Below are positions 1 through 37,007 of a DNA stretch of 37,007 bases, in pieces. The notes under the pieces were generated by a model. It searched no databases and was not told the DNA's origin. It saw only the letters and a program-made list of their open reading frames with translations. Source of the DNA: a virus. A program made the translations under genes and the position numbers. Position 1 is the first letter of the stretch. Each line of letters opens with the position of its first letter. The stretch is taken from IMG/VR virus record IMGVR_UViG_3300027963_000011, positions 1 to 37,007 of that record; one strand, written 5' to 3'.

Positions 1-117
1 CAGGTGTTCGCTCAGATCGTAGACTGCAGCTAATTTTTCAAACCGCGCTTTATGATCTGCCATCATCATATGATACAGGCGCTCTGACGCCTCGATCTGT
101 TTTTGTATGAAGTCCAT
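1..117 (-). CDS. 5' part of small coiled-coil protein (junction copy)
   Basis: This is the duplicated N-terminal part (first 39 codons) of the 66-residue gene at 36797-36997. It is cut by the linearisation point, not by mutation. The ATG is at 117-115 and is preceded on the minus strand by a G-rich ribosome site (GGGGG, four bases before ATG) that lies mostly outside the repeat. The sequence between this gene and the next upstream gene is therefore best read here: a terminator (131-159) and then the acidic gene at 172-423. Confidence 0.85.
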   Translation of the reverse strand, partial: MDFIQKQIEASERLYHMMMADHKARFEKLAAVYDLSEHL

Positions 118-127
118 GTAACCCCCA
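1..127. repeat. Terminal direct repeat, left copy
   Basis: These 127 bases are identical to the last 127 bases of the window (36881-37007). An exact end overlap like this is what an assembler leaves when a circular or circularly permuted genome is written as a line. The left copy holds the start of a small leftward gene whose complete version is at 36797-36997. A genuine short terminal repeat of a linear virion DNA is the alternative. Confidence 0.97.
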
Positions 128-130
128 AAA

Positions 131-159
131 GAAAAACGCGCCAGATCGTCTCTGGCGCG
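131..159 (-). terminator. Rho-independent terminator after acidic gene
   Basis: On the minus strand a perfect 9-bp stem, CGCGCCAGA / TCTGGCGCG (159-151 with 145-137), encloses a 5-base loop and is followed directly by TTTTTC. It sits 12 bases after the stop of the acidic gene and before the small gene that crosses the junction. It should end, or reduce, leftward transcription from the replication block. Confidence 0.85.
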
Positions 160-171
160 CTCATACTGCTA

Positions 172-423
172 TTACTCTACTTCTGCTTCGTCGTCTTCTG
201 CTTCGTCGTCGCAAGCTACGAACTCATCTGCCTCTTCGTCGAAGTAATACGTCACATCATCGAACGAATTGTAAAAATACTCTACATCGTCCTCAACCCA
301 GTACGCATTACCGTCCTCGTCATACTCGACGCCTTCATCGCACTCGTCGCACTCATACTCAAACTCTACTACGTCCTCATCGATTACAACAACGCTGTTG
401 CCAGTGTAAATTGTGATTGCCAT
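172..423 (-). CDS. Hyper-acidic small protein (possible DNA mimic)
   Basis: This is an 83-residue protein of unknown family. Asp and Glu make up 34 of 83 residues and there is no Lys, Arg or His at all, so its charge is extremely negative. Tyr, Phe and Val are interspersed with the acids, and a CDEC pair lies at residues 25-28. The start is well supported: GGAG lies eight bases before the ATG. A strong terminator follows. The composition resembles phage proteins that mimic DNA (the Ocr/ArdA type of anti-restriction protein), but no sequence similarity is claimed. It lies downstream of the metallophosphoesterase, at the end of the replication block. The reverse strand is also open over this stretch, as expected from the biased codons. 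Confidence 0.8.
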   Translation of the reverse strand: MAITIYTGNSVVVIDEDVVEFEYECDECDEGVEYDEDGNAYWVEDDVEYFYNSFDDVTYYFDEEADEFVACDDEAEDDEAEVE

Positions 424-483
424 TTTGATACTCCAAAAGTGTTACGACCACGCCAGTCGCAATACTATTTTAGGTGAAAATGG

Positions 484-1446
484 TTACACTTCAAAGACAT
501 TACCTCTAAAGTAGATCAAGCCAGCGTCTTCATCGAGCACTTCACATAGTTCGGGCGGTAATAGCTTGCCTTTATAGAAAGTAAGTACGGCAAAACCTGA
601 CCGGTGGTTCTTGGGATTATCTTCTGAATAACTAAATTGTTGGCCATTGACGTCCGCCAGTGACCCAGTATCAACACCGTAACGCGTGCCGGTGTAATCC
701 GTCCACGGTGTTACCTTAAGGCTATGCAGGTGGCCGGTCACAATTGACGTGCCGGACTTTAGCGTGTTGTTATAGATCGCGTGAATGCCGTTATGGTATC
801 GATGCTTGATCATACAGTTACCATTGACCATAACCGACATTGAGAATTTCCAGCGCGGGAAATGGTCAAGCAAATTCATACCGACTATGCCCTTAAACCC
901 ATCGCCTACCTGCGCGGCTAGACGCGCATTAAAGCGCTGATCGTGATTGCCCCACGTCCAATGCAGCTTGCTGTTTAATGACGCCGCTTCGATCTCAGAC
1001 AGGCGCTCCTGACACGCTTCGAGTTCTTGCTTAACGTTAGGTGTGGCCTCCCACGTACCGCCAGGCGGGTGACGACTGATCGACGCGCCGTCGAATACGT
1101 CGCCGTTCATCACAATCGCTTTTGGTTTTAATTCTTTTGCAAACAGCACGAACGCGCGGTGCGCGGTTGATACGATGCCAGGCCAGTAATGACAATCACT
1201 AGCAACCATAATCGTGCCGCTGTCGAGTTCAAAATTGACCCGAATGTTGTTTTCAGGTATAGATATTTTAAAATCAGGGCTACGATTACTTGACGCGTTT
1301 AGAATAGTTCCATGTTTCTCTTCTATGCTGCGACGACGGTAATTGATTGCCCGCGCAGTCATGTTCAGCTCTTTGGCCATCTCGCTAACTGACTGAATGC
1401 GACGCCACGCAGCCATGAAGTCTTCGTCCGATATCTTATACGCCAT
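484..1446 (-). CDS. HTH-metallophosphoesterase fusion
   Basis: This 320-residue protein is a calcineurin-like metallophosphoesterase. The metal-ligand motifs are in the usual order: SDCH (D84, H86), NGDVFDG (D116), GNHD (166-169), a later His (H215) and GHLH (238-241). The first ~45 residues form a separate helix-turn-helix-like segment (SEMAKELNMTARAINYRRRS), suggesting that the enzyme is brought to DNA. Such enzymes are phosphodiesterases or nucleases related to Mre11/SbcD; the substrate here is unknown. It has its own likely promoter (TATAAT at 1491-1486). The ribosome site is weak (AAAGACG). It stands apart from the primase gene by about 80 bases. Phosphoesterase: high confidence; DNA substrate: inferred from the HTH only. 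Confidence 0.88.
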   Translation of the reverse strand: MAYKISDEDFMAAWRRIQSVSEMAKELNMTARAINYRRRSIEEKHGTILNASSNRSPDFKISIPENNIRVNFELDSGTIMVASDCHYWPGIVSTAHRAFVLFAKELKPKAIVMNGDVFDGASISRHPPGGTWEATPNVKQELEACQERLSEIEAASLNSKLHWTWGNHDQRFNARLAAQVGDGFKGIVGMNLLDHFPRWKFSMSVMVNGNCMIKHRYHNGIHAIYNNTLKSGTSIVTGHLHSLKVTPWTDYTGTRYGVDTGSLADVNGQQFSYSEDNPKNHRSGFAVLTFYKGKLLPPELCEVLDEDAGLIYFRGNVFEV

Positions 1447-1485
1447 TATCGTCTTTCATTGTGAAGATTTGCTAACATTGGCACA

Positions 1486-1514
1486 ATTATATTACCGGAC
1501 TATAACAAATACAA
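1486..1514 (-). promoter_or_regulatory. Sigma70-like promoter for metallophosphoesterase gene
   Basis: On the minus strand there is a perfect TATAAT (1491-1486) with a poor -35 match, TTGTAT (1514-1509), at 17-bp spacing. Predicted transcription start is near 1479, giving a ~33-base leader. The 1447-1525 gap has no gene and is AT-rich, as expected of a promoter. Confidence 0.55.
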
Positions 1515-1525
1515 AAAACAATATT

Positions 1526-3838
1526 TTATTTTGTAACTGCTTTCAAGTAAGGCGATGCGGGTTTGTCCTCGATCATGCGACGCAACTCTGAGCGAGGGAC
1601 GTCCGTCATGTTAGGTGCACAGAATATATGCTTCTTAGTTTGATACTCACGTGTGCCGATACGCCCGCAGTCAATCCAGCCCGCCTCGCGGAACGCATGT
1701 AATAGTGCTGCTTGCGGTATCCGCACGCCGGTAGGCGCGCCAGTCGATACGCGGTCGCACAACGAATAGAACGGTGAACCAACCACGCCCTGCGAGAACT
1801 CGCCAAGTCTAGCCTGCATCATCTCGACCAAATACGACTCAGCGGTTGACCTGCCCTGCTCGACCATAATCATCTTGGCCTCAGTCATCATCGGTGCGGC
1901 ACCTGGGTTGAACTTAGACACGTCGCGCTGATACAACCATGCACAAACAGCCGATGCCCCGCCCGCCGCGTACCAGTCCCACATCGCCAATCCATCCGCT
2001 TCGCTCATGCGACCTGCGTCCGAGTGAGTAACGAACCATCGACGGTCGTCCGATGGCAACGACAGCGGCACGCGCTCGTTTGAGAACGCAAGCACGAACA
2101 AGCGGTTCAAGGCCTTGTACGGGTGCATGCCCTTACGATTGACTAGCAAGAACTCAGGCGGCGCGGCGATGATGGGCTTTAGATGGTTCTCAAGCGCTCT
2201 GCGATCCTTCGCTTCCGATTGGCGCAACTCCTCAAACACCATCACTTCGGACTCGAGCGCATAACCCCATTGGCTCATGATCTCTTCGTTGCGCACGATG
2301 GAGACGTTATCATGCGTAGCGCCACCTATACCCCACAACAACGGCTCCCACATCGTGTCTTTACCACTGCCAGGGTGCCCGATATGCAGTACAGCGTGAT
2401 TGATCTTACGCGCAGGGTGTTGCAGCTTGTACGCCATGACGTTCAGCACATGCTCACGTTCAGCTTGCTCAGGTATCATCTTGTGCACATGGTCTAGCCA
2501 TCGTGTAGCGTCCCCCGCCATAACGTCAGGGCGGCGGTTCTGCCAGCGATTGCCATACGCCTGCCCTTCGCGCTCAACTAACACCGACTCGCCTGCGGCG
2601 TACGTGATACCGGCCAACGCAAGCGCGCCCATCTTTTGGCGGTTCTCATCAAAACATACCGACGCCTCAACACGTCGCTGCGACTTGCTAGGGTGAATCG
2701 AAAAGCAGGACACATGACGAAACAGAGCGTTGAACGTATAGCGGCTGATTTCACGGCGGTCGTTCATATCGAAATACGCATCATCGTCTTGTATGTACGC
2801 AAAACGCGTGTACCAGTCGGCTTTCTCGACACGGTCTAATTGCTTCTTCTCAACTTCGGCAATTACTTCAGCGCCCTTGTCAGGAAACGCAGCGGTCGGC
2901 GCAAGTTTAGATAACGCCATGTCCATCGCATGCGCGAGTAACTCCTCACGTAAGCCTGGCGCGTGCTTCGGGCCACCGTTAGCAGCCACCCAATCAAGAA
3001 ATGTGTGTGAGTCAAAGTCAACGCAATGCGAGTGCAAGCAGCAGTACGTTCGCATCGAAGGGTTGTAACGCCCTTCGGGGTTACCGTCGCTATGCTCTGC
3101 ACTGTTAGGGCAGATAACGCCCGCCCAGCCTTGACTGTTGGGTTTTGACAACAGCAGGTTCTGACCTGACAACCACGCCATGACGTCATCCGCACCGTCG
3201 TCTGACAAACGGATAGGGCGCACGGTGAACGACTCAACGGCGCTAGGCGTGACCGATAAGTGTGTACAGATTTCGGACAGCGTGTACTCACGATCGGGGT
3301 GGAACTCAACTAAACGCGATATGAATTTATTCTTGTTTGGCTTTAGATTGATCGAGCCTGGCAAGCGAAAGTTACGCACAGGATTACATGCGCCTGGGTC
3401 GGTGTAGCCTGCTTTGGCTATCGCATCAATCGCAGCGGAATACTCGCCCTTCGTTGGCTGCTCGCTGAATGCGTAACCCCACTGGTACGATCCTTCGGAG
3501 GTTTCCATGATCCACGTTGGCGGCAACGACGGTGTGTTGGGCGCCTTCTCAGGGTCGCCTACGTCGTCAAGCACCATGACCAACACGTATTCGCAATTGT
3601 CACGTGATGCACTAACGTGCCCGTCTTTGAAACGATCAACGATGAACGACGCGGTGTTGCCGTACCACGACTCACCGGCACGCATCGAACGTGTAGGTAA
3701 GGCCGCAGGCCACGTACATTTGACAGCTCCATCAGCGTGCAACTGCAGCTTACCGTCTTTCAGTTGCGGCTTCTGGCGCACGATCAACGCAGTCTCGCCT
3801 TCAGGGGCGAGGTTTTTATAGTATTCTAGAAATTCCAA
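1526..3838 (-). CDS. Primase-helicase (AEP primase plus SF3-type ATPase)
   Basis: This 770-residue replication protein has two halves. The N-terminal part looks like a RepB/archaeo-eukaryotic primase: acidic LDDVGD at 90-95 and NFRLPGSINLK at 156-166, a hallmark of this primase group. Residues 243-272 hold clustered Cys and His (C243, H249, C266, C267, H269, C272), probably a zinc site. The C-terminal part is a helicase ATPase of the virus/plasmid SF3-like class: Walker A GHPGSGKDT (487-495), Walker B VMVFEE (532-537), then LNRLFVLAFSNE (577-588) and DDRRWF (597-602). It should unwind origin DNA and prime synthesis for the phage polymerase. The start has GGAG five bases before the ATG. It lies 15 bases downstream of the PP-loop gene, so the two are co-transcribed. 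Confidence 0.9.
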   Translation of the reverse strand: MEFLEYYKNLAPEGETALIVRQKPQLKDGKLQLHADGAVKCTWPAALPTRSMRAGESWYGNTASFIVDRFKDGHVSASRDNCEYVLVMVLDDVGDPEKAPNTPSLPPTWIMETSEGSYQWGYAFSEQPTKGEYSAAIDAIAKAGYTDPGACNPVRNFRLPGSINLKPNKNKFISRLVEFHPDREYTLSEICTHLSVTPSAVESFTVRPIRLSDDGADDVMAWLSGQNLLLSKPNSQGWAGVICPNSAEHSDGNPEGRYNPSMRTYCCLHSHCVDFDSHTFLDWVAANGGPKHAPGLREELLAHAMDMALSKLAPTAAFPDKGAEVIAEVEKKQLDRVEKADWYTRFAYIQDDDAYFDMNDRREISRYTFNALFRHVSCFSIHPSKSQRRVEASVCFDENRQKMGALALAGITYAAGESVLVEREGQAYGNRWQNRRPDVMAGDATRWLDHVHKMIPEQAEREHVLNVMAYKLQHPARKINHAVLHIGHPGSGKDTMWEPLLWGIGGATHDNVSIVRNEEIMSQWGYALESEVMVFEELRQSEAKDRRALENHLKPIIAAPPEFLLVNRKGMHPYKALNRLFVLAFSNERVPLSLPSDDRRWFVTHSDAGRMSEADGLAMWDWYAAGGASAVCAWLYQRDVSKFNPGAAPMMTEAKMIMVEQGRSTAESYLVEMMQARLGEFSQGVVGSPFYSLCDRVSTGAPTGVRIPQAALLHAFREAGWIDCGRIGTREYQTKKHIFCAPNMTDVPRSELRRMIEDKPASPYLKAVTK

Positions 3839-3853
3839 TGTTGTCTCCGGTAA

Positions 3854-4555
3854 TTACAGCGAGCAAACGCGGCAAGTAGTGTTGCGCTTATATTCTCTTA
3901 ATTTGCGCCCTGCTTTAAATTCTTCGCCAAGCGATTCTAAATCGGCGGGCCATGTGTCACGTCCTGGGCTACGAAACGTATGCCCTAAGTCTTTTTCCAA
4001 TTGCACACCACGCGCCCAAATAACAGGATAATTGTTATATAAGTCTCGCCATTCGCCCAAACGTTGATACGGACAGAATGCACAATCGGTACGCACTGGA
4101 ATGCTTACGCCGCGGCTATCAAGATATTTCCAAACGTCTTCCTCTTTCCAACCCCACTCGCGCATCGGAAATCGTATTGATATATCTTCACCATACAGCC
4201 CACGCCTAGCTTCTTCATCCGCGCGCAAGCCCACATACAATACCGAATCGTCTGGCAAGTCATCCATATATTTAATGGTTGGCTCAATCTTTAGCACTCG
4301 CGTACACCAACGGGCAAACACGCTAGGCAGCATGTTCATCTCGCGAATAGTTCCTTCTAAGTCGTGCTTATAGCGCACTCGTTTAATTGGCTTACCCAGT
4401 AACTCTTCTAGCTTAGCCCAATGCGCATGCATCTCAGGCAATTCATTACCGGTTTCGTTACAGATATATTCGTAATCGCGTGGCTCAATTTCTGCCAAAC
4501 GTAATGCAAGGGCGGTGCTATCTTTCCCGCCAGACAATCCAACAACGTGGGTCAT
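3854..4555 (-). CDS. PAPS-reductase/DndC-like PP-loop enzyme
   Basis: This is a 233-residue member of the N-type ATP pyrophosphatase (PP-loop) superfamily. The PP-loop SGGKDS is at 8-13. The PAPS-reductase-like block ARWCTRVLKI (81-90) holds C84, and GLRADEE (109-115) follows. Two CxxC pairs, CAFC (158-161) and CRVC (228-231), could bind a metal or Fe-S cluster together with C84. Family members activate a substrate with ATP and often move sulfur: sulfate reduction, tRNA thiolation, or DNA phosphorothioation (DndC). Its start overlaps the polymerase stop (ATGA), so translation is coupled to the polymerase. No partner sulfurtransferase (DndA/D/E or IscS-like) is visible. The role here is unknown; nucleic-acid modification is a hypothesis. 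Confidence 0.85.
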   Translation of the reverse strand: MTHVVGLSGGKDSTALALRLAEIEPRDYEYICNETGNELPEMHAHWAKLEELLGKPIKRVRYKHDLEGTIREMNMLPSVFARWCTRVLKIEPTIKYMDDLPDDSVLYVGLRADEEARRGLYGEDISIRFPMREWGWKEEDVWKYLDSRGVSIPVRTDCAFCPYQRLGEWRDLYNNYPVIWARGVQLEKDLGHTFRSPGRDTWPADLESLGEEFKAGRKLREYKRNTTCRVCSL

Positions 4556-6504
4556 TTTCCGTACCTCGTCATGATCTTAACGCCCGCCTTCAACGGCAAA
4601 CCCTGCGCCCAATCAGGGGCAGTACACATAATACGGTTCAATTCGATTGCATCTGCTTCGGGATTTTTTGATTCAAGTACGATTTCATCGTGCACGTGTA
4701 GGACGGTGTCAGAAAGTTGGCGTAAAGAATGCCGTAGCAAGTCGTGAGCGATTGCTTGTGTAATATTCTCACATGCAAGCCCGCGCCACAAGCGCGCTCT
4801 TGGCCATTCTTTAGCATCCGCCGCTGGCTTCCATGCCGCCTTAACATACGTGATCTCGTCGCCTTCAAACTTAGCGAACGGATAACATAGAATGCGACCT
4901 GACGGTAACGCATACCACAGGTGCTGCTTGTCATACAGGTACGTAACCCGACCCGCTGAAAACTCCCGATTGGGGTTGCGTAACGCTGCGCGGTAAGCGT
5001 TCTCTAGCTTCTCCCAGTAACGTACTGCCCACGGATTAGCGCGTCGCCATGCGTCTACAATACGCCTAGAATCGGACTCCTGCATCACGATGCCATAGTT
5101 GCGACCCATTGCCGAGAACGCGCCGACTGATCCACCGAACCCTAGTGACAGAATGGCAACCTTACCAATCTGACGCTCTTCGGACTCGGCACCAATCTGC
5201 TCTTCAGGTATGCGGTAGATGCCTGCGGCCTCACGGATATAGATGTCACGGCCTTCGCGGAATACATCAAGCACCGACTCGGCTTGCGGGTCGGCTGACG
5301 CCCACGGTGTAACGCGCGCTTCAATGGCCGACCAATCAGCAACAACGAACGAATGATCTGGCGCAGGTATCAATGCGGGCCGGAGCATTCCCCGCAGAAC
5401 ATCTGTAATGCGGCGGCCATATCCTGGTACGATGTTGTGCCCTCGCACCATAGCGTGCCTAACTTCGTCGGGGAGTTTGGCGCATTTTCTTGTGAAATTG
5501 TGAACCTGCGCGCCGTAGCTGGATGCCCTTCCGGTAGCGGATCCTCCTGCAAACACAAATGCACCTCGAACTCGTTGATCGTCTTCGTCTGCCAAGCCCG
5601 CAAGGCGGCTGAACTTCGCAACCGACGACGCCCATAGGTCATCCGCGCATTGAATGACGTCCGCAACATGTGCCGGAATTTCATCGGGGTTTTCCTCTGC
5701 AAAAGCTAATAAGTTAGCACGTACTGATTTATCTATAGAATACTTCAACTCGCCGTCTTTGAATGTTTCCATCAACTTCAACGCTTGCGAGCCAACACGA
5801 TCCATTACCCACTTCTTCATTTTAGGACTGCGTACCGACGTGATCTGCCCCTCAGTTAATTCAGTAACCAACGTCTCGATCTCGTCAAGCTCGGCTGCTG
5901 CGTACTTGATCGCAGCATGTGCTAACGGCAGGTCAAGCAACACGCCTTTATCATTAATGCGCTCGTTCGTATGGTAGTCAGCAAGCTCGGTATCAGATAG
6001 CGGTCGCATGGCCTGAGACACGGCACGCATAGCGCGAACGTCCTGCTCGCAATACGCAACCATCTCGGCCATTAAAGCGGTGTCGTTATTAAACGTACCA
6101 TCTGATCGTGGAATAGATAGGGCGCGTATGAGCTGATTTCCTCGGTGGTCTTTTCGCATAACACTCGATAAGGCTCGTCCGACGTCTTCAAGGCTTCCAG
6201 GTAAGCAGTTAGCACGCGCTTGCGCGGCAGTGCAGTAGAACTGCTCGAGTTCAAAATTAATTTGTAAGACGTACCAGAAAATGAGCCGCTCAAACGCGGC
6301 GTTATGGGCGCATATCTGCCCAGTGTGCTTACGCACCTCATCGGGGAATGGTTGGTCGGGTGTCCAGGTAACAACGTCACCATCATCAAAGGCGTATGAC
6401 ATACAAAGTACATCTGTACTGGCGTCTTGTGCATAGTTATAAACTCCACGGGAGGATAGGTCGCAGCGACTGCGAGTTTCGAAGTCAAGCCAAAGTATTT
6501 TCAT
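4552..6504 (-). CDS. Family A DNA polymerase with 3'-5' exonuclease
   Basis: This is a 650-residue replicative polymerase. Exonuclease motifs: LDFET (D7, E9), CAHNAAFE (65-72), YCEQD (151-155). Polymerase motif A VADWSAIEAR (388-397), motif B with R444, K448 and GFGG (455-458), motif C HVHDE (603-607). All catalytic acids are present, so it should proofread and polymerise. The ATG at 6504 was chosen because family members begin at this MKILWLDFET position. The frame stays open 39 codons further to an ATG at 6621, but neither start has a clear Shine-Dalgarno. Its 3' end overlaps the PP-loop gene by four bases. Upstream is a conserved gene that usually travels with this polymerase type. Confidence 0.93.
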   Translation of the reverse strand: MKILWLDFETRSRCDLSSRGVYNYAQDASTDVLCMSYAFDDGDVVTWTPDQPFPDEVRKHTGQICAHNAAFERLIFWYVLQINFELEQFYCTAAQARANCLPGSLEDVGRALSSVMRKDHRGNQLIRALSIPRSDGTFNNDTALMAEMVAYCEQDVRAMRAVSQAMRPLSDTELADYHTNERINDKGVLLDLPLAHAAIKYAAAELDEIETLVTELTEGQITSVRSPKMKKWVMDRVGSQALKLMETFKDGELKYSIDKSVRANLLAFAEENPDEIPAHVADVIQCADDLWASSVAKFSRLAGLADEDDQRVRGAFVFAGGSATGRASSYGAQVHNFTRKCAKLPDEVRHAMVRGHNIVPGYGRRITDVLRGMLRPALIPAPDHSFVVADWSAIEARVTPWASADPQAESVLDVFREGRDIYIREAAGIYRIPEEQIGAESEERQIGKVAILSLGFGGSVGAFSAMGRNYGIVMQESDSRRIVDAWRRANPWAVRYWEKLENAYRAALRNPNREFSAGRVTYLYDKQHLWYALPSGRILCYPFAKFEGDEITYVKAAWKPAADAKEWPRARLWRGLACENITQAIAHDLLRHSLRQLSDTVLHVHDEIVLESKNPEADAIELNRIMCTAPDWAQGLPLKAGVKIMTRYGK

Positions 6505-6657
6505 AAGATTAGGTGGGGTACTCGCTGCATTGGGGGTTAATAAAAGTATCTCCGCTTCCACTATCCCAATGCCGCTTTCCCCCGTAGGTATATTAATGCC
6601 GGTTACGATTATCCGGCGCATGTGTCGATGCTACGTAGGCCCATGCCGACTTTTTAC

Positions 6658-7299
6658 TTAGCTGCGACGACGACGTGCAGGAGCGGCTTCAGCGACAGGC
6701 GCTGCTTCTGCTTCTGGTTCATCCCGTTCGCCATCAATACTCACCCACTCAACGATCTCAAAAACTGGCGTGTAAATGCGACCGTAGGCTTTATGCTGGT
6801 AATGATCTTTCTTCAGATGCACAACCGGCACTGGCTTACTTTGATCCTTCTCAACCTGCTCAGCGATTGCAACAGCCAACTGCTGAACTGCACGCTTGCC
6901 ACCAACAGATGTGACGGTGTAACGTGCTTCCATGCCCTTGTCAGTACCTTCAATACACTTCATTGACATACCGACTTGTGGCTCCCATCCGCGTTTAGCG
7001 TTTGGCGGTGCGATTTCCATTTCAGGCAATGGCTCAGTAACAGACACCATCTTCTCGCCTAACACTTCACCTTCACCCCAAGCGATAAAGCCGTGGATAA
7101 AAGAGAATGGATTAATCGCCCATAAAGAGTCGTCATCAACTTCAGTTTGATCGGCACCAAACACCCAATGACCTGTCTTGTCCATCTTTAGAATGACTGA
7201 ACCAGCAGGGCCAACTTCAGTCTCTAAAGTGCGCAAGGCAGTTGATAGGGATGATACGGCAGGAAGGTTTGCACCTTTGAAAGTTACGATATTTGACAT
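6658..7299 (-). CDS. Conserved phage protein next to polymerase (ssDNA-binding-like role possible)
   Basis: The protein has 213 residues. I do not recognise a catalytic motif. The body (1-185) is mixed hydrophobic/charged and reads like a folded beta-rich domain. The tail (about 190-213) is Ala/Glu/Pro-rich and ends in RRRRS. Proteins of this size and start (MSNIVTFKGANLP) sit beside polymerase and DUF2800 genes in many phages, and a single-stranded DNA-binding or accessory replication role is plausible from context only. The start is good: AAAGGAAA lies just upstream of the ATG. It is separated from the nuclease gene by 11 bases and from the polymerase by a longer gap of ~150 bases. Confidence 0.8.
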   Translation of the reverse strand: MSNIVTFKGANLPAVSSLSTALRTLETEVGPAGSVILKMDKTGHWVFGADQTEVDDDSLWAINPFSFIHGFIAWGEGEVLGEKMVSVTEPLPEMEIAPPNAKRGWEPQVGMSMKCIEGTDKGMEARYTVTSVGGKRAVQQLAVAIAEQVEKDQSKPVPVVHLKKDHYQHKAYGRIYTPVFEIVEWVSIDGERDEPEAEAAPVAEAAPARRRRS

Positions 7300-7310
7300 T
7301 ACTGTTTCCT

Positions 7311-8432
7311 TTATTGAAGTTTAGAAAGGGCGGCAGTTAACTGCTTCCCGATTTGTAACACCGCTGGCCTCGGATCAGATTCCGGTGCCAACGTACTGCC
7401 CGACGAAATCGATACAACTAACTCCGACGGCAATTCTTTGCCCAATTTCTTGAGCATTTTTTCCATCTGTGCGGGCGACTTTAAATTTAAATCATACGCA
7501 TGGTCAATGCCATTAACATCGATCCACGCATCAACTTCAGCTTCGTTCGCCCACTGGCGTGTACCGCGCTTAGCAACCAACTTAAAACCTGGCACGGGTT
7601 GACCATTCTCCAACATTTCAAACGCCAATGCACGTAAATTTTTGATGTAGTCTTCTAACATGTCTGCTTGTTCAAGCTGCGTCTTAATTAATTCAACTGG
7701 CAAATTAGCTAATGTTGTTTTCAATGCACGATCGGCTGCACCTGTCATCTGTGGGCAGATCGGCTTAGCAGTACACCAGCGGCAATGCTCACCTGTTTGC
7801 ATTGGTGGATCGGGGTAGTCCGACAGACGTACAGCGTAAAGCAGCTCCTGCTCAAACTCAGCAATACGTTTAGGTGTAGTCACCCAACGGCGTATCTGTG
7901 GTGGCTGCACGATGATGCACTCAATCTCATCCACGCCATCAAATATCCACTTAGCTGCTTCGGTACGCATAGCAGCAGCAGCGTAGAACATCAGTTGCGG
8001 ATTCTCTACGGCGTCAACCATCACCCCGTCGCCAAATTTCCAGTCGATAACGAATGCACGGTTATCACGGCGGCCAAGCAGATCAGTGCTACCGAAAACA
8101 CCAGGAAGAAAGTCACCAAAACCAACGCGAGTCTCCACCATGTATTCCATTTGTTTATCTGGATCAATCTCATCGAGTGCTTGTAAAGCGGGAATAATCT
8201 TCTCATCAATCAACTCCTGCGTAAGTGTCTGGTCTTTGTACGTAGCGCCCAAGCACTGCTCTGGCTTCTTATCAAACTCCAGTAGCTCGGCGATGACGTT
8301 GTGCAGGAGCGTGCCGCGCGCTGCATGTTCGGACTCAGCCTGTGGTGGCATGCGCTGCACTAGCTTGACAGACGCGGGACAGTTGATGACGCGCTTAGCG
8401 GTTGACCCGCCGACAACATTAGAGTGATTCAT
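7311..8432 (-). CDS. DUF2800 PD-(D/E)XK nuclease with Fe-S cysteines (Cas4/RecB-like)
   Basis: This 373-residue nuclease of the RecB/Cas4-like group has H44 in RGTLLH, D117 in GSTDLLG, VIDWKFG (D130, K132) and the following NPQLMFY (Q146), which together form the PD-(D/E)XK core. One early Cys (C18) and three later ones (C217, C220, C226 in GEHCRWCTAKPIC) have the spacing of a 4Fe-4S cluster as in Cas4 and AddB. It probably trims or processes DNA ends during replication and recombination. The residues after 230 are less conserved. The start has a very strong GGAGGGG and overlaps the stop of the 54-residue gene (TAATG), so the two are coupled. Confidence 0.9.
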   Translation of the reverse strand: MNHSNVVGGSTAKRVINCPASVKLVQRMPPQAESEHAARGTLLHNVIAELLEFDKKPEQCLGATYKDQTLTQELIDEKIIPALQALDEIDPDKQMEYMVETRVGFGDFLPGVFGSTDLLGRRDNRAFVIDWKFGDGVMVDAVENPQLMFYAAAAMRTEAAKWIFDGVDEIECIIVQPPQIRRWVTTPKRIAEFEQELLYAVRLSDYPDPPMQTGEHCRWCTAKPICPQMTGAADRALKTTLANLPVELIKTQLEQADMLEDYIKNLRALAFEMLENGQPVPGFKLVAKRGTRQWANEAEVDAWIDVNGIDHAYDLNLKSPAQMEKMLKKLGKELPSELVVSISSGSTLAPESDPRPAVLQIGKQLTAALSKLQ

Positions 8433-8596
8433 TATTCACCCCTCCATGAACTGTCTAAACGCTGGCGTAAAAGACCAATGACAGGCATAGCTATATCTTC
8501 ATATACTTCGGGGTCAGTTTTTACAATTACTTCTATTAAATCTAACGCGGCTTGTAACGCGTTTCCGTCTGCGTCAAAAATATCTTCAACATTCAT
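8432..8596 (-). CDS. Small helical protein, first gene of leftward replication operon
   Basis: This 54-residue protein begins MNVEDIFDADGNALQAAL and ends LDSSWRGE. It is acidic and predicted helical, with no recognised domain. Support: an AAAGGAAAG ribosome site just before the ATG, a TAATG overlap with the nuclease start, and a position directly behind a good promoter. Its abundance in the first position suggests an early role, but no function can be assigned. Confidence 0.8.
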   Translation of the reverse strand: MNVEDIFDADGNALQAALDLIEVIVKTDPEVYEDIAMPVIGLLRQRLDSSWRGE

Positions 8597-8630
8597 TTTT
8601 ACTTTCCTTTACTGTAGTGAGTGAAGCCAC

Positions 8631-8658
8631 AGAATACCACAATAAAAGCTCTTGTCAA
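8631..8658 (-). promoter_or_regulatory. Leftward replication-operon promoter
   Basis: On the minus strand there is a perfect TTGACA (8658-8653), a 16-bp spacer and TATTCT (8636-8631). Predicted start is near 8624, giving a ~28-base leader with AAAGGAAAG before the ATG at 8596. Its -35 occupies the same bases as the -35 of the rightward promoter, so polymerase probably cannot hold both at once. Confidence 0.75.
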
Positions 8659-8680
8659 ACAATTTTTAGTGGTTTATATT
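8652..8680 (+). promoter_or_regulatory. Rightward replication-operon promoter, leaderless start
   Basis: TTGTCA (8652-8657), a 17-bp spacer and TATATT (8675-8680) each match sigma70 consensus at five of six bases. The -10 is followed by six bases (TCGGAC) and then the ATG of the VRR-NUC gene at 8687, so the normal +1 would be the A of the start codon. There is no usable Shine-Dalgarno. The message is therefore predicted to be leaderless. Confidence 0.75.
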
Positions 8681-8686
8681 TCGGAC

Positions 8687-8998
8687 ATGCTAGAAAAAGA
8701 AATCGAAAGTTATTTTGTTTGGACTGTCGAGCATGCGGGCGGCAAAACGTATAAGTTTAAGTCTCCCACACAACGCGGGGTTAGTGATCGCTTAGCCTGT
8801 ATGCCAGACGGGTCAACGTGGTTTGTAGAATTGAAAGCCCCAAAAGGTAAGCTGTCACCGCTACAAGTGATCTTTCGAGATACGGTGTTGGACTTGCATC
8901 AGAAGTATGCGTTATTAAATTCAAAGGAAAAGATCGATGAGTGGATTCGATACAGAAGAAATTATTCGCATGGCGCAGGAAGCGGGCTGGGGGTTTAA
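8687..8998 (+). CDS. VRR-NUC domain nuclease
   Basis: This 103-residue, single-domain VRR-NUC protein (PD-(D/E)XK superfamily) has RGVSDR (30-35, with D34), FVELKAPKGKLSPLQ (46-60, with E48 and K50) and a final Q60. Stand-alone phage VRR-NUC proteins act on branched DNA, as Holliday-junction-type or flap nucleases. The ATG at 8687 was chosen because family members begin a few residues before the first helix; the frame continues upstream to a GTG at 8621, but that would put the promoter inside the gene. It overlaps the next gene by 62 bases. Confidence 0.9.
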   Translation: MLEKEIESYFVWTVEHAGGKTYKFKSPTQRGVSDRLACMPDGSTWFVELKAPKGKLSPLQVIFRDTVLDLHQKYALLNSKEKIDEWIRYRRNYSHGAGSGLGV

Positions 8999-9176
8999 CA
9001 ATTCGCGCAGTTCAGAATTTGTAAAAGCCCAGCTAAAGTTTGCAGAGTTAGTCGCAGCAGCAGAACGCGAAGCGTGCGCAAAGTTGTGTGACCGTGGCGA
9101 CCCAAGGGTTAAAGCAGCGATGACTCAATTTGAATGCGCTCAAGCTATCCGCAAAAGAGGCACCGATGCAGCTTAG
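8937..9176 (+). CDS. Conserved small phage protein (EREACAKLCD type)
   Basis: The protein has 79 residues. The stretch EFVKAQLKFAELVAAAEREA followed by CAKLCD, ending in QAIRKRG, is a pattern repeated in many phage small proteins of unknown function. It is mostly helical with two cysteines in CAKLC. The start is supported by AAAGGAAAAG before the ATG. Its 5' part overlaps the VRR-NUC gene and its last codons overlap the helicase start, so the three are tightly packed and translated together. Confidence 0.8.
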   Translation: MSGFDTEEIIRMAQEAGWGFNNSRSSEFVKAQLKFAELVAAAEREACAKLCDRGDPRVKAAMTQFECAQAIRKRGTDAA

Positions 9177-10503
9177 GCCATACCAAGACGAAGCTGCTGA
9201 CTTTTTGTACGAGCGGGATCGGGCGATGATTTTGGCGCCTGTGGGCGCAGGCAAGACGGCCATTACGTTGACCGCTATGCAAGCAATGATTAAGCACGGT
9301 TACGTTAAGCGGTTTCTTGTGTTGGCGCCTAAACGCGTGTGTACGGACGTGTGGCCAAACGAAGCCCTTATATGGGCGGATGATATATATGTCCAATCCG
9401 CTGTCGGTACGCCAGAGCACCGCGCCAAAACGTTTGAATCATGGGCAGATGTCGTGGTGCTTAACTACGACAACATCCAATGGTTAGCAGAGCAAGACTT
9501 GTCGTCGTTTGATGGCATCGTGTTTGACGAGTTGACCAAACTAAAGAACCCATCCGGCACGCGGTTTAAAGCACTGCACAAGATCATTGACCAGTTCAAG
9601 ATACGTTGGGGTTTGACCGGATCGTTTACTAGTAACGGGCTTGAAGACGTGTTTGGCCAGTGCAAGATCGTCGACGAGTCGTTGCTAGGCCGAGCCAAGG
9701 GTGCGTTCTTGCAGCAATACTTTGTATGTATGAACCGCGACTTTGGCGAATGGACGCCACGCCCAGGCGCGTTGCCGTTGGTCATGGAACGTATCAAGCC
9801 TGCGACGTTTGTGCTAGATGCTGGCGAATACAAAGACAAATTGCCGCCGTGCCATGTGGTTGAGATGCGGTGTCAGATATACGACCGCAAGCCGTATGAA
9901 AAGATGAAGAAAGACTTTGTCGTACAGTTTCCGGCAACAGAAATATTAGCCGCTAATGCAGCAGCAGTAACGTCGAAGTTGCAGCAGATGGCCTCTGGCT
10001 TTGTGTACGACAGCGAACGTGTGGCCAGTGATACGCCAGGCGTGTTTACATCAACCAAAGAAGCGATATGGTTTGGGTACCATAAATTTGAACTTTTGGA
10101 GGATTTACTCAATGAAAATCAGCGCGCCAATACGATACTGGTGTATCAATTTCAAGAGGAACTTGCGGAATTGCAACGCCGCTATTTGTCGCTTGTTACG
10201 TTGGACGATGATAAAGCGATTGAGCGATGGAATAAAGGTGAGGTTGAACTGTTGGCCGTTCATCCGAAGAGCGCGGGGCACGGCCTCAATTTACAGTTCG
10301 GAGGGCGGCATATGGTATTTCTGTCAGTGCCGTGGTCATTGGAACTGTACGAACAGACGGTTGGGCGATTGCACCGTTCCGGACAAACGCAGGACGTCTG
10401 GGTCTACATCCTTATGGCGGAAAAGACAATCGATGAAAAAATCTGGGCGGCATTACACGACAAACGAGCAATATCTGAAATAGCAATGGAGGCATTGAAA
10501 TGA
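9166..10503 (+). CDS. SNF2-type superfamily 2 helicase/ATPase
   Basis: This 445-residue protein has the complete SF2/SNF2 motif series: Q-motif-like LRPYQ (3-7), Walker A APVGAGKT (24-31), DELT in place of DExH (121-124), TGSFTSN (151-157), motif V SAGHGLNLQ (369-377) and motif VI QTVGRLHRSGQ (397-407). It should translocate on double-stranded DNA; phage members are thought to remodel forks or recombination intermediates. The ATG at 9166 has GAGG six bases upstream and gives the usual family start (MQLRPYQDEA); an upstream TTG was discarded. It works alongside the VRR-NUC, DUF2800 nuclease and polymerase, which often co-occur with it. Confidence 0.93.
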   Translation: MQLRPYQDEAADFLYERDRAMILAPVGAGKTAITLTAMQAMIKHGYVKRFLVLAPKRVCTDVWPNEALIWADDIYVQSAVGTPEHRAKTFESWADVVVLNYDNIQWLAEQDLSSFDGIVFDELTKLKNPSGTRFKALHKIIDQFKIRWGLTGSFTSNGLEDVFGQCKIVDESLLGRAKGAFLQQYFVCMNRDFGEWTPRPGALPLVMERIKPATFVLDAGEYKDKLPPCHVVEMRCQIYDRKPYEKMKKDFVVQFPATEILAANAAAVTSKLQQMASGFVYDSERVASDTPGVFTSTKEAIWFGYHKFELLEDLLNENQRANTILVYQFQEELAELQRRYLSLVTLDDDKAIERWNKGEVELLAVHPKSAGHGLNLQFGGRHMVFLSVPWSLELYEQTVGRLHRSGQTQDVWVYILMAEKTIDEKIWAALHDKRAISEIAMEALK

Positions 10504-10649
10504 CTGACTTTACTAAGTATGAAACACAACACGAAGTATTGATTGACTATATGCACGTTATGATTGCCCGCCGTGATTGGCATGGTGTGTCAGACGTTGC
10601 GAATGATTTACGCGAATTAGAAGCAGAACATAAAAAGGTTGAAGAATGA
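10500..10649 (+). CDS. Small protein, 49 residues
   Basis: MTDFTKYETQHEVLIDYMHV begins a helical protein ending ELEAEHKKVEE. No known family. It overlaps the helicase stop (ATGA) and the next gene's start (ATGA), and has a strong GGAGG eight bases before its ATG. It is almost certainly translated as part of the rightward operon. Confidence 0.8.
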   Translation: MTDFTKYETQHEVLIDYMHVMIARRDWHGVSDVANDLRELEAEHKKVEE

Positions 10650-10834
10650 AACATTTAAATTGGACAGAACTAAACGAGCAAATCTCAAGCATGACTGAGA
10701 AGCAAGTTTGGAAATTGATTGAGACCGAACTGACGTCGTATTGTCGCGCTAGTCATTTGACTCGCTTGCATCAGCGTTATTGCAAGCTGCGCGATGCGCG
10801 TGAACGCGGTGAGATTTTATCGGGGGCTAAATGA
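10646..10834 (+). CDS. Small protein, 62 residues
   Basis: A charged helical protein (MKHLNWTELNEQISSMTEKQ at the N-terminus; basic RLHQRYCKLRDARERGEI near the end). Its pattern, where a helix with 'MTEKQVWKLIE' precedes a basic helix, resembles small phage proteins that recur beside helicase genes; function unknown. It is coupled on both sides by four-base ATGA overlaps. Confidence 0.8.
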   Translation: MKHLNWTELNEQISSMTEKQVWKLIETELTSYCRASHLTRLHQRYCKLRDARERGEILSGAK

Positions 10835-11052
10835 AAAGGTATAACGACATGACACTTAACGACCATTACATCTACACACCGTCAACCACAGATGTCACGA
10901 TTCGCTGGCGCGCAAAGTACGATTGGGTACCGCCGTCAGAAGACCCCGTGTATCAAAACAAATGGGCGGACTTTCGTATTCGTTGCGCGCAGGGGATAGA
11001 GACCATCGTCAAACAGAAAACCGAACAAGCGCACGATTACGCTAGGATGTAA
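10831..11052 (+). CDS. Small protein, 73 residues, end of rightward operon
   Basis: The protein is rich in Tyr, Trp and charged residues (IRWRAKYDWVPPSEDP in the middle) and has a helical C-terminus. No known family. The ATG at 10831 overlaps the previous stop; a second Met (M7) is possible. Its last 16 bases overlap the end of the endolysin gene on the other strand, and no terminator is visible between them. Confidence 0.75.
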   Translation: MKRYNDMTLNDHYIYTPSTTDVTIRWRAKYDWVPPSEDPVYQNKWADFRIRCAQGIETIVKQKTEQAHDYARM

Positions 11053-11516
11053 ATAGCGCGCTCATCTTTGCGGCGGTTCTCAAGTCCTTTTAAGACTTTA
11101 CCGCCCGCTTTACAATACTTTAGGAACTCATCCGCTGCGCCAGCATAGTCACCACGATTGTGTTTCTGGCGCAGGGTTGAACGTTGTAATGTACCCAAGC
11201 CCACGTTAAAACTAAAGCTCACAAGAGCGTCAAGCCAGCCTTGACTATTAGCAGCGCTAGGGCAATAGCGCAGAACTCCCGCAACAAACCGATCAAGGTC
11301 TTTTTGAAGAATGGCATCGACTTCCTCCATTGTAAATGTGCGGTTGTCTTCCGGTCTAATCGGGTACTTAATCCGGTCTTCCATAGACAGCTTGGCTTGT
11401 TCTGGATAAAGCACATGCCCAACTCCGATTGTATGCAGGGCAGCAGGGCATCGGTATGGTTTAAGTTTTACGCCTTCGTGGTGCTTAATTAGCGTAAGTG
11501 CTTTGGCGCTAATCAT
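11037..11516 (-). CDS. Endolysin, GH24 lysozyme
   Basis: This 159-residue muramidase cleaves the N-acetylmuramate to N-acetylglucosamine bond of peptidoglycan. The catalytic Glu is E14 (HHEGVKLKPY) and TIGVGHV (29-35) carries the Thr. The position of T4 D20 is a Cys (C23 in YRCPAAL), a variation common in phage GH24 enzymes. The C-terminal GLENRRKDERAIY is the family end motif. There is no signal peptide or signal-anchor helix, so it needs the holin to reach the wall. It is the last gene of the late block and overlaps the holin stop. Confidence 0.93.
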   Translation of the reverse strand: MISAKALTLIKHHEGVKLKPYRCPAALHTIGVGHVLYPEQAKLSMEDRIKYPIRPEDNRTFTMEEVDAILQKDLDRFVAGVLRYCPSAANSQGWLDALVSFSFNVGLGTLQRSTLRQKHNRGDYAGAADEFLKYCKAGGKVLKGLENRRKDERAIYILA

Positions 11517-12028
11517 TTGCCGAATGCGCGTCCACCGAAGTGAAACGCAATAATCGAAGCGAATAAAGCCTGAGTCTCGTCATCCCACAACTGATTAGCC
11601 AGTTCTTTAAAGTCTACGCCGCTTGTCAGTCCTTTGTACGCCAGTACGCTATCGATGCCTACTAACAGAAAAAAGAATCCGTAAGTAATGACAGGGCGCA
11701 CCGAAGCGCGTAGGTCTTTCATCCAGGTAGATGTACCTTCAGATAACGCCGTATCATGGGCGTATATAGCATTCATCTCCGCTTTTTGTGCGTCGATTAG
11801 CGAGACTTTCTCCGCAGATTGTGTCTGCGTTTTAATCTCGTCTAGTTTAATTTCTTCGATATGCTGTTGCGCTACAAATCCCGCAGCAGCTAATTGCAAC
11901 TCACGATCAGTTTGCATTTGCGCCAGTTTTAACTCATGCGACTTATCTGACTTGTCTTGAAAGAAATCTAAAATCTTAGGCAAGCCGCCCATTAAAAACG
12001 ATACAAGCGTTGAAAAGATTGTCAGCAT
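11513..12028 (-). CDS. 3-TM holin-like protein
   Basis: A 171-residue membrane protein of the GTA/3TM holin type. There is a short hydrophobic N-terminus (residues ~3-21), a long charged helix (about 25-100) and two C-terminal hydrophobic stretches (TYGFFFLLVGIDSVLAY near 115-131, and FASIIAFHFGGRAFGK at the end). The terminal FHFGGRAF resembles the FWFGxR end of this family. It should open the inner membrane to release the endolysin, whose gene overlaps it by four bases. The holin role is inferred from topology and context. Confidence 0.8.
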   Translation of the reverse strand: MLTIFSTLVSFLMGGLPKILDFFQDKSDKSHELKLAQMQTDRELQLAAAGFVAQQHIEEIKLDEIKTQTQSAEKVSLIDAQKAEMNAIYAHDTALSEGTSTWMKDLRASVRPVITYGFFFLLVGIDSVLAYKGLTSGVDFKELANQLWDDETQALFASIIAFHFGGRAFGK

Positions 12029-12318
12029 TATTCCTGCACTCCCATTAAAATTTTAGCGCGTAGTTCACGCATCTTACGTATTTCTTCCATTGCTGCGTTG
12101 GTGGCGTTGTTCATATCCATGTACATGACGCCCATCACTGGCAAGGCAAGCACTAACACAAAACACAGAACGATGACGGCGATGAGTAAAGACCACGGTA
12201 CGTCGCGCTCGTCCTGATTAGAATCATTAGCCATAGGAACCACAATGTTATGAACAGCACCGCGACTATTGACGTCATTTGTTCCGCGATTTTTTTTCTT
12301 AAACTTGCCCGTCGCCAT
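12028..12318 (-). CDS. Single-TM small protein of lysis region
   Basis: This 96-residue protein has a basic, Asn-rich N-terminus, one long hydrophobic helix (about residues 44-66: LLIAVIVLCFVLVLALPVMG) and a short charged helix (EEIRKMRELRAK). The start is uncertain: the ATG at 12318 has a weak AGGCGG upstream, and M29 (12234) is also possible. It overlaps the previous gene by up to 166 bases in another frame. An i-spanin-like role is possible from size and topology, but no lipoprotein partner was found. Confidence 0.65.
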   Translation of the reverse strand: MATGKFKKKNRGTNDVNSRGAVHNIVVPMANDSNQDERDVPWSLLIAVIVLCFVLVLALPVMGVMYMDMNNATNAAMEEIRKMRELRAKILMGVQE

Positions 12319-12764
12319 GCCGCCGCCTGTTGTCTTAATACTTCTTGCCGTTGTGCTTCGGCACGTTCTGCTTTAACCTTATCGCGCATTACTTCAAATT
12401 CTGACCATACAGCGCCCAATTGTGGCGGAGCTTGATATACGAGCATTTCGCGCAGCTCAGTCTCAAGTCGCTGCATTTCTTTCTGTGCTAATACTCGGTT
12501 GAATGCTTCTTGATTTAACGACAGCTCAGGGTCACGCAACTTCTTTGACTTTAACTCTTCCTCATGAACGTGTTTTTCAAGAGCCTCATGCGATTTGAAA
12601 AAACTACCGAGATGCGTACTAAGGTCGGCAACAACATCTTTGGCTTGACCGTAAGCATCCACCAACTCCATGCCTTGTGCTTTATATTGCTGGTATAGCT
12701 CGCAACCTTTGCGGATAGCGGCAGCAGCAGTTTTAGCAGCAGCAAGGATAGTGATTGGATCCAC
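12153..12764 (-). CDS. Membrane-tailed coiled-coil protein
   Basis: A 203-residue protein. The N-terminus (VDPITILAAAKTAAAAIRKG) and the long charged helix between about 60 and 160 are typical of a phage membrane protein of unknown role found in cyanophages and other podoviruses. A hydrophobic helix (IVAVLFITLWFLWLMILI) lies near the C-terminus. The GTG start at 12764 was chosen: it lies one base after the stop of the previous gene and gives the usual DPITI start. An upstream TTG would overlap that gene. The C-terminal 55 codons overlap the next gene in a different frame. A lysis or ejection role is unproven. Confidence 0.7.
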   Translation of the reverse strand: MDPITILAAAKTAAAAIRKGCELYQQYKAQGMELVDAYGQAKDVVADLSTHLGSFFKSHEALEKHVHEEELKSKKLRDPELSLNQEAFNRVLAQKEMQRLETELREMLVYQAPPQLGAVWSEFEVMRDKVKAERAEAQRQEVLRQQAAAWRRASLRKKIAEQMTSIVAVLFITLWFLWLMILIRTSATYRGLYSSPSSFCVLC

Positions 12765-12765
12765 T

Positions 12766-12987
12766 TCACTTGTCGGCCTTGTTATCCAACTTGTCAAATA
12801 TTTGTTTTAACATAGCTTTTACATCATCTATGTCGCGACGGTAATCGTCTTTTTGTACGTACATTACTGGAAGATTAGCCATCTTATCTTCTAACTTATT
12901 TACCGAACGGGTAAGGTTACTTAAAATCCAACCACCAAACGCGCCAGATACACCGATCAGGATATTTATTAGAAGTTGGTTGTCCAT
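12766..12987 (-). CDS. Small N-terminal TM, coiled-coil protein
   Basis: The protein has 73 residues. A hydrophobic helix (LLINILIGVSGAFGGWILSN, about 5-24) is followed by a charged amphipathic helix ending FDKLDNKADK. It matches in design a widely shared phage protein found near holins and tail genes. The N-in topology would put the coil outside the inner membrane. AGGA lies upstream of the ATG. Function unknown; possibly a lysis accessory protein. Confidence 0.75.
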   Translation of the reverse strand: MDNQLLINILIGVSGAFGGWILSNLTRSVNKLEDKMANLPVMYVQKDDYRRDIDDVKAMLKQIFDKLDNKADK

Positions 12988-12990
12988 GAG

Positions 12991-14772
12991 TTAACGTCCT
13001 AAATTGTTTTGAGGGGCGTTCCCTGCTTGAGAAGCCAAAAGAGCATTACGAATTGCTTGGTCGTTTATATTTCGCAGCAATATATTTTGTTCGTATGTAG
13101 GCGCAACTTTTGCCTGCCCTGTTTTAGACAATAAATATTTTCGCATAGCGGTTGAAATAGCTTCCGGTGCTGCTGCTCCTGCCGCTGCGCCTAATGCGCC
13201 GCCAATCCCTCCGCCTGCGCTTAAACCTGCAAGAGCGCCTAATGTACCGCCAAAACTACGACCTAACATAGTGCCAGTGCCAGGCGTGCCTATTTGACTA
13301 GGAGGCACGTTTACTTTAGGAAACACGTTGGCAAATTCGCCTACTGTTTTTAAATCGCCAGATAAATATCTGCCGCTTTGTACTGCTTGCGCGAGTTTTT
13401 TAGCGTCTACAGTACCCGCGCCTTCACGGATAGCGTCTTCAATCGAATGACTAATAGCCATGCGTTTGCGCGATTCACGGAACTGATTAAGTATTTTTTC
13501 TGCTTCGGCGGTATCTGTAGCTGATAACGATCGTTCAATTTGATCTTCTAATGCTTTGGCTACGCCTGATTGGGCTTTAGCTAAATCATTTTCACCTTTG
13601 CGATAGTTAGCTTTAGCTTGTTCACGCAAAGTACGCGACGCGCTAACCGCGTCTTTAGCGTCAAACGAATCGGTCAAATAAGTCTTAATTAACTTATCTA
13701 CGCTTTCAGGCGTTGCGCCAGGAAACGACGCGTTTGCGCCAGTAAACTTAGTTTCAATGTTGGCTAAATCCGCAACGTATTGATCGTCTACGCCAACTTT
13801 ACCAATAGCATTGACAGGTTCGTATCCTTTAGTAAACTCTTCTTTACGAATCTGCTGCATAGCTTCAGACGTTAGTGGAGTATTTTTTTCTAGCCCAACA
13901 GCTTCGCGGGCTAATTTGTCTGTTACGGCTTGATTTTTAACCGACGCCGCTTGTTCTAAACGCGTCTTTCCTGCGATACGTTCAGACATGACGTTTTTGC
14001 CTGTGGGCGTAACGCTACCAGGTGTTACTACATACCCTGCTTCTTGTGCTTTACGTAAAGTTTCATCGCGTACAGCGTTAGCTGTTTGGGCTTCTTGCAA
14101 TGCGTTTTGGTTACGCTTAGCAAATGCGTTAACGGGCGCTACAACCGGCGTTAAAGGGTTTGTTACTTTGGCTGCAGTACCTAATTTAGACGCTGTACTA
14201 ACCATACCGGCTTTACCGGCTAAGCCTGCGCCGCCGGTAAGCAACGTAGATAAATCAGCAGCAACGCTTACTGGATCGTTATACAGCGTGTTTGTTAGCG
14301 CTTCTACGCTTCCATATTTACGTTTGTAATCGCCGCCTACTGCGTTAGCTACATCAACAGCTTGTTTAGCTGCGGCTTTACCTTCAGGCGTATCTAAGTT
14401 ATTTACAAAATCGACTACAGATTTTGGCAATACGTTTTGTACCGCACCAGCGCCAATGTCTAATACGCCTTTAGCAGTGTCAAGTGGATGCGCTATTGCT
14501 TGGCCTATGCCCTCAGCCATTTTTACGTATCCTTCGCCAACATTACCTAAAAACCCTCCGACCGATCTAGGGCCAGGCATCCCTTCGCTTTTTGGTACAG
14601 GCGCCGCGCGAATAGGCGTAGGAGCAGGCGCAGGAGTTAAACCTATTTTTGCGTCAAAATCCGCGCGCGGTATATCAGAATAAAACTTAGCGTGCAAGGC
14701 GCCCGCTAAATCAGCATCCGACATATCCGAATATTGCGGATATTGCGCGCGTATTTCAGCAATGGTTGCCAT
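12991..14772 (-). CDS. DNA ejection/internal virion protein (P22 gp16-like position)
   Basis: The protein has 593 residues and is Ala-rich. The N-terminus (MATIAEIRAQYPQYSDMSDA and following to residue ~45) is a domain shared by many phage internal proteins. Then come a Pro-rich linker (46-70), long helices, and a Gly/Ala-rich hydrophobic region (about 510-555) able to insert into a membrane. Size, order and composition fit a protein that leaves the capsid with the DNA. There is no recognisable lysozyme or protease motif. It is coupled to the previous gene by TAATG. The ejection role is inferred from synteny. Confidence 0.75.
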   Translation of the reverse strand: MATIAEIRAQYPQYSDMSDADLAGALHAKFYSDIPRADFDAKIGLTPAPAPTPIRAAPVPKSEGMPGPRSVGGFLGNVGEGYVKMAEGIGQAIAHPLDTAKGVLDIGAGAVQNVLPKSVVDFVNNLDTPEGKAAAKQAVDVANAVGGDYKRKYGSVEALTNTLYNDPVSVAADLSTLLTGGAGLAGKAGMVSTASKLGTAAKVTNPLTPVVAPVNAFAKRNQNALQEAQTANAVRDETLRKAQEAGYVVTPGSVTPTGKNVMSERIAGKTRLEQAASVKNQAVTDKLAREAVGLEKNTPLTSEAMQQIRKEEFTKGYEPVNAIGKVGVDDQYVADLANIETKFTGANASFPGATPESVDKLIKTYLTDSFDAKDAVSASRTLREQAKANYRKGENDLAKAQSGVAKALEDQIERSLSATDTAEAEKILNQFRESRKRMAISHSIEDAIREGAGTVDAKKLAQAVQSGRYLSGDLKTVGEFANVFPKVNVPPSQIGTPGTGTMLGRSFGGTLGALAGLSAGGGIGGALGAAAGAAAPEAISTAMRKYLLSKTGQAKVAPTYEQNILLRNINDQAIRNALLASQAGNAPQNNLGR

Positions 14773-16139
14773 TATCTAATCCCTAAAGGGTCAGGCGTTG
14801 CTGATTTACCTGCAGGTTTACCCGCAGGTTTGTTTGCAGGATTGGCAGATAATTTTCCTGACGTAAGCATTTTTTCCAGATTATCTAACGCTCGCATATT
14901 AGCTTCATAATCTAAAGAAGGATCAGTGGCGGCTTTTAAGTAAAGCTGCATCTCAGCGTTAGAATCCATTTGTTTGGCCGACATACCCGTAGCATTTTTA
15001 ATCGCGGCCAATAATAGCGGACGTGTTTGTGTAATTGTATTGCGTTCAGATTGTGCCGAAGTACCTAATGCGCGGCCAAATGCTTGCCCTGCGCCAGAAG
15101 ATGAAATAGCTGCGCCAATATTAGTACCTACACGATTTTTGGTTGAAGTTATAGCGTTAGATTCATTTAGCGTGTTGTAGCTACTGCGCAATTGAGAAAT
15201 TAAAGTTTGTGCATCTTCGCGGCCTTTAGCTTTTTTATCTTCTTCCGCTGCTGCTTTTGGCTCTTTACCCGCTAAACCAATGACACCTGGCGATCCTACG
15301 CTGCCGCCGGTGTATTCTCTAGCATTAATCGTAATCATTTGATTAGGATTATTTGGGTCAACAATTGTTGTAATTGTAGGCGCTACAGGCTGCACCGGCG
15401 CTTGTTCAGCACGTTTCATAGACATAAATGTCTTTTGATCTGCGGGCGATAAATTTTTAAACGCGTTTAATTCTTGAAGCGGCTTCACGTCTTTTTCTGG
15501 TGTTGCCGGTGCTGTAGCAATAAATCCTCTGCCTGGAACGTAAACAGAAGAGTTTGCGCCGACAATTTGAGGCTTAGTTAATTCTGCACGTTGTCTTTGA
15601 AGGTCTTGAGCAGCAGCGATAGCCGCAGGAGTGCCCAAGGAAAGAAATCCTGCTATGCGGCGATCTAAATCCGTCGTATCAATTCCAGCGGCAGCAGGCG
15701 AAAGATTGTTTACGTTTGGTGAAGTATTAGCCCCAGTATACGCGGACGCAAGATTGTTGGTAGGCGCAACAGTAGGCGCAGCAGTTTGTGCAGGCATAGC
15801 CGCAGGCGCAGCAGCAGGTCTACCGTTCATCAACTCATCAAATCGTTGTTGATTGTATAGCGCTTGTTTGCCTTTTATAGCGATGTCCATATAGTGCGGA
15901 ACACCGGACGCAATCATGGCATCAAAATTAGCGTTTAAATCTGACGACTTTCCGTTTTCTACAAATTTCTTTTGCATCTCCGCGAGCGCGTCCCGCTCAC
16001 GTTTAGCTTGCTCAAGATTTATCTTGCTTACTTCGGCTTGTTGTTGAGCTACTTGGTTTTGTACATCGCGCTGTTGTGCTCGTTCATATGGCGATATACC
16101 ACCTACACCCAACAAGTTAAAATCTATTGTGCCTGCCAT
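14772..16139 (-). CDS. Internal virion/ejection protein (P22 gp20-like position)
   Basis: The protein has 455 residues. A long charged helix (about 15-65) with many Gln is followed by an Ala/Pro linker (~108-150), a middle region of mixed content, and a C-terminal helical domain (about 355-430, containing RNTITQTRPLLLAAIKNATG). It ends in Lys/Pro repeats (NKPAGKPAGKSA). The helical, low-complexity design and position among ejection proteins point to a structural protein delivered with DNA. There is a good AAAGG ribosome site. No enzymatic motif is visible. Confidence 0.7.
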   Translation of the reverse strand: MAGTIDFNLLGVGGISPYERAQQRDVQNQVAQQQAEVSKINLEQAKRERDALAEMQKKFVENGKSSDLNANFDAMIASGVPHYMDIAIKGKQALYNQQRFDELMNGRPAAAPAAMPAQTAAPTVAPTNNLASAYTGANTSPNVNNLSPAAAGIDTTDLDRRIAGFLSLGTPAAIAAAQDLQRQRAELTKPQIVGANSSVYVPGRGFIATAPATPEKDVKPLQELNAFKNLSPADQKTFMSMKRAEQAPVQPVAPTITTIVDPNNPNQMITINAREYTGGSVGSPGVIGLAGKEPKAAAEEDKKAKGREDAQTLISQLRSSYNTLNESNAITSTKNRVGTNIGAAISSSGAGQAFGRALGTSAQSERNTITQTRPLLLAAIKNATGMSAKQMDSNAEMQLYLKAATDPSLDYEANMRALDNLEKMLTSGKLSANPANKPAGKPAGKSATPDPLGIR

Positions 16140-16149
16140 GATTTAACCT

Positions 16150-16830
16150 TTATCCAAAATAAGGTGGGGTAGCCACAGAAGTATTGCCGCCAAAAAGGTT
16201 GTTATAGTTAATTTTACCTAATTGGTTAGCGACGTCACCATAAGAAGACGCCCTAGCTTGTGAGCCTATTAATCCAGCATTAGCAGCATTAGCCCCTTGC
16301 GTCATCCCTATATTGCCAGCGTTAGATGCGTAACTTGACCCAAGCGCGCCTAAATTATTGGCAGTAGTTTGCGACATCCCCGTTAACGATTGCAATGGAT
16401 TTAGACGAGCTTGCCGTTCAGTTTGATAGCGGTTAAACGCATTCATGTATTCTTGGCTGCCCATGTCTTGGCCGTAACGTTGCGCCGCTTTTAACGCTCC
16501 GCCAGAAATCAACCCGCCTCTGGCAGCCGCTTGTCGGTCAAGGGCATTTTGACCTTCAGATAGTCTAAAAGCGTATCCTGGGTCTTGTCGAAACTGATTT
16601 ACACCAAAATTGGTATATTTAGATGCTTTAATCAATTCTGGTAGCGCATTAACGCCCGCCTTATAAAAAGGCTGTTGCCTTTTTACGCTTTCCTCATACA
16701 TTTGTTTTTGTAGCGCAGTAGCTTCCCTCGCTGCCGCTGCGGTAGTATCCGCCGCATTTTGCGCCGCATCAGCTTGTTGACTTCCGCTAATTAAACTAAC
16801 TGCTGCGGGTACTATAAATGACCAAGGCAT
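16150..16830 (-). CDS. DNA transfer/ejection protein (P22 gp7-like position)
   Basis: This 226-residue protein matches a very common phage pattern: a hydrophobic N-terminus, a Gln/Ala helix, FYKAGVNALPEL (55-66), then DPGYAFRLSEGQNALDRQAA and GGLISGGALKAAQRYGQD. Homologues are annotated as DNA transfer proteins. It sits first of three adjacent ejection-type genes, as gp7 does relative to gp20 and gp16. The start has AAGGAG. The exact role is inferred. Confidence 0.8.
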   Translation of the reverse strand: MPWSFIVPAAVSLISGSQQADAAQNAADTTAAAAREATALQKQMYEESVKRQQPFYKAGVNALPELIKASKYTNFGVNQFRQDPGYAFRLSEGQNALDRQAAARGGLISGGALKAAQRYGQDMGSQEYMNAFNRYQTERQARLNPLQSLTGMSQTTANNLGALGSSYASNAGNIGMTQGANAANAGLIGSQARASSYGDVANQLGKINYNNLFGGNTSVATPPYFG

Positions 16831-16831
16831 A

Positions 16832-17176
16832 TCAAACTCCTTCGCTCAAACATTGAGCAATATTGCGCGCTTGGTCAATATCGCCAGGCACGATTAATAC
16901 TTCGTCTATTTCGTCTTCGTCGGCGCAATCCGTAGCATGGATGCAATACCAAATTACATCTGTAAGCGATTTTACGCCATGATGCTTATTTGCAGCAATA
17001 GTCAAGCAAGCAGGAGCGTGAACAATTGACTTCACCCCATCCACCACCAACTCAACCGATCCGCTGGCCAAAATAGATAAGTGGTCGTGCTTATGGGCGT
17101 GTTGTACCAAAATGTGCCCCGCAGGTATGCGGGTTTCTTTGGTGTACACGCCTGAGCTAAAGTAATGATGGATCAT
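16832..17176 (-). CDS. Small cupin-fold protein
   Basis: The protein has 114 residues. GHILVQHAHKHDHLSILASG (20-39) carries the His pattern of cupin motif 1, and ACLTIAANKHHGV holds the second-motif His pair. This suggests a single-domain cupin with a metal site. Such genes recur in tail/ejection regions of environmental phages, where their job is not known. AAGGCA lies before the ATG. Cupin fold: likely; substrate or binding partner: unknown. Confidence 0.8.
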   Translation of the reverse strand: MIHHYFSSGVYTKETRIPAGHILVQHAHKHDHLSILASGSVELVVDGVKSIVHAPACLTIAANKHHGVKSLTDVIWYCIHATDCADEDEIDEVLIVPGDIDQARNIAQCLSEGV

Positions 17177-17204
17177 TTTATTGCCTTAGCTTAACATAAT
17201 ACTA

Positions 17205-17375
17205 TTAGTCAACAAGTTCGTCAGCAACTATGTTTTCTTGCTTTGGCACTTGTGGGTCAGCTTGGTCACGTACTTTTGCTATTAAAGTAACAACTTGCAC
17301 GAATGGTTTATCGCCCAACGCGCTTAAAATACAGTTAACTTCTTCTAAACTTAAAGTTAGTTTAATGTCCCTCAT
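17205..17375 (-). CDS. Conserved 56-residue phage protein
   Basis: It begins MRDIKLTLSLEEVNCILSAL and ends NIVADELVD. This short pattern (a beta strand, then 'LEEVN.IL.ALG..PF.QV', then an acidic tail) recurs next to tail genes of many phages; function unknown. The start is strongly supported by GGAG seven bases upstream. It fills the gap between the cupin gene and the fibre-associated gene. Confidence 0.8.
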   Translation of the reverse strand: MRDIKLTLSLEEVNCILSALGDKPFVQVVTLIAKVRDQADPQVPKQENIVADELVD

Positions 17376-17407
17376 TTATTTCTCCGTTAATTTTTTTACT
17401 TAAAAAA

Positions 17408-17779
17408 TTATTCAAAAGTTGGTTGAATCCACATTGTATTAATTTCATCCCAAACGTATATGTTTCCATCGTTAGGTTTTGGAACTGGTGGTTGCCATAT
17501 AACGTTATTATTTAACGTCCAACTAGGATACGGTTGCGGGGGTACAAACGCGTCAATATCTTCGCGATAAATATAACCTATGCCTGCGTAGTTTCCTCTA
17601 AACGGAGTTCCGCCATTTTTATGTACGTTGCCGTAAGTGTTATAGCTAGTTTGTTTACACACTTGATTGCGAAGTTCGCCGTACCATTGTTCCCAATCAA
17701 TGCCGTCTTCGTTTTCATTTTTGCCCACAATAACTTCAGTAACAATATTATTTTCATCTAAAAATGCGTAATGAGCCAT
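17408..17779 (-). CDS. Fibre-associated structural protein
   Basis: A 123-residue protein of a type often found directly after a tail fibre gene: MAHYAFLDENNIVTEVIVGK at the start, FRGNYAGIGYIY in the middle and PPQPYPSW followed by a Trp/Pro-rich end. It is probably a virion or fibre-attachment protein, from context. The ATG at 17779 was chosen because it lies just after the fibre stop with GGTGAT upstream; an ATG four codons earlier would overlap the fibre gene. Confidence 0.75.
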   Translation of the reverse strand: MAHYAFLDENNIVTEVIVGKNENEDGIDWEQWYGELRNQVCKQTSYNTYGNVHKNGGTPFRGNYAGIGYIYREDIDAFVPPQPYPSWTLNNNVIWQPPVPKPNDGNIYVWDEINTMWIQPTFE

Positions 17780-17784
17780 ATCAA

Positions 17785-20592
17785 TCACCATGAAATAAGT
17801 CCGGTGCCTGCCGTAAACGTGTACACCGTATTACCGCTAAGCGTAGTTTTTGTATATGTCAGCCCAACGCCTATAGAAGTTAAATCTGAAAGAGTTGCTG
17901 GGTAAGCCAAAATTACCACGCCTGATCCACCAATACCGCCGCCCGCAGCTTGACCACCGCCAGCGCCGCCGCCAGTATTCGCAGTTCCATTTGTTCCACC
18001 AGTAGAAGGTTGACCCGCGCCACCGCCTCCATTGCCTCCAGTTCCTACAGCCGCACCCGAGCTAAGTCTATTTGTACCACCACCACCGCCAGCCAAATAA
18101 TATGTACCTGCTACGTTTTGCCCTATAGTAGAACCTACTATTGGATTTGCTAAGCCAACACCACCATTACCGCCGACGTTACCTACACCATCAGCTCCAA
18201 CCGCGCCAGCACCGCCGCCGCCGCCGCACCCGCCGCCTGTCGAGCCACCAAAAAGTATACCCAATCCACCCGCGTTGCCTTGCCCCGCAGTACCTGCACC
18301 GCCCGCACGGCCGGTAAATCCTGAGCCAGACCCGCCGCCGCCAGAACCACCTGTGGAGCCGTTGGTTAAAGTATTAGTGTTAGAACCGCCTTTACCGCCG
18401 CCAGTAGAAGTTACAGAAGAAAAGACGGAGTTTGTTCCGTTTGTATTCTCCGCGCCGCCGCCGCCAACTGTCACTGTATAGCTAGTAGCTCCGGCTACCG
18501 ATAAAGACCCAGTTAAAAAACCCCCCGCGCCACCAGCGCCTGCTTGAGCAGACGCGCCCGTACCACTGCCGCCGCCGCCAGCTACAACAAGATAAGTAAC
18601 GCTTGACGGAATAATATTTAATCCTGCGCCAGAAATAACCCACGTAGTTGCAGTCATTTTAGTGGCTGTTGCCACTCCATATTGATTTAATATTTTAGGT
18701 GCTGTTGACCCACTTCCTGCCGCATATAACGTGTCAGTTGTAATTGCAATAGTTAAACTTTGCGCTGACATATTGATAAAGGTTAGCTGTGTACCAATTG
18801 GGTAAGCAACTGAAGCATTTGCCGGTATGGTAAATGTTCTAGCGTTAGCATCGCTTGACGGATGAAATATAAATTTACCAGAATCAGCTAAAACCGTAGT
18901 GTAGTTAGCCGATTGACCAGATGGCGAATTGTTCATCGGAACATTTCTAAAACCAACTGCATCAGTTCCATCTACCGTCATATTTGATGCAATTCCACTT
19001 GCTGGCGTACCTAACAACGGAGTTACTAAGGTAGGCGAAGTACCTAACACCACATTGCCGCTACCTGTAGTAGAAGTCCATGTAGGTGCAGCATTACCCG
19101 CCGAAGTTAATAGCTGACCAGTTGTGCCATATGCAGTGCCAGATGAACCAAAAGATATACCCCCAGCAGATGTAATACGTAAGCGTTCTGTTATCGTTCC
19201 GCCTGTCGCTCTTGTATAAAGCTGTAAGTTAGCCGCGTCATCCGCGCCGTCACGACTTGATTGAACTCTAGCTAATTCAACATTTGATCCCGATACTTTA
19301 TTGTAGTAACGAATACGCCCTAATTGTGCATCCGTATTTCTACCGCCAATCAACAATACGTTAGCATCGCCAGCCGTAGAGCTTGAAGTTTCTGCTCGCA
19401 TTTCGACTGCTGTATCGCCACCAACATGCAACCGGACAAGTGGCGTTATTCCAACACCTAAATTTGTCCCATCAAAAATTAACGTGCTTCCTGTTGACAG
19501 AACAGTTGTGCTTGACGCGTAAGCAACGCCGTTAGACGTAAATAAACTTGTGCTGCCTGTGCCGCCGCTAGTAGTGGGTAATGCGGTGCCTGAGTAGGTC
19601 AGCGTTAACGTGCCTGACGTAGTAACGGGGCTGCCAGTCACCGTAAAAATCGCAGGCGCTGATAAACCTACAGAAGTTACCGTTCCAGCTGAAATTGTTC
19701 CCCATGTAGGCGCAGCGCCCGTATTGGCGGTTAATACTTGACCAGTTGTGCCTGCTGCCGTAGCCACAGGCGCAGCGCCGGCTCCGCCGCCATAAACAAC
19801 GCCGTATTGTGTTAATGCAGCAGATGATGCCCAAGCACTTGAGCTAGAAAAATAAGGGATGCCCCCCGAAGTACCTGCAACTGTTAATGCTAACGTGCCA
19901 GAAGTAGTTATGGGGGAGCCAGTAACTGAAACTATTCCGCCGGTAAAAGTTTGGCCGACTGATGTAACCGTTCCGCTGCTAGTTGACGGAGTTGTCCACG
20001 TTGGTACGCCTGCGCCATTGCTAGTTAATACTTGCCCGACTGTGCCTGCGGCGGTAAACGCATACGCCGTACCTGTGCCATACGGCACGGCGCCTGCTGT
20101 GGGAGTGCTAGAACCGTTTGTGCCACCGTTGGCAATAGCTAACGTACCTGCAAGCGTTATCGCGCCGGTAGTAGCTGTTGCTGGCGTTAGGCCGGTTGTG
20201 CCACCTGCAAAAGATAACACGCCTGTATTAGATATGGTGACGTTGCCTGTGGCGCTAGACACCGAAATGCCTGTTCCTGCAAGATTTGACAATACTCCAG
20301 TATTGGCTATTGAGATTGTGCCTGCGCCGTTAGTAACGGAAATGCCAGAACCTGTGCCAAGCGTATTTAACGCGTACCCCGTACCATTACCAATTAATAA
20401 TTGGCCATTCGCGGGAATAGTGTTTAGGCCTGTACCACCACTGGCTACAGGAATAATGCCTGCCCCCGCGCCGGTAATGTTGTACAGGCTATAAAACCAA
20501 CGATACCATTCGCGCGACATCGCGCCGGTACGGTCGTCAGTAATTGGTACCCGTGGAGGCGTTATTTGGGTAGAGTTTGGGCTAGTAGCCAT
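17785..20592 (-). CDS. Tail fibre/adhesin with glycine-rich receptor domain
   Basis: The protein has 935 residues. The N-terminus (about 1-40) has the PNSTQITPPRVPITDD and EWYRWFYSL pattern of phage fibre attachment segments. Residues ~45-350 are Thr/Ser/Gly-rich beta repeats; GTVTSVG plus a VTGSP-TTSGTL block appears twice (207-237 and 303-332). A mid region (about 365-480) resembles a beta-structured shaft. From about 664 to 898 it is an almost continuous Gly-rich domain starting YLVVAGGGG, with many GGGG runs. It ends with a short beta domain. Gly-rich modules of this kind form polyglycine-II sheets in some adhesins and bind receptors. No chaperone gene is evident, apart from the small gene just downstream. 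Confidence 0.88.
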   Translation of the reverse strand: MATSPNSTQITPPRVPITDDRTGAMSREWYRWFYSLYNITGAGAGIIPVASGGTGLNTIPANGQLLIGNGTGYALNTLGTGSGISVTNGAGTISIANTGVLSNLAGTGISVSSATGNVTISNTGVLSFAGGTTGLTPATATTGAITLAGTLAIANGGTNGSSTPTAGAVPYGTGTAYAFTAAGTVGQVLTSNGAGVPTWTTPSTSSGTVTSVGQTFTGGIVSVTGSPITTSGTLALTVAGTSGGIPYFSSSSAWASSAALTQYGVVYGGGAGAAPVATAAGTTGQVLTANTGAAPTWGTISAGTVTSVGLSAPAIFTVTGSPVTTSGTLTLTYSGTALPTTSGGTGSTSLFTSNGVAYASSTTVLSTGSTLIFDGTNLGVGITPLVRLHVGGDTAVEMRAETSSSTAGDANVLLIGGRNTDAQLGRIRYYNKVSGSNVELARVQSSRDGADDAANLQLYTRATGGTITERLRITSAGGISFGSSGTAYGTTGQLLTSAGNAAPTWTSTTGSGNVVLGTSPTLVTPLLGTPASGIASNMTVDGTDAVGFRNVPMNNSPSGQSANYTTVLADSGKFIFHPSSDANARTFTIPANASVAYPIGTQLTFINMSAQSLTIAITTDTLYAAGSGSTAPKILNQYGVATATKMTATTWVISGAGLNIIPSSVTYLVVAGGGGSGTGASAQAGAGGAGGFLTGSLSVAGATSYTVTVGGGGAENTNGTNSVFSSVTSTGGGKGGSNTNTLTNGSTGGSGGGGSGSGFTGRAGGAGTAGQGNAGGLGILFGGSTGGGCGGGGGAGAVGADGVGNVGGNGGVGLANPIVGSTIGQNVAGTYYLAGGGGGTNRLSSGAAVGTGGNGGGGAGQPSTGGTNGTANTGGGAGGGQAAGGGIGGSGVVILAYPATLSDLTSIGVGLTYTKTTLSGNTVYTFTAGTGLISW

Positions 20593-20594
20593 AG

Positions 20595-22037
20595 TTAGGC
20601 ATTAGTTGGGCTAAGTATTAATTCTGCGCCCATAATGGCTAATTTATTAGGGTCAGTACCTGAAACTTCATACACCCTATCACGCAATTTAAGCGTCATG
20701 CCTAACCGACGCCAAAATACACGACGATAATATTCGCCAATTTTGCCAATCTTAGCCCAATGTTCGTTTGACCATGTGTGACCACCGTCATCCGACCAAC
20801 GCAACATAACCTCGGGGTCACTGCCTTGCCCGTCATTTAACCCGACACCGGATTCGCAATCCAATTGCAAACTGTGGTGAGCGGTACGTTTAAGGTTGTT
20901 TTGACCAGTAGGCAACGCGCGCCATGACCGCAGCCATTTTTGTACGCCGCCATTGTCAGCATACACGTCCAAATCAAACGTATAGATATTGCCGTTTTCA
21001 AAGTCGCCGACAATAATGTTGCCGCCAAAGTTACACTGACAATTGCTGCGATGCCGCGTAAAGTCGCCGTTATCCCAACCAGCTCGTTCATGCCACGCTT
21101 GAGTAGCTACGTCGTATACCCATGTTGCGTTGCCGCTAGGAAACGTCAGCACATAAAAAGCGTGACCTTCTTGTTGGTACGTGTACGCGATAGCATCTGA
21201 AATATTGCCGTACTGAGCAATAGCATACTCAACCGCATGAGTTGAAATACGAACGCCGGTATAGCCATTAGCACGGTAAACAATACCTTGGCCACGGGCA
21301 TCGGTGCCTAGCCAAAACAAACCGTTGTCCATCTTGGCGATGGTGTACGCCGATACGCAGCCGATTTCATTAAAAGCGCCTTGAATGCGCTGCAAAGGAA
21401 AGTCCGCCGCTCCTGAGTCGTACCACACTTCTACTGAATCAGTGCCAAATACCCATAGCTCACGATGGTCAGAAATAATGCCAACAACACCATCGGGGGA
21501 ACCTTCAGCACTTGCAAAATCCAATGGGTTAATGGACGCGCCATTTAATAATTTTGACACCCAAATAATTTGGCTGTTTGGCTGATTAAAAACAAAATAG
21601 CCGTCAAGGTATGCAACCGTTACCGCACCTGCAAAGTCAGGGTCAGTGATTTGACCAAATACGTCGGTAGATTCGTTATAAATATAGCCGTTAGGGTTAC
21701 ACGCAAAAAATATCTGCGTGCCATTATCGGCGATAGATACTGGGCCAGTTCCAGATACGGTGCCCAATAATTGCGGTGTAGCTGTTAATCCGGTTAGCTT
21801 ATAAACTTCATTTCCAGACACTACATAAAAATCACTGCCATTGGTCTGATGTGCCCACAATGCGCGGATTGGGCCTGTGCCTACCGTCTGTAAAAAGTTA
21901 AGCCCTGGCGCGCGGTTAAGAAACCCCGCTTCTTTACCGCCTTCAGGTATAACTTCGGGAAACAAATTGACCATGCGATTGTCGGCAGCATTGACGCTGC
22001 GCGCGACATAAGCTGAACCAAGAATCGGGGTTTTCAT
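20595..22037 (-). CDS. Packaged-DNA stabilisation protein, P22 gp10-like
   Basis: This 480-residue protein (P22 gp10 is close in size) has the characteristic opening: GSAYVARSVNAADNRMVNLF and NRAPGLNFLQ (about 42-51). It then reads as a beta-propeller-like series of repeated strands ending in a membrane-free C-terminus. In P22, gp10 closes the portal after DNA packaging together with gp4 and gp26. The ATG at 22037 overlaps the gp4-like stop (TGATG); an upstream TTG was not used. Confidence 0.9.
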   Translation of the reverse strand: MKTPILGSAYVARSVNAADNRMVNLFPEVIPEGGKEAGFLNRAPGLNFLQTVGTGPIRALWAHQTNGSDFYVVSGNEVYKLTGLTATPQLLGTVSGTGPVSIADNGTQIFFACNPNGYIYNESTDVFGQITDPDFAGAVTVAYLDGYFVFNQPNSQIIWVSKLLNGASINPLDFASAEGSPDGVVGIISDHRELWVFGTDSVEVWYDSGAADFPLQRIQGAFNEIGCVSAYTIAKMDNGLFWLGTDARGQGIVYRANGYTGVRISTHAVEYAIAQYGNISDAIAYTYQQEGHAFYVLTFPSGNATWVYDVATQAWHERAGWDNGDFTRHRSNCQCNFGGNIIVGDFENGNIYTFDLDVYADNGGVQKWLRSWRALPTGQNNLKRTAHHSLQLDCESGVGLNDGQGSDPEVMLRWSDDGGHTWSNEHWAKIGKIGEYYRRVFWRRLGMTLKLRDRVYEVSGTDPNKLAIMGAELILSPTNA

Positions 22038-22765
22038 CAATAATTACCCGCATAGATGTTAAACCGCTGACGATTAGCTACCAGAGCGTAAGGCATACTC
22101 ATGATGTCGTCAGGATTGTTGATGCGTTTCAGATTGCGTTTAGACGTCATAGCAATCCGCTGCACTTGCGGTGAAGGTTCAACGCCAAATTCTGGCGCTA
22201 TTTCCATTGCTAAGTTATACGTAAAAGCTCTGAGATAACCTGGTGGAAACAATATATTAGTCGCCAAATTGGCGGGCTGATCTAACTCTTGAACACTAAT
22301 AAAATGCCACTCTAAATCCCTTGTTGGCTTGGGATAGACTGTCATTTGAATGTTGGGGTATTCCATGTTAATCCACATAACTTGTGGATACGTGGACGTT
22401 ACCGTTTTAACCGCAATCCCATCATATTGCTGTTGGTTAATAAACTTAATACCAAACGATACGTTGGTTTGTGGATCGCGAAAATATGTTGAGTCATCTA
22501 ACAACACGGGGCGTAAACCGTCAAATCCGCCGATACTTGCGCCAGATGGGCCAAGATGGCGTTGAATTTCGCCCGCAGGCCACGTAAATGTTTGGTCAAT
22601 CGTGTTAAAAATTGATAACCGCTCAGTATTCCATGAGTCGATCATCTGATTAAGCGCCATCAACGAATCTTGCGATACAGACGCGGACGTAGTCTCGCCT
22701 TCGGCCAATACGCCTAGCAATCGCAACGCTCTGTTAATTTGATCGCCAGCAGTGTATACCGCCAT
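22037..22765 (-). CDS. Tail accessory factor, P22 gp4-like
   Basis: A 242-residue protein starting with the gp4-type helix (AGDQINRALRLLGVLAEGET) and ALNQMIDSWNTERLSIF. It contains many aromatic beta segments and ends RQRFNIYAGNY. It should bind the portal ring and form the first tail section. It has a strong AAAGGAG start site and is coupled to the gp10-like gene. gp4 in P22 also has cell-wall hydrolase activity; no such motif can be identified here. Confidence 0.9.
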   Translation of the reverse strand: MAVYTAGDQINRALRLLGVLAEGETTSASVSQDSLMALNQMIDSWNTERLSIFNTIDQTFTWPAGEIQRHLGPSGASIGGFDGLRPVLLDDSTYFRDPQTNVSFGIKFINQQQYDGIAVKTVTSTYPQVMWINMEYPNIQMTVYPKPTRDLEWHFISVQELDQPANLATNILFPPGYLRAFTYNLAMEIAPEFGVEPSPQVQRIAMTSKRNLKRINNPDDIMSMPYALVANRQRFNIYAGNY

Positions 22766-22775
22766 ATTCGCTCCT

Positions 22776-22973
22776 TTAAGCTGCCGCCTCTACAGTAGGG
22801 CGACTACGACGACGTTTGACTTCCAGCTCATTAGATGCTGGTGCCGCTTCTTCGGGAGCCAAAGGCGTGTCGTGAGTATACCTCACCCAACCGTTTTGTT
22901 CATCTGCTTCAGCCTCTAATTCCATCGTAGCGACTTTAGTGCCGTGCACAGGGTGTTGTAGATATATATTCAT
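22776..22973 (-). CDS. Small conserved phage protein (MNIYLQHPVHGTKVA type)
   Basis: The protein has 65 residues. Its N-terminus (NIYLQHPVHGTKVATMELEA) and the WVRY-TP pattern recur between coat and tail genes in other podoviruses, with a variable acidic linker and KRRRSR tail. Role unknown. There is no purine-rich ribosome site; instead a stable hairpin (22980-22999) ends six bases before the ATG. Expression may therefore depend on coupling to the preceding RNA structure or a low initiation rate. Confidence 0.75.
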   Translation of the reverse strand: MNIYLQHPVHGTKVATMELEAEADEQNGWVRYTHDTPLAPEEAAPASNELEVKRRRSRPTVEAAA

Positions 22974-22979
22974 GAGAGT

Positions 22980-22999
22980 AACGGGGCCGAAGCCCCGTT
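22980..22999 (-). terminator. UNCG-loop hairpin before small gene
   Basis: On the minus strand AACGGGGC and GCCCCGTT form a perfect 8-bp stem with a UUCG tetraloop. It has no run of U behind it (TTAC follows), so it is a weak terminator or an RNA-stabilising structure. It lies between the 87-residue gene and the 65-residue gene. Confidence 0.6.
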
Positions 23000-23002
23000 T
23001 AA

Positions 23003-23266
23003 TTAGCCCGTTAAACCTAAAGTCTTCAAGCTACCAATAACAGTGTTTACGTTTGACAAAGTTGTATTTAACGCAGAAATTTGCGTAGTCGTCAAACCAC
23101 TAACATTAGAAGTTGTTAACGTAGGTGTTGCGGCAGTAGTTATTGCTGCGGGTTGATTAGTTGCGACTGCACCAAAAAAGCCAGCAGTGCCACCTGATTT
23201 GCCCATAACAGCGCCATCAAGTTGCTGGTCTTCGTATGCAACGCCAATCGATTTGGTGTTAGGCAT
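23003..23266 (-). CDS. Probable small virion protein, 87 residues
   Basis: It has a Gly/Ala/Thr-rich body and a C-terminal helix (TTTQISALNTTLSNVNTVIG) with heptad-like spacing, suggesting oligomerisation. It has no catalytic motif. Its place directly after the coat and 136-residue genes suggests a head accessory or fibre protein; this is inference. A GGAAAAA ribosome site is present. Confidence 0.75.
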   Translation of the reverse strand: MPNTKSIGVAYEDQQLDGAVMGKSGGTAGFFGAVATNQPAAITTAATPTLTTSNVSGLTTTQISALNTTLSNVNTVIGSLKTLGLTG

Positions 23267-23279
23267 AATTTTTCCTTTT

Positions 23280-23301
23280 AAAAACAGGGGCCGAAGCCCC
23301 T
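23280..23301 (-). terminator. Hairpin with UUCG loop and U-tract
   Basis: On the minus strand AGGGGC, UUCG loop and GCCCCT are followed by GTTTTT. This is the most terminator-like of three matched hairpins in the coat region. It lies just after the 136-residue gene and before the 87-residue gene, and may lower transcription beyond the highly expressed head genes without ending it. Confidence 0.7.
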
Positions 23302-23306
23302 ATTTA

Positions 23307-23717
23307 TTACGCTACGCGATAAACAGTGTAAGCACCGTCAGCGGTTTTACGGAATAGGAAACGACCTGCGGCAGTAATTGCTACTGCTACAGTTGCGTTG
23401 CCACCATCAGTAATGCCCGTACCCAAAGCTAACGCGCCCGTGCCTGAACTAGTACCAGTGTTAACCAGAACCAATTCAAACGTGCTGTTTGCTTTTGCGC
23501 TAGTAACGATTGCATCGATAGCAGAAGCAGTAGGCAGCGTGTAAGTTTGAGCTGTAGTAGCACCAGCACCAACTAGCAAAACGCCAGAAGTAACTTGTGC
23601 CGCAGTCAACGTAGCTGTAGCCGCTACAGATAAAGGTGCTGCTTGAACGCTTAATACAACTTCATTGAGGTTGCCGTCACCAACTTGATAGCCACCTGCG
23701 CCATTTGGAAGTGCCAT
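23307..23717 (-). CDS. Decoration-like head protein, 136 residues
   Basis: It is Ala/Thr/Val-rich, begins ALPNGAGGYQVGDGNLNEVV and ends AGRFLFRKTADGAYTVYRVA. A beta-sandwich pattern runs throughout. It matches a common neighbour of P22-type coat genes in podoviruses and is presumed to be a capsid-surface or stabilising protein. AAAGGAAAA lies before the ATG. The role is inferred from context. Confidence 0.8.
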   Translation of the reverse strand: MALPNGAGGYQVGDGNLNEVVLSVQAAPLSVAATATLTAAQVTSGVLLVGAGATTAQTYTLPTASAIDAIVTSAKANSTFELVLVNTGTSSGTGALALGTGITDGGNATVAVAITAAGRFLFRKTADGAYTVYRVA

Positions 23718-23746
23718 GATAATTTTCCTTTAAAAAGAGTCGTTAA

Positions 23747-23764
23747 TGGGGGCCGTAGCCCCCA
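23747..23764 (-). terminator. UNCG-loop hairpin after coat gene
   Basis: On the minus strand TGGGGGC, UACG loop and GCCCCCA form a perfect 7-bp stem. It follows the coat gene by six bases. The bases behind it (ATTAACG) are not a U-tract, so stabilisation of the coat message 3' end or attenuation is more likely than full termination. Confidence 0.55.
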
Positions 23765-23770
23765 CCAAAG

Positions 23771-24973
23771 TTAGCCCCAAATACGGCAAGCCATTTGCGG
23801 ACGAATTGTGCTGTAACCGTATAGAACGTCAATACGGCAAGGCAGACGATCATTGTTGATGTCATATTGACGAACAATACGCATCGAAATGCCGTTGTGA
23901 ACTTGGCGCGAAGCCATGTCAACGCCTTGTGGCATCAGCAAGTCAGCAGTAGCAAGCGTGATTGCATCTTTGTGGTAAACCAAGTTTTGTGCGTACTGAG
24001 TTGAAGCCGAACCCAACATAGTTACAACAGCGCCGGATTGTGGCAACACGTCAACAGTAGCCAAAGCTTGACCAGCCGAGTACAAAGCTGGGCTAATCGA
24101 CAAAGTTGCAGTGGAAGAACCAGTAGCAACAGCAGTCACAACGAATTGTTGCAACGAACCAGTTGATTCACGGGTTTGTGGGTTAACCGAATTTACAGCA
24201 GCAATAGTAAACACGTCGCCAACGTTCCATGTCTTGCTAGAACCAGTAAAGCTAATTGGCAGTGTGGATTGGCCTTCAGTAGTAACTGTTGAAGTAACAG
24301 TAATAGAAGTACCCCAAGCACCAGTAGTATGTTGCTTGATTGACTGAGACATGTTGACTTCGTCAAAGCCCAATACGCCTGTGCCCATCATGCCATTCTT
24401 AAACTGCTTGCTGATAGTGTCTGTTGGGTTAAACAAACCTTTCATGCCTTCAACCAAACCAGCATTAGCAGCTGGGTTAACAGTTGCATAGCGTGGGGAC
24501 ATTACAGCAGCGGCTTCGTTCAGTTTTTGTTGCGCTTGCAATAGAACCAATGAAGTCGAAGGTGTAGTGCCTGGTGTGCCAACAGATGCGTAGATGTTTT
24601 TGTACGCATTTGCAACGTCAGCGTCGATAGACGAAGCCAATTGCGAAATACGTGGTTTCAAAACACGCTCAGCAAAATCATCCAACTGCATGGTCAATTC
24701 AGCAGAAGTGAAGTTAATGCCGATGTGCTTTTGCGAAGCTACGGACAAAGTTGTGTACTGCTCGTTGTCGTCCTGAGTTTGCAGGGCAGCACCGTCAGTT
24801 ACCAAAGCACGATCCGGTAAACGGATACGCAGTGTGGAACCAATTTTAGCGCCTTCAACAGCGAAAGAGTCGTCATATTGACGGTTTACGTTACGGGAGA
24901 TTACCAGATTGTTCTCGAGGATTTCGAGAGCTTTACGGGTAATCATGTCGATGGTTAGAATCGAGTTTGCCAT
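23771..24973 (-). CDS. Major coat protein, P22 type
   Basis: This 400-residue protein resembles the P22 coat group: N-terminal NSILTIDMITRKALEILENN, N-arm plus long helix (about 85-130: LTMQLDDFAERVLKPRISQL), the central P-domain, an inserted domain near 210-300 rich in beta strands and Thr/Ser, and C-terminal YGYSTIRPQMACRIWG. It forms the icosahedral shell on a scaffold. It has an AAGGAATAT ribosome site and directly follows scaffold, as expected. A separate maturation protease is not seen, consistent with P22-type assembly. Confidence 0.92.
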   Translation of the reverse strand: MANSILTIDMITRKALEILENNLVISRNVNRQYDDSFAVEGAKIGSTLRIRLPDRALVTDGAALQTQDDNEQYTTLSVASQKHIGINFTSAELTMQLDDFAERVLKPRISQLASSIDADVANAYKNIYASVGTPGTTPSTSLVLLQAQQKLNEAAAVMSPRYATVNPAANAGLVEGMKGLFNPTDTISKQFKNGMMGTGVLGFDEVNMSQSIKQHTTGAWGTSITVTSTVTTEGQSTLPISFTGSSKTWNVGDVFTIAAVNSVNPQTRESTGSLQQFVVTAVATGSSTATLSISPALYSAGQALATVDVLPQSGAVVTMLGSASTQYAQNLVYHKDAITLATADLLMPQGVDMASRQVHNGISMRIVRQYDINNDRLPCRIDVLYGYSTIRPQMACRIWG

Positions 24974-24990
24974 GATATTCCTTAAAAAAG

Positions 24991-25776
24991 TTAGCGGTTA
25001 CGTTGGGCTTCCCATTTCCTAATTTGACGCTGGCGCTCTGCCTCAATCCACTCCGACGTGCCCATACTTTTTATTGAGCGTGGGTCGGTTGTATCATGAG
25101 TCGGCGATCCAGTGCCACGGCCAGAAATTGGCGCTATAGGCGGTGGGGCGCTTGTCGTTTTCTTTAAAATTGGCGCAGAAGAGATTTTTGCCTCTAATTT
25201 GCCTATTTCTTTAGCTTGTGAAAACGGCGGCAAACGAGAAATTCGGTCAGCTTCGCGAGGATTAGTGCCCAGATAGTATGCTAAATCTGGCCCTATATCC
25301 GACGCTTGGATAGTTTCTGCCATCACCGATGTGATTGGAAGTTTAGGGTTGTATGCGACTTGTTCAAAGTCCTCATACTTGCCACGTGCTTCTTCTTCAC
25401 GATCTTGATACGCTTCAAGCAAATCCAGTTTCTGCCGATCAACTTCACGTTTAACCAGTAGTTCTTCCGCTTTACGAGTTGCTAACGCGTCAGCATACTC
25501 ATCAACCGAATTAAACTGTTCTGGTGCGGGCAGTTCACTTGACCCCATAGGTGCTTCTTGCACCCTACGAGTCTGCTCCCTTTCCCACTTACGCTGCTCT
25601 CTTGCAAGCCTTTTGCCTACGATGGCATCTAATTCTTCTTGTGTGAAGGTCTTAGATTGCTGCTCGGTCGGCTGTTCATTCTCCGGCGCTTGTGTTTCTT
25701 CAGTTACAGGTTCTGCCGTCGTTACCTGTTCTGGCGCGGGTGAATCCGCTAATTCATTTTGAATCTCTTCAGACAT
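24991..25776 (-). CDS. Scaffolding protein
   Basis: A 261-residue, very charged, helical protein. The acidic N-terminus (1-45) is Glu/Pro-rich; FTQEELDAIVGKRLAREQRK (44-63) begins a long coiled helix; a Pro/Ser linker comes late and a basic helix (ERQRQIRKWEAQRNR) ends it. Acidic start, coiled middle and a basic coat-binding tail are the scaffold pattern. It lies immediately before the coat gene. There is a good AGGAAT ribosome site. Confidence 0.88.
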   Translation of the reverse strand: MSEEIQNELADSPAPEQVTTAEPVTEETQAPENEQPTEQQSKTFTQEELDAIVGKRLAREQRKWEREQTRRVQEAPMGSSELPAPEQFNSVDEYADALATRKAEELLVKREVDRQKLDLLEAYQDREEEARGKYEDFEQVAYNPKLPITSVMAETIQASDIGPDLAYYLGTNPREADRISRLPPFSQAKEIGKLEAKISSAPILKKTTSAPPPIAPISGRGTGSPTHDTTDPRSIKSMGTSEWIEAERQRQIRKWEAQRNR

Positions 25777-25843
25777 TTTCGATTCCTAAAGAATCCCCAG
25801 TGAACCTCGCTGGTACGGTTTAATCAGCATTATGCTGTAATTT

Positions 25844-25932
25844 TTACCAATTAGCCATTATTGTATATTTAGCGCCATTTTCAACATCATTTTCAAATTC
25901 AAGTTTTTGGTCTTGAGAATAATTTCTAGTTT
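25844..25932 (-). pseudogene. Open remnant after tail spike
   Basis: In the frame one base back from the spike's stop, the minus strand stays open for ~30 codons and reads like a protein C-terminus: CIKTRNYSQDQKLEFE, then NDVENGAKYTIMANW, then stop at 25846-25844. No start codon or ribosome site belongs to it. It may be the surviving end of a gene lost when the spike cassette was exchanged. Chance is the alternative. Confidence 0.35.
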
Positions 25933-28263
25933 TTATGCAGTAAAGTAAAAACCTTGTGCATAGCCAACTATCGCTGAAACTGTACCGCTGTTATTAGTTA
26001 TGCCAACATCAAAACCAGTCCCTGCTGAGTTTCTACGCAAAAAGCCTATATTTGCAGAGGAAATTGCGGTTGTATTAGCACTAATACCGCCATAAATAGC
26101 ACCAATTAAATCGGACGCATTTAGATTGGTAGGATAGGTGGGTAAAGGCATATCAGACGGCAAAGCAATAACAAAATTAGAATTTGTTACCCCCGCCGTA
26201 GCGTATTTAAGCCGGAACCAATAATTTACAAGATTACCTGTACGTTGCCAGTAATATCTTAAACTTGTAGCTCCACTTGGCGGTGTTCCATCCCAAGTAA
26301 CTGTAGAAGTAAGCGTTTTTGCTGTACCCACAGTGCCGCCATCATTGACGCGGTATAGGTTATATTGCCCTGCGGTTTCTTGCGCGCTAACAGTACCTTC
26401 AGGCACTCCATACAAACTATTACCAAGATAAACTCGCGTTAGGTTAGCCGCAAAGTTACTTAACTTTCCGCTAAACACGTAGCCTGGAACGGGCGTATTA
26501 GCGTCTTTAATTAAACTAGAATAAGAAGTGAGAGTGGGAGCCGCACCTAAAAATCCAACATTATCTAGCTGAATTAAACCGCCTTCAAAACCTGAAGCAC
26601 GTAACCCAACATTTAAGAAAATTTCATCGTAACAAGTGCGATCAAGCAAAGTTTGAAAATTAAAAACCGACGATTGATATGCGGCAAAAACTTTTTCTTC
26701 ACCTAAACATTGCGCATCAAAACTACCTTCGTAGTAGCCAGAAATTTGATCTGACCATATAGCGGTAAGCGCGTATTTATTTGCTGCAATGGTTTGTTGG
26801 CCGTGTAATTTAGTCGCGTCAAAACTTAATTGATCTTGGTTTATTAAGCCAGCGGCGATACCGTTGTGCGCTTCTATTTGCAAAGCGTAAAAACTATTGT
26901 CGCTACCGCCCGCACCAGTAGCCGCGCCAACACTATGAACATCAAGGGCAGGTGTGGCAAATTCGGCAGTTGTAACCGATGTTATTGCAACGTCGGCTAA
27001 AGTTATCGAACTTGCCGAACTGTATGCTGCAATTTTACTTCGTAATAGACGTCCGTTAGCCCCTGCGCCTTTTACATAAATCACAAGCCCAACATCGTTA
27101 GGGCTAAAACATTGTGAATCTGTAGTTAATGCAGAAGAACCTGCCGTCATTGTTGCAAATGGGCTACCAAAATAAATGCTGTAATCAATAACATCCGTAT
27201 AAGATGTACTGACAGTAACTTGAGTAGAACTTGTATACCCTGTAATAACTGTTTTTCTGCGAGCGTAATTTGGCGTTGGCCCCCATAACGCTACTGTGTG
27301 TCCTACATCAGAAGCACTAAATAACGCCGCTGAAGAAGTTAAAGTTGTTGTTGTTTGACGAACCGTGATGCCAGCGGTACTTTTATAGTCCCAAGAATGC
27401 CCGCAACCAAACATAGTGATGGTTGAAAATCGGCAATTTTGAGGAGCGTATAGCTGAATGCCGGTGTTGTCCCATTCCCCAAACACGACGTTAGATATGC
27501 GACTTTGAGCAAGCCCATTACCTCCAATACCTACCGGAGATTGATGCGCTGAAGTAACTTTTGAAAATTGAAAACCAGTTATGCTAATGCCACGCTGATA
27601 CGCGGGAACAGCGGGGTTACCGAGTTTAAAAACGTATTTACTGTAGCCTGAAAAATTAACTAAAATTTTTGCAGTTTCAAAACCTGTTCCGCCTATAACT
27701 TCCCTACGTTGCCCGCCAGTTGCAGTAAAGTCTAATTCATTGGTAACCAAATAGCTGCCCGCAGGAAAAACAAGCGTTGCGGGTAGGGTAGCGGAAACGG
27801 TATTTAAGTTGTTTATGGCGGCTTGAATGGCGGCTGTATCATCCGCTACGCCGTCTCCTTTAGCGCCAAAATCCATAACGCTAACAGTTTGGCGTAATTT
27901 TGCTTGTACTGTAGTTGTTACAGCGCCGGTTCCCGCTGGGGTGTAGGTGACTAAAGATGAATCTATCTGAAAAAACCCGCTGATATTGTCGTATGTCCCA
28001 ATCAAAACGTCCGCAGAGGTTTTTAAGACAAATTTATACAATACGCCGTTAGTTAACCAAATTTCACCGCTTGGCACACGGCCAGCCGAATCTAAAATAA
28101 TTGGGTTAGTGTGAGCAGTGCTACCCGCCGCAGTAGTATAAGTAGTTTGATTGGTAGTTGTACCGGAAGCATACGTATAAATTTTGCCGCCAGACAACGG
28201 GTCTCCGTTGTTGTCAAAAAACTGACCGGCGGCTCCGCCGATAGGAGAAAGAGTGACGGCCAT
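25933..28263 (-). CDS. Tail spike with pectate-lyase-like beta helix
   Basis: The protein has 776 residues. The N-terminal ~96 residues (PIGGAAGQFFDNNGDPLSGG then IYTYASGTTT and GEIWLTNGVLYKF) form a head-binding domain like that of P22 tailspike N-termini. SVMDFGAKGDGVADDTAAIQ (128-147) is the signature of pectate-lyase/glycosidase beta helices. The middle is the long helix; the C-terminus (about 640-776) is a separate beta domain. It probably binds and perhaps cleaves surface polysaccharide; the enzyme specificity cannot be read. Its location between portal and scaffold is unusual, and the DNA just after it carries a possible gene remnant. Confidence 0.88.
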   Translation of the reverse strand: MAVTLSPIGGAAGQFFDNNGDPLSGGKIYTYASGTTTNQTTYTTAAGSTAHTNPIILDSAGRVPSGEIWLTNGVLYKFVLKTSADVLIGTYDNISGFFQIDSSLVTYTPAGTGAVTTTVQAKLRQTVSVMDFGAKGDGVADDTAAIQAAINNLNTVSATLPATLVFPAGSYLVTNELDFTATGGQRREVIGGTGFETAKILVNFSGYSKYVFKLGNPAVPAYQRGISITGFQFSKVTSAHQSPVGIGGNGLAQSRISNVVFGEWDNTGIQLYAPQNCRFSTITMFGCGHSWDYKSTAGITVRQTTTTLTSSAALFSASDVGHTVALWGPTPNYARRKTVITGYTSSTQVTVSTSYTDVIDYSIYFGSPFATMTAGSSALTTDSQCFSPNDVGLVIYVKGAGANGRLLRSKIAAYSSASSITLADVAITSVTTAEFATPALDVHSVGAATGAGGSDNSFYALQIEAHNGIAAGLINQDQLSFDATKLHGQQTIAANKYALTAIWSDQISGYYEGSFDAQCLGEEKVFAAYQSSVFNFQTLLDRTCYDEIFLNVGLRASGFEGGLIQLDNVGFLGAAPTLTSYSSLIKDANTPVPGYVFSGKLSNFAANLTRVYLGNSLYGVPEGTVSAQETAGQYNLYRVNDGGTVGTAKTLTSTVTWDGTPPSGATSLRYYWQRTGNLVNYWFRLKYATAGVTNSNFVIALPSDMPLPTYPTNLNASDLIGAIYGGISANTTAISSANIGFLRRNSAGTGFDVGITNNSGTVSAIVGYAQGFYFTA

Positions 28264-28272
28264 GTTTTATTC

Positions 28273-28542
28273 CTATTCGTAAATTACTGTTGCCGCAACG
28301 GTGCCGCCAATAACCACATAAATACCATTTTTAGCGTACGCGCCATCTAAAGGTAGTAGATATGACGCGGCGGCGGCGGGAGTAAACGTACCTAAAATAG
28401 TAGGTTGCGTAGATGAAATAGCCGACGAATCATATACCGTAATGGTTGGCGTACTAGACGCGGAGCTAACAAAGATACCTTTTAGCTTGCCAGCCATTGG
28501 TTTAATGTTGGCCGAAGCCGTAATGTATGTGTAATTTGCCAT
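28273..28542 (-). CDS. Small virion protein, 89 residues
   Basis: A Ser/Thr/Ala-rich beta protein: MANYTYITASANIKPMAGKL at the start, ITVYDSSAIS in the middle and GIYVVIGGTVAATVIYE at the end. It resembles small structural proteins common in environmental podoviruses, and is probably part of the head or tail surface. It has no good ribosome site and is likely expressed by reinitiation two bases after the previous gene. Confidence 0.75.
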   Translation of the reverse strand: MANYTYITASANIKPMAGKLKGIFVSSASSTPTITVYDSSAISSTQPTILGTFTPAAAASYLLPLDGAYAKNGIYVVIGGTVAATVIYE

Positions 28543-28544
28543 AA

Positions 28545-29327
28545 TTAGCTTAATATGTTTTTAATTAAAACAATTTCAAAAAATCCCGCTGCCTCGTTGT
28601 TGTCAGCGCCGCCAATAGCTTCGCCTTGAATGCGAGTCTTTTCAGCGAGTGCAATAGGATACGAAAAATTAATTGTTGAAATGCCGTTGTTGGTTACAAT
28701 TAGTGGCCCAGTAATCGCAATCCCGTTTGTACCAATGAAGCGTGTACGCGCTGTGATTAGAGTAGTTCCCGCGTCTTGTGCTAACCCAATCCGCGCAATA
28801 ACCAAATATCCAGTATAGCCAGCAGGTATGGTGTATTGGCTTGATGTGGCAGTGTTAAAGCCGATAGCAATTAAATTATAGACCGTTGCGGGGACACCAG
28901 AAGTTACAGTGCCGCTTCCAATGTAAATAGCCCCCGCATTTGACAATCCGGTACCTGCGGTTGCTACCAACATACTGTTAATACGCAAAAATGAATTTGT
29001 GGTGGTTACTGCGGTTTGACCGTTAAGAGTTACACTCTCGCTAATCACATTGTAGTCTGCATCCAGACCAGTAATTAACACCGTTCTTGCGCCAGTGCCT
29101 GCCGAAGTATCGTTTGCGCTAGATGAGCTAACAGTCATTTGCAAAGCAGCCGCTGCGTACGATAAGTTTCCAACAGGCGTAATCATTTCATACGCAGCGG
29201 AGTCAACATCTGAGTTATATCCAGAAACCGTAACAATTGAATGCCCCGATATTTGTCCACGGGCTACCTGCAAATCAAACGGTTCATTTTTGCCAAAATA
29301 CGTTTGCGATGCGTAAATATTACTCAT
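28545..29327 (-). CDS. Virion structural protein, 260 residues
   Basis: MSNIYASQTYFGKNEPFDLQ followed by VARGQISGHSIVTVSGYNSD is typical of a virion protein family in cyanophages, pelagiphages and related podoviruses. The rest is beta-rich, with ESVTLNGQTAVTTTNSFLRI in the centre. It probably belongs to the capsid or tail. The ATG overlaps the DUF5856-like stop and has GAGG upstream. Confidence 0.8.
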   Translation of the reverse strand: MSNIYASQTYFGKNEPFDLQVARGQISGHSIVTVSGYNSDVDSAAYEMITPVGNLSYAAAALQMTVSSSSANDTSAGTGARTVLITGLDADYNVISESVTLNGQTAVTTTNSFLRINSMLVATAGTGLSNAGAIYIGSGTVTSGVPATVYNLIAIGFNTATSSQYTIPAGYTGYLVIARIGLAQDAGTTLITARTRFIGTNGIAITGPLIVTNNGISTINFSYPIALAEKTRIQGEAIGGADNNEAAGFFEIVLIKNILS

Positions 29328-29686
29328 GCTAAGTACCTCAGTTTGTACAAAGTACGAAGATAAATCTCAATAATGTTGTCAATAAGTTGCTGTAACGACA
29401 TGTCCGTTTTATCAACTACTTCGTAACGAGCATCTTCAATCTGTTGCAGCGAATCTTCTAAAAACTCTATAATGTTGCCTGTTTTTTTAGCAGAATGCAA
29501 TGTAATTGGGCCAACTAACCCATGCCGACCTTGATACGCTTCTGTAAAATCGTCAGCGGCGCCAATAATGCGGTCGTAAAAAATATTTAACGCTACATGT
29601 TTAGAATAACTACGGGTGTTCAAATGCACACTATGTGCAACATCCCTAGCTAAAAACAACAGTCCTATAAAATCCGCTGCTTTCAT
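29324..29686 (-). CDS. DUF5856-like helical protein
   Basis: This 120-residue, all-helical protein has a pattern shared with the DUF5856 family of phage proteins (FIGLLFLARDVAHSVHLNTR; SYSKHVALNIFYD; then IEDARYEVVDKTDMSLQQLI). The conserved His, Glu and Asp residues look like a ferritin-type helical bundle. The role is unknown. It is coupled to the portal stop by ATGA and has AAGGG upstream. Its association with portal genes suggests an assembly or injection accessory role (inference). Confidence 0.82.
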   Translation of the reverse strand: MKAADFIGLLFLARDVAHSVHLNTRSYSKHVALNIFYDRIIGAADDFTEAYQGRHGLVGPITLHSAKKTGNIIEFLEDSLQQIEDARYEVVDKTDMSLQQLIDNIIEIYLRTLYKLRYLA

Positions 29687-31890
29687 TGTTGCATCCCTTC
29701 AGGTGGCATCATTCCTTGTTCTGGCATCATTTCTGGCTGCATCATTTCTTGTTGGCGGCCTGGCATTTCCATCATTTCTCTGTTGGATTCCATTGCTGCT
29801 GCAACCACGCCCATCGCAATATCTTGAATCTGTTGTTCAGTCATGCCCGCTTGAACCGCCGAAATACGCTTAGTTTCAGCGTCAAATTGTTTAATTTGTG
29901 CTTCAAAGTCCTTACGTTGCATGTCCTGCACTTCAATTGACTTACCCACATTGGTAATCATTTGGTGCATCTGCTCCATCTCTTGACCCATTGCTTGAAT
30001 CTGCTGCTTAGCCATCTGCAATTCAGGGCTGTCATCTGATCCATCACCCAACACTTTAGGATCAATGACTCGCGCAAAGCGTTGAGCCATCTCTTGAGCG
30101 CCTGGCCAATCCATGTTCTTGATAAACAGGTCGCCAGCCACTTGCCAGAGCTGCGGATTGCTTTGCAGAATCATACCCATAGCATCCAATGCCTCTTGAC
30201 GCTTGGTCATGTAGCTTGGGCCAGTGGTTACTACCACGTCGTACTTACCAACGCTTGGGTTGTATATCTTGTCAATCTCAATGCCTTGCTGATCAACAAT
30301 TTTTTTGACCGGCTCTTGTTGAGTCGGGTCAATCTTAACCATGTCGGTGTCACCATCTACACCAATAATACGAGCTACACGTTGCGTATCATAAATCTTT
30401 GGAATCATATCCACAATTTGGCGTGTTACATGTCTAATAGCACGCGCGAGATTATCCACGTAATGATAAGTGCCAGTGTCAGACTGACGCTCACGCGCCA
30501 TAATTGCTTTGCCCGAACGCTCATTAGATGTCGCTCCTAAGCTAGTGTCGTACTGACCAGTGGTCGCTTTAATGTCGTCTGACGCGCCCATTTTGGCTTG
30601 AATCAAGCCCGTTTGGGGTAGTGGAGGGGCTGCACGCTGTGGAAGCGGCAAAACAGCACCATTTCCGTCAGTAACATCTGGATTTACCTCTAAATACGGC
30701 CAATTTTGCGTGTTTGCGGTTTTCCATTGGGTTTCGTACCCCTCAAACTGACCGCCGTAGCCAATAAATGGCGCTTTTGGGGCCAAAGCAAGCATTTCTG
30801 CCTCTTGTGACACCCAATAGTTGTACATACGCTGTGCATCTTTGGCATTTCTAACCAATCCAGAGATGTAAATACGTCCGTCAACCTCAAACTCGTTACC
30901 AACCACACGAACGACAGGTATCCACTTGCCTATCCAATCGCGCTCTTCTAACATTTCATAGCCGTTTGTCTTGCACCAGCGCACACGCTTAGCATCCACC
31001 TCGCGGCTACGCACAGGTTTAACACCCATAGCTGCTAGTTGCTTAGCTTCGGGCGATCCAGCAAACGCAGTGATGTTGCCTGGGTACAGATGCAGTGTTG
31101 CCTTGTCATACTCGACGTAGTAATACTCGGCAATACGAACGGTGTCTTCGTTAATCCATACATTTAGCGATTGGTCGCCTACGCCAGCAGACTCAATGCT
31201 AGATATCGGTGATGCGTCGGGGAACATGCGCTCATATTCGTCGCGCTGCAAGTCCTCGGTAATGAAACACCACTTAGCATCAGCGCCGCACGGGTCTTGG
31301 ATTGTTGGATCCATGTACACCGAAAACGAGTTGCGAACCCGCATGATCTTGATGTCTTGATCGAACGAGTCGTCGTCGCAGTATTCCGTAATGACACGGA
31401 TGTACCCTTCGCCGTAACTTACTTGGTTTTCGCAGGCAGTGTCATAGGCCACATCAGCATCCGAGATGTACTCGATGTGCCTGACCATTCCATTGAATAT
31501 TTCGGCGACTTCAACGTCGGCGTTGTCGTCGGCAGGAATAACTTTGCCGCTCGGACGGTTCTGTCTTTGGTCGTTCGTGACTTGTCGGACATGTTGCGGC
31601 AACTTATTAATAGTTAACGTCGGGCGCGAGTTGATCGTTTGCCCTTGCACTGAGCCACGGGTTGCCAATACGTCAGCAGGCCATTGCCAATGATTGTCGG
31701 GTGATCCCGCGTAAAATTTTAAATCATCTAACTCGTCTTCACGGCTTTCGGACAATGCAGAGATCGCCATTTGCAGGCGGGTACGCATCGTCGCTAAGAC
31801 ATCCGTATTGTCTTTGCGAATTTCATCTGAGGCGGGGTTACCGCCTATGGCAGCTACTTTTGCGGCTTTGTTTATGCCGGTATAGTCCAT
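29683..31890 (-). CDS. Portal protein, P22 type
   Basis: The protein has 735 residues, close to P22 gp1 (725). It has the clip, wing and long helical stem/barrel pattern: early PTLTINKLPQHVRQVTNDQR, then IKATTGQYDTSLGATSNERS followed by GKAIMARERQSDTGTYHYVD. The C-terminal ~35 residues are rich in Met, Gln, Pro and Glu, a variant of the P22 barrel end. It forms the 12-fold DNA gate used by the terminase. It starts directly after the stop of a small basic gene (TAAATG). Confidence 0.93.
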   Translation of the reverse strand: MDYTGINKAAKVAAIGGNPASDEIRKDNTDVLATMRTRLQMAISALSESREDELDDLKFYAGSPDNHWQWPADVLATRGSVQGQTINSRPTLTINKLPQHVRQVTNDQRQNRPSGKVIPADDNADVEVAEIFNGMVRHIEYISDADVAYDTACENQVSYGEGYIRVITEYCDDDSFDQDIKIMRVRNSFSVYMDPTIQDPCGADAKWCFITEDLQRDEYERMFPDASPISSIESAGVGDQSLNVWINEDTVRIAEYYYVEYDKATLHLYPGNITAFAGSPEAKQLAAMGVKPVRSREVDAKRVRWCKTNGYEMLEERDWIGKWIPVVRVVGNEFEVDGRIYISGLVRNAKDAQRMYNYWVSQEAEMLALAPKAPFIGYGGQFEGYETQWKTANTQNWPYLEVNPDVTDGNGAVLPLPQRAAPPLPQTGLIQAKMGASDDIKATTGQYDTSLGATSNERSGKAIMARERQSDTGTYHYVDNLARAIRHVTRQIVDMIPKIYDTQRVARIIGVDGDTDMVKIDPTQQEPVKKIVDQQGIEIDKIYNPSVGKYDVVVTTGPSYMTKRQEALDAMGMILQSNPQLWQVAGDLFIKNMDWPGAQEMAQRFARVIDPKVLGDGSDDSPELQMAKQQIQAMGQEMEQMHQMITNVGKSIEVQDMQRKDFEAQIKQFDAETKRISAVQAGMTEQQIQDIAMGVVAAAMESNREMMEMPGRQQEMMQPEMMPEQGMMPPEGMQQ

Positions 31891-32043
31891 TTACTTTTTG
31901 CCTTTTGCTGGGGCTTTATGACTTGATGCTCGTTTGGTAGCGTATGCAATTGCTACAGCTTGCTTAACAGGTTTGCCAGATTGTACTTCAGCTTTAATAT
32001 TTTTACGGAACGCTTCTTTGCTTGTTGATTTAATGAGCGGCAT
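31891..32043 (-). CDS. Small basic protein, MPLIKSxSKEAFRKNIK type
   Basis: A 50-residue, Lys/Arg-rich protein that begins MPLIKSTSKEAFRKNIKAEV, continues with KQAVAIAYATKRAS and ends in KAPAKGKK. This is a widespread phage small protein of unknown role, usually beside terminase and portal genes. Its high positive charge suits contact with DNA or RNA. AAAGG lies upstream, and the portal ATG follows its stop immediately. Confidence 0.82.
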   Translation of the reverse strand: MPLIKSTSKEAFRKNIKAEVQSGKPVKQAVAIAYATKRASSHKAPAKGKK

Positions 32044-32044
32044 G

Positions 32045-32200
32045 TTATTTACCTTTCTTTGCTGTCTTAGCTGATTGCTTAAAGTCTTTGTTAGTTGGCG
32101 CGCCAGGCGATCCAGGCTTTCGCATCTTCTCGCCGCTACCAGCTTTGATACGTTCTTGTTTAGCGTGAATGTTCGCGTACAGTCCAGGTTTAGTAGCCAT
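32045..32200 (-). CDS. Small basic protein, MATKPGLYANIHAK type
   Basis: A 51-residue protein beginning MATKPGLYANIHAKQERIKA; GSGEKMRKPGSPGAPT leads into a Lys-rich tail. It is a recurring phage small protein found together with the 50- and 86-residue neighbours. No function is known. GGAAATG precedes the start; the three genes form a basic trio between terminase and portal. Confidence 0.82.
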   Translation of the reverse strand: MATKPGLYANIHAKQERIKAGSGEKMRKPGSPGAPTNKDFKQSAKTAKKGK

Positions 32201-32460
32201 TAGCATTTCCATCGTTTAAGTGACGCTTTCGCGCGTTCGCCGTCTTTGGCGTTAGCCGCAACGGCACCCATACGAGCGCAGAACGACTTCTTGCGCCCTT
32301 CATCTGCCTTAGTCTTTGGATGCGGTGCAGGTGCTTTGAGGTTCGAGCCTGTTGCAGCGTTATACTTTTCACGCCCTTTGGCAGTTAACCCCGCGCCCTT
32401 AGCAACGGACTGCTTCTCGCCACGTCCAACGCTTAACGACACACTTTTTTTAGTTGCCAT
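32200..32460 (-). CDS. DUF6321-like basic protein
   Basis: An 86-residue protein with the family pattern GLTAKGREKYNAATGSNLKA (24-43), PHPKTKADEGRKKSFCARM (47-65) and KASLKRWKC at the end. It carries many Lys and Arg and two Cys. The role is unknown; possibly a DNA-binding virion or packaging accessory protein. It starts one base after the large terminase stop and shares one base with the next gene's start. Confidence 0.85.
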   Translation of the reverse strand: MATKKSVSLSVGRGEKQSVAKGAGLTAKGREKYNAATGSNLKAPAPHPKTKADEGRKKSFCARMGAVAANAKDGERAKASLKRWKC

Positions 32461-32461
32461 C

Positions 32462-33997
32462 TTAGTGCCCCATCCATCCAGTTGCTACGCTTGATTGCGA
32501 GCGGGTTGATGTTGTCCTTGGTGCTCTATCGTAACTCGACTCACGGTGCGCTACCGGAAACGCGAACGTCACTGCTAGTGCGTCGGCTGCATCTGGCGAG
32601 GCTAGACCGCGAGACTTCATTTCTTTTTTACTTTCTAGGTAGATCGTACCCGATGAGTCCGGCTTTTTCATCGGCGCGGTCAAATCTGCCTTTAGCTGTC
32701 TGTCACTTGGTATGCTGGCAGTCTTTAGCCAATCCTTCATCATACCCCACATCTCCGCCCGCTTATTACCCCACATGACGGGTTTGCTAGATTTCCAGCC
32801 GAAGTTTACACCACGTACCTTGTACCGTTGTTCTTTCAATCTGTCAAGTACCCCGTAACCTAATCCACCTTCGTCGATCACTGTTAGCGCTGGTCGATAC
32901 TCCTCGATTGCATCAATCACCCGTCCAACGGTCGTCATGGTGTCCTCACCGTGGTACCGCTTGATCGCTACCAAGTCGCGTCCTTGTCTAACGACGATGA
33001 CGGTTGCATCCGCGCCGCCTCGAGCTGGGTCAACTCCGATAACAATTGGCGCCGTTTCGTCCTTGTACTTTGGCCGACCGGCGGCGTCGTCGACAAGACG
33101 CGCACCAATAAACTGATCTTCGCCAGCCGATGGAAATTCACCGTAGACCTCAACCCTAGCCTGCGGCGAATCTTCGCCATATTCCGCAATGATCTGCTCA
33201 TATATCTGTTTGTCCGTATCCTCGACATCCCGCGAGTCGATGTTCTCTGTGTGCCAGAACGCTCTCTTTGCGTGGAAGCATTCGTAGAAGTAGCCTTGGT
33301 TGCGTCGCGGGTTACTGAACGCAAACCAATATCTATCTAGTATCGGTTCGGTGAAGAAGCCCGCACCGACCGACCAGATGGCGTCCGGTATACCGCTTGC
33401 CTCATCAAAGATCAGCATCATGCCGTCATGGTTGTGCACACCCGCATACGCATCGGGGTTCTCTTCCGACCAGAGCTTCCCCTCGGCACCCCAGTACCTA
33501 GTACCCTTCTTCAAATCGCGCTCGACTAGTTCTGACACCCACTTAGCGGGCACCAGCTTAGTTGCGCTGATCTCCCACCAATGGTTGTTAATCACCATTG
33601 CTTGCCACTTAGTTAACTCACCCCATGTGACTGACCGCAACTGCGCTTCACTGTTAGCTGACACGATCACAGATGCCCCGATGCGGGTTGTCAGCATCCA
33701 CAGGATTAGCCAACTAACTAACGCTGACTTACCAATACCACGACCAGACGCAACAGCCGCCCGCATGGCGTCCATGTCAACTTTGCCACGGTTAGTCTTA
33801 ATATGTTGGGCTATCTGGCGCAGCACCTTGCGCTGCCAGGTGCGCGGGCCTTTGAACTTAGCCAGTGGTGTGTTGGGCTGCCCCCACGGAAACGCAAACA
33901 GTACAAACGCTTCTGGATCGTCGGCAATCGTGGGTGCCCACAACCGCGTCATTAAGAGCTGCTCGCCCTCGGAATCATAGATCGGCAGTTGCGCCAT
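32462..33997 (-). CDS. terL: Large terminase subunit
   Basis: This 511-residue packaging motor has Walker A SGRGIGKS (84-91), Walker B MLIFDE (194-199), a C-motif-like FAFSNP (225-230), and RNase H-fold nuclease acids D323 (GVDPARGG), D375 (TVIDEGG) and D469/D472 (SPDAADAL). It cuts the concatemer and pumps DNA through the portal. Sequence type and portal type suggest headful packaging. It overlaps the small terminase gene by 23 bases. Confidence 0.95.
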   Translation of the reverse strand: MAQLPIYDSEGEQLLMTRLWAPTIADDPEAFVLFAFPWGQPNTPLAKFKGPRTWQRKVLRQIAQHIKTNRGKVDMDAMRAAVASGRGIGKSALVSWLILWMLTTRIGASVIVSANSEAQLRSVTWGELTKWQAMVINNHWWEISATKLVPAKWVSELVERDLKKGTRYWGAEGKLWSEENPDAYAGVHNHDGMMLIFDEASGIPDAIWSVGAGFFTEPILDRYWFAFSNPRRNQGYFYECFHAKRAFWHTENIDSRDVEDTDKQIYEQIIAEYGEDSPQARVEVYGEFPSAGEDQFIGARLVDDAAGRPKYKDETAPIVIGVDPARGGADATVIVVRQGRDLVAIKRYHGEDTMTTVGRVIDAIEEYRPALTVIDEGGLGYGVLDRLKEQRYKVRGVNFGWKSSKPVMWGNKRAEMWGMMKDWLKTASIPSDRQLKADLTAPMKKPDSSGTIYLESKKEMKSRGLASPDAADALAVTFAFPVAHRESSYDRAPRTTSTRSQSSVATGWMGH

Positions 33998-34424
33998 GTG
34001 TTAGTTTGGTTGATAACGTCTGGGGTTGTTGTTCCGTGATGAGTCCGTCGATGACTCGGCTTTGGGCTTGTTCTAACGCCTGCGTAATGCTGATCTTCTG
34101 ATAGACGTCAATGCTAATTTCTTGTTTGGCTGTCCAGCCATGAACGTGTTGCAGTATGGCTAACGCTGCCTTGGCGTCGCCGTTGCGTGCCGCTTCGCGC
34201 AAATGCGAACTAGCTTCGATCTCAGAATCAGCACGCCCCTTTTGCTCTGCCATTGTAGCAACCGGATCAAACTCACACAACTGCCGGTACTCCTGCGGCA
34301 ACATGCCAGCGGCCAACGCCAACGAGTCACCTTTAAGGCCAAGCGCCGCAGCGTCGTAGATTGCCTGCAACCGCGACTCGGTAGCTTCTAGCTTACGGAT
34401 TGATAGCGGAATCGATTTAAACAT
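33975..34424 (-). CDS. terS: Small terminase subunit
   Basis: The protein has 149 residues. The N-terminal helix-turn-helix region (SRLQAIYDAAALGLKGDSLA through MLPQEYRQL, about 17-52) should recognise the packaging site. A central helical part, then a Gln-rich end (ITQALEQAQSRVIDGLITEQ). It is the first gene of the late block, directly before terL. It has no Shine-Dalgarno; the -10 of a likely promoter ends six bases before the ATG, so its message is predicted to be leaderless. Confidence 0.88.
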   Translation of the reverse strand: MFKSIPLSIRKLEATESRLQAIYDAAALGLKGDSLALAAGMLPQEYRQLCEFDPVATMAEQKGRADSEIEASSHLREAARNGDAKAALAILQHVHGWTAKQEISIDVYQKISITQALEQAQSRVIDGLITEQQPQTLSTKLTHGATADL

Positions 34425-34430
34425 GTTCGC

Positions 34431-34458
34431 ATATTAACAAATAATTTTTAGATTGCAA
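34431..34458 (-). promoter_or_regulatory. Late-block promoter, leaderless start
   Basis: On the minus strand: TTGCAA (34458-34453), a 16-bp spacer and TAATAT (34436-34431), with a TG extension before the -10. Six bases (GCGAAC) separate it from the terS ATG, so +1 would be the start codon. A 20-bp box and an A/T tract lie just upstream, where an activator or an UP element would sit. The hexamers are weaker than those of the replication promoters, consistent with activated late expression. Confidence 0.6.
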
Positions 34459-34460
34459 GC

Positions 34461-34907
34461 GCGGGTCATTGTGGGCAATTTAAAAATAAAAAAAAAATTG
34501 TCTGCTGAACCTCCGTTTTCGTGGGCTGTTCGCGCCGGCCCTCACCCCCCTTCCCCCCGCACGTTGCCAAAATGCTACACGTTAGTAAGCACTAACTAAC
34601 TAGGTTAGTAAGCACTAACTAACTAGGTTAGTAAGCACTCACTTTTTTGCGCCAGGCATGCGGTACCAGGCACATAAACTGTTAGCAAAAGGGCATGAAG
34701 GTCATTGTAGGCAGTTTTGGCACCCGATTTAAGTCGCTGCCGTATACGAAACACGCTAACAATCTGTTATCATAATGACAACTATTTTTTCAAGCTAAGT
34801 TCTAATCTATAACTACCCACAATTACCCGCAATCCGCTAAAAGCCTTGTCGCATCTACGTTTTAACGCGGGCAATTTGCTTTTCAAAACTGCCCTATTTA
34901 AACCCGC
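34461..34907. repeat. Five dispersed GGGCAATTT-type boxes
   Basis: Box 1 (34461-34480, plus) is GCGGGTCATTGTGGGCAATT. Box 2 (34697-34716, plus) matches it at 16 of 20 and box 3 (34811-34830, minus) at 17 of 20. Boxes 4 (34867-34877, plus, GCGGGCAATTT) and 5 (34885-34907, minus) share the core. Box 1 lies at about -37 to -56 of the late promoter. They are likely binding sites for one protein. Confidence 0.65.
34581..34642. repeat. Tandem 23-bp dyad repeats
   Basis: Two identical 23-bp units (34581-34603 and 34604-34626) are followed by a third, partial copy (34627-34642). Each contains the dyad GTTAGTAAGCACTAAC (half-sites GTTAGT/ACTAAC, centre AAGC); the third half-site is altered to ACTCAC. 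This geometry is that of iterons or a multi-site dimer operator. It resembles binding sites of TetR-type repressors, but no such gene is in the window. Confidence 0.9.
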
Positions 34908-34909
34908 AC

Positions 34910-34939
34910 TTGCCACGCAAATTAATACCCGACTATTTT
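34910..34939 (+). promoter_or_regulatory. Candidate promoter for accessory operon
   Basis: TTGCCA (34910-34915, five of six) with an 18-bp spacer to TATTTT (34934-34939). The start would fall near 34946, giving a ~76-base leader that includes the dyad ACAAAA-AG-TTTTGT. An alternative extended -10 TGCTAGGAT is at 34972-34980. Confidence 0.4.
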
Positions 34940-35021
34940 ATTTGGGTATACAACAAAAAGTTTTGTGACTATGCTAGGATTCGCCTCGCAGTACAAATAA
35001 ACCTAAACCGGAGGAAACAAC

Positions 35022-35171
35022 ATGCAAAACCTAATCATCAATCGGCTATCAATCGCAGGTCTGATCCTGATCTATGTCGGCGCGTATCAGCATGTCTTTG
35101 CAATCGGCGAAGCGATCGCTGGCGGATCTGCGCTAATCGGCGCGTTAACTTATACATTAATCGAGGGTTAA
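35022..35171 (+). CDS. Small membrane protein, first of accessory operon
   Basis: This 49-residue protein has a hydrophobic N-terminal half (MQNLIINRLSIAGLILIYVG) and a second hydrophobic segment (GSALIGALTYTLIEG) joined by a charged/Gly-rich turn. It is probably a two-helix inner-membrane protein. No known family. It has the strongest ribosome site in the window, GGAGG seven bases before the ATG. It is too small and general to assign, and could be involved in takeover, superinfection exclusion or lysis timing. Confidence 0.85.
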   Translation: MQNLIINRLSIAGLILIYVGAYQHVFAIGEAIAGGSALIGALTYTLIEG

Positions 35172-35173
35172 TT

Positions 35174-35818
35174 ATGAAAATATCAGTTACTTCAAAATTA
35201 GACGGCGTGCGCTCATGGTCGCTTGAGGCGCTTGATACTTGTCCTGGATCAATCGCGGCGCCTGGTCAACTAGTTGACGCATGCGCTGGTTGCTACGCGA
35301 CGACAGGCAACTATCGTTTTGCCAATGTAAAGGCGCCACGCGCGCATAATAAGAAAGATTGGCAGCGATTAGCTTGGGTTGACGATATGGCCGCCGAACT
35401 AGAAAAAGACACGTATTTTCGCTGGTTCGATAGCGGCGATATGTATACGCTAGCGCTCGCAGAGAAAATTCTCGAAGTAATGAAGCGCACGCCTTGGGTG
35501 AAACACTGGCTACCGACCAGGATGCACAAGTTTCCGAAATTTCGCTTAGTGCTAGCCGAGATGCAAGCGCTTAAAAATGTATCCGTGCGCTTTTCAAGCG
35601 ATAGCGTAACGGGCGAATATACCAAAGGCCTGCACGGATCCGTGATAGTTCCTACGCCAGGCGATGCAAAACGCGGAACCAAATTGTGCGGCGCTTATGA
35701 CAATAATGGTCAATGTGGCCCGTGTCGTGCTTGCTACGATAAGAAAGTGAAAGTAATTGCATATCCGGCGCACGGTCGCAAAATGAACAAAATAATTATG
35801 TTAAAAAAGGCGGCGTGA
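35174..35818 (+). CDS. GP88-like cysteine-rich protein
   Basis: The protein has 214 residues. It follows the GP88 phage family pattern: DTCPGS (21-26), ACAGCYATTGNYRF (36-49; C37, C40), YFRWFDSGDMY (81-91), HWLPTRMHKFPKF (111-123), and a final Cys block CGAYDNNGQCGPCRACYDK (172-190; C172, C181, C184, C187). Seven Cys in two clusters suggest a metal or Fe-S site; the biochemical role of the family is not established. The ATG at 35174 was chosen from the family start and because the previous gene ends two bases earlier; the frame reads further upstream only by chance. Confidence 0.85.
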   Translation: MKISVTSKLDGVRSWSLEALDTCPGSIAAPGQLVDACAGCYATTGNYRFANVKAPRAHNKKDWQRLAWVDDMAAELEKDTYFRWFDSGDMYTLALAEKILEVMKRTPWVKHWLPTRMHKFPKFRLVLAEMQALKNVSVRFSSDSVTGEYTKGLHGSVIVPTPGDAKRGTKLCGAYDNNGQCGPCRACYDKKVKVIAYPAHGRKMNKIIMLKKAA

Positions 35819-35967
35819 TGACCTATAGACAATTGATTGAAGCGGCCCTTGTGGCCGTGATCGACGCCGTTGAAAATGACGATAGCGACGCGGGCCTGCA
35901 AAGCGCCGAGCGCGCGATAGCACTACTCAAAACCTACTTATACGAGGTGGACACATGCACACGATAA
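35818..35967 (+). CDS. Small protein, 49 residues
   Basis: Begins MTYRQLIEAALVAVIDAVEN and ends LYEVDTCTR; an acidic, helical protein with no family. It shares one base with the GP88-like stop (TGATG) and overlaps the next gene by 13 bases. It is likely translated by coupling, since no clear ribosome site precedes it. Confidence 0.7.
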   Translation: MTYRQLIEAALVAVIDAVENDDSDAGLQSAERAIALLKTYLYEVDTCTR

Positions 35968-36245
35968 CCCTGGTTGTCGATGGTACGACGTATTATTTAA
36001 ACTCTACTACTGATCCGCTCGAATTGACTAAGCGGGCGCGAAAGCCATATAAGCCAAAAAAGCCAAAAGATAACCGCAAGTTTCCGAAATGCGCGCCAGA
36101 TTGTCCGACCGCCGTTTATATCCGCGAATTCGACCGGCTTAACATGCTGCGCGCCGTTGACTATATCGGCGCAAGTGAGACAAGTACGGCGCAATACGAT
36201 CCATTGATTCCACTATTTGAAATTTTACCTGACGAGGAGGCATAA
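35955..36245 (+). CDS. Small protein with basic linker, 96 residues
   Basis: It has an N-terminal beta hairpin-like segment (ITLVVDGTTYYL), a strongly basic stretch (KRARKPYKPKKPKDNRKF), a C-x3-C pair (KCAPDCP) and a mixed C-terminus. No known family. The basic stretch suggests nucleic-acid contact. GAGGTGG lies before the ATG. Its start overlaps the preceding gene. Confidence 0.75.
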   Translation: MHTITLVVDGTTYYLNSTTDPLELTKRARKPYKPKKPKDNRKFPKCAPDCPTAVYIREFDRLNMLRAVDYIGASETSTAQYDPLIPLFEILPDEEA

Positions 36246-36247
36246 TT

Positions 36248-36466
36248 ATGTACTACGATCGAGCAGAAAAAGTCAGCACAATTGTTTATCAATTAAACGA
36301 CATCACGTACCTGCCCCACTACAAAAAGGTCAACTGTTTTGTTCGACCTGGATACGGGCGCCAGCACTTCGAGGAAATGAGCGCAGCGCAGTTGATATTC
36401 GCAGGCGCTAAAACGTCAACCGAATACCTTTTCACACGCGTAGGGGGTGAACATGGGTCAATTTAA
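36248..36466 (+). CDS. Small protein, 72 residues
   Basis: Tyr-rich (MYYDRAEKVSTIVYQLNDIT; TEYLFTRVGG), predicted mixed alpha/beta, no family. It has a strong GAGGAGG site before the ATG and overlaps the next gene by 14 bases. Function unknown. Confidence 0.75.
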   Translation: MYYDRAEKVSTIVYQLNDITYLPHYKKVNCFVRPGYGRQHFEEMSAAQLIFAGAKTSTEYLFTRVGGEHGSI

Positions 36467-36710
36467 GCGCATTGCAACCGACATTCACGGGCTACATTGG
36501 CCGCAGCACTTGCACGCCTATGAGTATGTCTACGAGTCAGGCGAGTTACTTTGTTTTCTTGACTATTCTGCGCCTGATAAGGGCGTAGGATACAACGGGA
36601 GCGCTTGGCTTGTGCATGCGTATGCAGGTGGCGTGGATGTCGTCGCCCTGTTACGCGACGAGATAATCAAAGAGATTGAGGGGCTTGCATGTTCGCACTT
36701 ATCGGATTGA
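36453..36710 (+). CDS. Small protein, 85 residues
   Basis: It begins MGQFKRIATDIHGLHWPQHL, with a central Gly/Tyr-rich region (YSAPDKGVGYNGSAW) and an acidic helix (LLRDEIIKEIEGL). No family. The ATG at 36453 was chosen with AGGGGGTG upstream; a GTG two codons earlier is possible. It overlaps the final small gene by 22 bases. Confidence 0.75.
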   Translation: MGQFKRIATDIHGLHWPQHLHAYEYVYESGELLCFLDYSAPDKGVGYNGSAWLVHAYAGGVDVVALLRDEIIKEIEGLACSHLSD

Positions 36711-36748
36711 TGCTTGCCGCCATATTGGCCATTGTGCTAGGATTGTGA
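36689..36748 (+). CDS. 19-residue hydrophobic membrane peptide
   Basis: MFALIGLMLAAILAIVLGL is a single membrane-spanning helix with no charged residue. It has a good ribosome site (GAGGGG, six bases before ATG) and is the last gene before the operon terminator. It could be a real microprotein or a translated tail; hydrophobic content and the ribosome site favour a real product. Function unknown. Confidence 0.6.
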   Translation: MFALIGLMLAAILAIVLGL

Positions 36749-36771
36749 CGTTTTTACCGGTGGTTGTTTTT

Positions 36772-36798
36772 ATCCCCTCGTGTGAGGGGATTTTTTTT
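36772..36798 (+). terminator. Rho-independent terminator of accessory operon
   Basis: ATCCCCTC / GAGGGGAT (36772-36779 with 36784-36791) form an 8-bp stem with a GTGT loop and are followed by seven T. It ends the rightward accessory operon 23 bases after the 19-residue gene. The opposite-strand gene's stop (36797-36799) lies in the T-tract. Confidence 0.92.
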
Positions 36799-36997
36799 AT
36801 GTGCGCTCGATAATCTCATATGCGCGTAAACGCGCGCGTAATTCTGATATCTCAGCGTCCCGCTCTGCTAGTTTTTTCTGCAGGTGTTCGCTCAGATCGT
36901 AGACTGCAGCTAATTTTTCAAACCGCGCTTTATGATCTGCCATCATCATATGATACAGGCGCTCTGACGCCTCGATCTGTTTTTGTATGAAGTCCAT
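36797..36997 (-). CDS. Small coiled-coil protein across the genome junction
   Basis: A 66-residue, highly charged helical protein: MDFIQKQIEASERLYHMMMA, then heptad-like EHLQKKLAERDAEISELRAR. It probably forms a dimeric coiled coil; no family. It is the complete version of the gene cut at 1-117. On the circle it lies downstream of the acidic gene and a terminator, so it depends on read-through or its own unseen promoter. G-rich GGGGG precedes the ATG. Confidence 0.8.
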   Translation of the reverse strand: MDFIQKQIEASERLYHMMMADHKARFEKLAAVYDLSEHLQKKLAERDAEISELRARLRAYEIIERT

Positions 36998-37007
36998 GTA
37001 ACCCCCA
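36881..37007. repeat. Terminal direct repeat, right copy
   Basis: This copy is identical to bases 1-127. It carries the start of the junction gene. The exact length of 127 equals a common assembler overlap size, which supports closure of a circle rather than a biological terminal repeat. Confidence 0.97.

Follow-up and report, generated by a model that had tools for sequence, protein, structure and literature searches.

A hyper-acidic phage protein family encoded by a putative moron-like cassette with a conserved 5' leader hairpin

Introduction

Phage morons are single genes that carry their own promoter and terminator and lie inserted between conserved genes (PMC4378225). Their base composition usually, although not necessarily, differs from that of their neighbours, and some of them are expressed from a repressed prophage (PMC4378225). 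Anti-CRISPR and decoration-protein genes are known analogues among the accessory phage genes (PMC4378225), and the DNA-mimic anti-defence proteins include T7 Ocr, ArdA and T4 Arn (PMC7261183). Here we describe a gene for a hyper-acidic protein in a stretch of viral DNA of 37,007 nt (IMG/VR record IMGVR_UViG_3300027963_000011; hereafter the window), together with the signals that surround it and its relatives in other phages.

Results

The acidic gene and its neighbours

Both ends of the window are identical (1..127 and 36881..37007; 127 bp). Because identical ends of this kind are an assembly overlap, the window is an apparently complete circular phage genome, and the cut conceals the gap that separates the acidic gene from the downstream coiled-coil gene. 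The phage encodes a DNA polymerase, a primase-like protein, a terminase and a portal. A gene with a PAPS-reductase domain (PF01507; 3854..4555, minus strand) lies between the polymerase and primase-like genes, and the plus-strand gene 34910..35818 matches PHROG 1392 and has a homologue that is also found near the cassette in L004 and L006-L008. The features of the acidic locus are collected in Table 1; the HTH-like part of the upstream neighbour was read from the sequence.

Table 1. Features of the acidic gene and its surroundings in the window.
Feature	Position	Strand	Details	Basis
Hyper-acidic protein CDS	172..423	-	ATG at 423, stop ends at 172	translation, dN/dS, family alignment, AlphaFold2 (core pLDDT 80-87)
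Layout of the acidic protein			beta hairpin near the N-terminus (aa 3-14) and beta-meander core (aa ~31-72), joined by an acidic linker; tail acidic	
Upstream neighbour, HTH-like N-terminus and calcineurin-like metallophosphoesterase	484..1446	-	320 aa	Pfam PF00149, PHROG 221
Downstream neighbour, predicted coiled-coil protein	36797..36997	-	66 aa; ATG equivalent to position 117 on the circle	
Sigma70-like promoter (predicted)	467..494	-	-35 TTGAAG 494-489, -10 TAAAAT 472-467	scan and conservation
5'-leader hairpin	442..462	-	TTGCGAC/GTCGTAA	covariation, slid controls, covariance model
Ribosome-binding site	431..436	-	TTGGAG	sequence; conserved in relatives
Intrinsic terminator	134..162	-	12-pair stem, T-run	structure; homologues' terminators

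The gene product has 83 residues (MAITIYTGNSVVVIDEDVVEFEYECDECDEGVEYDEDGNAYWVEDDVEYFYNSFDDVTYYFDEEADEFVACDDEAEDDEAEVE), of which 34 are acidic (18 Glu and 16 Asp) and none is Lys, Arg or His; it also contains 14 Phe/Trp/Tyr and 3 Cys. Its calculated pI is 4.05 and its net charge about -35; for its small size it is strongly negative overall, as are the Ocr and ArdA mimics. The net acidic excess of 34 compares with 13 in the runner-up 83-residue stretch over all frames of this genome, and this acidity is far beyond chance expectation for the genome. When the gene was compared with its relatives, substitutions fell mainly in third positions and dN/dS was low (0.05-0.10 in the close group and 0.05-0.14 in the other groups), which supports that it is coding. 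In three close relatives (L003-L005) the frame is intact and both the ribosome site and the terminator are kept. These data bear out a previous sequence-only reading of the locus, which had placed a real gene at 172-423 (it lies on the minus strand) and had described its 34 Asp/Glu of 83 residues without a basic residue, the aromatic residues spaced among them, a good ribosome site and a dedicated terminator; both signals proved to be conserved in relatives. An open reading frame on the opposite strand (103-477, plus) was dismissed as a gene, since the complements of GAN codons contain no stop and its openness is a by-product of these codons.

A broad phage family with conserved charge

We found the family by profile and pattern searches of phages in a metagenome collection. 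Inspection of 80 phosphoesterase-bearing loci together with a profile search revealed that the 18 whose enzyme is most similar carry an acidic gene in synteny, and these genes form three sequence groups with identities down to ~36-38%. A search from one group and degenerate DNA patterns of the core motif, which reads roughly Y[DE]xDGxA[YW]W[FV]DEExxVWY[YF][DE]EExDDW[YFV]E, then yielded many more members. In an alignment of 30 members, positions 35, 46, 62, 63, 64, 66 and 72 were acidic in all of them and no core position carried Lys or Arg. At most of these acidic positions the charge was kept and the residue was not, Asp and Glu being interchanged. The aromatic pattern was strongly conserved. 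The acidic protein is a member of a previously unnamed, broad phage family of hyper-acidic, aromatic-rich proteins with a predicted beta-meander. The earlier reading had held that absence from all relatives of the phage would count against it; the gene is instead conserved in relatives.

The family profile matched 16 of 24 long records, once in each, and the eight records lacking a match were phosphoesterase-bearing contigs. The same profile found no match in 14 annotated phage records picked for related capsid, phosphoesterase or primase genes; as it matches its targets in the long records, this null comes from a working search. Searching annotated phages by tblastn with the acidic proteins produced no matches either, but this is not evidence of absence because BLAST masks low-complexity sequence; degenerate DNA patterns and profile searches therefore replaced it for this family. 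Bacterial genome contigs contained 387 stretches with the pattern, none of them confirmed by tblastn. One Clostridia MAG (L152) encodes a protein of 272 aa that has a hydrophobic segment and matches the motif in its Asp/Tyr/Trp-rich tail, a resemblance that is probably convergent. As the family is low-complexity and likely masked in ordinary BLAST, decoy-like proteins of this kind are probably missed routinely.

Structure and database searches

No family matched the acidic protein in Pfam, NCBIfam and PADLOC at E up to 10 or in PHROGs at E up to 1, so that the profile search proposed earlier as a check produced neither an unrelated family nor any other. WW and OCRE domains gave no Pfam match, and in a PDB sequence search the OCRE matches were weak and at chance level (E 0.5 or worse). 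AlphaFold2 models had moderate confidence (mean pLDDT 68.8 and 69.7; core 80-88) and predicted an antiparallel beta-meander of three to five short strands. Reading the sequence on the model places the acidic residues in clusters in the turns at both strand ends and the aromatic residues inside the strands. Ocr is alpha-helical. Structure prediction, which the sequence-only reading had proposed as a check for a DNA-like charge surface, gave a core of higher confidence, and the predicted fold is not the helical one of Ocr.

A PDB structure search with the model gave nothing at E<0.001, and the best viral structure matches were uncharacterised proteins of uncultured phages (E 0.008). The best VIA scores were Z 4.7 (CPAP beta-meander, 43 residues, 3.4 A) and 3.6, which is too weak for naming a fold. 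Ocr and ArdA were absent among the Foldseek and VIA matches, although this absence does not exclude either. An EF-hand-like calcium loop (DxDG..E) was also considered and rejected, because the models place the DxDG turn in beta hairpins and not between helices.

The leader hairpin and the expression signals

The promoter-like element of the acidic gene has a 16-nt spacer between the -35 and the -10 that starts with TGTAA; scan matches of such quality are at chance level alone, but this element is conserved across lineages and contexts. The last codons of the upstream HTH-phosphoesterase gene 484..1446 (TTTGAAGTGTAA) overlap its -35. About 5 nt past the -10, at the predicted 5' end of the transcript, begins the leader hairpin, and all groups but the most divergent share a common leader that consists of TGT[CA]A-N11-TA[AG]NAT, the hairpin, a T-rich stretch and the ribosome site. 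In an alignment fitted to the covariance model, 91.7% of cells were paired and the covariation was 0.52 versus 0.34 in shuffled alignments (0/500 as high), and an independent MAFFT alignment gave 91.7% and 0.50; slid controls were 22-54% paired. The fold test on single sequences was modest (mean z -1.5) and the support for the hairpin is comparative.

The covariance model of the leader (R1) matched the window at 428-488 with E 1.5e-8. Furthermore, each positive genome had a single match, which always lay directly before the acidic gene (15/29 records). In 446 kb of loci the model had 36 matches, again only before the acidic gene, some of them in groups left out of its construction. A recognisable copy of the leader was not found in the most divergent members (L115/L131, L154/L159-L161, L134-L136 and the thyX-linked fusion), and an Rfam search of the window gave no matches. 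Strong terminators stand 3' of the acidic gene in nearly all lineages, with stem sequences that are unrelated between lineages. The family is missing from standard libraries; the leader provides a family-specific handle that finds further members from DNA alone.

Genomic contexts and probable mobility of the unit

The acidic gene was found in several contexts. It lies behind an HTH-phosphoesterase gene in the window lineage and in the 61-kb contigs L009 and L026, and behind a 48% identical phosphoesterase at the end of the lysis region in L105, L107, L111, L120, L122 and L129, so that these contexts span different genome backbones. In L099-L103, L113, L115, L121, L127, L131 and several of L153-L163 it stands behind the major capsid gene, where a coiled-coil or HNH-like gene sometimes intervenes. 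A standalone context on the strand opposite to the surrounding genes was seen in L137 and in the more divergent L134-L136. In L106, L109 and L119 the acidic aromatic motif lies mid-way in a 186-aa protein encoded between HNH-like and thyX-like genes, which may be a fusion of the acidic domain. The HTH-like plus metallophosphoesterase family is itself very common in viral contigs, with 369 confirmed loci at several genome positions. The 66-aa coiled-coil protein (xFIQKQIEASERLY...) was seen in L006-L009, L026, L052, L067, L068, L073, L083 and L153-L163, and it adjoins the acidic gene whether the latter follows a phosphoesterase or a capsid gene, with opposite gene order, which suggests that it is a second accessory companion of the acidic cassette.

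Across these contexts the promoter-like element, the 5'-terminal RNA hairpin, the ribosome site, the acidic gene and the terminator are conserved as a block. The units of L120 (phosphoesterase context) and L121 (capsid context) share 85% DNA identity only from -72 to ~ +20 past the stop, and their flanks are unrelated. In addition, L052, L067, L068 and L073 have an empty site in which the phosphoesterase stop is followed after 9 nt by the coiled-coil ATG, as compared with 366 nt in the window; the unit thus separates two genes that are direct neighbours in related phages. Since the unit is conserved as a block, occupies several unrelated positions and has empty-site relatives, it is very probably a moron-like accessory cassette, in which the acidic gene with its own signals would be self-contained and mobile. 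For any one of the empty-site lineages, loss of the unit is an alternative to insertion, but movement is favoured because the unit occupies multiple genomic positions. Conservation and structure agree with a single coding region that has its own terminator and a predicted promoter. The GC content of the unit (0.455; 0.49 in the upstream gene) is not clearly different from that of the genome (0.479), although morons often differ, and this counts against the cassette. So does the recurrent placement of the unit behind phosphoesterase or capsid genes, with which it may be functionally linked.

Discussion

Function of the acidic protein

The acidic gene very probably belongs to the accessory mobile cassettes, a class that includes many anti-defence genes, and negative charge is the conserved property of its product. 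Conservation of charge over residue is as expected of an electrostatic decoy, and we therefore tentatively propose, at somewhat less than even chances, that the protein acts as a nucleic-acid decoy against a host protein. The idea of DNA mimicry, which the sequence-only reading had drawn from the composition, is a plausible candidate. Host RNA polymerase would transcribe the unit independently of the phage programme, and the 5' and terminator hairpins would protect a short, stable mRNA; protection of mRNA by a 5' hairpin was reportedly described in E. coli by Emory et al. in 1992 (cited in PMC3997798). Strong expression of this kind would supply a large dose of the protein. The protein itself would be a small meander of antiparallel beta strands, with its aromatic residues in the core and its acidic ones in the turns at either strand end, and it could occupy the nucleic-acid-binding surface of a host protein; candidate targets are nucleases, CRISPR and other defence effectors, and RNA polymerase. 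It is somewhat less likely still that the family represents a new class of beta-meander nucleic-acid mimic, spread on a mobile cassette with a co-travelling 5' RNA hairpin as a general device for anti-defence or host takeover.

Among the analogues, anti-CRISPR and decoration proteins would mark the two leading functional alternatives. In many relatives the acidic gene is directly 3' of the major capsid gene, and accessory capsid decoration genes have been described as possible morons (PMC4378225); the protein might accordingly be a virion assembly or capsid-associated factor, that is, a small acidic protein that acts as a chaperone or as decoration and covers basic surfaces of capsid or packaging proteins. 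This is unlikely, as the window and many relatives carry the gene far from the capsid, in the replication or lysis region or alone, and it is wholly missing from phages whose capsids are 45-74% identical. A slightly lower likelihood attaches to a role as partner or regulator of the HTH-phosphoesterase or the 66-aa coiled coil, for instance as an inhibitor that mimics the nucleic-acid substrate of the enzyme. The acidic gene does adjoin the phosphoesterase in several lineages and backbones, and it adjoins the coiled-coil gene in capsid as well as phosphoesterase contexts, but most phosphoesterase homologues have no adjacent acidic gene, 8/12 long phosphoesterase contigs have none anywhere, and many acidic genes have no phosphoesterase nearby. 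Moreover, the enzyme is near neutral (pI 7.2) and so has no obvious basic surface, and for this reason we dropped the idea that the acidic protein neutralises a basic phosphoesterase.

The leader palindrome could also be read as a DNA operator, comparable to those of repressor-controlled anti-CRISPR operons, with expression as a regulated early burst. The inverted repeat lies where the transcript is predicted to start, a normal place for an operator, and symmetric operator changes would also appear compensatory; however, mismatches in the distinct stems are mostly G-U (27) with few A-C (4), a count from related, not independent, sequences in a model alignment that leans to pairing, and there is no dedicated regulator gene that goes with the unit in every context. 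The excess of G-U favours RNA pairing, and we regard the operator as improbable. A metal-binding or generic acidic protein with a target unrelated to nucleic acids would account for the many clustered carboxylates and the DxDG turns, yet the models place those turns in beta hairpins, not between helices as in EF-hands, and the aromatic pattern is strongly conserved, which leaves this the least probable of the alternatives.

Comparison with known systems

As in morons, the unit is a single gene that brings a promoter-like element and a terminator of its own and separates genes that are neighbours in relatives, and it is patchy in distribution with several insertion positions. It differs from them in carrying a conserved, covarying 5' hairpin along with the gene, in a base composition that is not clearly foreign and in carrier phages that are not known as temperate. 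The protein shares with anti-CRISPRs, which are small, often acidic, moron-encoded and sometimes found among head genes, these general features, but no similarity to them was found and the unit has no recognisable associated repressor gene. Tyr/Trp-rich short antiparallel strands and tight polar turns recall the OCRE and WW domains; in contrast to these, the turns are acidic, the strand period is another one and no profile match is significant. With Ocr, ArdA and Arn the protein has in common its small size, its extreme acidity with interspersed aromatic residues and its encoding by an accessory phage gene, whereas it has no sequence match to them, a predicted beta-meander instead of a helical fold and no basic residue at all. 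T7 Ocr (PMC7261183) is, by this analogy, a functional model for the acidic protein and not a relative. Should the members of this family be nucleic-acid mimics, they would, with their beta fold, represent a solution unlike that of Ocr and ArdA, and new inhibitors of bacterial defence systems could be drawn from them.
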